From NCBI RefSeq assembly GCF_000981585.1, contig NZ_LN831776.1, forward strand, positions 2,247,001 to 2,311,000: 64,000 nt of DNA. The letters run 5' to 3'. This document shows, piece by piece, positions 1 through 64,000 of the stretch. Both the position numbers and the translations under genes were made by a program. Every line of letters starts with the position of its first letter. Positions within the stretch are counted from its first letter, which is position 1. The notes under the pieces were generated by a model that worked only from the letters and a program-made list of their open reading frames with translations, was not told where the DNA came from and searched no databases. Origin of the DNA: Paenibacillus riograndensis SBR5 (GTDB taxonomy: Bacteria > Bacillota > Bacilli > Paenibacillales > Paenibacillaceae).

Positions 1-454
1 TAAAATCGCCCGCTGGGGCGTATCCAACCTCGATACCGCGGATATGAAGGAGCTGCTGCGCATTCCTGGTGGAGACCGCTGTGCTGTAAATCAGGTCCTC
101 TACCATCTCGGCTCCCGGGGCATTGAGCATGAACTGCTGCCATGGCAGCGTACCCACAAGATCCCTGTAATGGCATACTCTCCGCTGGCCCAGGCAGGCA
201 AGCTCCGCAAAGGAGTGACTGAGAATGAGACGGTACGCGAGATAGCAGAGAAACATGGGGCAACCCCGTTGCAGATCATGCTGGCCTGGAGCATCCGGGA
301 AGGCGATATCATTGCCATCCCCAAAGCATCGAGCCGCAAGCATGTCACCGAAAACGCCGAAGCCGCGAAGATCCGGCTGAGCGAAGAGGAATGCTGGAAG
401 CTCGATGATGCTTTTCCTCAGCCTGCCTGGAAGGTGCCGCTGGATATGATTTGA
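1..454 (+). CDS. Aldo/keto reductase, C-terminal part (5' end outside window)
   Basis: The reading frame is open from base 2 and lacks its N-terminus, so this is the 3' part of a gene starting before the window. About 150 residues remain. They match the second half of the AKR barrel: WGVSN, then AVNQVLYHL, PVMAYSPLAQ and IPKASS, which are the strand and NADPH phosphate-binding segments of the family. The catalytic Asp/Tyr/Lys region would lie upstream and cannot be seen. The family performs NADPH-dependent reduction of aldehydes or ketones in the cytosol; the substrate cannot be inferred. A terminator follows directly, so it ends its transcription unit. The internal ATG at 44 is not a plausible start. 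Confidence 0.9.
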   Translation, partial: KIARWGVSNLDTADMKELLRIPGGDRCAVNQVLYHLGSRGIEHELLPWQRTHKIPVMAYSPLAQAGKLRKGVTENETVREIAEKHGATPLQIMLAWSIREGDIIAIPKASSRKHVTENAEAAKIRLSEEECWKLDDAFPQPAWKVPLDMI

Positions 455-469
455 GTTTAGTTATGGAGA

Positions 470-503
470 GGCTGTCCCGGGAGTTTGGGGACGGCCTTTT
501 TTT
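470..503 (+). terminator. Intrinsic terminator of the AKR gene
   Basis: GGCTGTCCC (470-478) pairs with GGGACGGCC (488-496), including one G-T pair, and is followed by seven T. It lies 16 bases after the AKR stop. Confidence 0.85.
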
Positions 504-611
504 GGTTGGGCGCGGCGAAGCCGGCAGAGGAGGAAACAACGGCAAAGGTGCTATTGCTGGGCGCGGCTAGTTCGGATTCTTCGCTATTCACAGTGCGCCC
601 AGCTACTAGGC

Positions 612-917
612 CAAATGAGAGGTAAAAATACCTCTGATTCCGCCCCAAGCGGCCCGCTGAGGCAAATGAGAGGTAAAAATACCTCTGATTCCGCTCAAAG
701 CGGCCCGCTGAGGCAAATGAGAGGTAAAAGTACCTCTGATTCCGCTCAAAGCGGCCCGCTGAGGCAAATGAGAGGTAAAAATACCTCTGATTCCGCCCCA
801 AGCAGGCCGCTGAGCCAAATGAGAGGTAAAAATACCTCTGATTCCGCCCCAAGCAGGCCGCTGAGCCAAATGAGAGGTAAAAGTACCTCTGATTCCGCCC
901 CAAGCGGGCCGCTGGAG
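612..917. repeat. Tandem repeat, six copies of a 51-bp unit
   Basis: Units start at 612, 663, 714, 765, 816 and 867, exactly 51 bp apart. Each holds a perfect 7-bp inverted repeat, AGAGGTA with TACCTCT around a 4-base A-rich loop. Most also hold a second small palindrome (AGCGG C CCGCT or a variant). Because 51 is a multiple of three, the array is open in several frames on both strands; those reading frames are by-products of the periodicity and have no ribosome site. The array abuts the truncated end of a decayed beta-glucosidase gene at 931. Confidence 0.95.
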
Positions 918-930
918 CTCTATCCGCTCC

Positions 931-1319
931 TGGCAGATTGCGGAAGGTGATATGCAGCTGATCAGCGAGCCGCTTGATATGCTGGGCATCAACTATTATT
1001 TAACGGGACTGATGCCCGGCATGTCAGCGAAGGCGGGCTAATGCAGATCAGTACGGTGAACGTGGGGGATGAGCACACGGATATCGGCTGGCCGATCTAT
1101 CCGCAGGGGTTTTACACCGTTCTAGCCGCATTTATGAATTGTATGGAGATATTCCGGTTTATACTACGGAGAATGGTGCATCCTATAATGACGAGCCGGT
1201 GAGGGGGCGCGGCGGATCGGAAAAGTATGGATCACTTTGAACGGACCTGCTGCTACACGATGCGGCTTGGTCTGATCCATGGGGGTTACAAAGACACCCG
1301 CCAGAACAAAAAAGGATAA
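931..1319 (+). pseudogene. Decayed GH1 beta-glucosidase (C-terminal remnants)
   Basis: Three frames together spell the C-terminal third of a family 1 glycoside hydrolase. At 931-1041 the translation contains GDMQLISEPLDMLGINYY and then stops. Next come IGWPIYPQGFYT and, in another frame, IYELYGDIPVYTTENGAS, where TENG carries the family nucleophile Glu. The last piece contains MRLGLIHGGYKDTRQNKK, matching the GH1 end where R-x-GLIHVDY is usual. At least two frameshifts, a stop and deletions are present, and the N-terminal two thirds are missing, replaced by the 51-bp repeat array. No function is expected. Assignment rests on motif recognition from memory of the family. Confidence 0.8.
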
Positions 1320-1378
1320 CTTTTACCAAAATAAGGTTTCGATTAACGGTTTTTACATTTGAATAATGAATCTAATGG

Positions 1379-1414
1379 CGGAAGCCTTGCGGTAAAATGC
1401 AGGCTTCCGTTTTT
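1379..1414 (+). terminator. Intrinsic terminator behind the GH1 remnant
   Basis: CGGAAGCCT (1379-1387) pairs perfectly with AGGCTTCCG (1401-1409), followed by five T. It probably survives from the former beta-glucosidase unit and insulates the mannitol locus. Confidence 0.8.
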
Positions 1415-1480
1415 GCACATTAGGCCGTTCGGAGGAGGAAAAATGCCGGTAAATAGCCCTTTGGCAGGAACTCTTAAATG

Positions 1481-1550
1481 TTGTCAACAATGTTCATGAC
1501 GAAACCGTGTTTTCAATTTGCTGACAAAGAAAGCGCTTTGATTTACGATG
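1481..1550 (+). promoter_or_regulatory. Mannitol promoter with candidate cre site and dyad
   Basis: A -35-like CTGACA (1521-1526) and -10-like TACGAT (1544-1549) are separated by 17 bp. Within the spacer lies AGAAAGCGCTTTGA (1528-1541), which differs at two end positions from the ideal CcpA operator TGAAAGCGCTTTCA, so catabolite repression is likely. Upstream, TTGTCA (1481) and TGACGA (1497) form an imperfect dyad that could bind MtlR; it does not match the Bacillus MtlR consensus closely and is only a suggestion. Confidence 0.6.
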
Positions 1551-1624
1551 TCTGCATAAGGGATAACCTTTCAAAACGCTTCAAGATGGGGCGTCCCATT
1601 CACTAACATAAGGGGGCATTTTAA

Positions 1625-3088
1625 ATGGCCACAACAGCAACAACGCAAACTTCATCCGGTGGTGTAAGGGTGAAGGTTCAACAATTCGGCCGCATGCTCA
1701 GCGGTATGGTTATGCCGAACATCGGCGCTTTTATCGCCTGGGGGTTAATTACGGCTTTATTTATTCCGACCGGCTGGTTACCCAATAAAGATCTGGCAAT
1801 GCTGGTTGACCCAATGATCAAGTTCCTGCTGCCGCTGCTTATCGGTTATACAGGCGGGCAGATGATCAACGGGAAGCGCGGCGGTGTCATCGGTGCGATT
1901 GCGACCATGGGGGTTATCGTCGGGGCAGACATTCCAATGTTCCTTGGAGCCATGATTGTCGGGCCTTTGGCGGGCTGGGTGCTGAGACTCTTCGACCGTG
2001 CGGTTGAAGGGAAAATCAAGGCAGGCTTTGAAATGCTGGTCAACAACTTCTCGCTCGGGATTATCGGCGGTATTTTGACGCTGGGAGCCTACAAAGGGAT
2101 CGGGCCGCTGGTTCAGGGGCTGACCAATATTTTGTCTAACGGTGTTGAATTTCTTGTCAATCATAACCTGCTGCCGCTGGTTAACATCATTATCGAGCCG
2201 GCAAAGGTATTGTTCCTGAACAATGCGATCAACCACGGAATTCTGAGTCCCATTGCTGCTGAAGAATCGGCGCGGATCGGGAAATCTATCCTGTTCATGC
2301 TGGAATCCAACCCGGGTCCAGGTCTTGGTATCCTGCTTGCTTACTGGCTGGTTGGCAAAGGTTCGGCCAAATCCTCCGCACCTGGTGCGGTGATCATTCA
2401 CTTCCTGGGGGGTATCCATGAAATTTACTTCCCGTATATCCTGATGAATCCGCGTCTGATTCTGGCAGTCATCGGCGGCGGTGTAAGCGGTACATTTACC
2501 TTCCAGCTTCTTGGAGCGGGACTCACTTCTTCGCCATCTCCGGGCAGTATCTTCGCTTACCTTGCCATGACGCCTAAGGGCGGTTATGGACCGATGTTCG
2601 CCGGTGTTATTGTAGCAACCGTTGTTTCCTTCCTGCTCGCTGCGCTTCTGCTTAAGACCAGCAGCAAGAACAACGAGGATGATGTGGATCTGGAAGAAGC
2701 CTCTGCAAAAATGCGTGAAATGAAAGCTGCCGGCACTGCGGCTAACCCATCAGCAGCTGCAACTACAGCAAATGTAATCACTCCTAATGTAACGGCCAAC
2801 GTACGCAACAAAGCAGATGTCAACAAGATCGTCTTTGCTTGTGACGCAGGTATGGGCTCCAGTGCAATGGGCGCTTCCGTTCTGCGGAAGAAGCTGCAGA
2901 ATGCAGGCGTCAACATCACGGTTGTGAACTCTGCGGTCAGTGAAATCCCTGCGGATGCTGATATTGTAGTCACCCAGAAAACACTGACGGACCGGGCGAT
3001 TGCCAGCAATCCGAACGCAGAGCATATCTCGATAGACAATTTCCTGAAGAGCCCGAAATATGACGAGCTGGTGGAACGTTTGAAGTAA
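1625..3088 (+). CDS. mtlA: PTS mannitol-specific EIICB component
   Basis: Membrane permease that imports mannitol and phosphorylates it to mannitol 1-phosphate. The N-terminal IIC part (about residues 1-350) is a string of hydrophobic helices carrying the family motif GGIHE at 262-266. A polar linker of about 50 residues, rich in Ala, Thr and Asn, leads to the IIB domain, where CDAGMGSSAMGA supplies the phospho-accepting Cys406. At 487 aa it has the length of IICB proteins without a fused IIA; the IIA is encoded separately by mtlF. The start is fixed by AAGGGGG eight bases upstream of the ATG. It is first in the locus, behind the promoter and cre candidate, and is separated from mtlR by a long hairpin. 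Confidence 0.97.
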   Translation: MATTATTQTSSGGVRVKVQQFGRMLSGMVMPNIGAFIAWGLITALFIPTGWLPNKDLAMLVDPMIKFLLPLLIGYTGGQMINGKRGGVIGAIATMGVIVGADIPMFLGAMIVGPLAGWVLRLFDRAVEGKIKAGFEMLVNNFSLGIIGGILTLGAYKGIGPLVQGLTNILSNGVEFLVNHNLLPLVNIIIEPAKVLFLNNAINHGILSPIAAEESARIGKSILFMLESNPGPGLGILLAYWLVGKGSAKSSAPGAVIIHFLGGIHEIYFPYILMNPRLILAVIGGGVSGTFTFQLLGAGLTSSPSPGSIFAYLAMTPKGGYGPMFAGVIVATVVSFLLAALLLKTSSKNNEDDVDLEEASAKMREMKAAGTAANPSAAATTANVITPNVTANVRNKADVNKIVFACDAGMGSSAMGASVLRKKLQNAGVNITVVNSAVSEIPADADIVVTQKTLTDRAIASNPNAEHISIDNFLKSPKYDELVERLK

Positions 3089-3122
3089 GGAAAGCAGGGT
3101 CAATCTGTATTCAGCTAAATTA

Positions 3123-3165
3123 GGAGACAAACGCTGGCCCTCATGCAAGGCCAGCGTTTGTCTCC
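3123..3165 (+). other. 17-bp perfect hairpin between mtlA and mtlR
   Basis: GGAGACAAACGCTGGCC (3123-3139) pairs perfectly with 3149-3165 around a 9-base loop. No T-tract follows (the next bases are agttaagg), so it is not a typical intrinsic terminator. It may stabilise the 3' end of a processed mtlA mRNA or lower expression of the downstream regulator. Confidence 0.85.
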
Positions 3166-3186
3166 AGTTAAGGCGAGGGTTCGCAG

Positions 3187-5256
3187 ATGATGAAAAAAAT
3201 TACCGCAAGACAGCGCCAGATTCTATGGATTCTCTTGGGTGTGAAAGAAGAGATCACTGCTGCAGAAATCGCCGAGTCGACCGGGGTAAGCGTGCGGACG
3301 GTTCACCGGGAGATGGAGGATATTGAGCGGCTTCTGGGGGATTTCAGGCTCGATCTGATCAGGAAATCAGGAAAAGGCATCGCTTTGAGCGGATCTGAGG
3401 CCGCTCTTGCGGAGCTGCGTCTGTTTTTGCGGGAAGAAAAGCCTGCGGAATACTCCGGGGAGGACCGCAAAATCTATGAGCTTTGCACGCTGCTGGAAGC
3501 CGAAGAACCGGTGAAGCTGTTCACGCTGGCCCATTCGCTCAAGGTAACGGTGGCGACGATCAGCTATGACCTGGATGAGCTGGAGCCGTGGGTCCGCAAA
3601 TTCGGTCTGGAGCTGGTCCGAAGGCGGGGGTACGGTGTTGAGATTACGGGTCAGGAAGCCGACAAGCGCCGGGCCATCTGCAGGCTGGCTGCTGAGTATC
3701 TGGACCTGTCCGATCTGGTAGGACATACGCCGCGGACCGAGAGCAACCCGGTTTTCCGCCTTTTGCTGACTACCGTAGGCAAAGTAAGTCTGATGACTGT
3801 GGAGAGCATACTGTGGGACATGGAATGGAAGTGGACTGCGGAGCTTCCCGAAATCGTCTACATGGAAATGCTGCTGGGTCTGGCTGTGACCACCCGGCGG
3901 ATCGAGATCGGCCGGGGGATTAACAGCAGCGAAGAAGCCGGATTCTCCCGGGTATCCGATCACCGCAGCATTGCCGGTGCGGAGCAGTTCGCGAAGCGGC
4001 TGGAAGCGGCACTCGGACAGGAGTTTGCCCGCGCGGAGATTCTCTACATGGCCGGATTGTTCGACCGGGTACAGGAGTCGTTCTCCTCAAGCGGCGTCGC
4101 TTACGGCGATATGGAGCTGATGGAGATTGTATACAGGCTGACAGAGAGCGTGGCGAAGCGCACGGGGCTGCCTTTTGAGCGGGACCGTTCGCTGCGGGAA
4201 GGCTTGCTGGAGCATATGGACCCGGCGCTGAAGCGGATCCGGGAAGGCACGCGTATCCGTAATCCGCTGCTTGGGCCCATCCGCAAGGACTATGATTATT
4301 TATTCACTATTGTCCGTGCGGCTGCCCAGGATATCCAGCTGGAGCTGACGATTCCGGACGAAGAGATCGGTTTTCTGGTCATGCATTTTGGCGCATCCAT
4401 GGAGAGGCTGAACCAGCTGAAGCGCAGTGTCCGGGCAATTCTGGTCTGTGCCAGCGGCCTCAGCTCCTCCAGGCTGCTCGCCACAAGGCTGGCCAAGGAG
4501 ATGCCGCAGATTGAGGTGCTTGGCAACATCTCCTGGTATGAGGCCGCGCGTCTGCCCGGTACGGATTATGATCTGATTATTTCTACGATTGACCTGCCGA
4601 TCGACAAGGAACGCTATATCAAAATCAGCCCCCTGCTTACAGGGGAAGAGATAGAGAAGCTGCTGAAGTATATCCAAAATATCACGCTGAAGAACCGGGA
4701 GCCGGCTTCACCCGGCGAGTCTGATCAGCCGGTCCGTGAGGAAGCTGCGCTGGGCCGGCTGAAAAGCTACAAGGGAATTCTGGATGAGACAGTCAGCCTG
4801 CTGGAGCGTTTCCGCTTCCACCCGCTGGACAACACCGGCTTGTCCTTATCCCGTACGCTGGCCGGAACGCTGGAGCTTTTGAATGGCAGCGGTGTGGTCG
4901 GTGACGCCGGTATCGTGCTGGAGCGCCTGCTGGAGCGGGAGCGAATGGCCAGCCAGGTGATTCCGGATACAGGGCTTGCGCTGTTCCATACCCGGAGCAG
5001 CCATGTCCATATGTCCTCCTTGACACTGTACCGGCTGAGTCAGCCGGTGCTATTGGAGGGCGGAACCGAGGTCCGCGTTATTTTGCTGATGCTGGCTCCG
5101 CGCAGGCTGTCCAGGGAGAGTCTGGAGGTGCTCAGCGAGATCAGCGCCCTGCTGCTGAATTCGGAGCTGGTCAAACTGCTGGAGGAACGGACTGAGCCCG
5201 AGATCAGGCAGTATTTATCGTCGGAGCTGCTTCATTTTTTTGAAAATAAAATGTGA
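3187..5256 (+). CDS. mtlR: Mannitol operon transcriptional activator, PRD/EII type
   Basis: PTS-controlled activator of the mannitol genes, 689 aa as usual for MtlR. Order of parts: an N-terminal HTH (about 1-60, TAAEIAESTGVSVRTVHRE), a second winged helix (about 90-150), two PTS regulation domains (about 185-405), an EIIB-Gat-like domain with VCASGLSSSR carrying Cys421, and an EIIA-like domain with LFHTR carrying His601. These match the regulatory Cys419 and His599 known in Bacillus subtilis MtlR. Activity is therefore expected to respond to mannitol EII and HPr phosphorylation. Start is the first of two tandem ATG codons behind GAGGG. Its end lies just upstream of mtlF. Confidence 0.95.
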   Translation: MMKKITARQRQILWILLGVKEEITAAEIAESTGVSVRTVHREMEDIERLLGDFRLDLIRKSGKGIALSGSEAALAELRLFLREEKPAEYSGEDRKIYELCTLLEAEEPVKLFTLAHSLKVTVATISYDLDELEPWVRKFGLELVRRRGYGVEITGQEADKRRAICRLAAEYLDLSDLVGHTPRTESNPVFRLLLTTVGKVSLMTVESILWDMEWKWTAELPEIVYMEMLLGLAVTTRRIEIGRGINSSEEAGFSRVSDHRSIAGAEQFAKRLEAALGQEFARAEILYMAGLFDRVQESFSSSGVAYGDMELMEIVYRLTESVAKRTGLPFERDRSLREGLLEHMDPALKRIREGTRIRNPLLGPIRKDYDYLFTIVRAAAQDIQLELTIPDEEIGFLVMHFGASMERLNQLKRSVRAILVCASGLSSSRLLATRLAKEMPQIEVLGNISWYEAARLPGTDYDLIISTIDLPIDKERYIKISPLLTGEEIEKLLKYIQNITLKNREPASPGESDQPVREEAALGRLKSYKGILDETVSLLERFRFHPLDNTGLSLSRTLAGTLELLNGSGVVGDAGIVLERLLERERMASQVIPDTGLALFHTRSSHVHMSSLTLYRLSQPVLLEGGTEVRVILLMLAPRRLSRESLEVLSEISALLLNSELVKLLEERTEPEIRQYLSSELLHFFENKM

Positions 5257-5272
5257 AAGTGAGAGAAACCAT

Positions 5273-5707
5273 ATGAGTATACTGTCTGAAAATAAAGTGA
5301 TTATGAACGGTGCCGCCAAAGATAAATACGAAGCGATCACTATGGCTGGAAAGCTGCTTGTCGATGCCGGACATGTAACAGAGGAATATGTGCCCAAAAT
5401 GCTGGAGCGCGAAGAGGTGGTGTCGACCTATATGGGCGGAGGGCTGGCGATACCCCATGGCACCAAGGAAGCCAGACCTTTTATCAAATCCACCGGGCTG
5501 TCGGTTATCCGTTTTCCGGACGGTGTGGATTTTGGCGGGGATGAGCCGGCTTTTGTGGTCATTGGCATTGCAGCCGCCGGAGACGGGCATATGGAAGTGC
5601 TGACGAATGTGGCGATGATTTTTACGGAAGACGATGCGATTGAACGGGTGATGAATGCCCCTACCCCGGCCGATGTCATTGCAATCTTTGAAGGAGGACT
5701 GGAGTAA
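5273..5707 (+). CDS. mtlF: PTS mannitol-specific EIIA component
   Basis: Cytosolic phosphocarrier that passes phosphate from HPr to the IIB domain of MtlA. The 144-aa protein begins MSILSENKVIMNG, aligned with the usual MtlF start. The frame is open further upstream, with an ATG at 5240, but that start would lie inside mtlR. The active-site segment GGGLAIPHGT gives His62. The ribosome site is weak (AAGTGAGAG), so coupling to mtlR translation is likely. The stop codon overlaps the mtlD start by one base, which fits mtlF-mtlD co-translation. Confidence 0.95.
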   Translation: MSILSENKVIMNGAAKDKYEAITMAGKLLVDAGHVTEEYVPKMLEREEVVSTYMGGGLAIPHGTKEARPFIKSTGLSVIRFPDGVDFGGDEPAFVVIGIAAAGDGHMEVLTNVAMIFTEDDAIERVMNAPTPADVIAIFEGGLE

Positions 5708-6852
5708 TGAAGGCGGTCCATTTCGGTGCGGGCAATATCGGCAGAGGTTTTATCGGCTTGCTGCTGTCGCAGGCAGGGTATGAGGTATGCTTCGTTGATG
5801 TGAATGAGGCTTTTGTATCCCAGCTTCAGGAGCGGAAGGAATATCCGGTGACGTTGGCCAGCGAAGGGCAGGAAACCGTGATCGTCAAAAATGTGACTGC
5901 GCTGAGCAGCGTGACCCATGCAGAGGAAGTGGCGGCGTCCATTGCTGAAGCTGATCTGGTCACCACGGCTGTCGGAGTAACCATCCTTAAGCATATTGCC
6001 GGTGTGGTTGCAGATGGCATCCGCAAACGGGTGGCGGTCTCCAACGCTCCGCTGCATGTCATTGCCTGCGAAAATGCCATCGGCGGCAGCGCCCAGCTCA
6101 AAGAGCTGGTGTATGCCAAGCTGGACGGGGAGTCCCGCTCCAAAGCGGATGTCTCCGTTGCTTTTCCGAATGCGGCTGTGGACCGGATTGTGCCGCTGCA
6201 GCAGCATGAGGATATCCTGAAGGTAGTGGTGGAGCCATTCTATGAATGGGTTATTGATTCCTCGCAGATGATTCCCGGATATGTGCCTGTAGCGGGGGTT
6301 CATTATGTGGACAATCTTGAGCCATACATTGAGCGCAAACTGTTCACGGTGAACACGGGACACTGCTCGGCGGCCTATCTGGGCTACCTGCGGGGCTATG
6401 AGACGATCCAGCAGGCCATGGCCGATGAAGCTCTGACTGCACAGGTCCGTGAAGTGCTGGAGGAAACCGGTGCAGTGCTGATTCAGAAGCACGGCTTCGA
6501 TAAGGCGCAGCACAGCAAGTATATCGACAAAATCCTGGAACGCTTCCGCAACCCGGCGCTGACGGATGAAGTGTCCCGTGTCGGCCGCTCGCCGCTGCGC
6601 AAGCTTTCTCCGAATGACCGCCTGGTCTCTCCGGCATTGCAAGCGTACGACAGAGGACTGGGCTATACAGCCCTGACCCGTTCCATGGCCGGAGCTTTGC
6701 TGTTTGATGTGAAGGATGACCCTGAAGCTCTTGAGCTTCAGGCTGCGATTGCAGAGCTAGGCGCCGAAGCCGCTGTAACAAAATACACAGGTATTGCTGC
6801 AGACCATACGGTGCACCAGTCCATAATGTCAGAGTATGCAAAATTGAAATAA
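5707..6852 (+). CDS. mtlD: Mannitol-1-phosphate 5-dehydrogenase
   Basis: Converts mannitol 1-phosphate to fructose 6-phosphate with NAD+, linking uptake to glycolysis. The 381-aa protein is full length for the family. It opens with the Rossmann motif GAGNIGRGFIG (about 7-17) and keeps the conserved central block of long-chain mannitol dehydrogenases around ERKLFTVNTGHC, where the Lys and His are the usual active-site residues. Its ATG overlaps the mtlF stop (TAATG); the GGAG at the end of mtlF serves as ribosome site. A strong terminator follows, making it the last gene of the locus. Confidence 0.97.
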   Translation: MKAVHFGAGNIGRGFIGLLLSQAGYEVCFVDVNEAFVSQLQERKEYPVTLASEGQETVIVKNVTALSSVTHAEEVAASIAEADLVTTAVGVTILKHIAGVVADGIRKRVAVSNAPLHVIACENAIGGSAQLKELVYAKLDGESRSKADVSVAFPNAAVDRIVPLQQHEDILKVVVEPFYEWVIDSSQMIPGYVPVAGVHYVDNLEPYIERKLFTVNTGHCSAAYLGYLRGYETIQQAMADEALTAQVREVLEETGAVLIQKHGFDKAQHSKYIDKILERFRNPALTDEVSRVGRSPLRKLSPNDRLVSPALQAYDRGLGYTALTRSMAGALLFDVKDDPEALELQAAIAELGAEAAVTKYTGIAADHTVHQSIMSEYAKLK

Positions 6853-6865
6853 AAATAGTCCAAAC

Positions 6866-6920
6866 AGGGGCTTTGTGCTTCAGCCGGCTTGTGCACCGGC
6901 TGAGCCGCAAAGCCTCTTTT
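6866..6920 (+). terminator. Terminator of the mannitol locus
   Basis: AGGGGCTTTGTG followed by TTCAGCCGG (from 6866) pairs with CCGGCTGA and GCAAAGCCTCT around an 8-base loop, followed by TTTT. Two small mismatches interrupt the long stem. Confidence 0.85.
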
Positions 6921-7200
6921 GTTGTGAACAGAGGTTTCGTGCAGAGAGTTTCTGCAACAGATTAGCCTCTGTATCGGCTGGACACGGGAGATTGCCCAAA
7001 TACGCGGCAGGCTGTATTTTCTGCAATAGAACAGCCCCGGATTCAGCTCGACAGCCGGATCAGCTAAATTTTCTGCAATAGCTTTCCGGGGCAATTTGGC
7101 AAAGCCGAATTGGGGGCACTTCCCCGAAATTTCATCGCCTGAAGTGCCGCGAAAAAACGGCATGGATGTCTACTGCATGGAATGCATCCTGCTAAATCGT
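6921..7200. other. Gene-free stretch with three short direct repeats
   Basis: No gene is supported here. TTTCTGCAAYAG occurs at 6949-6960, 7018-7029 and 7070-7081 (one C/T variation), spaced 69 and 52 bp apart. Short reading frames lack ribosome sites and look like no known protein. Confidence 0.6.
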
Positions 7201-8064
7201 TTATCGCTTAAGCAGATGCACCCAAGCGGCATCCGGTGAAGTGGGGCTAAGGCTGCCGCCTGTCGGCTCGACCGTCAGCGCGATGTTGTCCGCTTCTCGC
7301 AGCTGGCTGCCTTTTACATACAGATGGCCCTTGGCATCTTCAATCTGAATCAGTCCCAGCGTATTCCGATTGCCGTTCTTAACAGCCCAGGCCTGGATTG
7401 ACAGGCCGTCGCTGAGCGCGACATCCTCGATCAGCACGAACAGTTCCTGGGAGCTGCCGTTGTACCAGACATTCCCGGAGAACTGGTCCTTCCGGCTCCA
7501 GTCCAGCGGATAGGCAACCGTCTCCGGCCTGTTCAGCACCGCCATAGCCTGGGGCTCATAGCTGCTCACATAGCGGTTGCGCTCCGAGCGCCCGTCCTGC
7601 TCCGTCCCAAACAGGCCGAGCAGCATGATGCCCACTGCGCCGCACAAGGCGAGTGCCGCCGCCCCGCGCCGGTAGGCCGGACGCAGGCCTGCTATTCTGC
7701 GCCGCCATCCCGTCCAGCGGACGCGGCGTCTTAACCTCCGCCGCACTGCACTTGACGGGTAGAGGGGGGACTGCTGCCCTGATGAGCCGCCGATATACCC
7801 GCCTCCTGAAGCGTTGTATCCGTCCGCGCGTCTTGCCGGTTCCGGTTCCGGGGCCGGTTGTGCCAGGAGCGGCAGCCAGGTGTCATAAAGCTCACGGCAG
7901 GCCTGGCAGTCTTCCAGATGGCGGCCCATCTCGGCGCGTTTGTCACCCTGTATGTCATTGCCGATCCAATCGATCCATTCCTCCTCGCTGTAATGGCGGA
8001 AGGGGACACGGGAGCCCCTGCCGCTGTACGAAGGTTCAGGATTTTCGTTTTTGTAACGGTTCAT
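7201..8064 (-). CDS. Anti-sigma factor, zinc-binding, RskA-like
   Basis: Membrane-anchored partner of the sigma factor encoded just upstream. From the N-terminus: a cytosolic zinc-finger anti-sigma motif HLEDCQAC (His49, Cys53, Cys56), a Gly/Pro/Arg-rich linker, one transmembrane helix (about 133-153) and an extracellular RskA-type domain with the family pattern ending TVEPTGGSLSPTSPD. At 287 aa it is of normal length. AAGGAG nine bases upstream of the ATG at 8064 decides the start; the longer frame to 8133 would run into the sigma gene. It overlaps the sigma gene by 29 bp, so the two are co-translated. The family holds its sigma factor at the membrane until a stress signal releases it; the signal is unknown. 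Confidence 0.88.
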   Translation of the reverse strand: MNRYKNENPEPSYSGRGSRVPFRHYSEEEWIDWIGNDIQGDKRAEMGRHLEDCQACRELYDTWLPLLAQPAPEPEPARRADGYNASGGGYIGGSSGQQSPLYPSSAVRRRLRRRVRWTGWRRRIAGLRPAYRRGAAALALCGAVGIMLLGLFGTEQDGRSERNRYVSSYEPQAMAVLNRPETVAYPLDWSRKDQFSGNVWYNGSSQELFVLIEDVALSDGLSIQAWAVKNGNRNTLGLIQIEDAKGHLYVKGSQLREADNIALTVEPTGGSLSPTSPDAAWVHLLKR

Positions 8065-8644
8065 GGGAGATGTCTCCTTCCGGCTGCTCGATCCAGCCTT
8101 GCTTGATGAATTGCCTGCGCATATTGGCAACACCGTATTTAATCCATGATTTCACCGTGCCCAGCGGAACACTCCAGGAATCTGCAAGCTCCTGATGCGT
8201 GTGGGCGGCATAATAGGAGCCGAGAATTGCTTTCTTCTGGTTGGCCGGAAGGGATTGCAGCGCATCACCCAGCGCTTCGCATTGCAGCTTGCGCACCGCG
8301 GCATCTTCCTGCGGCCCGTCTTGATTCCTGAGCTGAGTCTCGGGATTGGCAAGCGGTTCGGTGCGGGCCTTGCGCCGCAGCCTGTCGATGCAGCGGCTGC
8401 GCGTCATCACCGCCAGCCAAGCTTTGACCGTGCCGCGTGAAGCGTCGTAGGCTCTGCCTTTCCGCAGCACCTCCAGAAAAATGTCATGGCAGATATCCTC
8501 CGCCTCCATCCAATCCTGTGTCTGCCGGTAGGCGATCTGCATGACGAAAGGCGCATAGCAGCCATAAAATTCGTCAAACGCGGCTGTGGAGCCTTCGCAC
8601 ATTTTCGCCAGCGCCGCGGCCATCGCCTCGTTGTGGGGGTCCAT
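8036..8644 (-). CDS. RNA polymerase ECF-type sigma factor
   Basis: A 202-aa sigma-70 family protein with only regions 2 and 4. Region 2 includes FVMQIAYRQTQDWMEAEDICHD and the recognition block AWLAVMTRSRCIDRLRR. Region 4 includes LPANQKKAILGSYY and the HTH around TVKSWIKYG. GGGAGG upstream of the ATG at 8644 selects this start over the in-frame ATG 29 codons earlier. It directs RNA polymerase to an alternative promoter set and is normally silenced by the overlapping anti-sigma factor. Its upstream leader on this strand is an unusual tract almost free of cytosine (8720-8945). Confidence 0.92.
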   Translation of the reverse strand: MDPHNEAMAAALAKMCEGSTAAFDEFYGCYAPFVMQIAYRQTQDWMEAEDICHDIFLEVLRKGRAYDASRGTVKAWLAVMTRSRCIDRLRRKARTEPLANPETQLRNQDGPQEDAAVRKLQCEALGDALQSLPANQKKAILGSYYAAHTHQELADSWSVPLGTVKSWIKYGVANMRRQFIKQGWIEQPEGDISHEPLQKRKS

Positions 8645-8719
8645 CGCTGTTTCTCCTCCCTTTGCAACATCCTCGGTGCATATGCCGTTCAATTTCTCTC
8701 TAAACCTTTTACCTGACTG

Positions 8720-8945
8720 AACTTTAACCAACCTAATTCAAACTCAATTCCAGCTCCATTTCAACCTAATTCTAGCTCCGATCAAGCATAATCAAACTCC
8801 ACTGAAACTCTACTCAAAAGTCAATATTAATTTACATATATTTCCACCACTCTTCAAACCAGCTCTATCAATCTCCAAACAAACTCTATCAAACTCTATT
8901 TAGATCCAATTCAACTCCAACCCATCTCCAAAAAACACCTAATAT
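8720..8945. other. G-poor, strand-biased degenerate tract upstream of the sigma gene
   Basis: About 225 bp in which the plus strand is almost only A, C and T, with repeated motifs such as CAAACTC, AACTCTAT and AATTCAA. On the minus strand it would be a G/T/A leader of the sigma gene. No gene is supported in either direction. Confidence 0.7.
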
Positions 8946-9028
8946 TCCAGATATGTTCCATCGATACCGGTGCCGAACCAGCATCATATAGCAGCTCTGT
9001 GGAGGATTGTCCCTGCGAACTGAAGGCT

Positions 9029-9213
9029 AAGTGGAATTAGTACAACTATTTTGCTTGGAATCCGTTCCTCAGAGAAGTTAGTGGGATTTTGTACACTTAT
9101 TCTGAATGATTTCCCTACTTAAGCAGCGATTGACTCTGTTTAGTTGTACTTTTTCCCACTAAAAGTCACCAGGAGGTCTGACGCCTCCATTTAGTTGTAC
9201 TTTTTACAACTTA
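9029..9213. repeat. Interspersed repeat: two direct and two inverted AGTGG...ACTA motifs
   Basis: Forward motifs AAGTGGAATTAGTACAACTA (9029-9048) and a variant at 9079-9100 are followed by inverted ones with TAGTTGTACTTTTTCCCACT (9140-9161) and a variant at 9191-9213. The transcript can fold into long hairpins. A related block with the same order lies at 60510-60696. Confidence 0.75.
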
Positions 9214-9554
9214 AAGTTACCCGGAGATCAGAAGCCCTCATCTACCCGAAATTACTCTACTAGAATTGCCCTGCTCGACACCATTCAACCGAGCCGTTAG
9301 CAGCCAAAGCTCTGGGGGAGTAGCTCTTGGGTAGTCGAACTTTACTCTTCCGCTTGGCGATAGTTCCGCTGCGGCCTTGGATGAGCGCTTCCAAAAAAGA
9401 TGAGCAGGCGCAGCATGTTTTCTGGCCCTTTTCTCCTTTTTACCACTAAAATTATTCTTTTGAAAGTCCTCAAAAAATTTATTTTCCGGAGTAAATCCAA
9501 ACGCGGTTGCCGTTCGTATCTTTATCGGATGAACTACCGAAGGAGGAGTTATTG

Positions 9555-10724
9555 ATGTTAAAACGATGCGGTAAACCGCTGGCGGCACTGCTGATCCTGC
9601 TGCTGTCCGGCCTGGTCTGGAGTTCAAATGCAGGGCTGCCCAAAGCGGCGGCTGCGGGAACGGTGGAGCTGTATACACCCTATGTTGAGCTGTCTGCCGC
9701 TCCGGGTGAATCTGTGTCCTATCCGGTGGATGTAATCAACCACGGCACGGCTACCCAGAAGGTGGGGCTGTCCTTTGACGCAGGGGGGAACTTTTGGAAG
9801 TATGAGCTGACGGCAGGCGGGCGGCAGGTTCAGCAGCTCGCTGTCAAGGGCGGGGATACACAGAGCGTGAACCTGCAGCTTGAGGTGCCGCTGAAGATCA
9901 ACAAGGGAAGCTATACCTTTGCTGTAAATGCTCCGGGGCAGGATTCTTTGACGCTTAAGGTCAATGTATCGGAGCAGGGAACCTTCAAAACCGAGCTGGC
10001 CGTCGATCAGTCCAATATGGAAGGCCATTCCGATACCACCTTCACATACAGTGCGGTGCTGCGGAATCATACCGCACAGAAGCAGTCCTACGCGCTTGCC
10101 GCCCAGGCTGCGGACGGATGGGATGTGCGGATTAAGGCGGACGGCAACAGCGTGACTTCTGTTGCACTGGAGGCCGGAGCAGAGAAGAACATCAGTATCG
10201 AAGCCAAGCCGCCGGAACAGGTGAAGGCGGGCACCTACAAAATCCCGGTAACGGCGACAAGCGGATCGACGAGTACCCAGGCTGAGCTGGAAGCGGTAGT
10301 CACCGGGACCTATGGGATTCAGCTCAGCACCTCCGACAATCTGCTGAGCACAGATGTAAAAGCCGGCGGGGAACGGCGGATTAATCTGGTCATTACGAAC
10401 ACGGGCAGCGCTCCGCTTGAGGATGTATCCCTGACTTCACAGGGCACACCTACAGGCTGGGAGGTTTCCTTCGATCCTTCCACCGTCCGCACGATTGCGC
10501 CGGGAGAGACGGCCACCACCCAGGCCATTATTAAATCCAGCGGCAATTCGCTGCCGGGGGATTATGTGGTTACGCTCAGCGCCGCTTCCGCAGCCAAATC
10601 AGCCACGGCCGATATGCGGGTTACCGTAAAGACCTCCGTATTCTGGGGCTGGATTGGCGTGTTGATCATTGCCGCTGTCATTGGCGGAATCTATTACCTG
10701 TTCCGCAAATTCGGAAGACGGTGA
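9555..10724 (+). CDS. Secreted NEW3-domain protein with C-terminal membrane anchor
   Basis: A 389-aa exported protein with an N-terminal signal segment (positive residues then LAALLILLLSGLVW), several beta-sandwich repeats of the NEW3/CARDB kind and one C-terminal transmembrane helix (about 362-384) followed by Arg/Lys. The repeats show the recurrent pattern P-G-E with V-x-V-x-N, as in ENISIEAKPPEQVKAGTY-like segments. It should stand on the outer membrane face. AAGGAGGAG before the ATG at 9555 sets the start. Its stop is five bases before the ABC ATPase start, so it is part of an ABC export system; this trio occurs in other Firmicutes. Cargo is unknown. Confidence 0.8.
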   Translation: MLKRCGKPLAALLILLLSGLVWSSNAGLPKAAAAGTVELYTPYVELSAAPGESVSYPVDVINHGTATQKVGLSFDAGGNFWKYELTAGGRQVQQLAVKGGDTQSVNLQLEVPLKINKGSYTFAVNAPGQDSLTLKVNVSEQGTFKTELAVDQSNMEGHSDTTFTYSAVLRNHTAQKQSYALAAQAADGWDVRIKADGNSVTSVALEAGAEKNISIEAKPPEQVKAGTYKIPVTATSGSTSTQAELEAVVTGTYGIQLSTSDNLLSTDVKAGGERRINLVITNTGSAPLEDVSLTSQGTPTGWEVSFDPSTVRTIAPGETATTQAIIKSSGNSLPGDYVVTLSAASAAKSATADMRVTVKTSVFWGWIGVLIIAAVIGGIYYLFRKFGRR

Positions 10725-10728
10725 TGTT

Positions 10729-11775
10729 ATGGATACAAATATCGAGCAGCGCTTAACATCGGGAGCGGTAAGTAGAGACAATTATTCTGTTAACAACGAA
10801 GAAAATTCATTTGTTATTGAATTAAACGGTCTGACCAAACAGTATGGCACCTTTACTGCTGTGGACGGCCTTAGCCTTGCGATCCGCAAAGGGGAGGTTT
10901 TCGGGCTGCTGGGCCCAAACGGTGCCGGCAAAACAACAACGATACTAATGATGCTCGGCCTGACGGAGCGCACCTCCGGCAGTGCGCTGATCTGCGGGTA
11001 TGATCCAGCGCGGTATGCGCTGCAGGTTAAGCGCCGGGTGGGTTACATGCCTGATGATATCGGGTTCTACGAAGACCGTACCGGGCTGGATAATTTGATC
11101 TATACGGCCCGGCTTAACGGGATTGAAGCGGAGGAAGCAGAGCGGAGCGCGAAGCGGCTGCTGGAAAAGGTCGGGCTGTCCGGCAGCGCACGGGCCAAAG
11201 TAGGCACCTATTCCCGCGGGATGCGGCAGCGGCTCGGCCTGGCCGATGTGCTGATCAAGAATCCCGAGGTCATTATTCTGGATGAGCCGACGCTCGGCAT
11301 CGACCCGGAAGGGGTGAGGGAGCTGCTGGTGCTGATTTCGGATCTGAGCCGGAATGAAGGCATCACCGTGCTGCTATCCTCCCATCAGTTGCAGCAGGTG
11401 CAGCAAATCTGTGACCGGGTGGGACTGTTTGTTAAAGGCCGGCTCATCGCCTGCGGGGATATCGCCACGTTGTCCAGGGAGCTTAATCAGGAGCTGCGCT
11501 TCGAGGTGGAGCTGGTTGTTCAGCCCTGGAGTGCGGAGCTGGCCGGAAGACTGCAGGCGATCGAAGGCGTGCAGAGGATGGAAACAGAGGATTGGAAGGG
11601 GGAGAATGCACCGCCGGGCAGCGTGCTGGCCACCTTGACCTGCGACCGGAACTTGACCTCTGCCATCGCCGCTCAGGTCATACAGAGCGGTGCGGAGCTG
11701 TATTTCATCACCCGCAAGGAATTTGGGCTGGATGAGATCTATCATCGTTACTTTGAAAGGAAGGAGGAAGGATGA
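10729..11775 (+). CDS. ABC transporter ATP-binding protein
   Basis: Cytosolic ATPase (348 aa) that powers the permease encoded next. Walker A is GPNGAGKTT (62-70), the signature is YSRGMRQRL (161-169) and Walker B is VIILDEPT (181-188), typical of ABC-2 type exporters of the CcmA/NatA group. About 30 residues precede the domain, and a C-terminal extension of about 100 residues follows it, as is common in this group. The start at 10729 lies five bases after the NEW3 stop; a longer frame would overlap that gene. Translation is coupled forward too, since its stop overlaps the permease start. Confidence 0.92.
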   Translation: MDTNIEQRLTSGAVSRDNYSVNNEENSFVIELNGLTKQYGTFTAVDGLSLAIRKGEVFGLLGPNGAGKTTTILMMLGLTERTSGSALICGYDPARYALQVKRRVGYMPDDIGFYEDRTGLDNLIYTARLNGIEAEEAERSAKRLLEKVGLSGSARAKVGTYSRGMRQRLGLADVLIKNPEVIILDEPTLGIDPEGVRELLVLISDLSRNEGITVLLSSHQLQQVQQICDRVGLFVKGRLIACGDIATLSRELNQELRFEVELVVQPWSAELAGRLQAIEGVQRMETEDWKGENAPPGSVLATLTCDRNLTSAIAAQVIQSGAELYFITRKEFGLDEIYHRYFERKEEG

Positions 11776-12860
11776 TGACCGTAAAAGCGCAAAACGCTGC
11801 GGCGCCGCTGCGTGTGGGCTGGTCCAGGCTGCGTTCCCTGCTGCGGGGAGGCGGCAAAACCCCCGAGGGGGTGGACAGCAGGCAGGATGGGCGGGAAGGA
11901 GGCAGCGGGTCAGCCTTCTGGGTCATGGTGCAAAAAGAAATGGGGGATCATGTCCGCAGCTGGCGGTTCACCATCCTGATCGGCATTATCGTACTGGCCT
12001 GCATCGGCTCGATTTATTCTTCCATCAGCTCCATCAAGAGCGGAGGGAAGGCGGATCAGGGGCCGGCAACCTTTTTATTTCTGAAAATGTTCACGCTGTC
12101 CAGCAGCACCCTGTCCATACCGACCTTCACCACCTTTTTATCCTGGCTGGGTCCGCTGATCGGCATCTCGCTGGGCTTCGACGCAGTGAATTCGGAGCGG
12201 AACAAAGGGACCCTGGGGCGTTTGCTCTCGCAGCCTGTTTACCGGGATGATTTTTTAAAAGCAAAATTCACCGCTTCACTGCTGCTGATAGCCGTCGTGG
12301 TGTTTTCTCTGGGGCTGCTGGTTACAGGGCTTGGCCTGCTTACTATTGGCTATCCGCCGACTCCGGAGGAGTTCTGGCGCATCCTGTTTTTTCTGATCAT
12401 CGCCACCGTCTATATCGGCTTCTGGCTGAATTTGTCCATTCTGTTCTCGATCCGGTTCCGCCAGGCGGCCACCTCCGCTTTGTCGGGTATCGCTGCCTGG
12501 CTGTTTCTGACGCTGTTCTACAGCATGATCATCAGCCTGATCGACAGTGCCACCGCCGTCTCCCAGACGGCCACGGTGGGCGAGCAGCTCCGCCATGTCC
12601 ATTTCATTCTTGCCCTGAACCGGCTTTCGCCGACCGAGCTGTTCTCCGAGACCATCACCACGCTGCTCTCACCGGGAATTCGTTCCTTGGGTCCGCTGAC
12701 GATGGACCAGCTGGTGGGCGCGATCTCAAGCCCGTTATCCCTGGGGCAGAGCCTGCTGCTGGTCTGGCCGCAGCTGACCGGACTGCTTGCCGCAACTGCA
12801 CTCTGTTTCGGCTTGTCCTATTACTTGTTCATGCGCCAGGAGGTGCGTTCGCGAAACTGA
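11772..12860 (+). CDS. ABC-2 type transporter permease
   Basis: A 362-aa membrane protein with a cytosolic N-terminal part of about 55 residues and about six hydrophobic helices. The first helix is near FTILIGIIVLACIGSIY, and a second group lies near LLIAVVVFSLGLLVTGLGLL. The conserved GFDAVNSERNKGTLGRLLSQPVYR block is the hallmark of ABC-2 permeases of the NosY/gliding family. It overlaps the ATPase gene by four bases (ATGA) and completes the transporter with the NEW3 protein. Substrate cannot be told from sequence. Confidence 0.9.
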   Translation: MMTVKAQNAAAPLRVGWSRLRSLLRGGGKTPEGVDSRQDGREGGSGSAFWVMVQKEMGDHVRSWRFTILIGIIVLACIGSIYSSISSIKSGGKADQGPATFLFLKMFTLSSSTLSIPTFTTFLSWLGPLIGISLGFDAVNSERNKGTLGRLLSQPVYRDDFLKAKFTASLLLIAVVVFSLGLLVTGLGLLTIGYPPTPEEFWRILFFLIIATVYIGFWLNLSILFSIRFRQAATSALSGIAAWLFLTLFYSMIISLIDSATAVSQTATVGEQLRHVHFILALNRLSPTELFSETITTLLSPGIRSLGPLTMDQLVGAISSPLSLGQSLLLVWPQLTGLLAATALCFGLSYYLFMRQEVRSRN

Positions 12861-12886
12861 TTGATCCGTACCCATATCCATAAAAA

Positions 12887-12923
12887 ACGGGCTGACCGGG
12901 AAAGCTATTCCTGGTCAGCCCGT
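12887..12923 (-). terminator. Bidirectional terminator between convergent genes
   Basis: ACGGGCTGACC pairs perfectly with GGTCAGCCCGT. On the minus strand it is followed by a run of six T, and it lies between the end of the plus-strand permease and the end of the minus-strand aminopeptidase. Between it and 13041 lies a near-duplicate of about 32 bp built on CTCTATTARGCTGCAGATT. Confidence 0.75.
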
Positions 12924-13040
12924 TGTGCAATTAATGCACACTGTCCCTTTCAGGCGAGTGGGAGAGCCGGTTCAGCTCTCTATTAAGCTGCAGATTTTCC
13001 GGTTCAGCCGGTTCTCTATTAGGCTGCAGATTCTCCACTC

Positions 13041-14114
13041 TTAGCTGTTCTCAAGTATGGTGTGCAGCGTTGTGCGGTCCAGCCCTTCCACCAGCTTGAT
13101 CAGCAGCTCTTTGGCAGCCGCGTAATCATCGCTGTGAATGATGGAGGAAGCGGTATGGATATAGCGTGAACAGATGCCGATGACAGCTGACGGCACGCCG
13201 ATCCCGCTGACATGCACCTGACCGGCATCTGTGCCTCCCTGCGAGACAAAATACTGGTATTTGATCTTATGGGTATCCGCCATATCCTGTACATACTCGA
13301 TTAATCCCCGGTGTGTAATCATCGTCGGATCGTAGATGCGCAGCAGCGCACCCTGGCCCAGCTGGCCAAAAGCCTGGCGGTCGCCGGTCATATCAGCGGC
13401 GGCGCTGGCATCGAGGGCGAAGTAAATATCCGGCTGCAGCAGATTGGCTGCGGTACGCGCACCGCGCAGTCCTGCTTCTTCCTGTACGGTTGCCCCGGCG
13501 AAGACAGTATTCGGTAATTTCTTGCCGTGCAGCGCCTGAACCAGCTCAATCGCCAGACCTACGCCATAGCGGTTGTCCCACGCCTTGGCCATAATTTTCT
13601 TGGGGTTCGCCAGCGGAGTGAACGGGCAGACCGGGAGAATCTGCTGCCCTGGAGCTACGCCGAAGCTCTGCGCTTCTTCGCGGCTGTCTGCACCAATATC
13701 GATGTACATTTTACGGATGTCGCCCGGCTGCTTCCGTTCTTCGTCGCTCTGCAGGTGGATCGGGGTGCTGCCGACAACGCCGGTAAGTGTGCCTTTGGGG
13801 GTGATAATCTGCAGCCGCTGGGAGGCGACCGCCGAGGCCAGCCAGCCGCCCAGGGGCTGGAAACGGATCATCCCCTTATCGGTAATGCCTGTAACCATAA
13901 AGCCCACTTCGTCGAAATGCCCGGCGACCATGATTTTGGGCCCGTTCTCTTCCCCGCGCAGCACGCCGAACAGGCTGCCAAGCCGGTCCTGTACGAACTC
14001 GTCGGTATAGGGTGCCAGTGCATCCTTGACGTAGGCGCGCAATTCGCGTTCGAAGCCCGGGGCTGCGGGGAATTCAGTCAGTGTTTTGAACAGATCAAGT
14101 GTTTCTGGATTCAT
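13041..14114 (-). CDS. M42 family aminopeptidase
   Basis: Cytosolic di-metal aminopeptidase of the M42 family (glutamyl aminopeptidase/FrvX/TET group), 357 aa. Metal and catalytic residues are visible: His66 in AGHFDEVG, Asp180 in WDNRYG, the pair Glu212-Glu213 in VQEEAG, Asp235 in ALDAS and His320 in RYIHTASS. The family forms large dodecamers that trim peptides. AAAGGAG upstream of the ATG at 14114 supports this start rather than the longer frame to 14201. It is a single gene, with the terminator at 12887 on its 3' side. Members of this family were once labelled endoglucanase; that is not supported here. Confidence 0.93.
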
Positions 14115-14265
14115 TGTGCATATCGCTCCTTTACTGTCATCTAGTATGAACATTGCAGCTTGAATTGTCCATGACTGGAGGGCAAAATGAACACCCGGCA
14201 CTACTGCTGCGAATACTATGCAATAATGGCTCTGCAGGCAGGGGCCGGGAAAGGAAGCGAAGCGG

Positions 14266-14436
14266 ATGAGGGTGGCAGGAAGTGTTCCCCGGGCATGGGC
14301 CCAAAGTGTATCCGGCAGGCAGGACGCCCGCAGAATACGCCGGAGATACAGCCCGCGTTATATTGCTGAGCGCCAAGCTGTGCTTATCTTGATTCTATTC
14401 ATCGTGCTGGTTATTGTGCTGCTGTATTTTACCTGA
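14266..14436 (+). CDS. Possible small membrane protein upstream of spoVA
   Basis: A 56-codon frame. The N-terminal 35 residues are Arg-rich ([11 protein letters not shown]) and the C-terminal 20 are wholly hydrophobic ([19 protein letters not shown]). AAAGGAAG precedes the ATG by about 9 bases. The charged head plus single helix resembles small Bacillales spore-associated membrane peptides, and the hairpin at 14492 could be its terminator. I do not recognise a family with certainty. A competing frame at 14187 on the same strand is less convincing because it is Cys/Gly-rich without structure. Confidence 0.45.
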
Positions 14437-14491
14437 AACTGGCGGGACATAACGGAACGGCAAATGGCGAACAATAAGGAAAAACTTCTAA

Positions 14492-14536
14492 CGAAGGGAG
14501 ATGCCTGAGTCTTAACGGGTGCAGGCCTCTCTTTCG
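14492..14536 (+). promoter_or_regulatory. Long hairpin just upstream of spoVAC
   Basis: CGAAGGGAGATGCCTG (14492-14507) pairs with CAGGCCTCTCTTTCG (14522-14536) with a small bulge. CATCC and five T follow, and the spoVAC ribosome site starts only a few bases later. It is either the terminator of the small ORF before it or an attenuator in the spoVA leader. Confidence 0.65.
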
Positions 14537-14561
14537 CATCCTTTTTACGGAGGTGTCCGAT

Positions 14562-15062
14562 TTGCCGGCAAAAACCAGAAAATCAGGGGTTAAGCTGAAG
14601 CTTGACACTCTGACCCCGAACGATTATGAAAAATTGTCCAAGCCTTACGTTCCGTCCCGTCCGGTGTTCAAAAACTGTATCCGTGCCTTCCTCTCGGGCG
14701 GTTTGATCTGCGTGATTGGACAAGGCATCCAGGAGGCGTTTATGGCGATCTTTGATATGACCTCAAAGCAAGCGGCCAGCCCTACTGTTGCCATACTGAT
14801 CCTGATCTCCGTGATTCTGACTAGCTTTGGCGTATATGACAAGCTTGCGCAATGGTGTGGTGCAGGCACAGCGGTTCCTGTCACAGGGTTCGCCAACAGC
14901 ATGTGCTCCGCAGCGCTTGAGCACCGGGCGGAGGGACTTGTGCTTGGGGTAGGCGCCAACATGTTCAAGCTGGCAGGATCTGTTATTGTGTTCGGGGTAG
15001 TCGCCGCATTTGTCGTAGGCGTAATCTATGCCATTTTGGGCTTTGGAGGTGGACACCTATGA
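14562..15062 (+). CDS. spoVAC: Stage V sporulation protein AC
   Basis: Integral inner spore membrane protein of the SpoVA channel that moves dipicolinic acid into the forespore and out during germination. The 166-aa protein has a short basic N-terminus and about four hydrophobic segments, including GGLICVIGQGIQEAF and the conserved GAGTAVPVTGFANSMCSAALE. I chose the TTG at 14562, because GGAGG at 14549-14553 is spaced eight bases from it, while the GTG at 14553 would overlap that ribosome site. Its stop overlaps the spoVAD start by four bases. No forespore sigma promoter could be recognised with confidence upstream. Confidence 0.93.
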   Translation: MPAKTRKSGVKLKLDTLTPNDYEKLSKPYVPSRPVFKNCIRAFLSGGLICVIGQGIQEAFMAIFDMTSKQAASPTVAILILISVILTSFGVYDKLAQWCGAGTAVPVTGFANSMCSAALEHRAEGLVLGVGANMFKLAGSVIVFGVVAAFVVGVIYAILGFGGGHL

Positions 15063-16093
15063 AGCAGCTTGGGAGCCAGACGTGGCAGTATACTACCCGT
15101 CCGGTTATTCTCGGCTCCTCTGCAGTTGTTGGCCCGGAGGAAGGGGAGGGGCCTCTGACTTCAGATTTTGATTTTATTTATGATTCGCTGAAAATGGGCG
15201 AGAAAACATGGGAGAAGGCCGAGCGCACCCTTTTCGAAAAAGCCTCCAAGCTGGCACTCATCAATGCTTCGCTGGAGCAGGAACAACTGGAATTTTTCGT
15301 CGGGGGCGATCTGATGAATCAGATTATCAGCAGTTCCTTTGCGGCGAGACAGCTGGGTGTGCCTTACCTGGGAGTATTCGGAGCCTGTTCCACTTCTATG
15401 GAGAGCTTGGCCATTGCCTCAATGATCGTGGATTCAGGCGGCGGCAAATATGCACTGGCGGGAACGTCCAGCCATAACTGTACGGTCGAGAAGCAGTTCC
15501 GCTATCCCACGGAATACGGCTCGCAAAAGCCTCCAACCGCCCAATACACCGTTACAGGCTCAGGCTGTGCGGTTATCGGCCGGGATGACGGCACGTCAGC
15601 AGGGCCGCATGTCGTTATGGCAACGATGGGCCGCATAATGGACCTGGGCCTCAAGGACCCTTTTAATATGGGGGCTGCCATGGCTCCGGCCGCTGCGGAT
15701 ACGATTACTGCGCATTTCCGCGACACTGCCCTTTCACCCGGGCATTATGATCTGATTGTTACCGGAGACCTTGCCAGTGTAGGCCTGCCGATTGCCAAGG
15801 ATTTGCTGGCCAAGGAAGGCATTCCCATGGAACAGACCGATTTCAAAGACTGCGGCTTGATGATTTACGATCTGGACAAGCAGAAATATGTAATTGCCGG
15901 GGGCAGCGGCTGTGGCTGCTCTGCAACGGTAACCTACGGCCATATCCTCAAGCGGATGAAAAAAGGAGAGCTGAAGCGGGTACTGATTGTGGCTACCGGC
16001 GCACTGCTCTCGCCGCTGTCTTACCAGCAGGGAGAGACGATTCCGTGTGTAGCCCATGCTGTAGCCCTGGAGATGGGGGGTGATGGAGCATGA
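15059..16093 (+). CDS. spoVAD: Stage V sporulation protein AD
   Basis: Peripheral SpoVA protein of thiolase fold (344 aa) that binds dipicolinic acid at the inner spore membrane. The thiolase-like core is visible in the segment GVFGACSTSMESLAIAS, where the Cys sits at the position of the thiolase nucleophile, and in AGGSGCGCSATVTYGH. These segments are strongly conserved in SpoVAD. The ATG overlaps spoVAC by four bases, and the gene in turn overlaps spoVAE by four. The trio is co-translated. Confidence 0.96.
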   Translation: MKQLGSQTWQYTTRPVILGSSAVVGPEEGEGPLTSDFDFIYDSLKMGEKTWEKAERTLFEKASKLALINASLEQEQLEFFVGGDLMNQIISSSFAARQLGVPYLGVFGACSTSMESLAIASMIVDSGGGKYALAGTSSHNCTVEKQFRYPTEYGSQKPPTAQYTVTGSGCAVIGRDDGTSAGPHVVMATMGRIMDLGLKDPFNMGAAMAPAAADTITAHFRDTALSPGHYDLIVTGDLASVGLPIAKDLLAKEGIPMEQTDFKDCGLMIYDLDKQKYVIAGGSGCGCSATVTYGHILKRMKKGELKRVLIVATGALLSPLSYQQGETIPCVAHAVALEMGGDGA

Positions 16094-16440
16094 TCTATTT
16101 ATGGGCTTTCCTGATTGGGGGTGCCATCTGTGTCATCGGCCAGCTGTTGATGGATGTGCTGGGGCTGACACCCGCCCATACCATGAGTACGCTTGTGGTG
16201 GCCGGAGCTGCCGCTGATGCCTTTGGCATATACGATCCGCTCGTAAAATTTGCCGGTGCCGGGGCGAGTGTGCCGATTACCAGCTTCGGGAATTCCCTGG
16301 TGCACGGCGCGTTGACCGAGCTGGAACGGGATGGCTGGATTGGAGTCGTTACCGGCATATTTGATGTAACCAGTGCAGGGATATCGGCCGCCATTGTATT
16401 CTCTTTCCTGGCCGCACTCGTTGTGCGCCCGAAGGGCTAG
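16090..16440 (+). CDS. spoVAE: Stage V sporulation protein AE (AEb type)
   Basis: Small membrane subunit (116 aa) of the SpoVA channel. Like SpoVAC it has about four hydrophobic stretches and the conserved loop GAGASVPITSFGNSLVHGA, a clear parallel to the SpoVAC loop. With SpoVAC it is thought to form the dipicolinate channel. Its ATG overlaps the spoVAD stop. The minimal set C-D-E is present without spoVAA, spoVAB or spoVAF in this window, as in the shorter SpoVA operons. A clean terminator follows. Confidence 0.95.
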   Translation: MIYLWAFLIGGAICVIGQLLMDVLGLTPAHTMSTLVVAGAAADAFGIYDPLVKFAGAGASVPITSFGNSLVHGALTELERDGWIGVVTGIFDVTSAGISAAIVFSFLAALVVRPKG

Positions 16441-16456
16441 CAAATTTTTTTATCAT

Positions 16457-16482
16457 AAAGGCCGCCGATCGGCGGCTTTTTG
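16457..16482 (+). terminator. Terminator of the spoVA operon
   Basis: GCCGCC GATC GGCGGC followed by five T, beginning about 20 bases after the spoVAE stop. Confidence 0.92.
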
Positions 16483-16582
16483 TGATTTCTTAGGAAATTA
16501 TACAATGCTAACAAAGTGGATAGCTATAAAGCTTCAGATGAATAAGGAGGTGCAGGCGGAATAAGCTCCATCGGAGGAATTA

Positions 16583-16762
16583 GCGGACAGAGGAGACTTT
16601 ATTTTGCCAAAAAGTTTGCTTTCCTGACGGATAAAGGACTCAGGAGCCGTTATTTTGTTCATTCGAGGCTGAAATGAGGGGGGATCGGACAAATAGCGGC
16701 ATCTCAGTCCGCATAACCTGCTGAACCGTCTGAATCGGCAAAATAAAGGCTCTCCTGTCCGC
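16583..16762. repeat. Nested palindromic element with about 26-bp inverted ends
   Basis: The left end (16583-16608, starting GCGGACAG) and right end (16737-16762, ending CCTGTCCGC) are inverted copies with few differences. Both include TTTATTTTGCC or its complement. Inside, GGACTCAGGAGCCGTTATTTTG (16636-16657) is itself inverted at 16690-16710. The whole 180-bp unit would fold into a double hairpin. Related partial copies lie at 19298-19370 and 34316-34448. Confidence 0.8.
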
Positions 16763-16825
16763 AAGAGCTGCGGATCGATCCCGAAGAGGCCAAATGACGC
16801 TAGTTTTGCCTAGGGTACAACCATC

Positions 16826-16869
16826 CGTGCCCCCAACGTGCCTCCAACGTACCCCCAGCGTGCCCCCGT
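16826..16869. repeat. Tandem repeat, four copies of 11 bp
   Basis: Four copies of CGTGCCCCCAA or close variants. The surrounding 16763-16990 holds no supported gene. Confidence 0.75.
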
Positions 16870-16990
16870 CGATTTTGTTACGGTGAGGAAATCGCTGTGG
16901 TTATAAACTCCGGGCTGTTTTTCATCTTGAACATCATTTCCAAATTCGGGTTTCAGGATCAGCCCCCCCGATCAGAACCCCGTTTCAAAT

Positions 16991-17473
16991 TTACTTTACC
17001 TCCAGCTTTTTAGACTCTGTTTTAATTTTCACATCTTTACTATTTCCATTATCCATAATCGAAAATTCAGCAACTGCCGAGACATAGTAAGTGCCCGATT
17101 TTTTGATCTTATAAGTGTAACCTTCCGAAATATTACTTTTACCGCTTAAAATACGAGCGATTCCCCCATCTGTAACGGCGTAGGCATTTATCTGAGTCCC
17201 ACTTTCATCCTTGATTACATACGTAAACAGTCGTGTTCTACTCGAAATTTGCAAATTGGATAGGGTTTCTTTTTTCAAACTTGCTTCAATTGAAAACTCC
17301 TCATTGACCTTAACTTTTTGTGGTAGAGAAAGCTTAACCGTAAAAGGATTTTGTTTACCTGTGGAAGAACCTCCTTCTGCACTTGATGCAGAAGATTGAT
17401 TAGGTATTTGCATTGGATAACTAAAAAGAATAAAAAGAGCAAGAAATCCCAAATAAAATTTTTTCAAAATCAT
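16991..17473 (-). CDS. Secreted hypothetical protein
   Basis: I do not recognise the family. The 160-aa protein has a clear signal peptide (MILKKFYLGFLALFILFSYP, then cleavage probably near the SSA residues), followed by a Ser/Gly-rich linker and a domain of about 110 residues. That domain, with short strands such as FTVKLSLP, FSIEASLK and YKIKKSGTYYVSAVAEF, suggests an immunoglobulin-like beta-sandwich. It should act outside the cell. The start at 17473 follows a G-rich ribosome site (GGGGGGAGA). The gene is clearly more AT-rich than its neighbours, which hints at a different origin. Confidence 0.7.
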   Translation of the reverse strand: MILKKFYLGFLALFILFSYPMQIPNQSSASSAEGGSSTGKQNPFTVKLSLPQKVKVNEEFSIEASLKKETLSNLQISSRTRLFTYVIKDESGTQINAYAVTDGGIARILSGKSNISEGYTYKIKKSGTYYVSAVAEFSIMDNGNSKDVKIKTESKKLEVK

Positions 17474-17641
17474 TATCCATCTCCCCCCTCTCCCATCTAG
17501 ACGGTAAAAAAGTTTTTTTGTTTCAATAAAAATCAAATTTTTTCCAAAATATTAATTAGGATTAGGGTTGAGATACATTATATTACATATTTCTCTTATT
17601 ACGTTAAAAGGAATGAAAGTTAAAATGACCAACATTACAGT

Positions 17642-17668
17642 TAAAAACATGTCGAATAATGACGATAA
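17642..17668 (+). promoter_or_regulatory. SigD-type promoter of the chemoreceptor gene
   Basis: TAAA (17642-17645), exactly 15 bases, then GACGATAA (17661-17668). The flagellar/chemotaxis sigma-D consensus is TAAA-N15-GCCGATAA, so only one of the twelve defined bases differs. It lies 28 bases upstream of the chemoreceptor start. Confidence 0.75.
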
Positions 17669-17695
17669 ACAAAGTAAGAAAAGCATCATAATAAG

Positions 17696-19198
17696 ATGGG
17701 GGAAGTGCGAGCGTTGCAGAATCATAGATTAACCGAAATTATTTGGATGAGAAACAAGATTATCATCTGCGCTTTTTGGGTTGTGGCCCTGTTAGGCGTG
17801 GTTGTAGCCTTCCAATCGTCAGACTTGTGGATAACAAATGCGTTTGTTGTTCCCTTGAGTGCCGTTTTAACCGTGCTTCATCTCAGGAAAAAAGGAACTC
17901 TCATCATACCTTGGGTGTTTACCGTTATTCTTGGAGTATTATCCGTTTATCTGAATCAGGGTGAGGTTAACATTCCGGTGGCGCTGCTGTTTTGCTCGAT
18001 GCTGCTGTTTTACCCGAATTATCACTATTTTGCGATTGCGGCGGGTGCGAATGCTGTTAATATATTCATTCAGACCGTTACGGGACATTCAGCGGGCGGT
18101 GCCAACTCGGATTTTCTGGCCTACTTGGGCGGATTTGGCATGTTTGTGCTGATCAGCGCCGTTATGCTCGGCGTATCCATTGTGAACCGCAAGCTGTTCC
18201 TTCGCAGTGAGCTGCAGCGGCAAGCGGTCGAGGCTTCGGGGGCACAGGTGGAATATTTGATGGAGCGTGTGAAAAAGGCGGTAGACGGATTGTATGCTTT
18301 TACCGGGAATTTCAAAGAGGAAGTGGAGATGGTCGATGCCATCACCAATGAAGTGGTTATCGGATTTCAGGAAGTATCCAAGGGCATTGAATATCAGGCG
18401 AGCAGCATCGCGGACATCACCGAGTCCATTTCCGTGTCGGATCAGCACATCCGCGATGTGGCCGGCTATTCCCAAGAAATGAAGCAGTTGTCTTCGGACA
18501 CGGCAGACGTCAGCGAGCAGGGCAGCAGCAATATCTCCCTGCTTGCGGGTCAATTCGCCGAACTGCGGGAAGTCATGAATAACACCTCCGGGCAAATGCA
18601 GGAATTCTCCGAGCGGAGCCTGGACATGCACACGATGCTTGACGGAATTATGCAAATTTCCCGGCAGACCAATCTGCTGGCATTGAATGCTTCTATAGAA
18701 GCGGCACGAGCCGGGGAGCATGGACGGGGGTTTGCCGTAGTGGCCGGAGAGGTGCGCAAGCTTGCCGAAAGCTCAGGACAGACAGCGGATTCCATCAGCG
18801 AGGTACTCGCCAGCCTCCGCCAGCAGACCGAAGGTCTGATTGCACAGTTCGAACAGAGCCTTCAGATTCTGCATATGGGCAGTGAATCCGCACAGAACAC
18901 AGAGAAGGTATTCCAGTCCATCCAGACTAACGCCAACAAGGTGCTGGCACAGGCCGGGGATGTGGAGCAAAGCTCAGCGGGCATGAAGCATTTTTCCGAA
19001 AAGGTGGTCGGAGAAATTACGGAGTTTTCCAGTGTTACCGAGCAGTCCAGCGCCGCAACAGAAGAGATTCTGGCAGGTGTGGAGGAGCAGCGCAACATTA
19101 CCCATCACATGGTGGAGAGCTTCAAACAGCTGGAGAGCCTGATTGTGGGACTGAATGAACTGGTTTCGGGCGAAAACACAGATACTAAAAAAGAATAG
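17696..19198 (+). CDS. Methyl-accepting chemotaxis protein (membrane sensor, no HAMP)
   Basis: Chemoreceptor of 500 aa. The N-terminal 165 residues are about five or six hydrophobic helices with only short loops, so the sensor is membrane-embedded rather than an extracellular ligand domain. A helical linker (about 180-215) leads directly to the signalling coiled coil, whose hairpin tip [20 protein letters not shown] begins at residue 322 and interacts with CheA/CheW. No HAMP domain is apparent. The upstream SigD-like promoter ties it to motility genes. The start is uncertain: the ATG at 17696 lacks a good ribosome site, while TTG at 17714 has GGGGGAAG before it and ATG at 17747 is also possible. 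Confidence 0.92.
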
Positions 19199-19205
19199 AG
19201 TATAA

Positions 19206-19242
19206 GAGGCTGGCTGGGGAGACCCGTCCGGCTTCTTTTTTT
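19206..19242 (+). terminator. Terminator of the chemoreceptor gene
   Basis: GAGGCTGG (19206) pairs with CCGGCTTC (19228-19235) through two G-T pairs, followed by a run of T. Confidence 0.75.
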
Positions 19243-19297
19243 ATGTGTTTTTGCTGCATACGGCTATGAGGCCGGCTTCTCAACCCCGAATACCGCT

Positions 19298-19370
19298 GTG
19301 GTCGAATCAGTCCGATTGTCCTGTGGAAACGCCTGATCCGCCTAAATAACGGATTTCCTGTCCGCATCGT
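19298..19370. repeat. Partial copy of the palindromic repeat family
   Basis: The segment with CCTGATCCGCC, then ATAACGGATTTCCTGTCCGCATC matches 34375-34448 and the right end of the element at 16583-16762. Confidence 0.65.
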
Positions 19371-19373
19371 CGG

Positions 19374-20300
19374 CTACAAAGGCAAGCGGCTCCCGAGAAG
19401 CTTCAATGCCGAAGCGCTGATATCTTTATAATCTTTTTCGAGCCAGAGCCGGGGTTCCGGTTCATAGTCTTTGTTAAAAAGCAGGGCCGACAGGTTGCTG
19501 ATCATTAGATAAGACGCATAAGGATGAGGGAAATCCGGATCGTTTTTGGCCTGCAGCAAAAATTTTTTTAGAATCGTATGATCCTTGGAATAGAATAGCT
19601 CGACTAACTTGGCCCGATATTCCAGCTCTGTGGATTTCATGTCAGGAAACTGGCTGTAGTCATACTGATGCTGCGCTTCGTGTTTCAAAAAGGAAATTTG
19701 AAATTCTTCTGACTGCAGATCGCCATAGCGCTTGAAATTGCAATACAGCCCTTCCACGTCGGCCCATCCACCGACCCATTTATGCTCACATGTAGCGAAG
19801 CTTATCCAGCCCTCCAGCAGAAAGTCCGACATCATATAGACCGTAACGTGCTGCTGCCCGGACGGAAGCTCAACCTCAAAATCCGCGCTTTCCATCGTGC
19901 GCCAGATATAGGGTCCTCTATAGGGAGGCGTGACACCTCCTAAGAAATAATAGCCTTTTTCTGCGAAGATAAGGGTCAGTTTCTGCTCAATTGCATCGAG
20001 GTCCGGCGTGTTCTCCAGCTGTACTAACGCAGCCAAAGCATTCTTGAGATTTTCCTCGGCGGCGGGTAACTCTTCGGTGCGGGTTAACACTCTACGGAAA
20101 TAAGCATGGTAAGTTAGAATGACACTCTTGATCCAGCTATCCGGGCATACAATCTGCTCTTCATAATCTTGTGAATAAAAACGTTCTGTAAACTGCTGCT
20201 CGATTGCTGTGACTTCTTCGGTCTTGGGCTGGAGGGATTTCAGGTAATCCATAGCCTGGGGAATATCTCCTTGAAGGCACAGCGAATAAAATGTATCCAT
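19374..20300 (-). CDS. Uncharacterised protein with HEAQH zinc-peptidase-like motif
   Basis: A 308-aa protein I cannot place in a named family. The first 100 residues are helical (MDTFYSLCLQGDIPQAMDYL). The C-terminal half holds KHEAQHQYDY (His207, Glu208, His211) and, 14 residues after His211, ELEYRAKLVEL, which offers candidate Glu third ligands. HExxH plus a downstream Glu is the gluzincin metallopeptidase pattern. No signal peptide or membrane helix is seen, so it is probably cytosolic. The start at 20300 has GTGGAGAT before it; ATGs at 20324 and 20378 are in frame. It is a single gene convergent with the chemoreceptor. Confidence 0.65.
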   Translation of the reverse strand: MDTFYSLCLQGDIPQAMDYLKSLQPKTEEVTAIEQQFTERFYSQDYEEQIVCPDSWIKSVILTYHAYFRRVLTRTEELPAAEENLKNALAALVQLENTPDLDAIEQKLTLIFAEKGYYFLGGVTPPYRGPYIWRTMESADFEVELPSGQQHVTVYMMSDFLLEGWISFATCEHKWVGGWADVEGLYCNFKRYGDLQSEEFQISFLKHEAQHQYDYSQFPDMKSTELEYRAKLVELFYSKDHTILKKFLLQAKNDPDFPHPYASYLMISNLSALLFNKDYEPEPRLWLEKDYKDISASALKLLGSRLPL

Positions 20301-20512
20301 ATCTCCACTTCTTTCTGCAAACATGATGCAAAACCGGGACTCATAATACTTTCTATTAAAAGTATAATTTTCCTCCATGGGATTTATTGATTTTGGGGGA
20401 CGGCATGCCTGCGTATCTTAAAGATCGTAATCTCGAATAATGTACTTTGGGGCCCCTAATCATGTAAAATGTAAATATTACTGCTTATTCTGACTTAGGA
20501 GGATTACCCTAT

Positions 20513-21469
20513 ATGCCCGTACGTCAAGAATCCATGCAAATTATGAACGCTGTACGCAATAATCTGGAATCCTGCATCCTTGGTAAATCATTTGAAATAG
20601 AGCTGCTGCTGACTGCTCTGCTTGCCGGCGGACATGTTCTGATCGAAGATGTACCGGGAACGGGCAAAACCCAGCTTATACGGGCGCTGTCAAGATCCAT
20701 GTCCGGTGAATACCGCCGGATCCAGTGCAATCCGGATATTCTGCCAAGTGATATCACCGGGGTGTCTGTCTATCATCCGCGCGATGAAATGTTCCATTTC
20801 CGTCCGGGCCCGGTCATGACCAATATTCTTCTTGCCGATGAGATCAACCGCGCCACCACCAAAACGCAGTCTGCACTGCTTGAAGTGATGGAGGAACGGA
20901 ATGTTACTGTGGATGGGGAGACGTATCCGCTTCCGCATCCGTTCATGCTCTGCGCGACGCAGAATCCGATTGACTTCGAAGGCACCTATACGCTGCCGGA
21001 AGCCCAGCTTGACCGCTTTATGCTGCGGATCAGCCTGGGTTATCCGGATGCGGATACCGAGAAGAATCTGCTGATGAGCCATCAGGAGGGCCAGCCGGTG
21101 GACAGGCTGACCCCCGTTACCGGCATGGACCAGATTGCCGCCATTCAGGAGGAAATCCGTTCCGTCTATATCAGCGATCCTGTCCTGAATTATCTGCTGG
21201 ATGTGGTCCGGCAGACCCGGGAGCACCCGCTGGTGCTGCTCGGGGCAAGTCCCCGGGCCTCCCTCTCGTTCATGATGGCCTGCAAGGCTTATGCGTTTCT
21301 GCAGGAACGCGATTATGTGCTGCCTGATGATGTGAAGATTCTGACCCCTTATGCCCTGGGGCACCGTATTCTGCTGCGTCCGGAGTCGCGTCTGGACAAC
21401 GTTAATGTGGACACCCTGCTGCAGAAGCTGCTGCAGAGCATTCACGTGCCTGTCACGATGAGGCAGTGA
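20513..21469 (+). CDS. MoxR-family AAA+ ATPase
   Basis: A 318-aa AAA+ ATPase. Walker A is VPGTGKTQ (48-54) and Walker B ILLADE (106-111), followed by INRATTKTQSALLEVMEE and the sensor-1 Asn in LCATQNP, all typical of MoxR. The C-terminal lid domain follows. The start is fixed by TAGGAGG. It ends one base before the DUF58 gene, giving the MoxR-DUF58-transglutaminase arrangement common in bacteria, where the ATPase is thought to act as a chaperone for assembly of the partner proteins. The direct substrate is not known. Confidence 0.93.
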   Translation: MPVRQESMQIMNAVRNNLESCILGKSFEIELLLTALLAGGHVLIEDVPGTGKTQLIRALSRSMSGEYRRIQCNPDILPSDITGVSVYHPRDEMFHFRPGPVMTNILLADEINRATTKTQSALLEVMEERNVTVDGETYPLPHPFMLCATQNPIDFEGTYTLPEAQLDRFMLRISLGYPDADTEKNLLMSHQEGQPVDRLTPVTGMDQIAAIQEEIRSVYISDPVLNYLLDVVRQTREHPLVLLGASPRASLSFMMACKAYAFLQERDYVLPDDVKILTPYALGHRILLRPESRLDNVNVDTLLQKLLQSIHVPVTMRQ

Positions 21470-21470
21470 G

Positions 21471-22721
21471 ATGAAGAGCTATCTATCCGGGGCTGCGGCG
21501 GTTATCCAGCCCGGCAAACTGGCCGGGGTTCTTGCCATCTGGGGCATTACGCTGCTCTACGTACTTTTTCAGGGCGGCAAAACTTCCTTCATGCTGTTTA
21601 TTATGGTCACAGTGCTGCTGCTGTATTTAATCATCGGGGGCCTGGGCGGCGTCCGCCGGGCCAGAGGCACGCGCAGCCTGTATTCTGAGCAGGACAAGCC
21701 TGATTTATTATATGCCGGCGGATTTCTGCGGGTGAAGCTGAACATTACCATCCCGGGGTTTCTGCCCTTGCCGTATGTAGTGGTAAGGGAAATACTGAAG
21801 CGCCACAACGGGGAATCCTGGGTGTTCGAGGAGAGTCTTATCCCGAGCCTGAAGGGCAAGGGGGAACTGCATTTTCAGACTCCGGCGCTGGAACGGGGTC
21901 ATTATACTTTTGAAAGTACGGATATCCTCGCGGAGGATATCTTCGGTCTTGTAGAGCATAAAGGAACCTTTCACGCCGAAGGCCAGTTCCGCGTTCTGCC
22001 GCGCTCGGTATTCGTTCCGCGCTGGCAGCTCTATGAGCGGAGAGCCCGGCTGGCCGGGCCCCAGGCTTCCCTGGTCCCCTCGCGGCGCGAGACGACGCAG
22101 ATCAACGGCGTCCGTGATTACGTCTACGGTGACCGGCTGACCCGCATCCACTGGAACGCGACGGCCAAGACCGGCGACTGGAAGTCGAAGGAATTCGAGC
22201 ATGAATCCATTCCCAAAACCGTGCTGGTCCTGGACGGCAGCGCTTCGGCCTATGGCAGCAGCAATCAGTTCGAGCTTGCCGTTTCGGTCACTTCCTCGCT
22301 GCTGGGCTATGGCATCCGGGAGCGGATCGGCATCGGCATGTGCTGCCTGGATAAGAATACGAAGGTGTTCAGTCCAGCGGAGGGCAGTGCGGAACGCCAG
22401 AAAATGATCCAATATTTAATCGATATCAATGCTGAAGGCAGGGGACCGCTGATCACACGGCTGGAAAAGGCGTACCGCATGTTCCCCAAAGGCTCCTATT
22501 TTGTGCTGATCAGCCCGCAGTCGGGACAGCCTGTATTGGATGTGATGCGCTGGGCAGAGAGCCGGGGGATGACGCCTTCGCAGATACATGTGCGGAACCC
22601 GGCGGCCAAGAACCGCAATCAGGAGTGGATGGATGTGCTGGCATCACGCGGCATAACAGGCTACAGTGTGAGTTCGCTGCAGGAGCTCCCCGCGGTGCTC
22701 GGAGGTGACAGAGTCATATGA
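21471..22721 (+). CDS. DUF58 domain-containing membrane protein
   Basis: A 416-aa protein with two N-terminal helices (about 17-55) and a cytosolic part. The DUF58 hallmark VYGDRLTRIHWNATAKTGDW lies around residues 215-240, followed by a region with TVLVLDGSAS that resembles a von Willebrand A fold. It is translationally coupled on both sides: it begins just after the MoxR stop and overlaps the next gene by four bases. It is presumably the client of the MoxR ATPase. Confidence 0.9.
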   Translation: MKSYLSGAAAVIQPGKLAGVLAIWGITLLYVLFQGGKTSFMLFIMVTVLLLYLIIGGLGGVRRARGTRSLYSEQDKPDLLYAGGFLRVKLNITIPGFLPLPYVVVREILKRHNGESWVFEESLIPSLKGKGELHFQTPALERGHYTFESTDILAEDIFGLVEHKGTFHAEGQFRVLPRSVFVPRWQLYERRARLAGPQASLVPSRRETTQINGVRDYVYGDRLTRIHWNATAKTGDWKSKEFEHESIPKTVLVLDGSASAYGSSNQFELAVSVTSSLLGYGIRERIGIGMCCLDKNTKVFSPAEGSAERQKMIQYLIDINAEGRGPLITRLEKAYRMFPKGSYFVLISPQSGQPVLDVMRWAESRGMTPSQIHVRNPAAKNRNQEWMDVLASRGITGYSVSSLQELPAVLGGDRVI

Positions 22722-24964
22722 TACGCTGGTGGAATGGAATCAAATCGTCATGGCATCACTCCTTCAGCCTATTGTGGCTGATGGTCATTGCCCGGCAGTG
22801 GGTTTCCTACACAGAGCCCTACTGGCTGGAAGTAACAACCGCCGCGGTACTGCTTACCCTGACTTTTGCGGCAGTTATTGAAATTCTTGTACCTGTCAAA
22901 ATGATCTACCGTCTGCTGCTTGAAGCTGTTACAGGGGTATACCTTACCTACCGCATGATCCTGCATTATGGAACCTATGTTCCCGATCCCTGGCTGCCGG
23001 GGCTTCGTGAGAGGCTGCCGGATATCATGTCGCATATGACGCCGTACATCTGGTTTGCGCTGGGGGCGCTTGTTCTGCTTCTGCTGTCCTCCTGGTGGGT
23101 ATCCTCGAAGCCGCGGATCCTGATGTTTACCGGAATGAATATCGCGGCGTTTGCTGCGCTAGACTCTTTTACTTCTTCTATTCTATGGCAAGAGGTAGCC
23201 TGGACCGTATTTGCCGGCATGGGCTGGCTGGTTACCCAGCATTTAAGAAGCTTTCAGCTGCATTATCCGCGCGGCTGGACCCAGTTGCTGAAATATCCTT
23301 TTAAAATCGCGGTTAATGTAGCCATTATCTTCTCTTTAGTGATTATTACCGGTGTAAATATGCCTGAAGTGCGTCCGACGCTGACGGACCCGTATACCGC
23401 ATGGCAGGAATGGAACGGCAACGGAAGCGGCAGCTCAGGTTCCAAAACCGCCGGGTCGTCTGATAACGGAAGCGGTACAGCCTCTGCAGGCAGCACGACC
23501 TCCGGATACAGTACGGATGACAATAATCTGGGCGGAGGCTTCAATTTCGATTATTCGCCAGTGATGACTGTAACCGCGGATCTGCGCACGTATATGCGAG
23601 GAGAGACCCGCAGCGTATATTCAGGCACGGGCTGGAGCGACGACAACCCGTTCACCAGAGGAGACCTGAAAGGGGGCGTGGTCGGGCAGCCGCTGGAGCA
23701 AAATAAGGCCTCCAAGGTCCAGACAAGAGAGCTGAAGCAGACCGTAAAGATACTGGGGGGGAATTCCTATCCGGTGCTGTTCGGGGGCCTGTCCATTTCC
23801 AAGGTTAATTCGGTGAATGGCGCGGATACCAGCAGCAGTCTGCTCTGGAGAAGCGAGGGCAGCGAGCTGCTGTGGGAATCTGTGGAGAACAGCAGAGCGT
23901 ATCCGAGAGAATATGTGCTGACCTCCCAGGTGCCTGTTATTCCCATACAGGAACTGAACAAGCAGACCTATGAGCAGCTTTATGGCGGGCTGGATATTGA
24001 TCAGCAGTATCTGCAGCTTCCCGGAAATTTCCCGGAGCGGGTCAGAGAGCTGGCGGAAAAGGTTACAGCGCAGGGGAAGACGCCTTATGAGAAAATAGCG
24101 CTTCTGCAGCAATATTTGCAGCAGTCCTTTCCCTACACCAATCAGCCGGATCTGTCACGGCGCAAAAGCAAAGACCTTGTGGAAAGCTTCCTGTTCGAGA
24201 TTATGGAAGGCTATTGCGACTATTATTCCACCGCGCTTGTGACCATGGCCCGTTCACTGGATATCCCGGCCCGCTGGGTGAAGGGTTATGCGCCAGGCGA
24301 GCAGGCCGAGCTTCCGGACAACCTTGCCGTTCAGCAGGGAGGCGCTGTGCTTAATAATAACTATACGATTACCAATGCGGATGCCCATTCCTGGGCGGAG
24401 GTTTATTTTGGGGACTACGGCTGGATTCCGGTCGAGGCGACTCCGGGGTTCACGGCTCCATTGCTGGCACAAAGCGAAGATACCGCGCCGCAAGCGACCG
24501 CCGCACCTGAAGAAGAACAAACCCGGCCGGAACAGGTAGAAGTGAATAAGGGAACGCAGGAGCAGAGCTTTCATCTGAAAATATGGATCGTGGCAGCGGC
24601 AGCGGCTGTGCTCCTGGCGTGGGCAGGGTTCCTGCTCTGGCAGCGCCGGTTCACCCTTCGCTTCTTCCTGCAGCGGCTCCGCAACGGCCAGCCGCTGTCG
24701 GCGGTTCAAAAAGTTGAAGCGGAAACCGCGCGTTGGGTAAGGTATGCCCGCAGGAAGGGCATGCTGAAGGAAGAGCATGAAACACTCCGTGAATCCGTGG
24801 ACCGCTGGAGCCATGAGCGCCCTGCGGCTTCCGGCAATCTAACGGCGCTGCTGCGCATGTTCGAACGGGCAAAATACAGCCCCGAGGTTATTGAAGACAA
24901 AGACTGGCGCAGCGTGTATACTGAAGCTTTGCGGCTGCGCAAAAGCATCAAGTCCGGCAAGTGA
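22718..24964 (+). CDS. Membrane transglutaminase-like protein
   Basis: A 748-aa protein. It has about six N-terminal transmembrane helices, then an extracellular part with a Gly/Ser-rich stretch (about 225-265), a DUF3488-like region and a transglutaminase core with Cys500 in EGYCDYYSTA and His557 in ADAHSWAEVY. The third position reads WIPVEATPG, with Glu where many members have Asp. A further helix (about 620-645) precedes a cytosolic C-terminal tail like DUF4129. The layout fits an enzyme acting on protein or wall substrates at the outer face, assembled with the MoxR/DUF58 pair. Substrate unknown. Confidence 0.9.
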   Translation: MIRWWNGIKSSWHHSFSLLWLMVIARQWVSYTEPYWLEVTTAAVLLTLTFAAVIEILVPVKMIYRLLLEAVTGVYLTYRMILHYGTYVPDPWLPGLRERLPDIMSHMTPYIWFALGALVLLLLSSWWVSSKPRILMFTGMNIAAFAALDSFTSSILWQEVAWTVFAGMGWLVTQHLRSFQLHYPRGWTQLLKYPFKIAVNVAIIFSLVIITGVNMPEVRPTLTDPYTAWQEWNGNGSGSSGSKTAGSSDNGSGTASAGSTTSGYSTDDNNLGGGFNFDYSPVMTVTADLRTYMRGETRSVYSGTGWSDDNPFTRGDLKGGVVGQPLEQNKASKVQTRELKQTVKILGGNSYPVLFGGLSISKVNSVNGADTSSSLLWRSEGSELLWESVENSRAYPREYVLTSQVPVIPIQELNKQTYEQLYGGLDIDQQYLQLPGNFPERVRELAEKVTAQGKTPYEKIALLQQYLQQSFPYTNQPDLSRRKSKDLVESFLFEIMEGYCDYYSTALVTMARSLDIPARWVKGYAPGEQAELPDNLAVQQGGAVLNNNYTITNADAHSWAEVYFGDYGWIPVEATPGFTAPLLAQSEDTAPQATAAPEEEQTRPEQVEVNKGTQEQSFHLKIWIVAAAAAVLLAWAGFLLWQRRFTLRFFLQRLRNGQPLSAVQKVEAETARWVRYARRKGMLKEEHETLRESVDRWSHERPAASGNLTALLRMFERAKYSPEVIEDKDWRSVYTEALRLRKSIKSGK

Positions 24965-25053
24965 TGCAGCGGGCATACCATGGCCGCTGCAGATTCATTT
25001 GCGAAGCGCAAAGAGTATGATATAGTTTTTCGTAAGAAATCGAGGTGAACGTA

Positions 25054-25581
25054 TTGTTTGAAAGGTTAGTACCCAAACTCCGGGTGAACACGGTATTCGA
25101 TATTGCTCTTGAGGAACTGTACGCTCTGGGCTACCGTGGCATCATTACGGATCTGGATAATACGCTGGTCGGTGCCAAAGCGCCTCTGGCGACCCCCGAG
25201 CTGCTGTTATGGTTCGCAAAGGTGAAGGAGCTTGGCTTCAAGCTCATTATTGTGTCGAACAATAACATGGACCGGGTGTCACGCTTTGCCACGCCGCTTA
25301 ATATTGAGTTCGTGCATCAGGCCCGCAAGCCCAGCAATACTCCATTCCTGAAAGCAATGAAGCAGATGGGGCTAACGCCGGAACAGACGATTGTGGTCGG
25401 CGATCAGATGCTGACCGACGTCTACGGCGGCAACCGGCTGGGATTGTATACGGTATTGGTATTGCCTATCTCCGTTAAGGATGAAGGGATCGGCACGAGA
25501 ATCAACCGCAGGGTGGAGCGGATTGCAACGACACGGCTGCGCAAGCAAGGATTGTGGCACGAGGAGGATAAACCTGAATGA
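25054..25581 (+). CDS. yqeG: YqeG-family HAD-type phosphatase
   Basis: A 175-aa HAD superfamily hydrolase, IIIA subfamily. Motif I is DLDNT with Asp33 and Asp35; motif II includes IVSNNN; motif III/IV includes ARKPSNTPF and VVGDQMLTDVYGGN. I chose TTG at 25054, because GAGGTG at 25043 is correctly spaced from it, whereas the GTG at 25045 would be part of that ribosome site; homologs also start with a short leader before the first helix. It overlaps yqeH by four bases and opens the housekeeping run shared with Bacillus. The physiological substrate is not established. Confidence 0.92.
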   Translation: MFERLVPKLRVNTVFDIALEELYALGYRGIITDLDNTLVGAKAPLATPELLLWFAKVKELGFKLIIVSNNNMDRVSRFATPLNIEFVHQARKPSNTPFLKAMKQMGLTPEQTIVVGDQMLTDVYGGNRLGLYTVLVLPISVKDEGIGTRINRRVERIATTRLRKQGLWHEEDKPE

Positions 25582-26705
25582 ATTCAATGAATGAAACGAA
25601 GCGCCCTGAGAAATGCAGCGGCTGCGGCATTAAGCTGCAGACCACAGATAAGGACCTTCCGGGCTATATTCCGGGGGTGGCATTTGAGCGGGAGCCCGTG
25701 ATCTGCCAGCGCTGTTTCCGTATTAAGAACTATAATGAAGCTTCTTCCGTATCCGTGGATCAGGATGAGTTCCTGCATCTGCTGAGCGGCGTCGGCGAGA
25801 AAAATGCGCTTGTCATTCATATTGTCGATCTTTTTGACTTTGAAGGCAGCCTGATCTCCGGCCTGCAGCGGTTTGTGGGCAACAATCCGGTCATTCTGGC
25901 CGTCAATAAAAGCGATTTGCTGCCCAAGGTGACGAACTGGAATAAGCTGCGCAACTGGATGCAGCAGCGCTGCAAGGAGCATGGCCTGCGGACGGCGGAG
26001 ATTGTGCTCTGCAGCGCCAAGCGCAACCAGGGCTTTGACCGTCTGCTGGAGGCAGTGTCTGAGCTGCGCGGACAGCGCGATGTGTATGTGGTCGGCGCAA
26101 CCAATGTCGGGAAGTCCACGCTGATTAACCGGCTCATCTCCGATTACAGCGATCTGGAGCAGGAGCTGACTACCTCCCGTTATCCGGGAACCACGCTGGA
26201 TACTGTGAAGATTCCTCTGGATGACGGGCATTATATCATCGACACACCTGGGATTGTATACCCTTGGCGTTACAGTGAACTGGTGGAACGCAAGGATCTG
26301 GGAGCAGTCATGCCCGAGAATCCGCTGAAGCCGGCCGTATATCAACTGAACGAGGGACAGTCGCTGTTCTTCGGCGGGCTGGGCCGTTTTGATTTCGTGA
26401 AGGGGGAACGCCAGTCCTTCACCTGTTACATCAGCGGAACGCTGAAGATTCACCGCACGAAGCTGGAACGTGCGGATTCCCTCTATCAGGAGCACCGGGG
26501 AGAACTGCTGTCTCCGCCGGGAACCGCAGACATGGACAAGCTGCCGCAGTGGCAGCGCCACGAGTTCCGCATCGGCCGGAACAGCCAGAGTGATCTGTTC
26601 ATCTCCGGCCTGGGCTGGATCAAGGTGAACGGAACAGGCGGAGCGGTTGTGGCTGTTCATGTCCCGAAGGGCATTAAGGTTCTGACCCGCCCATCGCTGA
26701 TCTGA
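25578..26705 (+). CDS. yqeH: Ribosome biogenesis GTPase YqeH (circularly permuted)
   Basis: GTPase required for 30S subunit assembly. The N-terminal zinc finger has Cys13, Cys16, Cys43 and Cys46. The GTPase motifs come in permuted order: G4 NKSD (110-113), G5 SAK (146-148), G1 GATNVGKST (173-181), G3 DTPG (222-225). A C-terminal domain of about 120 residues follows, as in the Bacillus protein; total 375 aa. GAGGAGG precedes the ATG, which overlaps yqeG. Confidence 0.97.
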   Translation: MNSMNETKRPEKCSGCGIKLQTTDKDLPGYIPGVAFEREPVICQRCFRIKNYNEASSVSVDQDEFLHLLSGVGEKNALVIHIVDLFDFEGSLISGLQRFVGNNPVILAVNKSDLLPKVTNWNKLRNWMQQRCKEHGLRTAEIVLCSAKRNQGFDRLLEAVSELRGQRDVYVVGATNVGKSTLINRLISDYSDLEQELTTSRYPGTTLDTVKIPLDDGHYIIDTPGIVYPWRYSELVERKDLGAVMPENPLKPAVYQLNEGQSLFFGGLGRFDFVKGERQSFTCYISGTLKIHRTKLERADSLYQEHRGELLSPPGTADMDKLPQWQRHEFRIGRNSQSDLFISGLGWIKVNGTGGAVVAVHVPKGIKVLTRPSLI

Positions 26706-26727
26706 TCTATAGGAGGGCGAATACGCT

Positions 26728-27597
26728 GTGACAACTGCAAACGGCCAGTACGGGAACAAGGATATACTGCTGGGGGTAATGGGTGATCCTATCGCCCATA
26801 CCAAATCCCCGCTTATGCATACAGCGGCCTTGAAGGCGCTCGGCATTCCGGGAGCCTATGTTCCGTTGCATATTGCCCCCGGCCAGTTAGGTGAAGCCAT
26901 TCAGGCAATCCGAACACTGGGATTCCGCGGGGTGAACGTGACCATTCCGCATAAGGTAGCGGTGATGGAATATATAGACAGGATTGATGACAGCGCGGTG
27001 GCTGTCGGAGCGGTCAACACGGTGGTCAATGACGATGGCGTTCTGACCGGATACAATACGGACGGGATTGGTTATGTCCGCTCGCTGAAAGCGGAAGCAA
27101 CGCCGGATTTGGCAGGCTCCCGGATTCTTGTCATCGGGGCCGGCGGGGCGGCAAGAGGGATTATTGCCGCGCTGCTGCTGGAACATCCGGCGGCAGTGGT
27201 GATTGCGAACCGGACGGTGGAGAAGTCGAAGCAGCTGGCGGAGGCTTTTCAGGGCAAAGGTACGGTTAACGGCATCGGAAACGATGAGATCGCAGCCCAT
27301 ATTGCGGATATGGATATTGTAATCAATACGACCTCCGTAGGCATGTACCCCCATATAGACGCTATGCCAATCGACCCCGCCTTACTCCGTGAAGGCATGA
27401 TTGTCAGTGATTTGATCTACAATCCGCTGCAGACCAGGCTGCTTACGGAGAGCCTGCAGCGGGGCTGCCGGATTCACGGCGGCCTGGGCATGTTCGTCTA
27501 CCAGGGAGCTTATTCGCTTGAGTACTGGAGCGGCCGGAGCGCTCCGGTGGATATCATGCGGCAGACAATTATAGATTGTCTCGGCGGCAGCGCCTAA
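26728..27597 (+). CDS. aroE: Shikimate dehydrogenase
   Basis: Reduces 3-dehydroshikimate to shikimate with NADPH in aromatic amino acid synthesis. Substrate-binding SKSPLMH-like residues appear as TKSPLMH (25-31), the catalytic Lys76 lies in NVTIPHK and Asp112 in YNTDG. The nucleotide-binding loop GAGGAA is at 137-142, followed by ANRT, where the Arg favours NADP. At 289 aa it is full length. It begins with GTG at 26728 behind AGGAGGG. Its place behind yqeH is the same as in Bacillus. Confidence 0.97.
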   Translation: MTTANGQYGNKDILLGVMGDPIAHTKSPLMHTAALKALGIPGAYVPLHIAPGQLGEAIQAIRTLGFRGVNVTIPHKVAVMEYIDRIDDSAVAVGAVNTVVNDDGVLTGYNTDGIGYVRSLKAEATPDLAGSRILVIGAGGAARGIIAALLLEHPAAVVIANRTVEKSKQLAEAFQGKGTVNGIGNDEIAAHIADMDIVINTTSVGMYPHIDAMPIDPALLREGMIVSDLIYNPLQTRLLTESLQRGCRIHGGLGMFVYQGAYSLEYWSGRSAPVDIMRQTIIDCLGGSA

Positions 27598-27729
27598 TCC
27601 TCAACCTTCCGGTGCGTCTTGCATATCTTCTCTACAGGGATATCTTTTCCGCCAGCTTTATCAAATAGGGTTCATTAGTTTATTGCAGTTAGGGTAATAA
27701 TATTTGTTAATTAAGGAGCTTGTTCATTT

Positions 27730-28023
27730 ATGTTAACTGGAAAACAAAAACGCTATCTCCGCTCGCTGGCGCATCATCTGGATGCTGTATTTCAAGTTGG
27801 CAAAGGCGGGGTCAACGACCATCTGATCCGCCATATTGAAGAGGCGATTGAAAAACGGGAGCTGATGAAGATCAGCGTGCTGAACAACAATACGGATGAT
27901 CCGAAGGAAATCGGCGCCGCACTTGCGGAGCAGTCAGGCTCCGAGCTGGTGCAGGTCATCGGCAAGACGATCATTCTGTACAAGGAGTCACGCGACAACA
28001 AAACCATCGAGCTGCCCCGCTAA
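27730..28023 (+). CDS. yhbY: YhbY-type RNA-binding protein (CRM domain)
   Basis: A 97-aa single CRM-domain protein that binds pre-ribosomal RNA and is linked to 50S/30S assembly. It shows the N-terminal LTGKQKRYLRSLAHHLDAVFQVGKGG block and the end IGKTIILYKESRDN typical of the family; the GxxG loop is VGKGG. AAGGAG lies upstream of the ATG. Equivalent to yqeI of Bacillus subtilis. Confidence 0.95.
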   Translation: MLTGKQKRYLRSLAHHLDAVFQVGKGGVNDHLIRHIEEAIEKRELMKISVLNNNTDDPKEIGAALAEQSGSELVQVIGKTIILYKESRDNKTIELPR

Positions 28024-28085
28024 AAGCGGCCCCCCCAGCTTGCGGGAGCGTGCAGTTAACCTGTTAATAAGAGGAGGTAGACCTC

Positions 28086-28688
28086 TTGAGAGTTGGAATT
28101 ATGGGAGGGACCTTTGATCCTCTTCATATCGGCCATATGATGGCAGCGGAGACTGCCAGGGAGTCCTACGCACTGGAAGAGGTATGGTTCATGCCTTCGC
28201 ATATTCCGCCGCATAAGCATGAGGCCGGTGCGTCGGGCGAGGAACGGCTGGCCATGGTCGAGGGTGCTGTCAGGAATCATGCCGCTTTTGGCATTCTGGA
28301 CCTCGAAATCGCCAGGGGCGGCGTATCCTACACCTTTGAAACGATTACCATGCTGCAGGAGGAATATCCGGAGCATGAATTTTTTTTCATAGTAGGCGCG
28401 GACATGGTCCAGTATCTGCCGAAGTGGCACGGAATTGAAGAGCTGGTGCGGCGTCTGACCTTTATCGGGGTAGGACGGCCGGGCACACCGCTGGATCTTG
28501 CGGCCTTGCCCGGCTTCATTGCCGAGAAGGTGCTGCTGGCGGACATGCCGCTCGTGGATATCTCTTCAACGATGCTTCGGGCCCGGGCCGCCGAAGGCAA
28601 GTCTATCCGCTATATGGTGCCGGATGCTGTATATGATTATGTTCAAAGGAGTGGATTGTATGGCACTCAGCCGCGAAGCGCTGATTGA
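28086..28688 (+). CDS. nadD: Nicotinate-nucleotide adenylyltransferase
   Basis: Makes deamido-NAD from nicotinate mononucleotide and ATP. The nucleotidyl-transfer motif GGTFDPLHIGH is at 7-17, and the C-terminal ISSTMLRAR motif binds the phosphates. 200 aa is normal length. Start is TTG at 28086, eight bases behind GAGGAGG; no ATG fits. It overlaps yqeK by 29 bp. Confidence 0.96.
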   Translation: MRVGIMGGTFDPLHIGHMMAAETARESYALEEVWFMPSHIPPHKHEAGASGEERLAMVEGAVRNHAAFGILDLEIARGGVSYTFETITMLQEEYPEHEFFFIVGADMVQYLPKWHGIEELVRRLTFIGVGRPGTPLDLAALPGFIAEKVLLADMPLVDISSTMLRARAAEGKSIRYMVPDAVYDYVQRSGLYGTQPRSAD

Positions 28689-29238
28689 AGCCGTCTCCGC
28701 ACAGATGCCCGACAAACGCTGGAAGCACACACTGGGCGTGATGGAGACATCGGTGAAGCTGGCAGAACGTTACGGCGGTGACCCCGTCCGTGCCGAAACG
28801 GCGGCGATTCTGCATGATGTGGCCAAATACTGGCCGGTCGAACGAATGAAGGAGATCATTGAGGCAAACGGGCTGTCCGCCGAGCTGCTGAGCTATGACA
28901 AGCAGCTGTGGCATGCGGAGGTGGGCGCTTTTGTGGCCGGGGATGAATACGGGATTACCGATCCTGAGGTGCTGGATGCTATACGGTACCATACCTCCGG
29001 GCGCGAGAACATGGGCCTGCTGGAGAAGATCGTATGTCTCGCTGATTATATTGAACCGGGGCGGGATTTTCCGGGGGTAGATCATATCCGCAAGCTGTCC
29101 AAGGCAAGTCTGGAGGAAGGGCTGCTGGCCGGATTCGACTCCACGATCAGCCTGCTGCTGCAGAAGCGGCAGATTGTGTTTCCGCTCACCGTACTGGCCC
29201 GCAACGACCTAGTAAGAATATTGGAGGATAAAATATGA
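28660..29238 (+). CDS. yqeK: HD-domain hydrolase YqeK (diadenosine tetraphosphatase)
   Basis: A 192-aa HD-superfamily protein that cleaves Ap4A symmetrically in characterised members. Metal ligands: His23 in KHTLGVM and the doublet His52-Asp53 in ILHDVAKYW, with a later ESVDHIRKLS-like region. AAAGGAG is placed before the ATG at 28660, inside the end of nadD; the frame is open further upstream but that part would lie within nadD. It overlaps rsfS by four bases. Confidence 0.93.
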   Translation: MALSREALIEAVSAQMPDKRWKHTLGVMETSVKLAERYGGDPVRAETAAILHDVAKYWPVERMKEIIEANGLSAELLSYDKQLWHAEVGAFVAGDEYGITDPEVLDAIRYHTSGRENMGLLEKIVCLADYIEPGRDFPGVDHIRKLSKASLEEGLLAGFDSTISLLLQKRQIVFPLTVLARNDLVRILEDKI

Positions 29239-29582
29239 CGATAGAATCAAGCAAGCTTTTGCAATTGGCCCTTAAAGCCGCCGAAGATAAAAAAGCAATG
29301 AATGTGGTTGCGCTTGACCTGCGCAGCGTGTCACCGATCAGCGACTATTTTGTCATCTGCCACGGGAATTCCGACACACAGGTACAGGCTATTGCCACAG
29401 AAGTACGCAAGGTGGTTCATGAAGCCGGCGGCGTAATCCGCGGCATTGAAGGCATGGATGCAGCCCGCTGGGTCCTGATGGATCTGGGAGACGTGATTGT
29501 GCATGTCTTCCACCGCGATGAGCGCGAATACTACAATATCGAGCGTCTGTGGTCCGACGCCAAGGTTGTGGAACCCGTATGA
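29235..29582 (+). CDS. rsfS: Ribosomal silencing factor RsfS
   Basis: Binds ribosomal protein L14 and blocks 30S-50S joining during starvation. The 115-aa protein shows SDYFVICHGNSDTQVQAIA and the C-terminal WVLMDLGDVIVHVFH...RLW blocks that define the family. Overlaps yqeK and cvfB by four bases each. Confidence 0.96.
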   Translation: MTIESSKLLQLALKAAEDKKAMNVVALDLRSVSPISDYFVICHGNSDTQVQAIATEVRKVVHEAGGVIRGIEGMDAARWVLMDLGDVIVHVFHRDEREYYNIERLWSDAKVVEPV

Positions 29583-30514
29583 GTCTGATTGCCGGAACTA
29601 CGGTTACATTGGAAGTTTTGCGTGAGGTGTCCCCTTACGGGTACTTCCTGGGCGCGGGCGGCCAGGAAGTCATGCTGCACTATACGGAACTCGTTGGCAG
29701 CAAGCCTAAGACTGGAGACAAGGTGGAGGTATTCATCTTCTTCGATACGGAGGACCGCCTGGCGGCCACAATGAAGAAGCCGTTCCTGACTCTGGGCGAG
29801 ATGGCCCTGCTGGAAGTGGCGGACATTCATCCCCGCCTGGGCTGCTTCCTGGAGATGGGGCTGGGACGGCAGCTGCTGCTGCCGATCCGTGAGCTCCCGG
29901 AGCTGGTTGAGCTGCGTCCGCAGGTAGGCGATAAGGTATTTGTGCTCATGGAGCATGACAAGCAGGGGCGCCTGCGCGCCAAGCTGGCCGGGGAGCAGGA
30001 GCTTGCACCGCTTGCCCTTCCTGCGCCTGCCTCCTGGATGGGGCAGACGGTTAAGGCCCGCGTGTACAAGCCGCTGCAGATGGGTACCTTTGTGCTTGTG
30101 GACGGCGGTGTGCTGGGCTTCGGAATCATCGGCATGGTCCATTCCTCCGAACGCAGCCGCCTGCTGCGGCTCGGCGAGGAATTCGAGGCCCGCGTCTCCC
30201 ATATCCGTGAAGACGGCCGGGTGAATCTGTCCATGTCGCAGCGCAAGGAAATCGGCCGGGATGTTGATTCCGCCGCGCTGCTGGACTTCCTGAAGGAACG
30301 TCCGGGCGGAGCGATGCCGTATTCGGATGCCACACCGCCGGAGATCATCAAGCAGCGGTTTGGCATCAGCAAGTCGGCATTCAAGCGTGCCCTCGGCAAG
30401 CTGATGAAGGAAGGTCTTGTTACGCAAAAGGAGAATTGGACCTATCTGGCCCGCAGCGAAGAGGATGGAGCGGATCAAGGACAGTCCAAGGACAACGGGG
30501 TGCCCGGATCATAA
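29579..30514 (+). CDS. cvfB: CvfB-family S1-type RNA-binding protein
   Basis: A 311-aa protein of the CvfB/YitL family: a chain of S1-like OB folds followed by a C-terminal winged helix (PPEIIKQRFGISKSAFKRALGKLMKEGLV). SRLLRLGEEFEARVSHIREDGRVNLSM-type strands show the third S1 unit. The ATG at 29579 overlaps the rsfS stop; the frame upstream lies inside rsfS. Homologs affect virulence gene expression in Staphylococcus. In Bacillus subtilis the equivalent gene is elsewhere, so this insertion between rsfS and yqeM is a lineage feature. Confidence 0.88.
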   Translation: MSLIAGTTVTLEVLREVSPYGYFLGAGGQEVMLHYTELVGSKPKTGDKVEVFIFFDTEDRLAATMKKPFLTLGEMALLEVADIHPRLGCFLEMGLGRQLLLPIRELPELVELRPQVGDKVFVLMEHDKQGRLRAKLAGEQELAPLALPAPASWMGQTVKARVYKPLQMGTFVLVDGGVLGFGIIGMVHSSERSRLLRLGEEFEARVSHIREDGRVNLSMSQRKEIGRDVDSAALLDFLKERPGGAMPYSDATPPEIIKQRFGISKSAFKRALGKLMKEGLVTQKENWTYLARSEEDGADQGQSKDNGVPGS

Positions 30515-30641
30515 CGGGCCGGAAGCTGATAGCCTGCTCGTAATAAGGTGGCAGGGACTTAAGGAGCGCTAGCAGCCGGAAGCCTCAACCTTCCCTGTAG
30601 TCACAATCAACGATTTACAGACAGAAAGTCGGTGTAAGCCA

Positions 30642-31412
30642 GTGTCTTCCTATGGGAAATTTGCATATGTATACGATGAACTGATGGCGGATATGCCGTA
30701 TCCGGATTGGCTGGCCTTTGCGGAGGCGGCATGGAGCAAATACGGCAAGCCCCTGACGGTTGCAGAGCTGGGATGCGGAACCGGAAGCATCACCATTCCG
30801 CTCGCGGCCTCCGGCTACCACATGACGGGAATTGACTTGTCTTCGGATATGCTCTCCGTGGCACAGATGAAGATGGAGCGCCATCCGCAGGGGCGGCGTT
30901 TTCTGCGCGAGGGCAGTGTGCGCTGGGTTCGGCAGAACATGAAGGAATGGGAGCTGCCGGAACCGGTCGATTCAGTCATTTCCTTTTGCGATTGCCTGAA
31001 TTATGTGCTGGAAGAGCGGGATATCACCTCCGTATTTGAATGCACCTATGCCGGTCTTAAGGCCGGAGGCACCTTCCTCTTCGATGTGCATCATCCGAAT
31101 ACACTCATCCGTTATGAGGAGGAGCAGCCGTTTGTGCTGGACGAGCCTGCGGTATCGTATATCTGGACCTGTGAAATGGATGTTCCGCGCCGGGAGATTG
31201 AGCATCATCTGTCCATCTTCGCCCGTGAAGAGGGAGGGAGCGGCCTGTACCGCCGTTTTGAAGAGACGCACATCCAGCGGGCCTATGACCCGGAGTGGAT
31301 GGCAGAAGAGCTGCGGAAGGCGGGCTTCAGCGAAGTGAAGGTCTACGCCGATTTTGAGTGGGTGGAGGCCGACGACAGCGCCGGACGGCTGTTCTATGTA
31401 GCGGTAAAATAA
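30642..31412 (+). CDS. Class I SAM-dependent methyltransferase (YqeM-like)
   Basis: A 256-aa methyltransferase. SAM motif I is VAELGCGTGSITIPLA, followed by the acidic GIDLSSDML loop and motif II in VDSVISFCDCLNYVLE. It begins YGKFAYVYDELMADMPYPDW, as in YqeM of Bacillus, which also closes this gene run. The start is a GTG with a poor ribosome site (GGTGTAAG). The substrate is not known. Confidence 0.88.
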   Translation: MSSYGKFAYVYDELMADMPYPDWLAFAEAAWSKYGKPLTVAELGCGTGSITIPLAASGYHMTGIDLSSDMLSVAQMKMERHPQGRRFLREGSVRWVRQNMKEWELPEPVDSVISFCDCLNYVLEERDITSVFECTYAGLKAGGTFLFDVHHPNTLIRYEEEQPFVLDEPAVSYIWTCEMDVPRREIEHHLSIFAREEGGSGLYRRFEETHIQRAYDPEWMAEELRKAGFSEVKVYADFEWVEADDSAGRLFYVAVK

Positions 31413-31425
31413 ACAGTAGATGATG

Positions 31426-31455
31426 AAGGTCCTACCATTCAGGGAGGGCCTTTTT
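31426..31455 (+). terminator. Terminator of the yqeG-yqeM run
   Basis: AAGGTCCT and GGGAGGGCCTTTTT form a short stem with T5. A second perfect 10-bp hairpin, AAGGCGTGCC with GGCACGCCTT (31462-31485), follows and may serve the convergent gene. Confidence 0.7.
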
Positions 31456-31498
31456 GCTGTTAAGGCGTGCCCGGAGGCACGCCTTGTTATAAAAACTA

Positions 31499-32491
<993 letters not shown>

Positions 32492-32624
32492 TTTTGTTCC
32501 TCCCTAAATAATGAAAATTAGATTGTTATCACCCAAGTGTTTAAAGCCTAGGAACAAAAAACATAATATCATGAGAACTGAATAAAGTAAACAAAAAGTA
32601 TATAAAATGTCTATTTAGTATAGT

Positions 32625-32654
32625 TTGTCTAAAATCATGATTTTGAGATATAAT
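32625..32654 (+). promoter_or_regulatory. Promoter of the tetR gene with palindromic operator
   Basis: TTGTCT (32625-32630) and TATAAT (32649-32654) are 18 bp apart. The spacer begins with the perfect palindrome AAAATCATGATTTT (32631-32644), placed where a repressor would block polymerase. This suggests autoregulation and possibly control of the divergent reductase gene. Confidence 0.65.
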
Positions 32655-32677
32655 ATATTTTATAAGGGGGCAGTTAG

Positions 32678-33337
32678 ATGGAACGGCAGATTGAAAAACA
32701 ACATCAGATGAGGCAAAAGCTTACTAACAGATTGTTATTACACGTTAGAAAAAATGGGTTTCAAGGTTTGAAGATGGATGAAATCTCAAAGATTATGGAT
32801 ATAAGCAGGGCGACTTTATATAAATATTTCTCCACCAAAGAAGATATTATTACGTTTATTGTGAGTGCTTTTGTCGAATACATCCACGAGATTATTGAAG
32901 ATTCTGACTCTGATCAATTATTCGTTCAGCGATTTCAGCAAACATTTGAACAAACAATCTTATTAAAAGAGTACATCACAGACATTTTCCTAAGGGAACT
33001 TGAAAATAGTTACCCTGAGAACTATGAGCGGCTAAAAGAAGCCATGAAGCAACGAGAAGATCAGGAATTGGCTTTTTATGATGAAGGAATAAAAGAGGGT
33101 TTTTTTAATAAGATTGATGGCAGGCTTATCATTATGCAAGATGAGATTCTAAGTAACGTTTTAGATGTAAAGTACTTGATGGAGAATCATTTGACCGTGT
33201 ATCAGGTGCTATTTGACTATTACACTCTAAAGAAATTCCAGTTGTTTAAACCTGATAAAATTAAAATGATGGATGACAACCTGATGATCCCTAGAATTGA
33301 GCATATGGCACAAAAAATTTCGAAGAACTTGTATTAA
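32678..33337 (+). CDS. TetR/AcrR-family transcriptional regulator
   Basis: A 219-aa repressor-type protein. The N-terminal HTH is typical of TetR: KMDEISKIMDISRATLYKYFSTKEDII (about 27-55), followed by an all-helical ligand-binding part without a recognisable subfamily. AAGGGGG precedes the ATG. It is divergent from the aldo/keto reductase, which suggests control of that gene by an electrophile or carbonyl compound; this is inference from layout. Confidence 0.9.
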   Translation: MERQIEKQHQMRQKLTNRLLLHVRKNGFQGLKMDEISKIMDISRATLYKYFSTKEDIITFIVSAFVEYIHEIIEDSDSDQLFVQRFQQTFEQTILLKEYITDIFLRELENSYPENYERLKEAMKQREDQELAFYDEGIKEGFFNKIDGRLIIMQDEILSNVLDVKYLMENHLTVYQVLFDYYTLKKFQLFKPDKIKMMDDNLMIPRIEHMAQKISKNLY

Positions 33338-33392
33338 ACTTAGCAATGAGGATTAATTGACCATGTCAAAAGCAAGGAATACAGAAAGTAAG

Positions 33393-33422
33393 AGCATTTC
33401 TTTGTAATGAGAAATGCTTTTT
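33393..33422 (+). terminator. Terminator of tetR
   Basis: AGCATTTCT pairs perfectly with AGAAATGCT (33410-33418) around 8 bases, followed by T5. Confidence 0.85.
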
Positions 33423-33549
33423 ATATTTGTCAAAAATAAAAGGATATCCAAATACAATAATAGTATAAAAACAATATATATTTATTTTAAAACGATAAAT
33501 CATGTGCTAAAATGATGTTATCATTAAATAAGTGGAGGAGGTGTTTTAA

Positions 33550-34035
33550 ATGAATATTAAACGATTTTCAACCACTTTCTTAAAGGTAATTATTTTTCTG
33601 GCTGGAATTGCAGTGCTTGCTTTGTGTATATTTTTAGTGCCCCATATGGCGAATTTCGCAGCAAAATTGTATCCAAATATTGCCTTGATGAAATATCTTG
33701 TTTTCATCGTGATGTATGGAGCGGCTGTGCCTTTTTACTTTGCTCTCTATCAGGCTTTCAATCTTTTACGGTACATTGACGAGAACACAGCGTTCTCTGA
33801 ATTATCTGTAAAGGCGTTAAAGAACATAAAGTGCTGTGCGATTACAATCAGTGGTTTATATGTATTAGGTTTGCCACTCTTTCGTTTTATAGCGAAGAAA
33901 GTGGACCCTCCTATTGGATTAATGGGGCTCATTATCATTTTTGCTTCGTTGGTTATCGCCGTTTTTGCTGCTATCCTCCAACGGCTTCTACAAGAAGCGA
34001 TTAACATAAAATTAGAAAATGATTTGACGGTCTGA
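33550..34035 (+). CDS. DUF2975 membrane protein
   Basis: A 161-aa protein with four hydrophobic helices (about 10-32, 48-70, 92-112, 122-145) and the conserved loop RYIDENTAFSELSVKALKNIKCCA of DUF2975. GGAGGAGGTG precedes the ATG. Family members are usually encoded with a small YozG-type HTH protein, as here; the membrane protein is thought to affect that regulator, but function is not established. Confidence 0.88.
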   Translation: MNIKRFSTTFLKVIIFLAGIAVLALCIFLVPHMANFAAKLYPNIALMKYLVFIVMYGAAVPFYFALYQAFNLLRYIDENTAFSELSVKALKNIKCCAITISGLYVLGLPLFRFIAKKVDPPIGLMGLIIIFASLVIAVFAAILQRLLQEAINIKLENDLTV

Positions 34036-34045
34036 GGTGGGGGAT

Positions 34046-34195
34046 ATGACAATTATCATTAATAATGATGTGATGTTAGCAAAACGAAAAATAAGCGTAA
34101 CGGAGCTTTCGGAGAGAGTTGGAATTACTATGGCGAATCTATGTAAGACTTTGGATTGTCAGCCAAGTGATATTTTGGAGTGCAAACGCGACTAA
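34046..34195 (+). pseudogene. YozG-type HTH regulator with internal deletion
   Basis: A 49-aa frame behind GAGGTGGGGG. It begins MTIIINNDVMLAKRKISVTE and continues LSERVGITMANL, then jumps to CKTLDCQPSDILE. In the family the sequence between MANL and CKALDCQPGDILE is about 19-20 residues (the turn and recognition helix, roughly SILKNGKAKAIRFSTLEAI, from memory). That part is missing in frame, so the protein cannot read DNA normally. Either a dead gene or a dominant-negative form of the partner of the DUF2975 protein. Confidence 0.75.
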
Positions 34196-34315
34196 TTTAT
34201 TAAACGTTTTTCAAAAACTGAGTAATCTCCAATTCAAAACCCCCGTTAAATCAACAACTCCAGTCCAACACTTTATTTTCACCGAACACGAAAAACCCTA
34301 GTTTTCCCGCTGATT

Positions 34316-34448
34316 CGGACTCAGGAGCCGTTATATCGTTCATTCGGTTTTAAAATGAGGAGAAATAGGTCACATAGTGGAATCTGAGTCCGTTTGCCCT
34401 GGAGAATAGCCTGATCCGCCCCCAATAAGGATCTCCTGTCCGCATCAT
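34316..34448. repeat. Copy of the palindromic repeat family
   Basis: CGGACTCAGGAGCCGTTATA near 34316 is inverted as TAGTGGAATCTGAGTCCG near 34375-34392, and the segment ending CTCCTGTCCGCATC matches the other copies at 16583-16762 and 19298-19370. The left outer arm is not evident here. Confidence 0.7.
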
Positions 34449-34490
34449 TCGCGGCTGAATCGTGAGTGGACCACGTAAAGTGCCTCAGAG

Positions 34491-34730
34491 CTTGCACGAA
34501 GTACAACAATCTATGCTCTAAGCACGCCGAATCGGCGATAAACTTGCACGAAGTACAACAATCTACGCTCTAAGTACGCCGAATCGGCGATAATCTTGCA
34601 CGTAATACAACAATGTACGCTCTAAGTATGCCGAATCGGCGATAATCTTGCACGGAGTACAACAATCTGTGCTCTAAGTACGCTGAATCGGCGATAATCT
34701 TGCCTATGGTCCAACAATCCGGGCTACGTG
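34491..34730. repeat. Tandem repeat, four 52-bp units plus a partial fifth
   Basis: Units start at 34491, 34543, 34595 and 34647, with a degenerate fifth from 34699. Each contains GTACAACAATCTAYGCTCTAAG and the small palindrome GCCGAATCGGC. No gene is supported between 34196 and 34822. Confidence 0.9.
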
Positions 34731-34788
34731 CGCCTCAAGTTCATATTCAACTGCCGAAGAAAATTTTATGCTGTGCAAAAATAAGAAC

Positions 34789-34807
34789 CGGCCCAGGACG
34801 GGCCGGC
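34789..34807 (-). terminator. Terminator of the 52-aa membrane protein gene
   Basis: CCGGCCC aggac GGGCCGG; on the minus strand it is followed by TTCTTATTTTT. Confidence 0.75.
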
Positions 34808-34822
34808 ATCTTTCAACCTTTT

Positions 34823-34981
34823 TCAGCGGTGCTCGAACAGATCGATGGCTCCCAGCACGATGTGGGCGAGGCCAAATCCAAGAATACCTGTAGCGGCCAT
34901 CTTATACCGGCTGCCTAAAAAAGCTGCGCTTGAAGCGGTGACTACAGTTCCAAGAACGGTGGGAATCAAACCTTCACGCAT
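34823..34981 (-). CDS. Small membrane protein (52 aa)
   Basis: A short gene with GAGGGAG before the ATG at 34981 and its own terminator. The protein starts MREGLIPTVLGTVVTASSAA and continues FLGSRYKMAATGILGFGLAHIVLGAIDLFEH: two hydrophobic segments split by a basic RYK, with a conserved-looking GFGLAHIVLGxIDL end. I recall similar short Bacillales proteins that databases label, without basis, asparagine synthase. Function unknown; it should sit in the membrane. Confidence 0.75.
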   Translation of the reverse strand: MREGLIPTVLGTVVTASSAAFLGSRYKMAATGILGFGLAHIVLGAIDLFEHR

Positions 34982-35071
34982 CCGAAACACTCCCTCTTAA
35001 GCTGGTTTGAAAGACATGGTTAGTGTGGGTTAAGGCGCGGGACTTTATACTGTGGAGATGGCTTCCATAAA

Positions 35072-35113
35072 AAAGACCATATGCCGGGCAGCATGCCCTG
35101 CACATGGTCTTTG
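35072..35113 (-). terminator. Terminator of the HTH regulator gene
   Basis: AAAGACCATATGC and GCACATGGTCTTT form a long stem with an inner GGGCA/TGCCC pair; six T follow on the minus strand. Confidence 0.85.
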
Positions 35114-35124
35114 CGGTGCGCAGC

Positions 35125-36078
35125 CTATTCCGCGCTGGTTGGAGTGGGGCCGGAGACGTCTTCGACCTCGTGAACATCGTAGAGCACACGGGCCAGCAGG
35201 TCCTGGCTGTAATTGCCGAAATGCTTGCCGTATATGGTCAGTCCGCGTTTGTTGACCGGCTTGTCGGTGACGGCAATGCGGAAGGTCAGCTCGCTTTTGT
35301 AATCCAGCTTGATATCGTCCAGCGTAATATCCGAGATGCGGCAGCCGTCGATGAAGCTTCCTTCATTGTTGATGCGGATCAGCTTAAGCATGCCGTACTG
35401 GTTCAGGTGGGGGGGCCACCAGTCGGGGTTGAAGGTGCCGCGGGCAGCGCCGAAATCGCCGGGACTGGTCCAAAAGCCAATTTCGATACCGTTCACATAA
35501 AAATACAAATCCGAAGGATAATTGTCGCTGAATCCCGGAGCCTCCGATCCAATCTCCATGGAGAACTGAATTTCGCGGAAGGTCTGATTTGCCTTCAGGT
35601 AGTTCGGAATCCGGTATTCCAAAAAGCCTTCAGCCATCCAGATGATTTCGGAATCAATCCGCTGGGGATCGGCGAAATAGCGCGGTTCATCAAAGTCGCC
35701 AATGATACTGTCCTTAGTAGCCAGTCCGCAAGTCGGCACTGCGTGATAGTTGCTGTAATGCCCAACCTGGATTTCGACCTCGTACAGATTGTCAGTCTCC
35801 TTACTCCGCAGGTCCACCATCAGCTTATCTTTATTCAAATAGCACACCTTCTGGATGCCATGCTTGCCTACGGAAGTATTAATCTCGATCAGGCCGCTTT
35901 CCTCCAGCTTCTTGATGTGCATGGTGATGGCTCCATTGCTGAGATTCAGCTTCTTGGCAATTTCATTGAGATTGAGGGCCTGATTGGTGGCGAGCAGCTC
36001 CAGAATTTGAATCCGGATCTCGGAGCTGAGCGCTTTGAAGATATCGATCCCGCTCATTAGATCTTTAATATAAATCAT
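35125..36078 (-). CDS. ArsR-like winged-helix regulator with C-terminal beta-rich domain
   Basis: A 317-aa predicted regulator. Residues about 10-80 form a winged helix (IFKALSSEIRIQILELLATN, then LNEIAKKLNLSNGAITMHIKKLEESG). The rest, about 220 residues, is beta-rich with many aromatic residues (DLYFYVNGIEIGFWTSPGDFG, FNPDWWPPHLNQ), which suggests a sugar-binding jelly-roll-like sensor; the closest group I recall is COG4189. It is divergent from the arabinoside importer operon with 425 bp between, so it probably controls that operon. No metal-binding Cys of the ArsR sensor type is visible. Confidence 0.82.
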   Translation of the reverse strand: MIYIKDLMSGIDIFKALSSEIRIQILELLATNQALNLNEIAKKLNLSNGAITMHIKKLEESGLIEINTSVGKHGIQKVCYLNKDKLMVDLRSKETDNLYEVEIQVGHYSNYHAVPTCGLATKDSIIGDFDEPRYFADPQRIDSEIIWMAEGFLEYRIPNYLKANQTFREIQFSMEIGSEAPGFSDNYPSDLYFYVNGIEIGFWTSPGDFGAARGTFNPDWWPPHLNQYGMLKLIRINNEGSFIDGCRISDITLDDIKLDYKSELTFRIAVTDKPVNKRGLTIYGKHFGNYSQDLLARVLYDVHEVEDVSGPTPTSAE

Positions 36079-36503
36079 GGTTAAGTACCTTCTTCCGCTA
36101 ACGTCATTATCGAAACTATTTTATAAAATTATAAACTAATCAGGTTAAAAAGGGAAGTATTCTCCATTTTTTTGTCTAATAATTTAAAAATTAATTATAT
36201 TTCAAACAAAAACTCACTTTTGGTTCAATATAAAATAAATATAAATGAGGAATTACGCGCAAAATTAGCGGTTTATTCTTTTATTAAGCTTATTTTTTGA
36301 TTTTATTTTGTATAAATATAAATAGGTTTAGATATTATTGTTTACAAGGTGTCCTTTGTATGCTATTTTATACCTGTAAGCGAATACATTCAAATGTTTT
36401 TTAATTATTTAATGAATGTGTGAAAGAAGGCGTCTGAGTTAATTGTTTGCAAAAACATTTTTGTAGATGATTCACTAAAATTATTTCATTAGGAGGAGAA
36501 AGT
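36079..36503. other. AT-rich divergent control region
   Basis: 425 bp, very AT-rich, between the divergent regulator and the sugar importer. No gene is supported. Apart from the cre site at 36375 I find no convincing -35/-10 pair that stands out from the AT background. The importer ribosome site AGGAGGAG lies at its right end. Confidence 0.6.
36375..36388 (+). promoter_or_regulatory. Candidate cre (CcpA) site upstream of the arabinoside operon
   Basis: TGTAAGCGAATACA fits the catabolite-responsive element pattern TGNAANCGNWNNCW at every defined position. It lies about 115 bases before the binding-protein start, so glucose repression of the operon is expected. Confidence 0.65.
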
Positions 36504-37748
36504 GTGAAGAAAAAATGGGGGTTTTCAGTATTAGTACTTGTTCTAATGTTATCAACGTTATTAGCGGGATGCGGGGAAGACAACTCCAAGACGATTACAT
36601 TCTGGACTCCGCTAACCGGTGATGACGGTGCCTATATGGACCAGCTTGTTAAGGATTACAATGCCACTAACCCGGAAATTAAGGTAAAGCATGTCATCAC
36701 CTCTGATATGTACACCAAGCTCTCCACAGTGCTGAACTCGGGCAAAGGTGTTCCGGACTTGACTATTATTCATGCTGACCGTGTTCCGGGCTATGTCAAG
36801 CAGGGGGTGCTTGAGCCGATGACGGCAGTAACCGCCGCCCAGCCTGAGATCAAACAGGAAAATTATCTGCCGCAAGCCTGGTCAACAGGCACGATTGACG
36901 GCACTCAATATACAGTACCTCTCGATATCCACAGTAATGTTATGTATTACAACAAGGATTTGCTTAAGAAATACAATGCGGAATCCTTCCTCGACGATAA
37001 TGTGGTAACGATTGATGAAATGCTCTCTCTGCAAGGAAAGCTGGATGAAGGAGATTATGTTGTTAATGATGCGCTGCTGGGCTGGGTCATTCTTGCTCAG
37101 ATTCAGGACCTTGGCGGAGATATCCAGGAGAATGGCAAGCCTGCCGTGAATACTCCGGTGATGAAGCAGGCATTTGAGAATGTAAAAAAGATCAACGACG
37201 CGGGCTTGATGACGCCGTTCGGCGAAGACGGATACCTGATGTTCCAATCCGGGAACGTATTGTTCTCTACGGACGGGACCTGGAGTTCTACGGCACATGC
37301 CGGGGTGGAAGGTTTGAATTTCGGAGTAACCAATGTATATTCGCCTACTGCGGATAAGTTCACCAACAGATCGTCCTCGCACCTGTTCTCGATGATGAAG
37401 AATAAAGACAGATCCGAAGAAAAGGTCGCGGGCATCGGCAATTTCCTGGAGTTCATCCGCGAGAATTCCATCGAGTGGGCTAAAGCGGGACAGATCGTAG
37501 CCAGTAAGCAGGTCAATGAAAGTCCTGATTTCAAAAATTATATCCAATCCTTCTTCACCTCCAATGAAAAAGAAGTTGAATCCCTTTACATTTACACTTA
37601 CGAATATTATCCGTATATTGCGGAAGCCGTAGATACGTATTGCGGGGATATTGTACGCGGCAATGTGGATATTGATGAAACCCTCCAGACGATGCAGAAA
37701 TTTGTGGAGGATAAAATCGCCGAAGGAACGGGCGGAGCAGCGAAGTAA
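36504..37748 (+). CDS. Sugar ABC transporter substrate-binding lipoprotein
   Basis: Extracellular binding protein, 414 aa, family 1 solute-binding fold. The signal sequence ends with lipobox LLAGC (Cys23), so it is lipid-anchored. The opening TITFWTPLTGDDGAYMDQLVKDYN and the later TDGTWSSTAHAGV-type segments are typical of oligosaccharide binders. It starts with GTG behind AGGAGGAG. With two permeases and GH51 and GH43 enzymes next to it, the ligand is most likely an arabino-oligosaccharide. No ATPase is encoded here; such importers usually share an MsmX-type ATPase from elsewhere. Confidence 0.93.
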   Translation: MKKKWGFSVLVLVLMLSTLLAGCGEDNSKTITFWTPLTGDDGAYMDQLVKDYNATNPEIKVKHVITSDMYTKLSTVLNSGKGVPDLTIIHADRVPGYVKQGVLEPMTAVTAAQPEIKQENYLPQAWSTGTIDGTQYTVPLDIHSNVMYYNKDLLKKYNAESFLDDNVVTIDEMLSLQGKLDEGDYVVNDALLGWVILAQIQDLGGDIQENGKPAVNTPVMKQAFENVKKINDAGLMTPFGEDGYLMFQSGNVLFSTDGTWSSTAHAGVEGLNFGVTNVYSPTADKFTNRSSSHLFSMMKNKDRSEEKVAGIGNFLEFIRENSIEWAKAGQIVASKQVNESPDFKNYIQSFFTSNEKEVESLYIYTYEYYPYIAEAVDTYCGDIVRGNVDIDETLQTMQKFVEDKIAEGTGGAAK

Positions 37749-37822
37749 ACGAAAAGCGGAAATGATTGCATGGAGCAATGGACCGCCATCCGGAGCATTG
37801 CTTCATGCCAAAGGAGAAAAGA

Positions 37823-38707
37823 ATGCCTATGAAAAAGAAACTGAATCTCGCGCCTGCTTTCTTTGTAGGTCCACATGTCATTTTATTTGCCGTTTTCATC
37901 CTGCTGCCAACCTTTTACGGAATTTATGCTTCCTTCACCAAATGGAATCTGATGAACGAGCCGGTCTGGGTGGGCCTCGACAACTATAAAACCATCCTTT
38001 TTGACAGCGGCTCTACCTTCCACACGCAATTCAACAACGGGCTTAAAAATACATTTATTTTTGTTCTGCTCAGTGTCCCGCTGTTAATCGTGATTCCGCT
38101 GCTTGTTGCAGTAGCACTTGAACACAAAAAAGTCAAAGGGAAAAGCCTGATCCAGTCCATTATTTACGTTCCGGGCCTGATTTCCATATCTGCGGGAGCA
38201 TTGATCTGGCTTCTGCTGTTCAACAAGCAGCTTGGGATGGCCGGCAATGTTTTTGGATCGGATGTTTCCTGGCCGGCTAACCAGCCGTATGCCTGGATAC
38301 TCATTATTATCATCACGATCTGGGGGGGAGTCGGCGGCAACATGATTATTTACCGTGCCTCCATAAGCGGCGTATCGCAGGATTTGTATGAATCGGCAGA
38401 GATGGACGGAGCCGGAACGATACGCAGATTTACGAGCATTACGCTGCCCTCCATCCGTTTCCCGCTGATTTACACTTTTGTCATGACCACAGCAGGGGCC
38501 TTCAATGTATTCGGCCAGCCGTTGATGATGACAGACGGGGGACCGCGCCAGAGTACGCATGTGCTTATGATGTATATCCGCCAGTTGGCGTTCGGCAATG
38601 GAGAGTCCATTGCGGGTATGGCGTCCGCTATGGCAGTGTTGCTGGGACTGGTCATACTGGTCATCTCGGCTCTGCAATATTACGTCATGAACCGGAATGC
38701 GGCTTAA
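37823..38707 (+). CDS. Sugar ABC transporter permease (MalF type)
   Basis: A 294-aa permease with six transmembrane helices. The EAA loop, which contacts the ATPase, reads YESAEMDGAGTIRRFTSITLP. AAGGAG precedes ATG at 37823; the frame extends upstream to 37766 without a ribosome site. It pairs with the MalG-type permease that follows, and both serve the lipoprotein before it. Confidence 0.93.
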   Translation: MPMKKKLNLAPAFFVGPHVILFAVFILLPTFYGIYASFTKWNLMNEPVWVGLDNYKTILFDSGSTFHTQFNNGLKNTFIFVLLSVPLLIVIPLLVAVALEHKKVKGKSLIQSIIYVPGLISISAGALIWLLLFNKQLGMAGNVFGSDVSWPANQPYAWILIIIITIWGGVGGNMIIYRASISGVSQDLYESAEMDGAGTIRRFTSITLPSIRFPLIYTFVMTTAGAFNVFGQPLMMTDGGPRQSTHVLMMYIRQLAFGNGESIAGMASAMAVLLGLVILVISALQYYVMNRNAA

Positions 38708-38761
38708 TGTTCGGCAGGGCAAGGAACCAGTAATGGAAATTGAAAAGGCAGGTGTACCCGT

Positions 38762-39676
38762 ATGTCCAATCAGGTGGCGCAGCAATATGATAAACGCCCC
38801 CGCTTCAAAGAGCAGGGCACAGTAAAAAGTAAAAGCCCGGGAATCAGCATCTCAAAGTATATCTCTTATCTGTTTTTGATCGTGCTTTGTATCATTTGGA
38901 TCATTCCGGTGGTCTTTGGCATCACGACGTCCTTCCGTTCCCAGTCTGAGGTGGTTTCCTCCGGGTTCAGATTATTCCCAAAGGAATGGATCTTTGACAA
39001 CTATGTCGCGATTTTGGAGAATACCTCTACCGCACCGATTCTGCGGTGGCTCATGAATTCACTGTTTATTGCCTCCATGCATACCCTTCTGGTGGTTGTG
39101 GTCATCTCCATTACCGGCTATGGCTACTCACGGATGAAATTTAAAGGCAGAGATACGCTCTTTTTTACGTTGCTCGGCATCTCATTTTTTCCCGGCGTGG
39201 TGAATTTGATTCCCTCATACAAAATTATAGACGCACTGGGCTGGGTCAACACCTCCTGGGCCATGATTATCCCGGGACTGGCGGGCATGGGCAATATCTT
39301 CCTGGTCCGGCAGTTCATGAACGGAATCCCGAAGGACCTGGATGAATCGGCTCACGTGGACGGTGCGGGTCATTTCCGGATTTATTTCTCGATCATTCTG
39401 CCGCTGATCAAGCCGGTATTGATTGTATGCGCCTTATTTTCCTTCACCGGATCATGGAATGACTTCCTCTGGCCTGTAATTGTGTTTACAGATGTGGACA
39501 AAATGCCGGTTACAGCAGGGTTATTGCTGCTTCAAGATATCTATGGAAATTACCGTATGATTGGTCAGCTGATGGGTTCAGCGGTTCTGGCGATTATTCC
39601 AACCCTGCTGTTGTTTCTGTTCGCGCAGAAGTACTTTGTCCAATCCATCAATCTGAATTCAGGCATTAAGGGTTAA
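38762..39676 (+). CDS. Sugar ABC transporter permease (MalG type)
   Basis: A 304-aa partner permease with six helices and the EAA loop [22 protein letters not shown]. The N-terminal 35 residues are polar and cytosolic. It lies 54 bp after the first permease and 31 bp before the arabinofuranosidase gene, in one operon. Confidence 0.93.
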
Positions 39677-39707
39677 AAAAATAGAGACAGCCAAGGAGAG
39701 AGAAACG

Positions 39708-41186
39708 ATGACTACAAAAGCTAGAATCCTGTCGGATATGCCAAAAAGTAAAATTAATAAAAATATTTACGGCCACTTTGCCGAGCATCTCGGCAGATGT
39801 ATTTACGAGGGCATTTGGGTAGGCGAGGATTCGCCTATTCCCAATACGGGCGGTATCCGTAACGACGTGATTGCTGCGCTGCGCAAGCTCGATATTCCCG
39901 TGCTGCGCTGGCCGGGCGGCTGTTTCGCCGATGAGTATCACTGGAAGGACGGTATCGGCCTTCCAGAAACCCGCAAGCGGATGATCAACACCCACTGGGG
40001 CGGGGTCGTCGAGAACAACCACTTCGGCACACATGAGTTCTTCCGGCTCTGCGAGCTGCTGGAATGTGAACCGTATATTTGCGGCAATGTAGGCAGCGGT
40101 ACCGTGCAGGAGATGTCCGAATGGGTGGAATATATGACCTTTGACGGTGAATCCCCGATGGCGGGATTGCGGGCTGAGAATGGGCGCGAGCAGCCTTGGG
40201 CGCTGAAGTATTTTGGCGTCGGGAATGAGAACTGGGGCTGCGGAGGCAACATGCGTCCGGAATATTATGCGGACCTGTACCGCCGCTACCAGACCTATGC
40301 GCGCAATTACGGGGACAACAAGCTCTACAAAATCGCCGGGGGCGCCAATGTGGACGACTATAACTGGACGGAAGTGCTGATGCGGGAAGCCGGACAGTAC
40401 ATGGATGGTCTCAGTCTGCATTCCTATACGATTCCCGGCAGCTGGGAAGAAAAACGTTTTGCACTTGGCTTCGACAACGGCGAATGGTTCGAGACCATGA
40501 AGAAATCACTCTATATGGATGAGCTGATTACCCGTCATTCCAATATCATGGACAAGTATGATCCGGAGCAGCGGGTAGGATTGATTATAGATGAATGGGG
40601 AACCTGGTTCCTCAGCGAGCCGGGGACGAATCCGGGTTTCCTGTATCAGCAGAATACACTGCGCGATGCATTGGTGGCAGGGATTCACCTGAATATTTTC
40701 CAGAACCACAGCAAACGGGTACAAATGGCCAATATCGCGCAAATGGTCAATGTCTTGCAGGCGCTTATCTTAACCGAAGGCGACAAGCTGCTGCTTACCC
40801 CTACTTACCATGTCTTTGACATGTATAAAGTGCATCAGGATAACGAGCTGCTTGAGGTGGTTATGGAGAGTCCGGTGTACAGCATGGGCAGGGAGTCCAT
40901 TCCCCAGCTTAGCGTGTCTGCATCCCGGGATGAAGCCGGCAGGGTGTACATTTCCCTGTGCAATTTGAGCCACGAGGACAGCGCTGGCCTCCGCATTGAA
41001 CTTGCCGGAACTTCGGCTGGAACAGTGGCCGGGCAGATCCTGACCCATTCCGATCTGAATGCGCACAATACCTTCGAAGCTCCGGCAACCGTTGCTCCGG
41101 CTATTTTCGAAGGGGCTTCGCTGAAGAACGGGGTGCTGGACTGTCAGCTTCCTCCGGCATCCGTAGTTGTCCTGACCCTAGAATAA
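39708..41186 (+). CDS. abfA: Alpha-L-arabinofuranosidase, GH51
   Basis: Releases terminal L-arabinose from arabinan or arabinoxylan fragments inside the cell. The 492-aa protein is full length: a barrel with acid/base Glu174 in GVGNENWG and nucleophile Glu296 in IIDEWGTW, followed by a C-terminal beta domain. No signal peptide is present, so it works on imported oligosaccharides, matching the importer just upstream. GGAGAGAG precedes the ATG. Confidence 0.95.
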
Positions 41187-41192
41187 GAGAAA

Positions 41193-41375
41193 TATATAAG
41201 ATGAACTTGGAAAATTCATAAAAGGGAAGAAGTGCGGAGGGGAAGTTTGGATACTTACAGAGCGGTAGCGTCCGCCTGAAAGCTTTCCGTAGGAAAGCTC
41301 GCTTCGGAAGCATAATCAGTCACCGGATTTCAACCGCTAAAGGCGGTTCCAATCAAGAAATGTTCATCTTATATA
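41193..41375. repeat. MITE-like element with 14-bp perfect terminal inverted repeats
   Basis: TATATAAGATGAAC (41193-41206) is exactly inverted at 41362-41375. Inside are two more hairpins: AGCTTTCC gta GGAAAGCT and AACCGC with GCGGTT. It sits between abfA and the GH43 gene, within the operon, and codes for nothing. No target-site duplication was found. Confidence 0.8.
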
Positions 41376-41394
41376 GATAAAAGGAGAAACCATT

Positions 41395-42357
41395 ATGAGC
41401 AGGAAAAAAGAATACAGCAATCCGCTTGTGGAACAGCGTGCGGACCCGTGGGTCTATAAACATACGGATGGCTATTATTACTTCACAGCTTCGGTGCCCG
41501 AATATGACCGGATCGAAGTGCGCAGGGCTGCAACCATTGAAGGACTAAGAGGCGCCGAACCTGTCGTCGCCTGGCGCAAATATGAGACGGGGCCGCTCAG
41601 CGCCAATATCTGGGCGCCCGAAATCCATTATATTCACGGGAAATGGTACATTTACTTCGCGGCGGCCCGGACTACGGAGACGAAGGAGGGGCTGTTCGAT
41701 CACCGCATGTATGCGCTGGAGAACGAATCGGCGAATCCGCTGGAGGGCCGCTGGGTGGAGAAAGGCCAGGTAAAGACGGCCTGGGAGTCATTTGCTCTCG
41801 ACGCCACGGCCTTCCAGCACAAGGGAGTGCTCTATTATGTATGGGCGCAGAAGGACCCGGATATTCCGGGGAACTCCAACCTGTACATTTCAGAGATGGA
41901 GAACCCGTGGACCCTGACCGGCCCGCAGACGATGATCGCCAAGCCGGAGCATCCCTGGGAAATCATCGGCTTCAGCGTTAACGAAGGCGCAGCGGTGCTT
42001 AAGCGGAACGGCAAAATCTTCATGAGCTTCTCAGCCAGTGCGACCGACCATAATTACTGCATGGGGCTGCTGACGGCAGACGAGGACAGCGATCTGCTGG
42101 ATGCCGCTTCCTGGAGCAAGCACCCTGAGCCGGTATTCCAGACGAGTGAAGCGAACGGACAATTTGGTCCGGGGCACAACAGCTTCACAGTTAACGAAAA
42201 CGGGGAAGATGTGCTGATCTACCATTGCCGCAATTACAAGGAAATTACCGGTGATCCGCTCTACGACCCGAACCGCCACACCCGCGCCCAGGTGCTGGAG
42301 TGGAATGAGGACGGCACGCCTAACTTCGGCGTGCCGGTGAAGGACGGCAGGGAGTAA
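41395..42357 (+). CDS. Glycoside hydrolase family 43 (arabinan-active)
   Basis: A 320-aa five-bladed propeller enzyme. The GH43 acidic triad is visible: Asp17 in RADPWV, Asp136 in ALDATAF and Glu197 in SVNEGAAV. The GxWAPEIHYI segment (about 72-80) is also typical. No signal peptide, so it probably cleaves imported arabino- or xylo-oligosaccharides with abfA. AAAAGGAGAAA precedes the ATG. Its last codons belong to the first copy of a 34-bp tandem repeat. Confidence 0.92.
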   Translation: MSRKKEYSNPLVEQRADPWVYKHTDGYYYFTASVPEYDRIEVRRAATIEGLRGAEPVVAWRKYETGPLSANIWAPEIHYIHGKWYIYFAAARTTETKEGLFDHRMYALENESANPLEGRWVEKGQVKTAWESFALDATAFQHKGVLYYVWAQKDPDIPGNSNLYISEMENPWTLTGPQTMIAKPEHPWEIIGFSVNEGAAVLKRNGKIFMSFSASATDHNYCMGLLTADEDSDLLDAASWSKHPEPVFQTSEANGQFGPGHNSFTVNENGEDVLIYHCRNYKEITGDPLYDPNRHTRAQVLEWNEDGTPNFGVPVKDGRE

Positions 42358-42426
42358 GTTCGGCGTGCTGGTGAAGGATAGCAGGGAGTAAGTTCGGCGT
42401 GCTGGTGAAGGATGGCAGGGAGTAAG
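42325..42426. repeat. Tandem repeat, three 34-bp units, overlapping the GH43 stop
   Basis: Units at 42325, 42359 and 42393 begin TTCGGCGTGCYGGTGAAGGA and include GGGAGTAAG. The first unit encodes the last 11 codons and the stop of the GH43 gene; the next two are noncoding duplicates. Confidence 0.9.
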
Positions 42427-42483
42427 ATTACCGGTTGCGGCCGCATCATTTTGCAAAATGAATAGCTAAACGGCTTATGATTA

Positions 42484-42525
42484 GTGTCCCGCCTTCCCTG
42501 ATAAGGGGAGCGGGACACTTTTTGC
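42484..42525 (+). terminator. Terminator of the arabinoside operon
   Basis: AGTGTCCCGC pairs with GCGGGACACT (42511-42520) followed by five T. Confidence 0.92.
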
Positions 42526-42561
42526 TTTGCTCCGGAGCAACCCTATCCTTTATGCGTATTG

Positions 42562-43080
42562 CTAAAGGAACTGGAAGCTGCTCCAATCCTCGGCGTATGG
42601 TTAAAGTAACTGAGGAGCAGCTTTAACCCTAAGCGTGTGGTAAAGTAACTGAGAAGGAGCTCTAACCCTGGCGTGTGGTAAAGTAACTGAGAAGGAGCTC
42701 TAACCCTGGCGTGTGGTAAAGTAACTGAGAAGGAGCTCTAACCCTGGCGTGTGGTCAAAGTAACTGAGGAGCAGCTTTAACCCTAAGCGTGTGGTTAAAG
42801 TAACTGAGAAGAAGCTCTAACCTTCGGCTTATGGCTAAAGTAACTGAGAAGGAGCTCTAACCCTGGCGTGTGGTTAAAGTAACTGAGAAGGAGCTCTAAC
42901 CCTGGCGTGTGGTAAAGTAACTGAGAAGGAGCTCTAACCCTAAGCGTGTGGTTAAAGTAACTGAGAAGAAGCTCTAACCTTCGGCTTATGGCTAAAGTAA
43001 CTGAGAAGGAGCTCTAACCCTGGCGTGTGGTTAAAGTAACTGAGAAGGAGCTCCAACCTTCGGCTTATGGCTAAAGTAAC
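42562..43080. repeat. Degenerate tandem array, about 12 units of 38-40 bp
   Basis: Units read TAAAGTAACTGAGAAGGAGC, then TCTAACCCTGGCGTGTGG, with two alternative tails (CCCTAAGCGTGTGG and CCTTCGGCTTATGG). I count twelve full units plus one diverged copy at the left. The order of tail types repeats as a block, so the array grew partly by duplicating multi-unit segments. No gene lies between 42358 and 43218. The array stops at the left end of the IS1182 element. Confidence 0.88.
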
Positions 43081-44752
43081 TGTATTTTGGAGACAATTTC
43101 ATAATTCAAAACCCTTGCTAGGATTGGTTTTTTTGAGCATAGAAAAGGGAGTACCTCCCCAAATCTCGAAGATATAGGTGACCAAACCAACATCCGAGAA
43201 TGAAAAGAGGTAATCCCCATGTATTCTATTCGGCAAGAAGAGCTGTTTTCCTTTGAGGATTTGTTGCTGATGCGACCGGAAGATAAATACAGTCAGATCT
43301 TTGAACACTTAAATCTCGCTCCGGTCTTGCACGCGCTTGGAAAAAAGAACAACCGTGGGCGGCCGGAAGAACTAAACGTACCCGCGATGATCTACTCGCT
43401 GCTCATCGCAAAAATGGAGGGCATCGAGTTTGTATCCGCGTTGGTCCGGCGACTTCGATTCAGCGAGGAATTTCGGGTGCAGTGCCGGTTCACCGGTTCC
43501 AACCGCATCCCGAGCGAAGCCTCGTACTCCCGTTTGATTCATGTGCTTGAGCAAACGGGCATGCTCGAGGACCTTCAGGATACTCTGGTGCTGTCCGCCC
43601 TGGAGGAAGAGTTCGTTACGGGTATGCATCTCGCTTTGGATTCCTCTATCGTTGAGGCTTGGGATAGCCTATTTAGCGAAGCTGCATCCAAACGCCGCGC
43701 GGCCCGCCGTGCTAAAAAGCCAAGTGATGCTCCGGTGGCTCAGCAGCTGCAGCTAGAACTCACCGAGCCCGAGTCCGAGCCTGTGGACGAGCGGCCCAAA
43801 AAACCCGTCTACCCGCCTGGACGTCCTTCTGCTGAAGAAAAGGAACGTCGGCGCAAGGAACGGGAAGCTTATGAAGAGAGCCTAGGACCGTTTGAGAAAA
43901 CCATTGAACAGATGCTGCCCTACACGTACGATGAATTGCTTGCAGCATTACCCCGGCATGCCGCGCGTTGTGACAAGAAAAATGCGAAAGGTAGACTTAC
44001 CAGTTATTACGGGTTCAAGGCAAATCTGCTGGTCGATGCGGACTGTCAGTATATTCTTAGTGGCTTATGGAGTTCGGCGAATTTGAATGACCAGCGCATG
44101 GCGGTTATCCTTCTCAAAGGCCTGCTCCTGAAGTTTCCTAGGTTAAACGTAAAGCATGTCTTGGGAGACAAAGGGTACGACAGCGCAGCCATCTACCAGT
44201 TGATTCATTCGTTAGGCGCCTATCCTACGATTCCAATGATTCACCACAAAGAGCCGCCCAAGGGAATGAACTCGGACTACAATCCCGTATGCTCACAGGG
44301 GCATACCTACCGCTACGACAGTTTTGATGCCAAGTACGAAACGCTGAAGTATACCCAGCCGAGCCAGTGCAAAGACTGTCCACTTTCCGGTTCCGGCTGC
44401 CAAAAGGTGTTTAAAATCCGCATACAAACGGATTTACGCAAGCACACCTATCCCGCAAGAGGTAGCGAGAGCTTTACAGAGCTGTACAAGAAGCGTACGG
44501 CAGTGGAGCGAGTTTTTGCATATCTTAAAGAGTATTTTGGCATGAAACGTACGCGTCACCGCGGCGTCCGGGCAAGAGTTGATTTCCAGCTCAGTACACT
44601 AGCTTACAATCTCAGCAAGTTTGCGCTAGACAAGTTAAACCAGCGGTTACGCAACTCCCAGCAAGTGGCCTGATTTTTTAAAAAATGACCTTAGATTTTG
44701 GCCGAGTCTTGCTATTCAGCAAACTGAATTATGAAATTGACTCCAAAGTGCA
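43081..44752 (+). mobile_element. IS1182-family insertion sequence
   Basis: TGTATTTTGGAGACAATTTC at 43081 and its inverse at 44725-44752 form 28-bp terminal inverted repeats with three mismatches (core TTTGGAG, CAATTTCATAATTCA). One intact transposase gene lies inside. No target duplication is obvious: the left flank is the tandem array, the right flank is different sequence. The exact ends are uncertain by about 5 bp. Confidence 0.85.
43219..44673 (+). CDS. IS1182-family transposase
   Basis: An intact 484-aa DDE transposase. The N-terminal part (FEHLNLAPVLHALG, GRPEELNVPAMIYSLLIAK) is the DUF772-type domain found in IS1182/IS5-like elements. Candidate catalytic residues are Asp141 (LALDSSIVEAWDS), Asp317 (LGDKGYDSA) and Glu430 (RTAVERVFAYLKEYFG). 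A charged insert lies at about 150-225. No frameshift is present, so the element may still be active. AGAGGTAA precedes the ATG. Confidence 0.93.
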   Translation: MYSIRQEELFSFEDLLLMRPEDKYSQIFEHLNLAPVLHALGKKNNRGRPEELNVPAMIYSLLIAKMEGIEFVSALVRRLRFSEEFRVQCRFTGSNRIPSEASYSRLIHVLEQTGMLEDLQDTLVLSALEEEFVTGMHLALDSSIVEAWDSLFSEAASKRRAARRAKKPSDAPVAQQLQLELTEPESEPVDERPKKPVYPPGRPSAEEKERRRKEREAYEESLGPFEKTIEQMLPYTYDELLAALPRHAARCDKKNAKGRLTSYYGFKANLLVDADCQYILSGLWSSANLNDQRMAVILLKGLLLKFPRLNVKHVLGDKGYDSAAIYQLIHSLGAYPTIPMIHHKEPPKGMNSDYNPVCSQGHTYRYDSFDAKYETLKYTQPSQCKDCPLSGSGCQKVFKIRIQTDLRKHTYPARGSESFTELYKKRTAVERVFAYLKEYFGMKRTRHRGVRARVDFQLSTLAYNLSKFALDKLNQRLRNSQQVA

Positions 44753-44829
44753 ATTAAAACCAGTTGGACTGCCAAAAGGCAGCTATTAACTGTACGAAGT
44801 GCAATTATTGCTGTAAAGCAAAGCAAAAC

Positions 44830-44860
44830 ACAAAGCACTGCCCTATGGGCAGTGCTTTGT
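44830..44860 (-). terminator. Perfect 14-bp hairpin, terminator of the minus-strand gene
   Basis: ACAAAGCACTGCCC tat GGGCAGTGCTTTGT. On the minus strand it is followed by GTTTTGCTTTG. Confidence 0.75.
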
Positions 44861-44878
44861 GGCGAGTAGGCTCTGAAG

Positions 44879-45406
44879 TCATGGAGTGTACTGCTGTACG
44901 ATCGAAGTAACTTTGCCAGCCTGGATTGTGATGTGGTAAGGGGACTGGCTCAGGTCGATGATGCCGGTTTTGGCGAATTCGCTGATGAACTTATCAAGAG
45001 ATATGTGCTCATTCCAGTTGATATCCAGATCCTCCATGTGCCCGGTATGATCGTAAATTTGCATCGTTACCGCAGCATTATCGGCAATGGGATAGGAAGT
45101 AAGCGAGTCACTGTCATTTACGATATAGTAGCCATCCGGCGTACCGCCAAGCTCTGCCGCTGCGTCTGGCTCCCGTTCGGCAAAGATGCGGTCGGCTTCA
45201 GCGCCTTCATACCATTCGATCTGGTCGGCGGTCATGACCGTATGTCCGTCTTTGGACTTCAGCGCGTGTATGTAAACCGTCAATTCCTGACTTTTATCAC
45301 CGCTTTGCGCTTCTGCGCGTGTACCTACTGTACTTGCCGTAGTCACAAGGGAGAGGAACAGCAGAACCAGAGCAGGAAACAGATAAACCGATTTTCTTTT
45401 GAACAT
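44879..45406 (-). CDS. Secreted hypothetical protein
   Basis: A 175-aa protein with a clear signal peptide (MFKRKSVYLFPALVLLFLSL, cleavage likely after a following Ala) and a mature part of about 140 residues. The mature part has many acidic residues and the segments DQIEWYEGAEADRIFAE, DGYYIVNDSDSLTSYPI and PYHITIQAGKVTSIVQQYTP. I recall comparable small exported Paenibacillus proteins without known function. AAGGGGGAA precedes the ATG at 45406. It stands alone, facing away from the YhgE/Pip gene. Confidence 0.75.
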   Translation of the reverse strand: MFKRKSVYLFPALVLLFLSLVTTASTVGTRAEAQSGDKSQELTVYIHALKSKDGHTVMTADQIEWYEGAEADRIFAEREPDAAAELGGTPDGYYIVNDSDSLTSYPIADNAAVTMQIYDHTGHMEDLDINWNEHISLDKFISEFAKTGIIDLSQSPYHITIQAGKVTSIVQQYTP

Positions 45407-45628
45407 GTAAAATTCCCCCTTGGTATAAATATGACCCGGTATACGTCTATATACCTAATTACCCTTCGCTGTATTTCTCAAACGGGTATTATATCTCTAT
45501 AAACGTAGATCGCGAAAAAATGTTGCAAAAAGTTTCCGAACTGTGGTGCGGGAAAGTAAGGGAAGTAAAAAGAACTGCTCCAGGGCATATTAAACTATTC
45601 AGATTACAGCATAGAGGTGTGGTGAAAC

Positions 45629-48307
45629 ATGGCGGCAGTGTGGCGGATTTATAAAAAAGATTGGCTGGGCCTGTTCAAAGCACCGGTAGCCCTATTGTTG
45701 ATAGCAGCACTCGCATTGCTTCCCTCGGTCTACGATTGGGTGAATGTCGCTGCGGTATGGGACCCCTACAGCAATACATCCGGCATCCCAATCGCCGTGG
45801 CGAGTGTGGATCAGGGAGCTTCTGTCGGTGGCAAAAGCTTCAACATCGGCGATGAGGTGCTGGAGAGCCTGCGGAGCAACAAGTCACTGGGCTGGCGGTT
45901 CACGGATGTTAAATCGGCAGAGCGCGGGGTGCAGCGCGGGGATTATTATGCCAGCATCGTCATTCCGGCAGAATTCTCACAGCGGATGGCGGGGGTTCTC
46001 GAAGGGGAACTTGTGAAGCCGGAGGTGGATTATACCGTCAATGAAAAAATCAACGCGATTGCGCCCAAAATTACGGCGAAAGGGGCTTCTACGATTACCG
46101 CGCAGATCAGTGAGCGGTTCACGGAAACCCTCAGCAGCACGGTGCTGACGGCCCTCAGTGCCATCGACCGCGAATTCCAGGCTGAGCTGCCGGTCATCCG
46201 CAAGGTGGAGCAGGGGCTGTTCCAGCTGGAGGCGGGCCTGCCGGAGATTGAACAGGCCGGGAGGCTGGTGCTCAAGCTTCAGCAGGACTGGCCGCAGCTT
46301 GCGGATTCGGCCGGGAGGATTGCCGCGCTTGCGGACAAGCTGCCGGAAGTGGAGCAGGCGGGCAAAGCGGCTGAGCTGCTCGACGAGCACTGGGGGCAGA
46401 TCAGCGATGCCGCGGGCAGGCTGCAGGAGCTGCAGGGCAGGCTCCCGGATCTGGCCCGCGCGAAGGAGCTGCTGTCCGGCCTGGATGCTGACTTCAGCCG
46501 GGTCGGGGAGGTCCTGGACCGGGCCTCGGACAGGCTGGAGGAGGCCGGGAAGGTTGTTGCTGCGGCTGCCCGGGCTCTGCCGCAGACCGACCGGATCGCT
46601 GCAGCGGGGCCTGCCTTCGGGCAGGAGCTGCTGCAGTATCTGGCACAGAACCGCGCGGCTTTCACCGCGGTTCCGCAGGTGCTGCAGCAGAATCTCCATC
46701 TGCTGCAGCAGAATGCCGACAGCGCAGCGCTGCTGGCCAGCCAGCTCGCGGAAGGCACCGCGCCGCCGGACGCAGCGGCGGCTTCCCGGCTGCAGCTGGC
46801 CGCTGACCGGCTGACCGCCGGAAGCGGCGCGCTGCAGCACACGGCGGCTCTTTTCGCCGCCGTGAACACCCTCGCGCCCGGCACCGTGCCGGGCAGCGAG
46901 CTCCGCGCCCTGACCGGGGCGCGGGCCTCCTGGGCCGCCGGTGCTGCGCAGGCGGCCCGCCTCGCCGCCGGGCTGCGGGACGGCGGCGGGCTGGACCCCG
47001 CCGCGCTGGCGCAGCTTGGCGGGGATTCCGCCAAGGGCGCAGCAGCGCTGGGCGGAATCCTCGCGCGCTACAGCGCGGAGGGGCAGTCTGCGCTGCAGGG
47101 CACGCTGCAGCAGCTGACATCCGTGGCGGGGACCGCCGCCACGGCCTTGCAGCAGGCGCCGCAGCGGCTGGCGGCGCTGAGCGCGGTGCTGGATGAAGCG
47201 GGAACCGCCATCCAGTACGGGCAGACCGGCCTGGCCGCCTTGCGGGACAAGCTGCCCGCGGCAGCGGGCGAGGTCAGCGCGGCGGCAGCCGGTATAAGCG
47301 GCAGGCTGGCAGCGTTCACCGGCTTCGTGACGGATGTGCTGCCGCGCATTCAGAATGGGCTGCCTGCTGCCGGAGAACACATTCATGCGGCGGCTGAATT
47401 CGCCCGGAAGGACCTGCCGGGGGCGGAGGAGAAATTCCGCCGCGCGTCAGAGTGGATCACCGCCGGCCTTCCCCGTGCAGACCGGGGGGTGAACCGGGCG
47501 GCCGAGCTGGTGCGGAATGATCTTCCCGCCCTGGAGCATGCTGTCCGCCGCGCCGCCGATACGGTCCGCAAGGTCAAGCGGGAGGTCAACCTGGAGGAAA
47601 TCGCCCAATTGCTGGGCGGGGATATCAAGGGCACCAGCGATTTTCTGGCCAGCCCTGTGGTTCTGAAGGAAAAGGCGCTGTATCCCATCCCCAATTACGG
47701 ATCGGCGATGACACCGTTTTACGTAGTATTGTCCTTGTGGGTAGGCGGCACCCTGCTGATTTCTCTGCTGCGGATCGGTGTGGATACCGGTGGTATCCCA
47801 TACCGGCGGCACCAGCTGTATTTTGGGCGCCTGCTGACTTTTCTTACCGTAGGCATCTTTCAGGCTCTGATAGCGGTATTGGGCAATATGTATTTGCTGA
47901 AATGCTATGTTGCCGACAAGCTGTGGTTCGTGCTGTTTGCCGTCCTGATCAGCATCGTTTTTGTGACAATCGTATTTACCCTGGTCTACGTCTTCGGCAA
48001 TCTGGGCAAAGGCATAGCCATCGTGTTCATGGTGCTCCAGTTCTCCAGTTCGGGCGGGACTTTTCCGATCAGCACCACCGGGCGCTTTTTTCAAATCCTG
48101 AACCCGTTTATGCCCTTTACCTATGCCATCAGCCTGCTGAGAGAAGCCGTTGGCGGCATACTGCCGGAGGTTGCTGTCCGTGACGCCCTGTATCTGGTTC
48201 TTTTCGGTATGCTTGCCCTGGTGCTGGCGCTTACCCTCCAGAAGCCGCTGGAACGGTTCATCCGGCGTGCGGCAGAGCAGGCAGAGGCGTCCAGGCTGAT
48301 CTCCTAA
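45629..48307 (+). CDS. YhgE/Pip-type membrane protein (ABC-2 permease-like)
   Basis: An 892-aa protein. It has one N-terminal helix (about 15-35), then the conserved IPIAVASVDQGASVGGKSFNIG region of YhgE/Pip proteins. A very long, Ala/Leu/Gln-rich, probably extracellular helical region (about 200-660) follows, then five or six C-terminal helices, with YGSAMTPFYVVLSLWVGGTLL and a cytosolic basic tail. Relatives include phage-infection protein Pip and type VII secretion-associated YueB. The middle part is markedly GC-rich compared with both ends. RBS AGAGGTG. Role here unknown; it could bind phage or export something. Confidence 0.85.
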   Translation: MAAVWRIYKKDWLGLFKAPVALLLIAALALLPSVYDWVNVAAVWDPYSNTSGIPIAVASVDQGASVGGKSFNIGDEVLESLRSNKSLGWRFTDVKSAERGVQRGDYYASIVIPAEFSQRMAGVLEGELVKPEVDYTVNEKINAIAPKITAKGASTITAQISERFTETLSSTVLTALSAIDREFQAELPVIRKVEQGLFQLEAGLPEIEQAGRLVLKLQQDWPQLADSAGRIAALADKLPEVEQAGKAAELLDEHWGQISDAAGRLQELQGRLPDLARAKELLSGLDADFSRVGEVLDRASDRLEEAGKVVAAAARALPQTDRIAAAGPAFGQELLQYLAQNRAAFTAVPQVLQQNLHLLQQNADSAALLASQLAEGTAPPDAAAASRLQLAADRLTAGSGALQHTAALFAAVNTLAPGTVPGSELRALTGARASWAAGAAQAARLAAGLRDGGGLDPAALAQLGGDSAKGAAALGGILARYSAEGQSALQGTLQQLTSVAGTAATALQQAPQRLAALSAVLDEAGTAIQYGQTGLAALRDKLPAAAGEVSAAAAGISGRLAAFTGFVTDVLPRIQNGLPAAGEHIHAAAEFARKDLPGAEEKFRRASEWITAGLPRADRGVNRAAELVRNDLPALEHAVRRAADTVRKVKREVNLEEIAQLLGGDIKGTSDFLASPVVLKEKALYPIPNYGSAMTPFYVVLSLWVGGTLLISLLRIGVDTGGIPYRRHQLYFGRLLTFLTVGIFQALIAVLGNMYLLKCYVADKLWFVLFAVLISIVFVTIVFTLVYVFGNLGKGIAIVFMVLQFSSSGGTFPISTTGRFFQILNPFMPFTYAISLLREAVGGILPEVAVRDALYLVLFGMLALVLALTLQKPLERFIRRAAEQAEASRLIS

Positions 48308-48374
48308 AACCTTGGTCTGACCGTGGAACACCTAATTCTTTCCTGTCAACCTGTGTTCAACCTGCCAATGAACA

Positions 48375-48415
48375 TTGACCTGTGCCATAGGAGAACCTAA
48401 GATATAGGAATATCT
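48375..48415 (+). promoter_or_regulatory. Promoter and dyad upstream of the RRNPP regulator
   Basis: TTGACC (48375-48380), 17 bp, TAAGAT (48398-48403). A perfect dyad AGATAT agga ATATCT (48400-48415) starts at the -10 box, a suitable place for autoregulation by the encoded HTH protein. Confidence 0.55.
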
Positions 48416-48456
48416 GGATTATCGTTCAAATATATGGTTCTTAGGACGGTGTTTGT

Positions 48457-49854
48457 TTGCAATTCAAAAATACAATACAAGCAAAACTTGACGCTTACTT
48501 GAAGAGAGAAGGCATCACCATCAATCAGTTTGCCGGAATATCGGGTGTGAACTCCGGTACGCTCAGCAGCATTATTAATGGGAACCGTCCCGTTGCCGTG
48601 AAGCAATTGGACCGGATTACAGCGGGAATGGGACTTCCCGAAGGTGAATGGTATGAATTATATATAGATGAATATGTTGTCAACTCCACCCCTGACTGGC
48701 GGCGGCTGGGACCTTTTCTGCAGCGCTGTGCGGAGCTGGACAAGCTGGAATGCATCCGGCAGGTAGTGCGGACCATTATGGATAATATATCCTATGCCCA
48801 GGCGGTATTTGAAATGGGGGAGGAATGGTTCGGGCAAGGCAAACGCCAGGCGGCTGCGCTGCTGTACGAGGGCGTGGCGGAAAGTGAGAAGTATCAGCAT
48901 TCAGAGCGGCTGGCCTTATGCCAATACCGCTTGTTCAAGATTGCGCTGGGACAAGACCAGGAAGCGAATCTGCGCGCGGCGATGCATTTTGAATACTTTG
49001 TGGAACGTCTGGATGAGGCGGACCAGTTGAATGCGCTGAAGGACTTGGCGAATATTTACGCTTCCTTGCACCGCTGGGATACAGTTGATTCTTTGGCGGA
49101 AAAAATGGGACACAAAGCTTCCATCCAGTACCACAATAAATATCATAAAGTCAGCCGCCGTGCGGCACAAAAGGAAACCGCCAGACCTCTTTGCTTCTAT
49201 ATTCTGTATTCGCATCTGCTGCGATCGGCTGTTTGTGCTGAACACGGGGATTACGGACAGGCCCTCCACTATGTCTCGCGTTATTCCGATTTCAGCTGGG
49301 TCCAGGAGAGAACGGAAGAGGCCCGGCAGATCATGGAGCAGTTCAGGGAATGGGCCGAGGCCAATACATATCTGTACCGCCTGATGTCAGGAGAGACGGC
49401 TGTGCTTGCCGGCTATGTCGATTTTATCAGCACCAGAGAGAACGAGATCATTCCGGGCCTGACCAAAATCATGCAAGCGGCCAACCGCTTTGGCTTGAAC
49501 GTGGATTCTATTATTGAGCGCTTCGAACCCCACGCGGGCTTGAAAGAGCAACGGACCCTGATGGGGAAACGGAATATGCAGGTCACCGAAGATCAATATG
49601 CGGTTCTATTATTTGAGCTGTCTGTATATTATTTAAAAACTCAAAGAGTTCACAGGGGGCTCGCTTATTTACTTCAAAATCTGGACCTTTCTGTTAGAAT
49701 GAACAGTGACAGTGCTATTGTTGGGTGTGTAGCATTATTTGAGCAGTACAGACATCTAAGCTCCGTCGAAGACCGGGAACGATATAAAATTCTAATTGGT
49801 GAGGTGCAGAAGACTGATGAAAAGAAAAGTGGCTCTGCTGCTGGCAATAGGTAG
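48457..49854 (+). CDS. RRNPP-type peptide-responsive HTH/TPR regulator
   Basis: A 465-aa cytosolic regulator. The N-terminal XRE-type HTH (about 8-60) shows GITINQFAGISGVNSGTLSSIINGNRPV. The remaining 400 residues are all helical with TPR-like repeats (for example ALCQYRLFKIALGQDQEANL and LKDLANIYASLHRWDTVDSLAEKMG). This is the plan of PlcR, PrgX, AimR and the Paenibacillus Alo receptors, which change DNA binding or partner binding when a re-imported peptide enters the TPR groove. The start is TTG at 48457; no ATG is near. Its last 38 bases overlap a secreted-peptide gene in another frame, the usual receptor-pheromone arrangement. Confidence 0.85.
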   Translation: MQFKNTIQAKLDAYLKREGITINQFAGISGVNSGTLSSIINGNRPVAVKQLDRITAGMGLPEGEWYELYIDEYVVNSTPDWRRLGPFLQRCAELDKLECIRQVVRTIMDNISYAQAVFEMGEEWFGQGKRQAAALLYEGVAESEKYQHSERLALCQYRLFKIALGQDQEANLRAAMHFEYFVERLDEADQLNALKDLANIYASLHRWDTVDSLAEKMGHKASIQYHNKYHKVSRRAAQKETARPLCFYILYSHLLRSAVCAEHGDYGQALHYVSRYSDFSWVQERTEEARQIMEQFREWAEANTYLYRLMSGETAVLAGYVDFISTRENEIIPGLTKIMQAANRFGLNVDSIIERFEPHAGLKEQRTLMGKRNMQVTEDQYAVLLFELSVYYLKTQRVHRGLAYLLQNLDLSVRMNSDSAIVGCVALFEQYRHLSSVEDRERYKILIGEVQKTDEKKSGSAAGNR

Positions 49855-49951
49855 CATTGTTTTGGCTGTAGAAGCCCGGGCATGGGTGATGCAAACCGCT
49901 TCCGCCCATTCAAGCATTGAGCCTTTGACACATGGAATAGGCGCCGAATAG
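49817..49951 (+). CDS. Secreted signalling pro-peptide (Phr/AloP-like)
   Basis: A 44-codon gene starting inside the 3' end of the receptor gene. GAGGTG lies ten bases before its ATG. The peptide has a basic start (MKRK), a hydrophobic core (VALLLAIGSIVLAVEA), two possible signal-peptidase sites (after ARA at 22 and ASA at 30) and a short polar tail HSSIEPLTHGIGAE. This is a typical exported pheromone precursor: the active signal would be a 5-8 residue piece of the tail, for example around THGIGA, re-imported by an oligopeptide permease and bound by the upstream receptor. The mature form is inference. A terminator follows at 50011. Confidence 0.78.
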   Translation: MKRKVALLLAIGSIVLAVEARAWVMQTASAHSSIEPLTHGIGAE

Positions 49952-50010
49952 GTCTATGACTGAAGTAACGTGATTTTGTCAGGCGGTTGATTGTTCAAAA
50001 GCAAACCAAG

Positions 50011-50037
50011 CCTCTCTTTCACAAGAGAGGTTTTATT
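50011..50037 (+). terminator. Terminator of the receptor/peptide unit
   Basis: CCTCTCTT tcac AAGAGAGG followed by TTTTATTT. The first IS200-type element begins directly in this T-rich tail. Confidence 0.9.
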
Positions 50038-50123
50038 TAGGCTTTAGCCAGTTGAGTGCGTGAAACGCGCGAAACAAAAAACCACCCGCTATGCGGGTGG
50101 AGGGATGTAGGGTTTGACCACCA

Positions 50124-50176
50124 AGACCATTCCGATAAAATTGAGATGTTCAGGCTCAATTGGAAAGGAATGGTCT
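50124..50176 (+). promoter_or_regulatory. Stem-loop hiding the tnpA ribosome site (copy 1)
   Basis: AGACCATTCC (50124-50133) pairs with GGAATGGTCT (50167-50176), and the inner AATTGAG with CTCAATT. The tnpA ribosome site GGAAAGGAA lies in the 3' half, four to ten bases before the hairpin end. The same structure is at 53168-53220 in copy 2. Confidence 0.75.
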
Positions 50177-50179
50177 TAG

Positions 50180-50653
50180 ATGGCAAACAAGAGCTACAGT
50201 TTGGCTCACACAAAGTGGATGTGCAAATACCACATTGTATTCACCCCGAAGTATAGACGGAAAGAGATCTATAATCAAGTGAGAAAAGACTTGATCGAAA
50301 TCTTCAAACGTTTATGTAAATACAAGGGAGTCGATATTATCGAAGGTCACATGATGCCAGATCATGTACATATGCTCGTAGCGATCCCACCCAAAATCTC
50401 AGTATCCTCGTTTATGGGCTATCTGAAGGGGAAGAGCTCCCTGATGATATTTGAGAAGCATGCCAGCTTAAAGTATAAGTATGGCAATCGCAAATTTTGG
50501 GCGGAGGGATACTACGTCAGCACGGTAGGCCTAAATGAAGCCACAGTAGCAAAATATATACGTGAACAAGAAGCACATGACCAAGCGATTGATAAATTGA
50601 GTGTGAAAGAATACGAAGACCCGTTCAGTAGAAACAGTAGCAAGAAGAAGTAA
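50180..50653 (+). CDS. tnpA: IS200/IS605-family transposase TnpA, copy 1
   Basis: A 157-aa HUH single-strand transposase. The metal-binding pair is His62-Val-His64 in MPDHVHMLVAIPP, and the nucleophile is most likely Tyr126 in NEATVAKYIREQ. Full length and intact. Acts as a dimer on the subterminal hairpins. The upstream 66-codon frame at 50056 is an artefact of the leader. Confidence 0.95.
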   Translation: MANKSYSLAHTKWMCKYHIVFTPKYRRKEIYNQVRKDLIEIFKRLCKYKGVDIIEGHMMPDHVHMLVAIPPKISVSSFMGYLKGKSSLMIFEKHASLKYKYGNRKFWAEGYYVSTVGLNEATVAKYIREQEAHDQAIDKLSVKEYEDPFSRNSSKKK

Positions 50654-50876
50654 ACCAGTTTAACTGGTAAGTGAAAGGGACAACAACACTGAGCCTGAAC
50701 GATTTATTGTCAGGCTAGCGTCTTTAGGCGCAGTTTGGCAACAAGGGGTTATACCCCAAGAGCAAACCACCCGTTGGACGGGTGGTTCTGATTGCATTCG
50801 GGGCATTGCTTTTGTACCCAGGTGTGTTTGAGGGTTGTTCTGTCAGTCACTTTGGTTTTAACATGAATCATTACAC

Positions 50877-51014
50877 ATGAAACTAACAACAGAGAGCGTT
50901 ACTGTTAGACAAATCAGCAATGAAGGTTTTTACGGAAAGTTTTTCGTTTTTGAGGACCTGGATGGAAACTTATTTGATGTATGGGAGCATAAAGATTGTG
51001 AGTTAATCTTTTAA
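50877..51014 (+). pseudogene. Glyoxalase/VOC-fold protein remnant
   Basis: A 45-codon piece reading ESVTVRQISNEGFYGKFFVF, then EDLDGNLFDVWEHKDCELIF, the last strands of a VOC (glyoxalase-fold) domain, including the Glu of the final DxWEH motif. An in-frame stop (50859) precedes it and the N-terminal two thirds are missing. The sequence from 51015 to 51290 holds only further debris with no recognisable domain; a 67-codon frame at 51071 has no ribosome site. Confidence 0.65.
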
Positions 51015-51294
51015 GAAAGCAATCTAAGCTACGAGAATTAGGCGAACAGAATCTGACCTGGAAGTTAACATTGTTTATTGCAAGGATAAGCAAACCCGAG
51101 GACGTCTGCATGCGGCAATTCCGCAACCGTCCAAAAGAATTAAAGAAACTGCCACGAAACTGCATGGCATCGGGAACAATACCTGCCTTCGTACTCAAAC
51201 ATTTAGTCGACATCGGCATGTTAAAAGTGTCTGATGAAGCATTCATATTCAAAAATTGGACACCCTATCTGTAAACATGGATGAGGTGTAATCA

Positions 51295-51759
51295 ATGCTT
51301 ATGATAAGAGTCATTATAGCTGTGGTTCTAACTGTGACATTGAGCCTGTCATCTCCCTTGCAATCAAACGCAGAAGCTAGTTATCGCGTTCCTCAGGAGG
51401 ACTCAGAGGAGCTGAGATTGCAGGATATGCTTTTGAATTTTTTAACTCCATATATTAATGATGCTGTCCGGGATTATTATCGACGTTTATTAGTGGAACC
51501 GCCGCTAGTATATCCATATTTCGTTAATGTGGTCGACTCAATGAGGATAAATGAGTTTCGTGGTTTCAACTTATCGATAACGCTCGATGTAACGCCTGTT
51601 GTCGGACCACATATTTCTGTTGGAGAAGACAGGTTAACGTTTCAAATCTCAGTGGGACCTGAGGTTAAACTGGTTAATTACATCCACTTAAAGAGTTATG
51701 AACTCCCTCCTCATTGGCAGAACATTGTAAAGAATATGCTAACGGGAAACAAAAGCTAA
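51295..51759 (+). CDS. DUF3888 domain-containing secreted protein
   Basis: A 154-aa protein with a signal peptide (MLMIRVIIAVVLTVTLSLSS, cleavage near SNAEA). The mature part matches DUF3888: EELRLQDMLLNFLTPYINDAVRDYY, YFVNVVDSMR and ITLDVTPVVGPHISVGEDRLTF. GAGGTG precedes the ATG. Probably acts outside the cell; function unknown. A terminator follows directly. Confidence 0.85.
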   Translation: MLMIRVIIAVVLTVTLSLSSPLQSNAEASYRVPQEDSEELRLQDMLLNFLTPYINDAVRDYYRRLLVEPPLVYPYFVNVVDSMRINEFRGFNLSITLDVTPVVGPHISVGEDRLTFQISVGPEVKLVNYIHLKSYELPPHWQNIVKNMLTGNKS

Positions 51760-51770
51760 AACACGATAGG

Positions 51771-51803
51771 GCAGCCGGTCAGTAAACGCGATCGGCTGCT
51801 TTT
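51771..51803 (+). terminator. Terminator of the DUF3888 gene
   Basis: GCAGCCGGTC pairs with GATCGGCTGC, followed by TTTTG. The sequence that follows (ATTGAACTAACAGGCAGGAT and a few bases on) is repeated behind the terminator at 53050, where the second IS200 copy has split it. Confidence 0.85.
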
Positions 51804-51987
51804 GATTGAACTAACAGGCAGGATAGTTCCAATTTGTGGTATCATTAAATTCAGTATAATATTTGCATCGGGGGTTGGTAGTTATTAATAAAAAGAACTT
51901 GTCCAAGGAATATATGAGTGATTTTTTAGCTATTAGAGAATTTGATAATGAATAGGACCCTAGAATTCGACTAGGAGGCGGCCTACG

Positions 51988-52974
51988 GTGAAAGACTCGG
52001 CAAGACTGTTTGATTTTCAAGCGGTTAACGAAGACATGGTCAGAAGGCTGTTCTCCGCTTTCGACCCCAAGGCAAGCATTACCCAAGTCTCGCCCTTGAC
52101 GAAAGGCATGAGCACCAGCAATTATGCCTTACGGACAGACAGCGGCAGTAGGTATGTGTTAAGGATTTATCCCGCTAACAACGACCACAGCGGGATTGAG
52201 GCTGCAGCCTATCAGTATGCAAAAACAAAGATTCGCACCCCTGAGATTTTCTTCTTCGATGATAGCAAGCAGATTATCTCTTTTTCTTACCTAATCATGG
52301 TGTTCATTGAAGGCTCGACGCTAGGGGACTTTATTGCCGAGAACGAGGGATGTCCCGACCATGTCGTGCATCGAATCGGCAGCTCGCTTGCCTTGCTGCA
52401 TCAAACCAAATATTCGCATATGGCGCTGTTAGACGAGCATTTGCAGATCGCGGGACAGCTTGAATCCTTCGCGAGCCAATATTACACCTTGCTAAACGGC
52501 CTTGCAGGAACCCACATTCAACCTTCAACCAAAGAGAAGTGCATGCAATTCCTGGCGGATCACGCTGAATTGGTAGAGAGGATTGCAGATAAGCATGTGT
52601 TCTCGCATGGCGATTTCATTTTCTCCAATATTATGGTCACGCCTTCATTGGAGCCTTGTTTCATCGACTACGAGTACTGTTTCGCGGCGCCTGTCTTTTA
52701 TGACATAGGCAAATTCTTTAGGACAAGGACGCAAGTCGAGCGCTATATCGGCGCAGACACCATTGCCGCCTTCGAGGAAGGCTACAACCGTAACGCGCGA
52801 GAGCCTTTGCCCGGGGAGTGGTACGCGCTGTCCAAGCTTGCCGACATATCCACCATGCTCCACCTCATTAATAAATCGCAAATTCCTGACGGTTGGGGAT
52901 CGGCGATTAATGGTGAGATCGAGAAGAATTTGAAGCTGCTGGCCGGGGAAGCTGAGCCGTTATTGGATAAATGA
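51988..52974 (+). CDS. Aminoglycoside-phosphotransferase-family kinase
   Basis: A 328-aa protein with the eukaryotic-like kinase fold of APH/choline kinases. The ATP site begins near TKGMSTSNYALRT, the catalytic loop is HGDFIFSN (207-214) and the metal-binding Asp is in FIDYEY (Asp227). It phosphorylates a small molecule; antibiotic, sugar or choline-like substrates are all possible, and no resistance is claimed. It starts with GTG behind TAGGAGG. Confidence 0.88.
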   Translation: MKDSARLFDFQAVNEDMVRRLFSAFDPKASITQVSPLTKGMSTSNYALRTDSGSRYVLRIYPANNDHSGIEAAAYQYAKTKIRTPEIFFFDDSKQIISFSYLIMVFIEGSTLGDFIAENEGCPDHVVHRIGSSLALLHQTKYSHMALLDEHLQIAGQLESFASQYYTLLNGLAGTHIQPSTKEKCMQFLADHAELVERIADKHVFSHGDFIFSNIMVTPSLEPCFIDYEYCFAAPVFYDIGKFFRTRTQVERYIGADTIAAFEEGYNRNAREPLPGEWYALSKLADISTMLHLINKSQIPDGWGSAINGEIEKNLKLLAGEAEPLLDK

Positions 52975-53008
52975 ATTGGGATTTTGGTATTAAATACTGA
53001 CAGTAATC

Positions 53009-53078
53009 ATTGAGCTATCGGGGATCGTTAGCTCAATAAAAACAAGAAGGCAGCTGATCAACGTGATCGGCTGCTTTT
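53009..53078 (+). terminator. Two hairpins behind the phosphotransferase gene
   Basis: First, ATTGAGCTA (53009-53017) with TAGCTCAAT (53029-53037). Second, GCAGCTGATCA acg TGATCGGCTGC (53050-53074) followed by TTTTG, a good intrinsic terminator. The second IS200 copy begins right after it. Confidence 0.8.
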
Positions 53079-53079
53079 G

Positions 53080-53837
53080 TTTAGGCTTTAGCCAGTTGAG
53101 TGCGTGAAACGCGCGAAACAAAAAACCACCCGCTATGCGGGTGGAGGGATGTAGGGTTTGACCACCAAGACCATTCCGATAAAATTGAGATGTTCAGGCT
53201 CAATTGGAAAGGAATGGTCTTAGATGGCAAACAAGAGCTACAGTTTGGCTCACACAAAGTGGATGTGCAAATACCACATTGTATTCACCCCGAAGTATAG
53301 ACGGAAAGAGATCTATAATCAAGTGAGAAAAGACTTGATCGAAATCTTCAAACGTTTATGTAAATACAAGGGAGTTGATATTATCGAAGGTCACATGATG
53401 CCAGATCATGTACATATGCTCGTAGCGATCCCACCCAAAATCTCAGTATCCTCGTTTATGGGCTATCTGAAGGGGAAGAGCTCCCTGATGATATTTGAGA
53501 AGCATGCCAGCTTAAAGTATAAGTATGGCAATCGCAAATTTTGGGCGGAGGGATACTACGTCAGCACGGTAGGCCTAAATGAAGCCACAGTAGCAAAATA
53601 TATACGTGAACAAGAAGCACATGACCAAGCGATTGATAAATTGAGTGTGAAAGAATACGAAGACCCGTTCAGTAGAAACAGTAGCAAGAAGAAGTAAACC
53701 AGTTTAACTGGTAAGTGAAAGGGACAACAACACTGAGCCTGAACGATTTATTGTCAGGCTAGCGTCTTTAGGCGCAGTTTGGCAACAAGGGGTTATACCC
53801 CAAGAGCAAACCACCCGTTGGACGGGTGGTTCTGATT
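53080..53837 (+). mobile_element. IS200-type insertion sequence, copy 2
   Basis: The same 758-bp element as copy 1, differing at one synonymous position, offset by 3044 bp. It lies behind the T-tract of the second hairpin and interrupts a repeat whose uninterrupted relative is at 51771-51830, which gives a near-empty-site comparison. Confidence 0.9.
53224..53697 (+). CDS. tnpA: IS200/IS605-family transposase TnpA, copy 2
   Basis: A protein identical to copy 1 (157 aa, HUH pair His62/His64, likely nucleophile Tyr126). The only nucleotide change is a silent GTC to GTT in a Val codon. Ribosome site again lies within the leader stem-loop. Confidence 0.95.
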   Translation: MANKSYSLAHTKWMCKYHIVFTPKYRRKEIYNQVRKDLIEIFKRLCKYKGVDIIEGHMMPDHVHMLVAIPPKISVSSFMGYLKGKSSLMIFEKHASLKYKYGNRKFWAEGYYVSTVGLNEATVAKYIREQEAHDQAIDKLSVKEYEDPFSRNSSKKK

Positions 53838-53946
53838 CAGCTAACGAGCAGGATAGTTTAATTAAAGACGTTATCTATTGTCCGTGCCCTATTGAGTTTT
53901 GTTAGAATATTATTAGATTTTTATGAGGCATTAAGGAGGGATTAAG

Positions 53947-54219
53947 TTGAGGATTGTCTTTGCAACAGACTCAGACTATGAATACATACGAAACCGTGAC
54001 CATCATATTTCTGAGAGCTTAATACTGTCAAAAATAAAAGAAAATGAGATATACATTCTGCGAAGTCAGGATGAAAGCAATATCGGATGGATGAGGTATG
54101 GATACTTTTGGGACAACACCCCTTTCATGAACATGATTGTGAACTGGCCCCGGCAAGCAGGCAGTTGTGATCCTTCAACTATAAGGATTGCAGCTGCTTT
54201 GTTTTTTGTATATACATAA
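53947..54219 (+). pseudogene. Truncated GNAT-type acetyltransferase
   Basis: The frame starts with TTG behind AGGAGG and reads MRIVFATDSDYEYIRNRDHH, later EIYILRSQDESNIGWMRYGYFWDNTPFMNMI, the first half of a GNAT fold. After MNMI the sequence becomes unrelated (VNWPRQAGSCDPST and so on), and the acetyl-CoA-binding motif is missing. Probably dead, cut by a rearrangement. Confidence 0.65.
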
Positions 54220-54323
54220 GCATCGTAAGGTTTAATTAAGAATCTAGTAATAAATAAGAGAATTTTAGAAGCTAAAATATATATCATAACAAACCAATCT
54301 AAAAGTATATCAGGAGGATTTTT

Positions 54324-55664
54324 ATGAAAAAGAAGATGGGTATCGCAATTGCTGCTTCTATTATCACTCTAACTAGTTTTACAGGAGGTACTTATGCATC
54401 TTCGAAAGCAGAAGTTTCTGTTACAGCCCCCTACAACACAAATCAGATAGCCGAACAGATAAAATGGTTAGAAGAGCATGCAATGCCATTAAAGACAACG
54501 GATCCAACAGCCTCTCTTCAGGATTTAAGTCCGCTTAAGAATATGATAGGATCAGCTACAATTGTTGGTTTAGGTGAAGCGACGCATGGAGCTCACGAAG
54601 TTTTTACCATGAAGCATCGCATTGTTAATTATTTGGTACATGAAATGGGCTTTAAGGCCTTAGTGTTAGAAGAGGGATGGGACAGAGCATTGGAACTCGA
54701 TCGCTATGTTCTTACGGGTAAAGGGGACCCAAGCCAATATCTAAATCCTGTATTTAACACGAAAGAAATTGTAGATCTGCTTCAATGGATTCGCCAATAT
54801 AATGCTGATCCAAAGCATAAATCCAAAATACGGATCATCGGGATGGATATCCAAAACGTAAACGAGAGTGTTTATAACAATATCCTAGTGTATGTAAAGA
54901 AATACGATTCAAAACTTGCCACTCGTTTCGAACAAAAGATGAAAGGCCTTATTCCTGTAACCAAGGATCTGGATACCTTTGGCGGCCTTAAGAAAGAAAA
55001 AAAGGAGCAATATATTTCAGATGCGAAACAAATCGGTGCTTTATTAGAACAAAATAAAAGTAAACTGAATGGAAAATCCCCAGAGTTCGCATGGATCAAA
55101 CAAAATGCCCGTATTATCGAGCAATTTACGACAATGGTAGCGGCATATCCTGATAACCTGAAAGACTTTTATTTGAAACATGATATTGCCATGTATGAAA
55201 ATGCGAAGTGGACAGAAGAACATGTAGGAAAAACAATCGTATGGGGCCATAATGGGCACGTTTCGAAGACAAACATGATCCCTTTTGTATACCCTAAAGT
55301 AGCTGGGCAGTATTTAGCAGAACATTATGGAAAACGGTATGTATCCATTGGAACATCTGTCTATGAGGGACGTTACAATGTTTATAACAGTAAACAAGAA
55401 TTTGGGCCCTTTGGAACATTAAAATTGGATGACCCGAGTAGTTTTAACTATTCGTTTGGACAAGTCCATTACGACCAGTTTTTTGTTGATTTACGTAAGG
55501 CAAGCGGAGTGACAAAAACGTGGCTAAACGAACAACATCCGATTTTCGCCGGAATAACTACCGTAGGTCCAGATATCCCGACAACTATTGATTTATCATT
55601 AGGTAAAACATTTGATATCATTGTTCAAATTCAGAAAGTGAATCCGTCTCAACTGAACCGATAA
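54324..55664 (+). CDS. Erythromycin-esterase-family secreted protein
   Basis: A 446-aa protein with a signal peptide (MKKKMGIAIAASIITLTSFT, cleavage near TYASS). The Ere-family motif GLGEATHGAHE supplies Glu85 and His88, and later WGHNGHVSK holds another active-site His of the family. Relatives open macrolide rings in Ere enzymes, but many homologs have no known substrate, so resistance cannot be assumed. AGGAGG precedes the ATG. The gene is AT-rich relative to its right-hand neighbours. Confidence 0.9.
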   Translation: MKKKMGIAIAASIITLTSFTGGTYASSKAEVSVTAPYNTNQIAEQIKWLEEHAMPLKTTDPTASLQDLSPLKNMIGSATIVGLGEATHGAHEVFTMKHRIVNYLVHEMGFKALVLEEGWDRALELDRYVLTGKGDPSQYLNPVFNTKEIVDLLQWIRQYNADPKHKSKIRIIGMDIQNVNESVYNNILVYVKKYDSKLATRFEQKMKGLIPVTKDLDTFGGLKKEKKEQYISDAKQIGALLEQNKSKLNGKSPEFAWIKQNARIIEQFTTMVAAYPDNLKDFYLKHDIAMYENAKWTEEHVGKTIVWGHNGHVSKTNMIPFVYPKVAGQYLAEHYGKRYVSIGTSVYEGRYNVYNSKQEFGPFGTLKLDDPSSFNYSFGQVHYDQFFVDLRKASGVTKTWLNEQHPIFAGITTVGPDIPTTIDLSLGKTFDIIVQIQKVNPSQLNR

Positions 55665-55695
55665 GTTGTCGATGAAGTCCTTAAAAGTCGCGTAG

Positions 55696-55812
55696 TTCCG
55701 GCTTAAGAAGGAACGGTCCCAGCTGCTGCAGTGGATTGCAACGCAGATCATTGAAGAGAAGGCCCCGATCACGGTAGAATACGAATGGGTAACTGCAGGC
55801 AATAACTACTAA
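55696..55812 (+). pseudogene. C-terminal remnant of an unidentified protein
   Basis: After an in-frame TAG the frame reads FRLKKERSQLLQWIATQIIE, then EKAPITVEYEWVTAGNNY and a stop. It has normal protein composition but no start or ribosome site. It looks like the end of a gene lost when the segment to the left was inserted or rearranged. I do not recognise the family. Confidence 0.5.
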
Positions 55813-55836
55813 ATCATAATCAAAGGATGAGTATTC

Positions 55837-56502
55837 ATGTCTACTTTTTCTGGCAAAAGCAAGGTTTTTCTATTTCAAGGAGATTCGATTACAGACGGCA
55901 ACCGGGGCCGCGACGAGGACCCTAATCATATTCTGGGCCACAGCTATGCGTATATCATCGGCGGCAGGCTGGGCAATGAGCTTGCGGAGCAGAAGCCGGT
56001 GTTCTATAACCGGGGCATAAGCGGGGACCGGATTTCAGATCTCTATGCCCGCTGGAATGAGGACGCAATCTACCTGAAGCCGGATGTGCTCAGTATTCTG
56101 ATCGGGGTCAATGATCTCTGGAGAATAATGAAGGGCGAGCCCAGCGGGGTAACTGACCGTTTTGAGCGGGCTTACCGCCATGTGCTGGTGGAAACCCGCG
56201 AAGTGCTGCCGCAGACGAAGCTGGTGCTCTGCGAGCCGTTTATCTTGAGAACGGGAGCTCCGGCGGAAGCCTGGGACGAATGGTCGAAGCATATGGCCCA
56301 TTATCAGCAGGTGGTCCGTGCGCTGGCAGAAGAGTTTGGTGCGCTGCATGTTCCGCTGCAGGCCGCCTTCGATGCGGCGGCGTCAAGAGCGGATGCCGCC
56401 TACTGGCTCTGGGACGGCGTCCATCCGACCCATGCCGGCCATGACCTGATTGCTAACGAATGGCTGAGCGCTGCCGGGAAGAGCGGAATTTTGCACGGCT
56501 AA
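55837..56502 (+). CDS. SGNH/GDSL-family hydrolase
   Basis: A 221-aa esterase-type hydrolase. Block I is FQGDSITDGNRG with nucleophile Ser17, block III is GVNDLW and block V is DGVHPTHAGH with Asp193 and His196. No signal peptide, so cytosolic. Relatives include sugar acetylesterases, which would fit a saprophyte that takes up plant oligosaccharides, but the substrate is not shown. A weak AAGGATGAG ribosome site precedes the ATG. Confidence 0.9.
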   Translation: MSTFSGKSKVFLFQGDSITDGNRGRDEDPNHILGHSYAYIIGGRLGNELAEQKPVFYNRGISGDRISDLYARWNEDAIYLKPDVLSILIGVNDLWRIMKGEPSGVTDRFERAYRHVLVETREVLPQTKLVLCEPFILRTGAPAEAWDEWSKHMAHYQQVVRALAEEFGALHVPLQAAFDAAASRADAAYWLWDGVHPTHAGHDLIANEWLSAAGKSGILHG

Positions 56503-56508
56503 GATTCT

Positions 56509-56576
56509 ATTGCACTTCATACCGCAGAATGCGATTTCCGGCAGCATACGGTGCATTCTGCTGCACAAAGTGCAAT
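56509..56576. repeat. Nested inverted repeat
   Basis: ATTGCACTT (56509-56517) is inverted as AAGTGCAAT (56568-56576), and inside it GCAGAATGC (56524-56532) is inverted at 56553-56561. No T-tract follows. AAGTGCAATT also occurs to the right of the IS1182 element (44746 and about 44801). Confidence 0.75.
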
Positions 56577-56749
56577 CACACCGGGTTTTCTCGACAGGTG
56601 ACTCGTAGGGCTCATAGGCGACTCATGGTGAATAGCAAGGTAAACAAGGGCACCCCTTAATATTGAAGGAGTGCTCTGTTTGATGTGCCGTCACACCGGA
56701 TACCCGTTTTTGGGAATAAAGATGAACCAACATTGATATTCTTTTTTTG

Positions 56750-56779
56750 TTGACACCAGCCCGGGATCGGTCGTATGGT
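56750..56779 (+). promoter_or_regulatory. Promoter of the YesM/YesN-type two-component genes
   Basis: TTGACA (56750-56755), 18 bp, TATGGT (56774-56779). If real, it excludes the ATG at 56775 as the kinase start and supports the ATG at 56892. Confidence 0.5.
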
Positions 56780-56891
56780 ACAGGGGATGAAAGCTGGCTG
56801 CCCCATGTCCAATCCTCCGAATGCACGGGGGCATGCGCTGGTTGCCGGGGAGCTGGCGAAATTTCTGCTGTGGGAAGGGGAGAAGGCATCC

Positions 56892-58721
56892 ATGAAGCTT
56901 TTGAGACAATGGGGCGGCCTGATCTGGAGCAAGTGGAGTGAACGTTTTTATCAGGTGTCCATCAAGCAGCGGGTGCTTATCTCTTTTATCGTATTGATAA
57001 CGCTGTCAATCAGCGCCATGGGCGTTCTGACCTACCGGATAGCCGGGAAGGAAATTCAGAATAATGCGTTTGATACCAGCAAGGAGACGGTGGACAAAAC
57101 CCTGCAGCTGCTGGACTACCGGCTGAATGATGTGGCGATGTCGGTCCAGTCCCTGATGCTGAGCGATGCTTACAGGCAGATGATGATTGATGTGCAGGCT
57201 CATGATGTGACGAACTATTATGTTCATTTATCCGAAATGCAGTACGTTCTCTCGCAGGCCACCTTCAATGAGCCGATGATTGAGAACGTTCTTATAGCGA
57301 CGCCGATCGGCGATTTTTATTCCACCACACAGGTCCGTGCGCAGGATAATTCGTTCTACGGCTCGGAGTTGTACGACAACAGCAAAAAAAGCCCCGGCGG
57401 CTATTGGGCCAAAGGCCATTACGACCGGCTGTTCACCGGCAGCCAGCGGGTGGTTTCCTTTGTCGTGCGGGGGATTTATGAGAATACGCCTATTACCAAT
57501 GTCTTCATTGTGGTCAACCTCAGGGAGAATAAAATCGCCTCACTGCTTGGCCAGGGCACATCCGGGAATGACCGGAAATATCTGCTTCTGAATACGGAAG
57601 GAGAGACGGTAGTGCAGACAGGCTGGCCTGCCAAGGGGGAACCCCCAAAGGACCCGGAATTTCTGCAGGACAGCACGGCGGACAGCGAGGGCAATTTCTT
57701 TTATCCTTTTGAAGGAGAGAATTATCTGGTCAATTATAAGCAGTCGGCGGTTGCGCCGAACTGGATTCTCGCCGGGATGCAGTCCAAGGATCAGGTGTTG
57801 GGACAGCTCAAGGGTGTGCAGCGGGCGGTTCTGTATGTGATTCTTGTTTTTCTGCTGACGACGTGGTTTTTCTCGAACAAGCTGACGGCTGCACTGCTCC
57901 GGCCCTTGTTCAAGCTGAGCAGGCTGATGCGCCGGGTGGAGGAGAACCAGCTGAGCGTTTCATTTGAGAGTAAATATAACGACGAAATCGCCCAGGTAGG
58001 GTTCCAGTTCAACCGGATGATGACGGAGATCAAAACGCTGATCGAAGATGTGCGCCAGAAGGAAAAAGACAAACGCCATGCGGAGATCCGGGCACTGACT
58101 GCGCAGATGGAGCCACATTTTCTGTACAACACGCTCAATACGATCTACTGCAAATCCGTGATGGGCGAAAATGATGATGTCAACGAGATGATCCTCGCTT
58201 TATCGCAAATGTTCCAGCTGGGGCTTGGCGGCGGCCAGGATCTGATTACGCTGGAGGACGAGCTTTCGCATGTGCAGCAATATTGCGCCATCCAGCAAAA
58301 ATGCTATGAGAATCTGTTCGAGTACCATGCCGAAGCGGAAGAGGAGGAGCTTTTGTCCTTCCCTATTCCCAAAATACTGCTGCAGCCGCTTGTAGAGAAC
58401 AGCATCCAGCACGGGTTCTCGGACCGGCGGAGCGGCGGCTGCATCCAAGTGCGGATTTCGCTGGAGCAGTCCATGCTGCATATTGTGGTGGAGGATAACG
58501 GCAAAGGCATGGATGCCGCCAAAGTGGAGCAGGGAATGGCCAAACGGGAGATTTCGAAAAAAGGCTACGCCCTGGTCAATATCAGGCACCGGCTCCAGCT
58601 GTACTATGGCGATGAGGCACGGATGGAGCTGTCCGGCCAGGCGGGCGTGGGCTCGCGCACAGATCTGTGGATACCGCTTAGCCCGCTGAGGGAAGAGGGA
58701 GGAAATTATGGAATATCCTGA
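56892..58721 (+). CDS. YesM-family sensor histidine kinase
   Basis: A 609-aa membrane kinase. A transmembrane helix (about 28-48), an extracellular sensor of about 245 residues and a second helix (about 310-330) are followed by HAMP. The kinase core has phospho-acceptor His409 in QMEPHFLYNTLNT, then HATPase boxes LVENSIQHGF and VEDNGKGM. The frame opens earlier, but AGAAGG lies six bases before ATG 56892. It overlaps the response regulator by 14 bases. The pair presumably senses an extracellular sugar and switches on the importer at 60993. Confidence 0.92.
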   Translation: MKLLRQWGGLIWSKWSERFYQVSIKQRVLISFIVLITLSISAMGVLTYRIAGKEIQNNAFDTSKETVDKTLQLLDYRLNDVAMSVQSLMLSDAYRQMMIDVQAHDVTNYYVHLSEMQYVLSQATFNEPMIENVLIATPIGDFYSTTQVRAQDNSFYGSELYDNSKKSPGGYWAKGHYDRLFTGSQRVVSFVVRGIYENTPITNVFIVVNLRENKIASLLGQGTSGNDRKYLLLNTEGETVVQTGWPAKGEPPKDPEFLQDSTADSEGNFFYPFEGENYLVNYKQSAVAPNWILAGMQSKDQVLGQLKGVQRAVLYVILVFLLTTWFFSNKLTAALLRPLFKLSRLMRRVEENQLSVSFESKYNDEIAQVGFQFNRMMTEIKTLIEDVRQKEKDKRHAEIRALTAQMEPHFLYNTLNTIYCKSVMGENDDVNEMILALSQMFQLGLGGGQDLITLEDELSHVQQYCAIQQKCYENLFEYHAEAEEEELLSFPIPKILLQPLVENSIQHGFSDRRSGGCIQVRISLEQSMLHIVVEDNGKGMDAAKVEQGMAKREISKKGYALVNIRHRLQLYYGDEARMELSGQAGVGSRTDLWIPLSPLREEGGNYGIS

Positions 58722-60333
58722 AGTGAAACCAGTTAAAATCTGCGTTATCGATGATATTAAAAGTGTGGTGGATATGATCACCCGCAAGCCGCAGTGGCAG
58801 GAGTACGGCATCGAGGTGGCCGGCACAGCGCTCGACGGGGAAGAAGGGCTGCAGATGGTCCGGGAAATGAAGCCCGACATTGTGCTTACAGATATCCGCA
58901 TGCCGCGTATGGACGGCCTGGAGATGACCCGGGCGATTCTGGAGTTTGCCCCGCACTGTAAAATTATTATTCTCAGCGCATACTCGGAGTTCTCCTATGC
59001 CCAGCAGGCGATTCGGCTGGGGGCGATGGATTTTGTCAAAAAGCCCTTCTCGCTGGAGGAGATAGTGAACGTCGTGCTGAAAGCCAAGGCGCTGTGCCTG
59101 CAGGAACGTGAGGAGCAGGAAAAGATCATGGCCATGCAGGCCCAGATCAAAGAGAGCCTGCCGATTCTGCGCCAGGAGTATTTGACCTTCCTGATGCAGC
59201 ACAGGACAACGGAGCCGAGTGCAAAAGCCCGCTGGGAGTATCTTGGCATTCCGCTGGCGCAGAAGAATTTCACAGTGTTTATCGTGGAGATTGACCATTT
59301 TGCCGAGAAATACGGCCGCCAGCCGGTGCAGGAAATCGAGCTGATCCGCTTCAGCCTGCAAAATATACTGGAGGAGACGATCCATGCCTGGACGCAGGGA
59401 GTCATCTTCCGCGAGGCGACGAACCGCTATGTCTGCATCATCAACGGGGGTGACCCTCATGCTGCCGGGCTGATCACGGAAGCCTGCTGTGCGAATGTCA
59501 GCCGTTATTCCCGCTGCACGGTTTCGATCGGGGTGGGACTCTGCGTGGCTGCGATCCATGAGCTGGCGGATTCTTACGCACAGGCGCTCAGCGCGCTGGC
59601 ATATCATTTCTATACCGGTGGAAACGCTGTGTACAGTTACGCGAGCATCGTGCATAAACCCCGGGCCGCGAGCCATTATTCCGTTACCGCCGAACAGGAA
59701 TTTCTTTTTGCACTGCGTTCAGGCAACCGTGAGAAAAGCCGGCTGGTGCTGCAGCAGATTTTCGATGAGCTGCTGCAGCTCGACCCGCTGCCTGCCCCGC
59801 AGTATGTGGAGAACATCGGCTACGAGCTGTCCTTCAAAATCTGCCGGGTCATGCTGGAGCTGTTCCCCTATGAGAAGGTCCAGCCGCTGGAGCAGCAGGT
59901 GAACCAGCTGAAGAACCGCCTGCATCCTTCACTGCAGGAGATCCGCTCCCTGCTCGAAGGATTATGCGCCGAGGCCTGCCGCTGGATTGAGGAAGAGCGT
60001 TCGGTCGAATCCACCCGGATTATCCAGCAGGCCAAGGCCTACATTTGCGCCAATCTGCACACCAGCCTGACGCTGGAGCAGGTGGCGAAGCAGATCAGCC
60101 TCAGCCAGGGCTATTTCTCGAACCTGTTCAAGAAGGTGTCAGGCATCTCCTTTCAGCAGTTCGTCATGCACGAGAAGATGGAGAAGGCCAAGACCATGCT
60201 GATTGAAGGGATGCAGGTGCAGGAAATCGCTATGGAGCTCGGCTACGAGCACCGCCGCTACTTCAGCGAGGTGTTCAAGAAATACACTGACATGACCCCG
60301 TCGGAGTTCAAGATTTCATATCTCGGCAGGTGA
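58708..60333 (+). CDS. YesN-family response regulator with AraC-type HTH
   Basis: A 541-aa response regulator. The receiver domain has Asp15, Asp16, the phospho-acceptor Asp62 (VLTDIRMPRMDG) and Lys112 in FVKKPF. A middle region of about 300 residues, which resembles a degenerate cyclase-like domain, leads to the AraC double HTH in the last 100 residues (LEQVAKQISLSQGYFSNLFKK and later EIAMELGYEHRRYFSEVFKKY). GGGAGGAAA precedes the ATG. It likely activates the downstream importer. Confidence 0.93.
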   Translation: MEYPEVKPVKICVIDDIKSVVDMITRKPQWQEYGIEVAGTALDGEEGLQMVREMKPDIVLTDIRMPRMDGLEMTRAILEFAPHCKIIILSAYSEFSYAQQAIRLGAMDFVKKPFSLEEIVNVVLKAKALCLQEREEQEKIMAMQAQIKESLPILRQEYLTFLMQHRTTEPSAKARWEYLGIPLAQKNFTVFIVEIDHFAEKYGRQPVQEIELIRFSLQNILEETIHAWTQGVIFREATNRYVCIINGGDPHAAGLITEACCANVSRYSRCTVSIGVGLCVAAIHELADSYAQALSALAYHFYTGGNAVYSYASIVHKPRAASHYSVTAEQEFLFALRSGNREKSRLVLQQIFDELLQLDPLPAPQYVENIGYELSFKICRVMLELFPYEKVQPLEQQVNQLKNRLHPSLQEIRSLLEGLCAEACRWIEEERSVESTRIIQQAKAYICANLHTSLTLEQVAKQISLSQGYFSNLFKKVSGISFQQFVMHEKMEKAKTMLIEGMQVQEIAMELGYEHRRYFSEVFKKYTDMTPSEFKISYLGR

Positions 60334-60509
60334 AGTAAAGCGGGAGCCACGTGAGCCGCGTACGTTGAAAGGGGGAGCGGGAGCGCCTTCGCGGACCGTG
60401 CTCAGAAATTGCGGAAATAACGGCAGAAATGCCGTAATAGGCTTGCCATGGGTAGCATCAGAAGTTTGTGTAAGAAGCATTGAGTATCTTCTCGGCTTCG
60501 TTGGCTGGG

Positions 60510-60696
60510 TTAGGTGGAAAAAGGTTAACTAATTTACTCAAGCATCATGCTTCTCCGCAATTTAAGTGGAAAAAGGTTAACTAATTCAGCTCATTTCGCT
60601 CCTGACGTAGTAATGATGCCTAAATAAGTTTCCTTTTTCCACTTAGATCTCAAAATTGTTGATTTGGGTGAGAAATAAGTTCCCTTTTTCCACTTG
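60510..60696. repeat. Interspersed repeat: two direct and two inverted GTGGAAAAAG motifs
   Basis: Forward copies GTGGAAAAAGGTTAACTAAT are at 60514 and 60566, and inverted copies (TAAGTTTCCTTTTTCCACTT and a close variant) at about 60624 and 60675. The order matches the block at 9029-9213. No gene is supported from 60334 to 60992; a further hairpin ACGGGGATGGAC with GTCCATCCCCGT lies at 60822-60864. Confidence 0.78.
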
Positions 60697-60914
60697 CTGA
60701 CCGGGTGATGTATAAGCTGAAGGGGGCACCAAACCGCCCCCTACCGCCCCAGCGCAGCGTCGCCGCCGGGCCAACGCGGACCGCGCCGCCCGTGAGATGG
60801 GCGCTCTATAATTTACGAACCCACGGGGATGGACGATCCGCTGATGCTGCGGGGTCCATCCCCGTTTGGCGTGGAGTCCAGCAAATTTCTGCCCTTAATG
60901 TGGGTTTACCCGCA

Positions 60915-60943
60915 TTATGCAGATGCATGGCCTGCCCTATAAT
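60915..60943 (+). promoter_or_regulatory. Activator-type promoter of the second sugar importer
   Basis: A perfect -10 TATAAT (60938-60943) is paired with a poor -35 (TTATGC, 60915-60920) at 17 bp. Good -10 with weak -35 is what an activator-dependent promoter looks like, in keeping with the AraC-type regulator upstream. Confidence 0.5.
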
Positions 60944-60992
60944 CAGGGTGTAAGGCAAACACAGCTTTGAACATTTAAGGGGGCTAACAGAA

Positions 60993-62390
60993 ATGAAGAA
61001 ACAACTGCTTCTGACTTCACTAAGCGCGGTACTGGCATTCGGCCTGGCCGCTTGCGGCAACTCCAATACCGCTGAAAATTCCGGAGAGGCCTCAAACGCG
61101 GGGAAAACATCAGACGCGGGAGCGGCATCGGGCGAAAAAACCAAAATCACTTACTGGACGGGTGACCGCCATGACGCTGAATTTGTGAAAGAGAAGGTAG
61201 CCGAATTCAACAAAACGAACACCGACGGCATTGAGGTGGAGCTGGTTGTCAAGGGTGACGATTTCGATACTGCACTGGACCTGTCCTTTCAGACTTCCGA
61301 CTCTCCGGATGTAATCCGGGTGAAGGAGAACACCATCGGCACCTTTTATAAAAAAGAGTATCTCGCTCCAATCGATGAATATCTGTCAGATGACATGAAG
61401 GCGAAATTTCCAGAGATGACGGATCTGAACATCTTTGACGGCAAACGCTACAGTCTGCCGAACTACGGGACAACCATGCGCCTGATCTACAACAAGGATC
61501 TGTTTGCCAAAGCGGGGGTTACGAATCCTCCAACCACTCTGCAGGAATTGGTGGATACCGCCAAGAAGCTGACTGCTGCGGGCAAAGCGGACGGCGCTTA
61601 CGGCTTTGCACAGAATTTCAAAAGTCCGGCCAGCGCATTTGGGCGTTCGGCCCGTGTCATTGCTGAGATGAGCGGGTTCGGCGGCTTTGGTTATGATTTC
61701 AAAACAGCACGTTTTGACTTCAGCGGCTTCAAGCCCATTATTGAGGCCTTCAAGCAGATCAGGGACGACGGCAGCATGCTGCCGGGTGTGGAATCGCTGG
61801 ATATCGACCCGCTGCGGGCACAGTTTGCCGAAGGCAAGATCGGGATGTACCTCAGCTACTCCTCAGAACCTGGCGTTTACAGCACACAGTTTCCGGCCAA
61901 AATCGACTGGGCTGCGGCACCCGCTCCAACGATTGACGGCAAGGTCAAGGGAGCTTCCGGCTTCCTCGGCGGACAATGGCTGGCTCTGAGCTCCAAGTCC
62001 AAGCATAAGGATGCTGCCTGGAAGTTCATGGAGTACATGTACAGCGATCAAATGCTGACAACCTATCAGGAAAAAGGCTTTGGCATCTCGATGGTTCCTT
62101 CCATCAGCGCTGCAGCCAAAACACCGGAGGTCAACGGTATCGAAGGTTTCCTGCCGAACCAATATGACGGCGTATGGCCGGTATATCCATCAGTGGCGCC
62201 AGAAGGCATGAAATCAGATGACGCTTTCTTCAAATACATGCTGAACGGCGGAGATTTGGATGCCACCATCTCCGATCTGAACAAGCGCTACAACGCTGCA
62301 CTGGATGATGCGATCAAAAATGACGGCCTGAAGGCAGAACCGGACCCAAGTTTTGACCCGGCCGCGCTTGCCGGCAAATTTGCCAAATAA
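60993..62390 (+). CDS. Sugar ABC transporter substrate-binding lipoprotein
   Basis: A 465-aa binding protein of the solute-binding family 1. The signal peptide ends at lipobox LAAC (Cys21), followed by a flexible Ser/Ala/Gly-rich linker of about 25 residues, then TKITYWTGDRHDAEFVKEKVAEFN. AAGGGGG precedes the ATG. It follows the YesM/YesN pair, which suggests induction by its own ligand. Ligand unknown; no glycosidase is next to it in the window. Confidence 0.93.
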   Translation: MKKQLLLTSLSAVLAFGLAACGNSNTAENSGEASNAGKTSDAGAASGEKTKITYWTGDRHDAEFVKEKVAEFNKTNTDGIEVELVVKGDDFDTALDLSFQTSDSPDVIRVKENTIGTFYKKEYLAPIDEYLSDDMKAKFPEMTDLNIFDGKRYSLPNYGTTMRLIYNKDLFAKAGVTNPPTTLQELVDTAKKLTAAGKADGAYGFAQNFKSPASAFGRSARVIAEMSGFGGFGYDFKTARFDFSGFKPIIEAFKQIRDDGSMLPGVESLDIDPLRAQFAEGKIGMYLSYSSEPGVYSTQFPAKIDWAAAPAPTIDGKVKGASGFLGGQWLALSSKSKHKDAAWKFMEYMYSDQMLTTYQEKGFGISMVPSISAAAKTPEVNGIEGFLPNQYDGVWPVYPSVAPEGMKSDDAFFKYMLNGGDLDATISDLNKRYNAALDDAIKNDGLKAEPDPSFDPAALAGKFAK

Positions 62391-62430
62391 GTTAAGGCAA
62401 GCTAATTCGAGCGGTTTATAGAGATGACCT

Positions 62431-62457
62431 GGGGAGGGGGGGATTCCCCCCTATCCT
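62431..62457 (+). other. G/C-run hairpin between binding protein and permease genes
   Basis: GGGGAGGGGGGGATT and CCCCCCTATCCTC form a stem of mostly G-C pairs. It could limit read-through or protect the binding-protein mRNA so that it is made in excess over the permeases. Confidence 0.55.
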
Positions 62458-62499
62458 CACCGGTCTGCTGCAAGACAGGAAAGGAGCCTGGAAGAACCC

Positions 62500-63402
62500 A
62501 TGAACAAATCCAAGAATGCCGCTTTTGCCTACAGCTTTCTGCTGCCGAGCGCACTGCTCACGCTGGTGCTGGGAATTTACCCGATTGCCTGGGCATTCCG
62601 CTACATGTTCTACAACTACAAGGGCTATGGAACTGCCCGGTTCATCGGCCTCGATAATTTTAGCCGGATTTTGCGCGATACAGAGTTTTGGAACTCGGTC
62701 GTGAATACATTTGTGTATGCGGGAGGCAAGCTGCTGCTCTCGATCCCGCTGTCCCTGCTGCTGGCAGCGATTCTGAACCGCAAGATCAGGGGCAGACAGC
62801 TGCTGCGGGCAGTCTTTTTTATGCCTACGGTAATCAGTACAGCCGTCATGGCTGTGGTTTTTTTTACCATCTTCAACTCATATAACGGAATTCTGAACCA
62901 GTTCCTGATCAAATTTAACATTTCATCCTCCGGCATTGACTGGCTGGGTCCGAAGCATGCCATGCTTACGGTCATTCTGGTAGCGGTGTGGGGCGCGGTC
63001 GGCAACTATATGCTGCTGTTCCTGGCTGGACTCCAGAATATTCCCGAGGATGTTTACGAGAGCTCTTCTTTGGACGGAGCCAATAAAATACAGCAGTTCC
63101 GCTTCATCACCCTGCCGATGCTGGGACCTGTGCTGCAGATGGTCATCATGCTGGCAATTATCAATGCGCTGAAGGGCTATGAGAGCATAATGGTACTCAC
63201 CGAAGGCGGTCCTGCCGGTAAAACGGAAGTAATGTTCCTTTACCTGTATAAACTGTTCTTTCCGGTCGGCGGCAGCGCAGCCTCCACCCAGGTGCAGGAG
63301 TTTGGATATGGCAGTGCAGTCGCGTTTGTGTCTGCAGTTATCGTGGGAATGATTTCGCTGATCTATTTCTACGCCTCCAGACGAATGAATCGGATTGATT
63401 GA
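62500..63402 (+). CDS. Sugar ABC transporter permease (MalF type)
   Basis: A 300-aa permease with six helices. The EAA loop is VYESSSLDGANKIQQFRFITLP. AAAGGAG precedes the ATG at 62500 at a distance of about 13 bases. It follows the binding-protein gene in the same operon and overlaps nothing. Confidence 0.93.
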   Translation: MNKSKNAAFAYSFLLPSALLTLVLGIYPIAWAFRYMFYNYKGYGTARFIGLDNFSRILRDTEFWNSVVNTFVYAGGKLLLSIPLSLLLAAILNRKIRGRQLLRAVFFMPTVISTAVMAVVFFTIFNSYNGILNQFLIKFNISSSGIDWLGPKHAMLTVILVAVWGAVGNYMLLFLAGLQNIPEDVYESSSLDGANKIQQFRFITLPMLGPVLQMVIMLAIINALKGYESIMVLTEGGPAGKTEVMFLYLYKLFFPVGGSAASTQVQEFGYGSAVAFVSAVIVGMISLIYFYASRRMNRID

Positions 63403-63415
63403 GGAGAGATGTGAC

Positions 63416-64000
63416 ATGAGAACAAAAGAGATAACGGGAAAGACGGTTTTATGGATCTTTTTGCTGGCATTCGCCTTTATAACCTTGATCCCTGTTGTAA
63501 TTACCATACTCGGCTCGTTCAAAACAAACAGTGAATTGACTACAGGCGCAACCTTTCTGCCAAGCAAGTGGCATTTCTCCAACTACGCCGAAGCTTGGGA
63601 CCAGGCCAATTTCTCCACCTATACGGTGAACAGTCTGATCGTGTCACTGTCCACGGTAGCCGGTACGCTGCTGGTAGCTTCCATGGCTGCTTATGTGGTA
63701 GACCGGATGGATTTTTTCGGCAAAAAAATTTATGTTGGCATTCAGTCGTTCACGATGTTTGTCGCCGTTGGGGCAGTGGTGCTGCGTCCGCAGTTCGATC
63801 TGATGGTCAAGCTGCATCTGCACAGCTCGCTGTGGGGTGTCATTCTGATTCTGATCTCCGCGCATGCTTCGATCTTTTTTATCCTGCTGAGCTTTATGAG
63901 AGGCATTCCGCGTGAGCTGGACGAAGCTGCACGGATCGACGGAAGTTCGCTGGGCCGCACCTTCTGGACCATTATCCTGCCGCTGCTGGGTCCCGGCCTT
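63416..64000 (+). CDS. Sugar ABC transporter permease (MalG type), 3' end outside window
   Basis: The first 195 codons of a permease cut by the window end. It starts MRTKEITGKTVLWIFLLAFA behind GAGGAGA and contains four helices and the EAA loop LDEAARIDGSSLGRTFWTIILP at the very end. It pairs with the permease just upstream (13 bases apart). Confidence 0.93.
   Translation, partial: MRTKEITGKTVLWIFLLAFAFITLIPVVITILGSFKTNSELTTGATFLPSKWHFSNYAEAWDQANFSTYTVNSLIVSLSTVAGTLLVASMAAYVVDRMDFFGKKIYVGIQSFTMFVAVGAVVLRPQFDLMVKLHLHSSLWGVILILISAHASIFFILLSFMRGIPRELDEAARIDGSSLGRTFWTIILPLLGPGL

Follow-up and report, generated by a model that had tools for sequence, protein, structure and literature searches.

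An aloR-aloP pair of the Alo family in Paenibacillus riograndensis SBR5 and a proposed mechanism of RRNPP-type quorum sensing

The question raised by this locus is whether a receptor-like gene and the 44-codon reading frame overlapping its end form an intact peptide quorum-sensing pair and, if so, to which family the pair belongs and what it controls. The window examined is a stretch of 64,000 nucleotides from the Paenibacillus riograndensis SBR5 genome, a single contig of 7.92 Mb. With high confidence, we regard the locus as an intact aloR-aloP pair of the Alo family, an RRNPP-type quorum-sensing system for which a mechanism is proposed below. The basis for this conclusion is the genes themselves, the predicted fold, homology, conservation, and promoter-like and terminator-like anatomy.

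The receptor gene, aloR (48457..49854, + strand), was assigned by ORF call, homology and predicted fold. It encodes an AloR-type RRNPP receptor of 465 aa with an HTH at about residues 5–65 and a TPR-like superhelix at about residues 80–455. Translation starts at TTG, and none of the four in-frame codons between the upstream stop and this TTG is a start codon. The aloR ribosome site, recognized from the sequence, is AGGACGGTG (48443..48451, + strand), and in all eight aligned loci nGGTGTTT precedes a start codon that is TTG or GTG. The pro-peptide gene, aloP (49817..49951, + strand), has 44 codons beginning with ATG and encodes a signal-peptide core and an HG-containing tail (MKRKVALLLAIGSIVLAVEARAWVMQTASAHSSIEPLTHGIGAE). 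The two genes are in different frames and overlap by exactly 38 nt (49817–49854), and the aloP ribosome site, GAGGTG (49801..49806), lies within aloR, 10 nt before the ATG; it is identical in 8/8 aligned loci. AloP has AxA sites at A20-R21-A22 and A28-S29-A30. Codons 38–44 (49928..49948, + strand), encoding THGIGAE, are the predicted mature signal or its core, judging from dN/dS, the HGxG pattern of the family and the AloP13 signal. The 465-aa receptor, the 44-codon ORF with its 38-nt overlap, the GAGGTG, the two AxA sites and the THGIGAE tail described in an earlier sequence-only reading were thus all confirmed. Two neighbours lie outside the unit, both on the + strand: yhgE (45629..48307), for a YhgE/Pip family membrane protein scoring above cut-off with TIGR03061 and TIGR03062, and an IS200-like Y1 transposase gene (50180..50653; PF01797). 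No Rfam family reached the gathering threshold between 44000 and 55000.

Voichek et al. (2020; PMC7425212) described Alo as an RRNPP-like family in Paenibacillus polymyxa. In that paper, it was defined in strain ATCC 842 by BLASTP E values below 1e-5 to two seed genes and a length of at least 250 aa; most AloR TPRs fall below the TPRpred threshold, so that homology is needed as well, and strong similarity to other RRNPP families is lacking (PMC7425212). An AloR-type protein encoded by the ATCC 842 plasmid NZ_CP024796.1 aligns with AloR of the window over 459 aa at 41% identity (E 1e-111). The gene for this plasmid protein overlaps a 43-codon ORF by 35 nt; the product of that ORF has a hydrophobic N-terminus and ends in STQGYIGGA. 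The HTH of AloR matched HTH_3 with an E value of 0.00066 and 20.1 bits, slightly under the Pfam cut-off of 23, and the structure model has helices at residues 7–57 in this region. No TPR model matched AloR in the Pfam search. The structure model (mean pLDDT 88) has 19 helices after residue 65, and in a fold search it matched TPR superhelices over residues about 110–455; the TPR fold expected of the receptor was therefore found in the prediction. Structures of NprR-NprX, Rap and PlcR-PapR were among the PDB matches, the best rows being generic TPR proteins, from which the RRNPP receptors were not singled out. The proposal of an RRNPP-type pair of the Alo kind was borne out by the homology over 459 aa, the TPR fold, the overlapping layout and a tail like SHGRGG, and membership of the receptor in Alo, as judged by homology, is strongly supported.

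The pair shares with Alo of P. polymyxa a receptor with an N-terminal HTH and TPR-like helices, many paralogues per genome, and a downstream pro-peptide with a hydrophobic N-terminal helix. The pro-peptides there have 32–50 aa, overlap with the 3' end of aloR was also searched, and the C-terminal signal has an HG core (SHGRGG in Alo13). AloP, with 44 aa, falls in the range of about 30–50 aa and has the hydrophobic N-terminal helix, which was scored by script. The pair differs from the published Alo pairs in that no spo0E-like gene was found behind it, and in a position beside yhgE, the tail THGIGAE and closure by a terminator. The NprR-NprX and PlcR-PapR systems of the Bacillus cereus group differ in that no significant sequence similarity to them was found. 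The AimR-AimP arbitrium system also combines an HTH and TPR receptor with a short secreted peptide, which lowers expression of the next gene as in Alo13; however, it occurs in temperate Bacillus phages, and AloR scored 12.7 of the 70 bits set for the AimR NCBIfam equivalog, over residues 12–54 only. The only PHROGs matches to AloR were of HTH type (best E 1.8e-5). Rap-Phr likewise pairs a TPR receptor with a short peptide gene, with several pairs per genome, but Rap has no HTH (PMC9765709). Among the open-licence papers listed, no further one was evidently on AloR.

Eight loci were compared: the window, L056 (97–98%), L057 (92%), L058 (90%), L059 (82%), L152 (78%), L060 (74%) and L061 (60%). 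By aloR, the closest genome is G033 (97%), and the named relatives are Paenibacillus jilunlii (92%), P. graminis (90%) and P. helianthi (82%). The small ORF was kept in all eight (window included), starting each time 38 nt before the aloR stop and behind GAGGTG. At the first AxA site, the window and its five closest loci have ARA or APA, and L060 has lost the site; at the second, L152 and L059 have AST. The tail is THGIGAE in four loci, the window among them, THGVGAE in two, and SHGTGLD and IHGTGS in one each. Pooled pairwise counts for the seven loci with aloP of equal length, which are descriptive because the pairs share ancestry, gave a dN/dS of about 0.28 for codons 14–44 and about 0.12 for codons 37–44, the lowest of the parts of the ORF. 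The corresponding pS/pN values were 0.51/0.21 for codons 14–44 in frame and 0.59/0.13 for codons 37–44 in frame; in the other two frames, codons 14–44 gave 0.29/0.28 and 0.19/0.31. Neither the +1 nor the +2 frame thus had a synonymous excess in these seven loci. The four closest loci alone yielded small pooled counts, 26 synonymous and 13 non-synonymous. Because purifying selection was found only in frame and was strongest in the tail, we conclude that aloP is a protein gene whose tail matters most.

AloR matches at E ≤ 0.001 were found in 36 of 60 genomes, its own included (35/37 in the genus and 1/23 outside it), with up to 14 in one genome. In the protein collection, 1081 proteins passed E 0.001 against AloR (7999 scored), and AloP had one relative, 89% identical. 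We then considered 124 AloR-like entries, which are partly redundant because the fetched loci overlap or end early, so that the peptide counts are lower bounds. Any hydrophobic short ORF was present for 85 entries, one with HG in the last 14 residues for 73, and one satisfying a strict rule (ATG, ribosome site, overlap, hydrophobic stretch and HG within the last 14 residues) for 69. Among control ORF ends, 0/379 satisfied the strict rule, and 2/379 had HG by a loose rule. This control set replaced a first one, with 5/387 strict cases, and was rebuilt after removal of AloR-like genes by BLASTP (25 strict cases were among those removed). In 71 pairs aligned on HG, the x of HGxG varies (I 12, G 12 and A 11) and 54 have the second G, a pattern that the published signal SHGRGG fits. 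The HG tail is not universal, as the plasmid pair of ATCC 842 and some AloR-linked candidate ORFs without HG illustrate. Searches of genomes for Alo13 with SHGRGG codons or primer-derived patterns gave 0/100, 0/245 and 0/100, the first pattern omitting some serine and arginine codons.

These counts bear on an explanation in which AloR would be an ordinary regulator of the XRE type, with a small ORF that is fortuitous or encodes a non-signalling membrane micropeptide, for example one tuning translation at the aloR end. We consider it highly improbable. The peptide activity of AloP is, at this locus, something that we infer, and 39 of the 124 entries have no candidate peptide ORF (some being truncated by locus or contig ends), so a receptor can exist alone. 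Nevertheless, no other part of the ORF is as constrained as the tail, secreted-type ORFs ending in HG accompany 69 of the 124 receptor entries and none of the 379 controls, and culture medium contained fragments of nine AloP peptides and AloP13 was active in P. polymyxa (PMC7425212).

Several loci of other organization were seen during these searches. L083 (G006) has four aloR-like genes in 7 kb and L120 (G004) three in 9 kb; at each of these loci, an HG peptide ORF was found for one of the genes. At L146, in G041 from another genus of the order, an AloP-like ORF overlapping the receptor end has two copies of the tail (SHGDGYGTTSVVVVNSHGDGY) and is possibly a double-signal precursor. Brevibacillus phage SecTim467 (L195) has an AloR-like gene of 27% identity (KT151957.1, 67399–68823), with a gene annotated Spo0E directly upstream; a 45-codon ORF overlapping the AloR-like gene has no evident signal-peptide core, and PMC10075063 leaves this phage unnamed in its main text.

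The sequence-only reading had also proposed looking for co-variation of receptor and peptide, which we examined by distance correlations in 71 receptor-peptide pairs. Tail distance correlated with both TPR distance (r 0.53) and HTH distance (r 0.57); the partial correlations were 0.11 for TPR given HTH (permutation p 0.012) and 0.25 for HTH given TPR (p 0.001). With TPR distance, a better correlation than that of the tail was obtained for the first 20 residues of AloP (r 0.77, partial 0.54). Because the tail followed the HTH as closely as the TPR domain, and the AloP N-terminus followed the TPR domain better, no TPR-specific co-variation was seen in these pairs. Shared descent accounts for the correlations.

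The promoter assigned to aloR (48375..48403, + strand) consists of TTGACC (48375–48380), a 17-nt spacer and TAAGAT (48398–48403), with 9/12 matches to consensus. TTGACC and TAA[GT]AT are retained in the upstream regions of 8/8 aligned loci, window included, and much of the sequence between promoter and ribosome site is also conserved. In the 8-locus alignment, a conserved element overlapping and following the −10 hexamer (CTAAGATATAGGAATATCTGG ... TTCAAATATATGG; 48397..48437, + strand), from which L061 and single bases elsewhere deviate, is a candidate AloR operator; with up to 3 mismatches allowed, the genome has a single site for the 25-mer beginning at 48397. Downstream of aloP, folding predicts an intrinsic terminator (50011..50037, + strand) with a stem at 50011–50030 followed by TTTTATTT. 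The + strand RNA of 49998–50046 folds with −17.5 kcal/mol and a z of −4.8, whereas a terminator scan reports the stem on the − strand only; the stem is the same in L056. With its own conserved promoter and a strong terminator after aloP, aloR-aloP reads as a closed bicistron.

An identical IS200 block begins at 50036 and at 53080. The two IS200-like copies (50036–50653 and 53080–53697) are about 3 kb apart, and the transposase of the second is at 53224–53697. Farther downstream, an erythromycin-esterase domain gene (54324–55664; PF05139, E 9e-64) has a copy of 93% identity in L056. Because an IS200 element landed right behind the pair, and because the downstream side differs among orthologs, the pair could be real and the copy decaying or disconnected. 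Consistent with this, the first IS200 copy starts where the terminator's T run ends, no downstream gene is common to all orthologs, and the genome contains broken alo copies, with matches in three pieces at 6129890–6131138. Decay of the window's copy is nevertheless very unlikely: both frames are intact; the promoter hexamers, ribosome sites, hairpin and tail are as in L056, which lacks the insertion; and AloR has a dN/dS of about 0.14 among the four closest loci. Since the terminator precedes it, the IS200 element does not interrupt aloR-aloP. The genome has eight long receptors, the window's and those at 490225, 7402692, 6665332, 896916, 5738994, 7400834 and 7464893, as well as partial ones. 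An HG-tail AloP-like ORF was found at eight receptor ends, those of seven of the long receptors (not 7400834) and of the partial one at 4205499; none was present at the fragment ends at 6130524 and 7710952–7711667. The paralogous aloR at C1:5738994–5740354 (L014, L022 and L064) is in two frames near residue 42, and its aloP tail, GHGIGGD, persists.

Sequences resembling the aloR promoter were sought elsewhere. Of 119 AloR-like entries, 60 had TTGACC upstream; 50 Markov resamplings gave 2.4 on average and 7 at most, and the excess is inflated by relatedness. The window's own promoter, searched as TTGACCTGTGNNATN7CCTAA, matched exactly at the window locus only, and two 2-mismatch sites in the genome lacked AloR. 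A pattern from paralogue promoters, ATTGACCRNTGNNATATT, matched the genome exactly at three sites, each preceding an aloR gene, and with one mismatch at three others, none near AloR; the window's aloR promoter contains TTGACCTG and not the full pattern. Across 61 genomes, the pattern had 43 exact sites in 20 genomes, and a reversed control had none. Inspection of 31 of the 43 sites placed 18 before an AloR-coding sequence, 9 before a lipoprotein-like gene and 4 before neither. Because the pattern was built from alo promoters, the informative part of this result is only the absence of further recurrent targets. The sites before the lipoprotein-like gene, at a distance of about 100–160 nt, are in other Paenibacillus genomes (L166, L168, L171, L173, L177, L184, L186, L192 and L193), and none of the three exact sites of the window's genome is so placed.

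The adjacent YhgE/Pip gene had been named as a candidate target, and aloR-aloP could then be its dedicated regulator; yhgE lies directly upstream of aloR in the same orientation in 7/8 loci, window included. Several results make this unlikely. aloR has its own promoter, and the region upstream of yhgE is conserved in other blocks (about TTACCC ... GGGTATT), with no aloR-type TTGACC element seen there by eye. In G027, which has aloR-aloP, no yhgE was matched at E ≤ 1e-50, 25 of 38 first-look candidates having been scored. Conversely, yhgE of 56–71% identity is present in G001, G007, G011, G022, G023, G034 and G036, and in six of these (all but G034) the AloR-like matches listed are located away from it. 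Because yhgE was not found in G027 and is present elsewhere without this pair beside it, it was not taken as the target; the adjacency is explained by shared descent of one neighbourhood. A gene for a 175-aa secreted-looking protein (44879–45406, minus strand), with no Pfam or NCBIfam match at E 0.001, is conserved beside yhgE and in G027 is directly beside aloR. A spo0E-like gene within 2.2 kb on the same strand was found for 36/124 receptor entries, two of them weak. None was found downstream at E ≤ 0.05 for the seven ortholog entries scanned (L152 not among them), the scan reaching 2.2 kb, but 1.5 kb for the window copy (L009) and, for L060, 0.75 kb, where the contig ends. Within this reach, aloR-aloP lacks the spo0E-like gene directly downstream that marks the Alo13-like, spo0E-linked branch.

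We propose the following mechanism, drawn largely by analogy. A single transcript would start at TTGACC-17-TAAGAT, end at the hairpin after aloP and encode both AloR and AloP, with AloP translation probably coupled to aloR through the 38-nt overlap. AloP would leave the cell by the Sec route, with a cut near A-R-A22, and extracellular trimming would then yield a short peptide from its C-terminus that includes THGIGA(E). This peptide would re-enter via an oligopeptide permease, bind the TPR groove of AloR and alter its DNA binding. For Alo13 the mechanism has been shown by experiment, in that expression activated by AloR13 is shut off by SHGRGG, the hexamer at the C-terminus (PMC7425212); by analogy, apo-AloR may activate and the peptide may switch it off. 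Because a terminator closes the unit and no downstream gene is conserved, the outputs are most likely its own promoter and promoters elsewhere, not an adjacent spo0E. The export, cutting and import of AloP, its binding to AloR, the sign of regulation and the targets are inferred, the signalling steps from Alo13. The locus itself holds a real, conserved Alo pair, ordinary for its family.

As far as these searches of open-licence literature show, the new elements are modest: the HGxG tail signature, the recurrent TTGACC-type alo promoter, and the description of a yhgE-adjacent Alo branch without spo0E. A keyword search of the text of the founding paper found no mention of the tail signature or the promoter element. 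More tentatively, the pair may represent an Alo channel with no link to the sporulation phosphatase: a module complete in itself and closed by its terminator, which would mainly regulate itself and act in trans. It would share a residue-His-Gly-residue-Gly grammar with its paralogues, the channel being specified by the residues that flank HG. If so, one genome would have at least eight HG signals (THGIGAE, THGLGE, SHGWGV, NHGEG, VHGG, GHGIGGD, EHGIGY and NHGVDY), and several channels would use a shared TTGACC-nn-TG-type promoter, enabling cross-regulation. With this locus, the Paenibacillus sonchi/jilunlii/graminis group gains a cleanly conserved Alo pair whose predicted signal is ready to be synthesized and tested, and the tail signature together with the alo promoter element provides testable predictions of signal specificity and of cross-talk among the Alo channels of one cell.
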